DNA of 5,049 nucleotides from an uncultured Cellvibrio sp. GTDB taxonomy: Bacteria > Pseudomonadota > Gammaproteobacteria > Pseudomonadales > Cellvibrionaceae. Under the pieces are notes generated by a model. It did no database searches. It was not told the origin of the DNA and worked only from the letters and a program-made list of their open reading frames with translations. A program made the translations under genes and the position numbers. Positions 1 to 5,049 of this stretch are shown here, one piece after another. The stretch is from positions 1 through 5,049 of the forward strand of contig CAMPIG010000356.1 of assembly GCA_946886255.1 (NCBI GenBank), in the 5' to 3' direction. The first letter of the stretch is position 1, and every line of letters begins with the position of its first letter.

Positions 1-1
1 G

Positions 2-193
2 AACACGGTGGAGAAGCATATTGCCACCGGTATCAAACGCTGTACCGGCTATATGATGGCGCTTAAAGCAGGTACCCTGGATAACGTCAGCAGACATAAC
101 CTCAGTAATCAAAACGTCAGTAACAGTCAAACGGCCGATGAGCCTTCGCACGAAGAAGCGCCCGTGGCAAAAGCAGGTGTTGGTCATGAGTAA
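2..193 (+). CDS. ECF RNA polymerase sigma factor, FecI type (3' end only)
   Basis: Only the last 63 residues are in the window; the gene begins upstream. The sequence NTVEKHIATGIKRC at the start matches the end of sigma region 4 in FecI-like ECF sigma factors, where the last helix of the helix-turn-helix contacts the -35 element (family knowledge: 'S.NTVEKH' is a hallmark of the group). The sigma role would be to direct core RNA polymerase to the promoter of the downstream receptor gene. FecI-type proteins usually end soon after this helix. Here a tail of about 40 residues follows, rich in Asn, Ser and acidic residues (it contains NLSNQNVSNSQ), with no recognised domain. The stop codon at 191-193 overlaps the next gene's start, which indicates an operon with the FecR-like gene. 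An internal GTG at 8 is part of the same frame and is not a true start. Confidence 0.87.
   Translation, partial: NTVEKHIATGIKRCTGYMMALKAGTLDNVSRHNLSNQNVSNSQTADEPSHEEAPVAKAGVGHE
175..179 (+). promoter_or_regulatory. Ribosome binding site that favours the FecR start at 186
   Basis: AGGTG lies 6 bases before the ATG at 186. The upstream in-frame ATG at 138 has no comparable purine-rich site just before it. This supports 186 as the start, giving an ATGAGTAA overlap with the sigma stop codon that is typical of translational coupling. Confidence 0.5.
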
Positions 194-1196
194 GGTGGTG
201 GAATTTTCCAACAAAGAGCAGATTCACGAGCAAGCCAGTGTGTGGATTGCGCGGCTGGATCGCGGCTTGAGTGTGGAAGAACAACAAGCCCTCGGTGATT
301 GGGTGCGGCAGAGTCGCGAGCATCGGCGGGTATTATTTGAAATGGCGGCCCTGTGGGATCGCATGGATAGCCTTACCAGGCTGGCCGATCTGTTTGATGC
401 ACCGCAGCGTGCAAAACCGCGCACGCGGGTTTATATGGCGATGGCAGCGTCAGTGATGCTGACCGCGCTCGCCTTCGCCTGGAGCTGGACCTATCTGGCC
501 GGTCCTCATCAAGTGTTGGACGGTGTTTACGAAACCGCCATCGGCGAGCATTCCAGGGTTAACCTCCCCGATGGCTCGCTGCTGGTGCTCAACACCAACA
601 CGCGAGTGAGCGTGACCTACGACACGGAATACCGCCTATTTGTACTGGAGCGCGGCGAGATCAATATTGATGTTGCTCATGACCAGACGCGTCCCTTAAG
701 TGTGAGGGTGGGGGACAGGGTTGTACAGGCGGTGGGCACGGCCTTTAACGTCAAGATGTTCAACGAACGTGAAGTGGAATTACTGGTGACAGACGGCAAG
801 GTGCTGGTCGCCAAACGCCAGCCTGACGCTACGGCGATTGACGCGCCGGTACGCCTGGCGGAAACGGCCATGGCGGTGGCCAAAGGTGAAAAAGTGGTAC
901 TGGGTTCTGCCCAGGAAGCCATTGCGCAGGTCGCTGAAACAGATATTGCGGCACAACTGAGTTGGCGTGAGGGCAATCTGATTTTTCGCGGTGAAAGCCT
1001 TGAGCAGGCGCTTGCTGAAGTCACACGTTATACGTCGGTTGAATTTGAAGTCATGGATGAACACATCAAACAACAACGCATCGCTGGTTTATTCAAGGCG
1101 GGCGACGTAGATGGTTTGCTGGCCACCTTGACGCGTAATTTTAATATTGAAAGTGAACGTCTAAACGACAATAAGATTGTGTTGCGCGCCCGCTAA
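186..1196 (+). CDS. FecR-family anti-sigma factor / sigma regulator (inner-membrane)
   Basis: A 336-aa protein with the full FecR layout. Residues 13-57 form the cytoplasmic sigma-binding region (DUF4880 type: QASVWIARLDRG, then LGDW and HRRVLFEMAALW). Residues 83-103 are one hydrophobic membrane helix. Residues 113-208 are the periplasmic FecR domain, with LPDGSLLVLNTNTRVSV, LERGEINIDV and VQAVGTAFNVK as family hallmarks. Residues 260-333 are a C-terminal STN-like domain (WREGNLIFRGESLEQALAEV). In this family the N-terminus holds or activates the sigma factor, and the periplasmic C-terminus receives the signal from the receptor's STN domain. I chose ATG 186 over ATG 138, which would add 16 basic residues (MSLRTKKRPWQKQ), because of its ribosome site and overlap with the sigma stop. 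No twin-arginine motif precedes the membrane helix. Whether it acts as a pure inhibitor or is also needed for sigma activity cannot be read from the sequence. Confidence 0.93.
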   Translation: MSKVVEFSNKEQIHEQASVWIARLDRGLSVEEQQALGDWVRQSREHRRVLFEMAALWDRMDSLTRLADLFDAPQRAKPRTRVYMAMAASVMLTALAFAWSWTYLAGPHQVLDGVYETAIGEHSRVNLPDGSLLVLNTNTRVSVTYDTEYRLFVLERGEINIDVAHDQTRPLSVRVGDRVVQAVGTAFNVKMFNEREVELLVTDGKVLVAKRQPDATAIDAPVRLAETAMAVAKGEKVVLGSAQEAIAQVAETDIAAQLSWREGNLIFRGESLEQALAEVTRYTSVEFEVMDEHIKQQRIAGLFKAGDVDGLLATLTRNFNIESERLNDNKIVLRAR

Positions 1197-1216
1197 AAAA
1201 ATTCCCCGAGGCTTGC

Positions 1217-1245
1217 TTGTTGTGCTGTGAGTAACACCTTACACT
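1217..1245 (+). promoter_or_regulatory. Weak candidate promoter for the receptor gene
   Basis: TTGTTG (1217-1222) and TACACT (1240-1245) are 17 bases apart, which fits sigma-70 spacing, but each half matches the consensus only partly (3/6 and 4/6). In FecI/FecR systems the receptor is normally transcribed by the neighbouring ECF sigma factor, and I found no convincing ECF-type -35/-10 pair in 1197-1302. Treat this as the best guess in a 106-bp gap that should hold the control region. Confidence 0.15.
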
Positions 1246-1257
1246 CCGCCAATGCGC

Positions 1258-1272
1258 GTCGCATCCTGCGAC
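1258..1272 (+). repeat. Small perfect inverted repeat in the receptor leader
   Basis: GTCGCA (1258-1263) and TGCGAC (1267-1272) are exact reverse complements separated by TCC. In RNA this gives a 6-bp GC-rich hairpin about 30 bases before the ATG at 1303. No T run follows, so it is not an intrinsic terminator. It could be an operator, a leader hairpin or chance. Confidence 0.4.
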
Positions 1273-1302
1273 ATCGATTCATGACAATAATTATTCAAAA
1301 AA

Positions 1303-4300
1303 ATGTCTTCGACTTTATGGCGGAAAAAAATCGCTCATTCGTCTATTCAGCAGGCGAGCAATACGCTCGCTTCTGAAGGACACGAAGCGGCGATTTTTGC
1401 ACCATTGCGTTGTGCTTTGCTCATGATGCTGAGTTCGGCAACCTGGGCGGAAGATGCGCGTCTTGGCACAATAATCCCTTTCGATATCCCTCAGCAACGA
1501 GCGGATTTATCGCTTATCGACTTCGCCAAACAAGCCAACATCACGCTGATATTTCCTTTTGATACTGCAATGGAAGTGACAGCGAATCCGTTAGTTGGCA
1601 GGTATTCCATCGAAGAAGCCGTCAGGTTGTTACTGGCGAATACGCGATTGAAGGTGGGCGTCGGTGAGGATGGTCAGCTCATGATTACGAGCAATCAGAC
1701 TCAAGGGGAAATCGATTCCATGCACACTAAAAATAAATTATCGAGTGCTATTCTCGGCATACTGTCATCCATGGCAGCCTCGCCATCACTCGCGCAGGAT
1801 GACGGCGGTTCTGTTGAAGAGGTATTGGTTACGGGTATTCGCGGCAGTATACAGCGCGCAATGGATATCAAACGCGATGCGCCCGGTGTGGTAGATGCGA
1901 TTTCGGCAGAAGACATTGGTAAGTTTCCGGATACAAACCTCGCCGAATCGTTGCAACGGATTACCGGTGTATCCATCGACCGTTCCGGTGGTGAAGGGCA
2001 ATTAATTACCGTGCGCGGCTTCGGTCCGCAGTTCAATACTGTATTGGTAAATGGCCGCCAGATCGCGTCAGAAAATGATTCGCGCGCGTTCAGTTTTGAT
2101 ACGCTTGCCTCGGAATTGGTGAGCGGTTTGAATGTGCATAAAACCTCTACCGCGACTATGCAGTCCGGTGGTATCGGTGCGACGGTGAATGTTAAAACCG
2201 CGCGACCTTTTGATATGAATGGCTTTAAAGTCGCCGGCAGTGTGAAAGCATTAGTCGACGAGAACAGTGAATCCACCTCACCGCAATTTTCCGGATTGAT
2301 CAGCAATACATTTAACGAAGATACCTTTGGTGTACTGCTGGCCTTGTCATACCAGGAGCGGGAAACGCGTTTAAATCAGGCGCAGATGGATGGCTGGTTG
2401 GAAAATGTCGGCATTCCCCCTGCAGAATTAAATGGCGGGGCTGGTGTGCCTGAAGGTTCCACTATTTTTTCACCACGCAACTACGATCATAAAGTTACTT
2501 TCGAAGAGCGTACACGTACCAACGGTTCACTGGTGTTGCAATTTGCCCCTTCTGATACGTTAACGCTCACCACCGATTTACTTTATTCTGATTTTGATGT
2601 TGAAACCAATGCGCTGTCCTATGGGCACTGGTTTACTGCACCGAACATTACCGATGCTGTAACAGATGAAAATGGCACGGTGATAGATTTACGCCAGGAA
2701 GTTGGCTTGGCAACTGACATGCATGCCAAGAAATTTGACCGCCTGACCGAAACGTTCTTATTTGGCTTTAATGCAGATTGGGATATAACAGAAAATCTGA
2801 ATTTAAATTTTGATGCGAGTTTTTCCAATGCTGAGCGCGAGGCAAACAATGGCGGTGGTGATCAATTGTCACTGATTGGTTACGCCAACCGCGTCAGATT
2901 TCAGGTTGATGATGCGATTCTGCCTGTTGCCAGCGAATTTGAAACAGCCAATCCAAATATCTATTCAGGTCAGCAAGAGTTGGACGGTACGGCTTATCTT
3001 GAGCCAGGCGATCCAAATTATGAGCCGCCGGCTGGTGTGCAGGATTTTCTCAGCAAGGAAAACAGTCGAGCACATGTGATGTTGCGCCGGGGCTGGGCCG
3101 TTGAAGATGATGTAACCCAGATCAAGCTGGACGGTACTTGGGATGAAGGCAGCGTCAGTGGTTTAGTCAAGGCGCGCTTCGGTGCAATGTTCTCCAATGA
3201 AACCAAAAATCTGGTGCGTTGGGATAATGAAGGTGTCGGTATCCACTGCACGTATTGTGGCTATCCCGATTTGCCGGAAATTCCCGCTGATATGCAATAC
3301 GTATTTGATGCTGGCAATGACTTTCTCGGCGACGTCAGCGGCAGCGGACGAATGCCAACCCAATGGCTGGCACACGATGGCGAAGCAAATTTTGCTTTTC
3401 TTGAGCAATATTATGAAAGCATCAACGGCGAGCCGATCAGCTTTGATGCGGTGCGCCGCGATAATTCATTCGAAGTGGAAGAAGAAACGGTTGCGTTTTA
3501 TCTCGAAGTCGATTTTGCGGGTGAACTGGGCGGTATGCCAATTTCGGCAACCTCCGGTGTACGTGTAGAAAGCACCGATACCACCGTGAACGGAACCCAG
3601 GCACCCGTGATCGGTTTAACCATCCTCGATGAAACAGAAATGTTAGCGCAGTACGGTCCGGCACAAAGTATCGGCGCAGGCGCCAGCTACGACGCAATCC
3701 TGCCAAGCCTGAATATTAAATTGAATATTACCGATGACATGATCGTGCGTGCAGCAGCCTCCAAGACGCTGACGCGCCCAACGCTGGAAAGTATGGCGCC
3801 GGTCACGGTAATTACCACCACTCGTCAAGGTGGCGACTTGACCTCGACAAGCGGTAACTCCGCATTAGAACCCTTCGAGTCCGACAATTTTGACTTGTCC
3901 TGGGAGTGGTACTACGGCGACGCCAGTTATGTTTCCGTGGGCTACTTCAAAAAAGATGTAGCAAACTTTATCGTAAACTCGCTCGAAGATATTACGTTTA
4001 CCTTACCCAACGGGGATACCTTGCTGGACCCATCCACTGGCGATGATCCCGGTGCAGCGGACGCCAATGATACCGCAGCTGTATTTACCAATACCTTGCC
4101 CAACAATGGCGAAACAGCCACCGTGGACGGTGTAGAGATGGGTGTGCAACACACCTTTGGGGATACCGGTTTTGGGGTAATGGTAAATGCGACCCTGGTG
4201 GATAGCGACGCGGAACTTGACCCGGCCAACGTTGAGCAGGTGTTCGCATTAACGGGACTTAGCGATTCCTACAACCTGGTTGGCTTTTATGAACAAGGAC

Positions 4301-4569
4301 CATTCCAGATTCGTTTGGCCTACAACCGTCGCGATGATTTCGTGCAATCACTTACGCAACTCAACGGCGATGGTCCGACCATTGTAGAAGATTATGAACA
4401 GTGGGATATTAGCGCGAGTTACGATATTAGTGATGATATTTCCATCTTTGCGGAAGGCTTAAATCTTACCGAAGAATATGTTCATAAACGTGGACGCTAT
4501 GCTAATCAATTGCTGTTGGTTGAAGATAGTGGAAGACGCTGGACAGTCGGCGTGCGCGCAAGTTTTTAA
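1303..4569 (+). CDS. TonB-dependent outer-membrane transducer with N-terminal STN domain (TIGR01782-like receptor)
   Basis: A 1088-aa receptor for energy-dependent uptake across the outer membrane, with a signalling extension. Order: a basic N-terminal stretch, then a signal-peptide core (about 33-49, CALLMMLSSATWA). Residues 57-129 are an STN domain (FDIPQQRADLSLIDFAKQA, GRYSIEEAVRLLL) of the kind that contacts FecR proteins. Residues 140-164 are a second signal-peptide-like segment and 172-180 a TonB-box-like EEVLVTGIR. The plug runs about 187-303, with DIGKFPDTNLAESLQRITG, TVRGFGPQFNTVLVNGR and GGIGATVNVKTARPF typical of Xanthomonas/Caulobacter/Cellvibrio receptors. The barrel runs to the terminal Phe (WTVGVRASF). 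The only cysteines after the first signal region are C649 and C652 (CTYC). The substrate is not identifiable; family members often import oligosaccharides. No Shine-Dalgarno is seen before ATG 1303, so the exact start is uncertain. The upstream sigma and FecR genes fit a surface-signalling operon. Confidence 0.93.
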   Translation: MSSTLWRKKIAHSSIQQASNTLASEGHEAAIFAPLRCALLMMLSSATWAEDARLGTIIPFDIPQQRADLSLIDFAKQANITLIFPFDTAMEVTANPLVGRYSIEEAVRLLLANTRLKVGVGEDGQLMITSNQTQGEIDSMHTKNKLSSAILGILSSMAASPSLAQDDGGSVEEVLVTGIRGSIQRAMDIKRDAPGVVDAISAEDIGKFPDTNLAESLQRITGVSIDRSGGEGQLITVRGFGPQFNTVLVNGRQIASENDSRAFSFDTLASELVSGLNVHKTSTATMQSGGIGATVNVKTARPFDMNGFKVAGSVKALVDENSESTSPQFSGLISNTFNEDTFGVLLALSYQERETRLNQAQMDGWLENVGIPPAELNGGAGVPEGSTIFSPRNYDHKVTFEERTRTNGSLVLQFAPSDTLTLTTDLLYSDFDVETNALSYGHWFTAPNITDAVTDENGTVIDLRQEVGLATDMHAKKFDRLTETFLFGFNADWDITENLNLNFDASFSNAEREANNGGGDQLSLIGYANRVRFQVDDAILPVASEFETANPNIYSGQQELDGTAYLEPGDPNYEPPAGVQDFLSKENSRAHVMLRRGWAVEDDVTQIKLDGTWDEGSVSGLVKARFGAMFSNETKNLVRWDNEGVGIHCTYCGYPDLPEIPADMQYVFDAGNDFLGDVSGSGRMPTQWLAHDGEANFAFLEQYYESINGEPISFDAVRRDNSFEVEEETVAFYLEVDFAGELGGMPISATSGVRVESTDTTVNGTQAPVIGLTILDETEMLAQYGPAQSIGAGASYDAILPSLNIKLNITDDMIVRAAASKTLTRPTLESMAPVTVITTTRQGGDLTSTSGNSALEPFESDNFDLSWEWYYGDASYVSVGYFKKDVANFIVNSLEDITFTLPNGDTLLDPSTGDDPGAADANDTAAVFTNTLPNNGETATVDGVEMGVQHTFGDTGFGVMVNATLVDSDAELDPANVEQVFALTGLSDSYNLVGFYEQGPFQIRLAYNRRDDFVQSLTQLNGDGPTIVEDYEQWDISASYDISDDISIFAEGLNLTEEYVHKRGRYANQLLLVEDSGRRWTVGVRASF
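1354..1370 (+). repeat. Inverted repeat inside the 5' end of the receptor frame
   Basis: GCGAGC (1354-1359) and GCTCGC (1365-1370) are exact reverse complements with an AATAC loop. The hairpin sits just before AAGGA (1376-1380), the only Shine-Dalgarno-like sequence near the 5' end of this frame. It lies in codons 18-23 of the annotated frame, a poorly conserved stretch before the signal-peptide core. It may influence initiation or may be chance. Confidence 0.35.
1703..1710 (+). promoter_or_regulatory. Internal ribosome binding site before ATG 1720
   Basis: AAGGGGAA lies 9 bases before the in-frame ATG at 1720, inside the receptor coding frame (codons for QGE). It is the strongest Shine-Dalgarno-like sequence attached to any start in the receptor gene, and clearly better than the A/T-rich stretch before ATG 1303. 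It supports, without proving, a second translation start that yields an STN-less receptor of 949 residues. Confidence 0.45.
1720..1794 (+). other. Second, internal signal-peptide-like segment of the receptor (possible alternative N-terminus)
   Basis: Residues 140-164 of the long frame read as a complete Sec signal peptide: Met, a basic n-region (HTKNK), a hydrophobic core (LSSAILGILSSMA) and a c-region ending SLA before QDD, a good signal peptidase I site. The TonB box follows 8 residues later, as in ordinary STN-less receptors of this family. Such a segment is not expected between an STN domain and a TonB box. It could be the true N-terminus of a shorter product (1720-4569, 949 aa, a usual length for the family), a relic of fusion between an STN module and a complete receptor gene, or an internal cleavage site in the long product. 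Confidence 0.6.
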
Positions 4570-4611
4570 TATGAATTATTAGAGATTGAGTGTTGCCTCT
4601 CAGGTGGTATC

Positions 4612-4713
4612 GGCTAGCGACCCAGGCGGTTCTGAAAACGCATGAATACATCCCTGTAGCTCCCTCACGTCGTCCTTGACGTGAGGGTTTCAGAACCGCC
4701 TGGATCGCTAGCC
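4612..4713 (+). repeat. Nested palindromic intergenic element (102 bp; REP/MITE-like)
   Basis: Two 26-base arms, 4612-4637 and 4688-4713, are reverse complements with one mismatch (C4621 against A4704); the ends read GGCTAGCGA and TCGCTAGCC. Inside is a perfect 10-bp hairpin (4662-4671 with 4678-4687, loop GTCCTT) that abuts the right arm directly. On the left, 24 unpaired bases (4638-4661) separate it from the left arm. This spacer holds TGAATACATCCCTGTA, which contains a 4-bp mini-hairpin (TACA 4647-4650, TGTA 4655-4658). The core resembles, from memory, dispersed intergenic repeats in gammaproteobacterial genomes. No transposase or clear target-site duplication is visible. It sits 42 bp after the receptor stop and 74 bp before the halogenase start. 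Confidence 0.75.
4662..4687 (+). repeat. Inner perfect hairpin of the palindromic element
   Basis: A 10-bp perfect stem (CCCTCACGTC / GACGTGAGGG) with a 6-base loop. Only three T residues follow (4688-4690) before CAG, so it is a poor intrinsic terminator. It could still protect the 3' end of the receptor mRNA or lower read-through into the halogenase gene. Confidence 0.6.
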
Positions 4714-4787
4714 TAGTTGCTAACTTGTAAGGTTAGGTTTTCTATTTAACTATTTAAAAATAATAATCACTCATCAGGTTTTTTGGG
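4714..4787 (+). promoter_or_regulatory. AT-rich leader of the halogenase gene, with an 8-bp tandem repeat
   Basis: This 74-bp stretch is strongly AT-rich and contains CTATTTAA twice in direct tandem (4742-4749, 4750-4757). TTGTAA (4725-4730) and two TATTTA boxes (4743-4748, 4751-4756) are promoter-like in composition, but the spacings (12 and 20 bases) are off for sigma-70. It may hold a promoter for the halogenase gene independent of the receptor; no single promoter can be assigned. Confidence 0.25.
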
Positions 4788-5049
4788 ATGAACAAAACAA
4801 CAAAATCCGTCGTCGTTGTTGGTGGTGGAACGGCGGGCTGGATCACCGCTGGTCGCATTGCTGCGATGCACAAAGCCAATCAGCCGGATGGTGTCCGGGT
4901 TACTCTGGTGGAATCACCCAATATACCCATCATCGGTGTTGGCGAGGGTACCTGGCCGACGATGCGCAATACCTTAATAAAATTAGGTATTTCAGAAACC
5001 GATTTTATTCGCGAGTGCGATGCGTCTTTCAAGCAAGGCGCAAAGTTTG
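4788..5049 (+). CDS. Flavin-dependent tryptophan halogenase family protein (5' end only)
   Basis: The first 87 residues are present; the rest is beyond the window. Residues 8-18 ([11 protein letters not shown]) form the N-terminal FAD-binding GxGxxG motif, followed by a [14 protein letters not shown] segment (50-63) characteristic of the Trp_halogenase family (PF04820). The stretch [12 protein letters not shown] (76-87) matches the region that carries the catalytic lysine of PrnA/RebH-type halogenases; K82 is the expected counterpart of K79. The second hallmark, WxWxIP, lies outside the window, so activity cannot be judged. Family members use reduced flavin, oxygen and halide to halogenate tryptophan, indole or other aromatics. 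Relatives next to TonB-dependent receptors are common and mostly of unknown substrate. The start has a weak ribosome site (AGG, 4776-4778) 9 bases before the ATG. Confidence 0.88.

Follow-up and report, generated by a model that had tools for sequence, protein, structure and literature searches.

TonB-dependent transducers such as FecA, FpvA, PupB, FoxA, and HasR have a fecI-fecR-receptor gene order and a receptor in which an STN signalling domain precedes the TonB box, the plug, and the barrel. This organization is shared by a receptor gene in the window analyzed here, which is the whole stretch of 5,049 nucleotides from an uncultured Cellvibrio sp. Unlike the five transducers, the window gene has a second complete signal peptide and a ribosome site between the STN domain and the TonB box. 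In HasR (3ddr), 4 residues lie between the STN domain and the plug part, as read from two weak matches, compared with 34 in the window receptor. In a survey of Xanthomonas receptors, the extension is placed between the signal peptide and the plug (PMC1790865).

FoxA of Pseudomonas aeruginosa was reported to give bands sized with and without the signalling domain in a prc mutant, for which cleavage by CtpA was proposed, and its overproduced signalling domain protected the anti-sigma factor (PMC11637429). The window gene would resemble FoxA in yielding one receptor form that bears the signalling domain and one that lacks it, and in the action of this domain on the anti-sigma factor; however, periplasmic proteolysis by CtpA is proposed for FoxA (PMC11637429), whereas the window gene encodes a second start, possibly in addition to signal peptidase cleavage. 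Two-polypeptide phage endolysins (PMC9430671) likewise use an internal start for two products with a common frame and stop, and Salmonella N-terminal proteoforms (PMC11005335) also combine an internal start with a common frame and stop. Unlike in these cases, the internal start of the window lies behind a periplasmic domain and leads into a further export signal; therefore, both products would be exported, and one alone would carry the signalling domain. Signalling is also separated from transport in VreA of P. aeruginosa, which lacks a barrel and has its own gene, unlike the nested window receptor (PMC4971064). Transducers and in-frame internal starts are both known. A search of titles and abstract openings, with most subscription journals outside its scope, found no transducer gene that contains a whole transport receptor with a separate export signal, and no internal start or second signal peptide in transducers.

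Organization of the window

All genes of the window are on the forward strand, in the order sigma factor end, FecR-like gene, receptor gene, and halogenase-like gene. The features are as follows.

2..193, +, gene for a FecI-like ECF sigma factor, C-terminal part only; its ORF runs off the window edge
186..1196, +, FecR-like anti-sigma regulator gene (PF04773, 62.1 bits; PF16344 FecR_C, 25.6 bits); the start ATG 186 is our choice in an ORF that runs from 138
1303..4569, +, long ORF of 1088 aa: signal peptide 1, STN, signal peptide 2, plug, and barrel
1303..1449, +, signal peptide 1 (SP1) with a long n-region; cleavage after TWA is our reading
1318..1343, +, TGGCGGAAA-N12-TCGTC element in the 5' part of the long ORF; probably the cognate ECF sigma factor's promoter
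1474..1692 (edges approximate), +, STN signalling domain (weak PF07660; FecA model NF041676; alignment with the PupB N-terminal domain, 6ovk)
1703..1710, +, internal Shine-Dalgarno (SD) site AAGGGGAA (-7.6 kcal/mol; family-wide synonymous constraint)
1720..4569, +, nested short ORF of 949 aa, STN-less receptor precursor
1720..1794, +, signal peptide 2 (SP2), MHTKNKLSSAILGILSSMAASPSLA followed by QDD; cleavage SLA/QDD, with SLA ending at 1794
1816..1833, +, EEVLVT, which we take to be the TonB box (conserved columns in alignment A1)
1870..2181, +, plug domain (PF07715)
4788 onward, +, 5' part of a tryptophan-halogenase-like gene

The fragment at 2..193 had no Pfam match of its own, and by eye it resembles the C terminus of the FecI-like sigma factor of relative L286, in which Pfam Sigma70_r2/r4 is present. 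Linkage of sigma and anti-sigma genes to the receptor is present in the window, the sigma end being read from this comparison and FecR from PF04773. The STN match to PF07660 (17.7 bits) was below the cut-off of 28.4; the domain aligned with the PupB signalling-domain structure 6ovk (E 8e-4), and precomputed PF07660 annotations were found on several of the best 120 of 7992 homologues. The plug and the TonB-dependent barrel were recognized by PF07715 and PF00593. Gene order and domains fit a TonB-dependent transducer of FecI/FecR cell-surface signalling (STN, plug, and barrel with linked FecR and sigma factor), and the STN domain of the long form would contact FecR and signal. One relative, L177, was 89% identical to the window across 3364 bases. 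Between the receptor and halogenase-like genes lies a 26-nt inverted repeat (4612-4713; 96% complementary, arms 50 nt apart), which may be a terminator or a small mobile repeat. No RNA family was found in the window with Rfam.

A probable internal start within the receptor frame

An earlier note on this DNA had described an in-frame SD site, ATG, and full signal peptide located between the STN domain and the TonB box. This arrangement was borne out: the SD site at 1703-1710, ATG 1720-1722, and SP2 at 1720-1794 share one frame, and the 1088-aa frame is open through both the SD site and ATG 1720. Read from 1720 alone, the frame is, as also claimed, a complete 949-aa precursor of an STN-less receptor, scoring 681.8 bits against TIGR01782 versus 681.2 bits for the long frame. 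The computed anti-SD duplex at ATG 1720 (-7.6 kcal/mol) ranked second among 74 in-frame ATG/GTG/TTG codons, and that at ATG 1303 was +1.8 kcal/mol, i.e., no SD. The computed SD of another in-frame ATG at 1681, 13 codons upstream of 1720, was stronger still (-9.1). Because Met occurs at the equivalent place in just 8 of 179 SP2-positive relatives (a count at fixed offset), ATG 1720 is the conserved start. Initiation at ATG 1681 would lengthen the n-region of SP2 by 13 residues.

Sample of relatives

A protein search gave 7992 homologues, and the best 120 of these were examined. Among these best 120, 112 had a recognizable STN motif; of the remaining eight, five lacked STN, two were N-terminally cut, and one (P0059) duplicates P0033 starting at the internal Met. 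P0059 is identical to residues 137-1081 of P0033 (945/945), such that the same sequence is entered both as 1081 aa and from the internal Met. The second-start residue in the linkers of 92 homologues was Met in 81, Val in 8, and Ile, Leu, and Thr in 1 each. A genome-contig scan contributed 80 loci taken from 114 confirmed, and more came from whole-genome searches of overlapping sets (10, 244, 97, 295, 144, and 2 genomes, with 10, 22, 7, 99, 52, and 1 matching, respectively), from which 80 stretches were taken. The sample comprised the window and 282 loci, in which stop-to-stop reading identified 235 distinct STN ORFs. After 4 without room behind STN and 15 more with STN below 45 bits were dropped, 216 were kept (STN at least 45 bits and room behind STN).

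An ORF was called SP2 positive if the most hydrophobic 10-residue window behind STN reached at least 1.8 KD (hydropathy rule) and SP2 negative if lower. By this rule, SP2 was present in 179 and absent in 37 of the 216 ORFs kept from related genomes; since the search profile was built from SP2-bearing proteins, this family-biased ratio is not a prevalence. Two SP2-negative ORFs, L073 and L211, lie near the cut and by eye have a weak signal peptide with an ATG. Carriers include Cellvibrio, Microbulbifer, Colwellia, Pseudoalteromonas, Rheinheimera, Catenovulum, Shewanella, Steroidobacter, Woeseiaceae, and SAR92; no relatives were found among viral contigs. In 177 SP2 rows, the n-region had a net charge of at least +1 in 98%, the -3/-1 site was permissive in 98%, and a strict A-x-A site was present in 62%. 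The n-region of SP2 is very long in L116 and L269, with the ATG far upstream of the hydrophobic core. In L061 and L070, the receptor ORF extends 582 and 549 codons, respectively, past the STN match; both ORFs are shorter than those of relatives and are either broken genes or shorter receptors.

Conservation of the start codon and ribosome site

At the second start, 178 of 179 SP2-positive ORFs retain ATG, GTG, or TTG in frame. In 155 of them, an ATG lies 4-20 codons ahead of the hydrophobic core; the other 24 have GTG at the start position (20 ORFs), TTG (L226), an ATG further upstream (L116 and L269), or none of these (L078). GTG makes up on average 39% of the Val codons in the 20 GTG-start ORFs, a comparison that serves as support only, the position having been picked with GTG in view and five rows being Microbulbifer-like near-copies.

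Selection on the ribosome site was examined by keeping the amino acids fixed, redrawing codons from each ORF's own usage, and comparing anti-SD energies; starts were set by rule as the first ATG before the core, which leaves doubtful codons in a few rows (e.g., L183, L011, L112, and L278). The energy before the second start was -6.25 observed versus -3.79 expected (114 clusters; Wilcoxon p 9e-19), whereas 728 other in-frame ATGs in those ORFs showed no excess (-1.75 observed versus -1.89 recoded). A level of -5 kcal/mol was reached by 77% of the 114 SP2 starts versus 8% of the 728 other ATGs. The excess persisted at STN identities of at most 50% (p 6.5e-10; 49 clusters) and at most 42% (p 6e-5; 23 clusters), and the synonymous signal formed a single peak about 11 nt upstream of the second start. 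Because the amino acids encoded there vary by clade (EE, GE, KGK, EGD, and FER), the ribosome site rather than the peptide is under maintenance. A strong computed SD was absent in 38 of 177 SP2-positive rows, largely Alteromonadales by record title, many of which have GAGAGA by eye.

The joint occurrence of start, ribosome site, and SP2 was examined on a tree of STN plus plug with 214 rows, 2 of the 216 having been dropped for too little plug sequence. A strong start with SD and SP2 occurred together in 139 rows, SP2 alone in 38, the start alone in 1 (L247), and neither in 36. SP2 changed state at least 15 times on the tree. In 12 independent pairs that differ in SP2 across supported branches, start plus SD differed in the same direction in 7.4, in the opposite direction in 0.1, and not at all in 4.5 (averages), a modest test with a median p of 0.016. 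The joint conservation of Met, ribosome site, and SP2 that the earlier note had asked about was therefore found across many clades. STN homologues without the hydrophobic core, which bear on a refuting condition set in the same note, do exist (37 of 216); 36 of these also lack the start with a strong ribosome site, as expected where the three parts form one losable unit. Colwellia-type rows (e.g., L040, L053, L059, and L063) have neither SP2 nor start plus SD and yet keep STN and receptor, thereby indicating that SP2 is dispensable for a fused transducer. Six STN-less paralogues (L095, L099, L100, L102, L109, and L110) begin with ATG and an SP2-type signal peptide, and 4 of the 6 have an SD of -5.5 or stronger. 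At the level of sequence comparison, these results establish joint maintenance of the internal ribosome site, the start codon, and SP2, with selection on synonymous sites preserving the ribosome site, and show that the nested SP2 and start are neither due to chance nor peculiar to the window.

Retention of the long protein

In 31 close pairs of relatives, dN/dS was 0.19 for STN, 0.18 for the linker, SP2, and TonB box, 0.41 for SP1, and 0.61 for the stretch from the upstream element to SP1. Purifying selection on STN and on the linker/SP2/TonB box region indicates that the long protein is retained too. For the element-to-SP1 stretch in equal-length pairs, dN/dS was 0.57 in frame versus 0.87 and 0.85 in the shifted frames, which suggests that some coding signal remains between the element and SP1. 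A hydrophobic stretch precedes STN in all 179 SP2-positive and all 37 SP2-negative ORFs.

The frame is broken by frame changes in L203, L097, and L023 and by a stop in L204 (no SP2), and in L207 it crosses masked bases; given such causes, these loci decide nothing. Among them, no clean two-gene split of STN and receptor was found, and only L203 and L097 separate an STN ORF from an SP2 receptor, in both cases through a frame change for which sequencing error is a possible cause. In L203 the change sits just behind the internal ATG within an A run, where sequencing error, decay, and slippage are all possible. Among the loci listed, no long-form start downstream of the upstream element is shared family-wide. 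In 100 in-frame loci, strong-SD starts of the long form were found in 18 upstream and 17 downstream of the element, and 9 have no ATG/GTG/TTG upstream of it.

A promoter-like element in the 5' part of the long ORF

The GGAAA-N13-CGTC form of the element was present in 107 of 213 loci (105 SP2 positive and 2 SP2 negative), with 100 copies in frame with STN and 7 out of frame. When spacers of 8-23 were allowed, 108 of 110 upstream motif pairs had the 13-nt spacing, which was absent from 210 control stretches. The pattern WRKxxxxSS near the long-form N terminus (95 of 215 loci) had been considered as a protein motif and was rejected, since it behaves as a DNA element: the second codon varies among Arg, Trp, and Gly while GGAAA is nearly constant, and the Ser pair is nearly always encoded by TCG TCN.

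In 10 whole genomes, TGGnGGAAA-N12-TCGTC was rare, with 12 matches in 9 genomes versus 3 for the reversed pattern; further copies precede the sigma gene of L286 (Pfam) and a similar gene in L293. A FecI-like gene lies within 3 kb upstream in 81 loci, 35 with and 46 without a receptor copy of the element. A copy (GGAA[AT]-N13-CGTC) was found 32-220 nt before fecI in 24 of the 35 versus 1 of the 46 (Fisher 3.7e-11, kinship ignored). The element, which the earlier note had not mentioned, is thus probably the promoter of the cognate sigma factor and probably marks its regulon. Against this reading, 11 of the 35 loci have no copy before fecI, and many receptor copies in Colwellia, Pseudoalteromonas, and Rheinheimera have no FecR match within 900 nt. 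Among the relatives, FecR lies upstream at a distance of at most 900 nt in 119 of 170 SP2-positive versus 14 of 35 SP2-negative loci. ECF promoters usually have a core spacing between -35 and -10 of about 16-17. The 13-nt spacing from GGAAA to CGTC is shorter, and the -35/-10 assignment is therefore tentative. No description of TGGnGGAAA-N12-TCGTC was found among the listed papers on sigma promoters. In L294, a further copy precedes a sulfatase gene (PF00884, 192.5 bits), which hints at a sulfated glycan substrate in that lineage.

Proposed mechanism and alternative explanations

Very probably, the gene is an in-frame nested pair that encodes a long signalling receptor and a short transport receptor, as the earlier note had suggested. 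A weak upstream start would give the SP1-STN-SP2-plug-barrel transducer, which would communicate with FecR via STN, and ATG 1720 with its own SD would give an STN-less precursor with its own signal peptide, which would be exported to the outer membrane and transport without signalling. Both proteins would accumulate. The short form, having the stronger ribosome site, would therefore be the more abundant, and the long form would be scarce because ATG 1303 has no SD and strong-SD starts are few (18 plus 17 of 100 loci). The long form would then act as a scarce sensor and the short form as the bulk transporter, with sensing and uptake capacity set separately.

A more elaborate version, which we regard as possible but doubtful, adds an internal switch, in which basal read-through from fecIR gives few long sensors, induced transcripts beginning after ATG 1303 give the nested receptor only, and the loop amplifies uptake and not sensing; the long precursor would also be cut at SP2, with STN as a free periplasmic regulator. 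Since the element at 1318-1343 is downstream of ATG 1303, its transcripts should lack this ATG, and induction may amplify the short form only. SD-led starts lie behind the element in a few loci (L119, L193-L196, and L200), and the two-promoter model is therefore not general.

The weightiest rival, not raised in the earlier note, is signal peptidase cleavage at SP2. It supposes that only the long protein matters, that SP2 acts as an internal signal peptide in export, and that cleavage at SLA/QDD frees a periplasmic, perhaps membrane-tailed STN domain from an STN-less receptor. The retained cleavage-site pattern of SP2 (98% permissive and 62% strict A-x-A in 177 rows) agrees with it, as do the FoxA bands with and without the signalling domain and the protection of the anti-sigma factor by the overproduced domain (PMC11637429); however, it leaves the conserved start codon, the GTG substitutes, and the synonymous SD constraint unexplained, and as the sole explanation we consider it unlikely. 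Cleavage of the long precursor and the internal start may both be true. In a second alternative, an STN gene became fused in frame with an intact receptor gene, and the old start and signal peptide are functionless remnants; the STN-less paralogues with the same signal peptide show a possible origin of SP2. Such a relic is very improbable, given that the synonymous SD constraint persists between clusters that share at most 42-50% STN identity, that start plus SD is absent in 36 of 37 SP2-negative rows, and that dN/dS is 0.18 over the linker, SP2, and TonB box.

It is also quite improbable that the short form is the sole receptor product and that STN is not translated as part of it, the upstream region reflecting a miscalled start or a separate STN protein. 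The missing SD at ATG 1303 (+1.8 kcal/mol), the 9 of 100 in-frame loci without ATG/GTG/TTG upstream of the promoter-like element, and the homologue entry that begins at the internal Met (P0059) are in line with this reading, but STN has a dN/dS of 0.19, signal peptide 1 is present in 179 of 179 SP2-positive ORFs, and the only splits between STN and SP2 receptor among the broken loci examined (L203 and L097) are frame changes, possibly sequencing errors.

Implications

The N termini of receptors of this kind may be annotated wrongly or incompletely in databases, as illustrated by the long and short entries P0033 and P0059. The at least 15 changes of SP2 state on the tree provide natural comparisons. 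If the nested arrangement is true, it would be a gene-encoded counterpart of the proposed release of the FoxA signalling domain. It would also illustrate a way for cells to separate sensing from uptake within a surface-signalling loop, where induction could leave the number of sensors unchanged.
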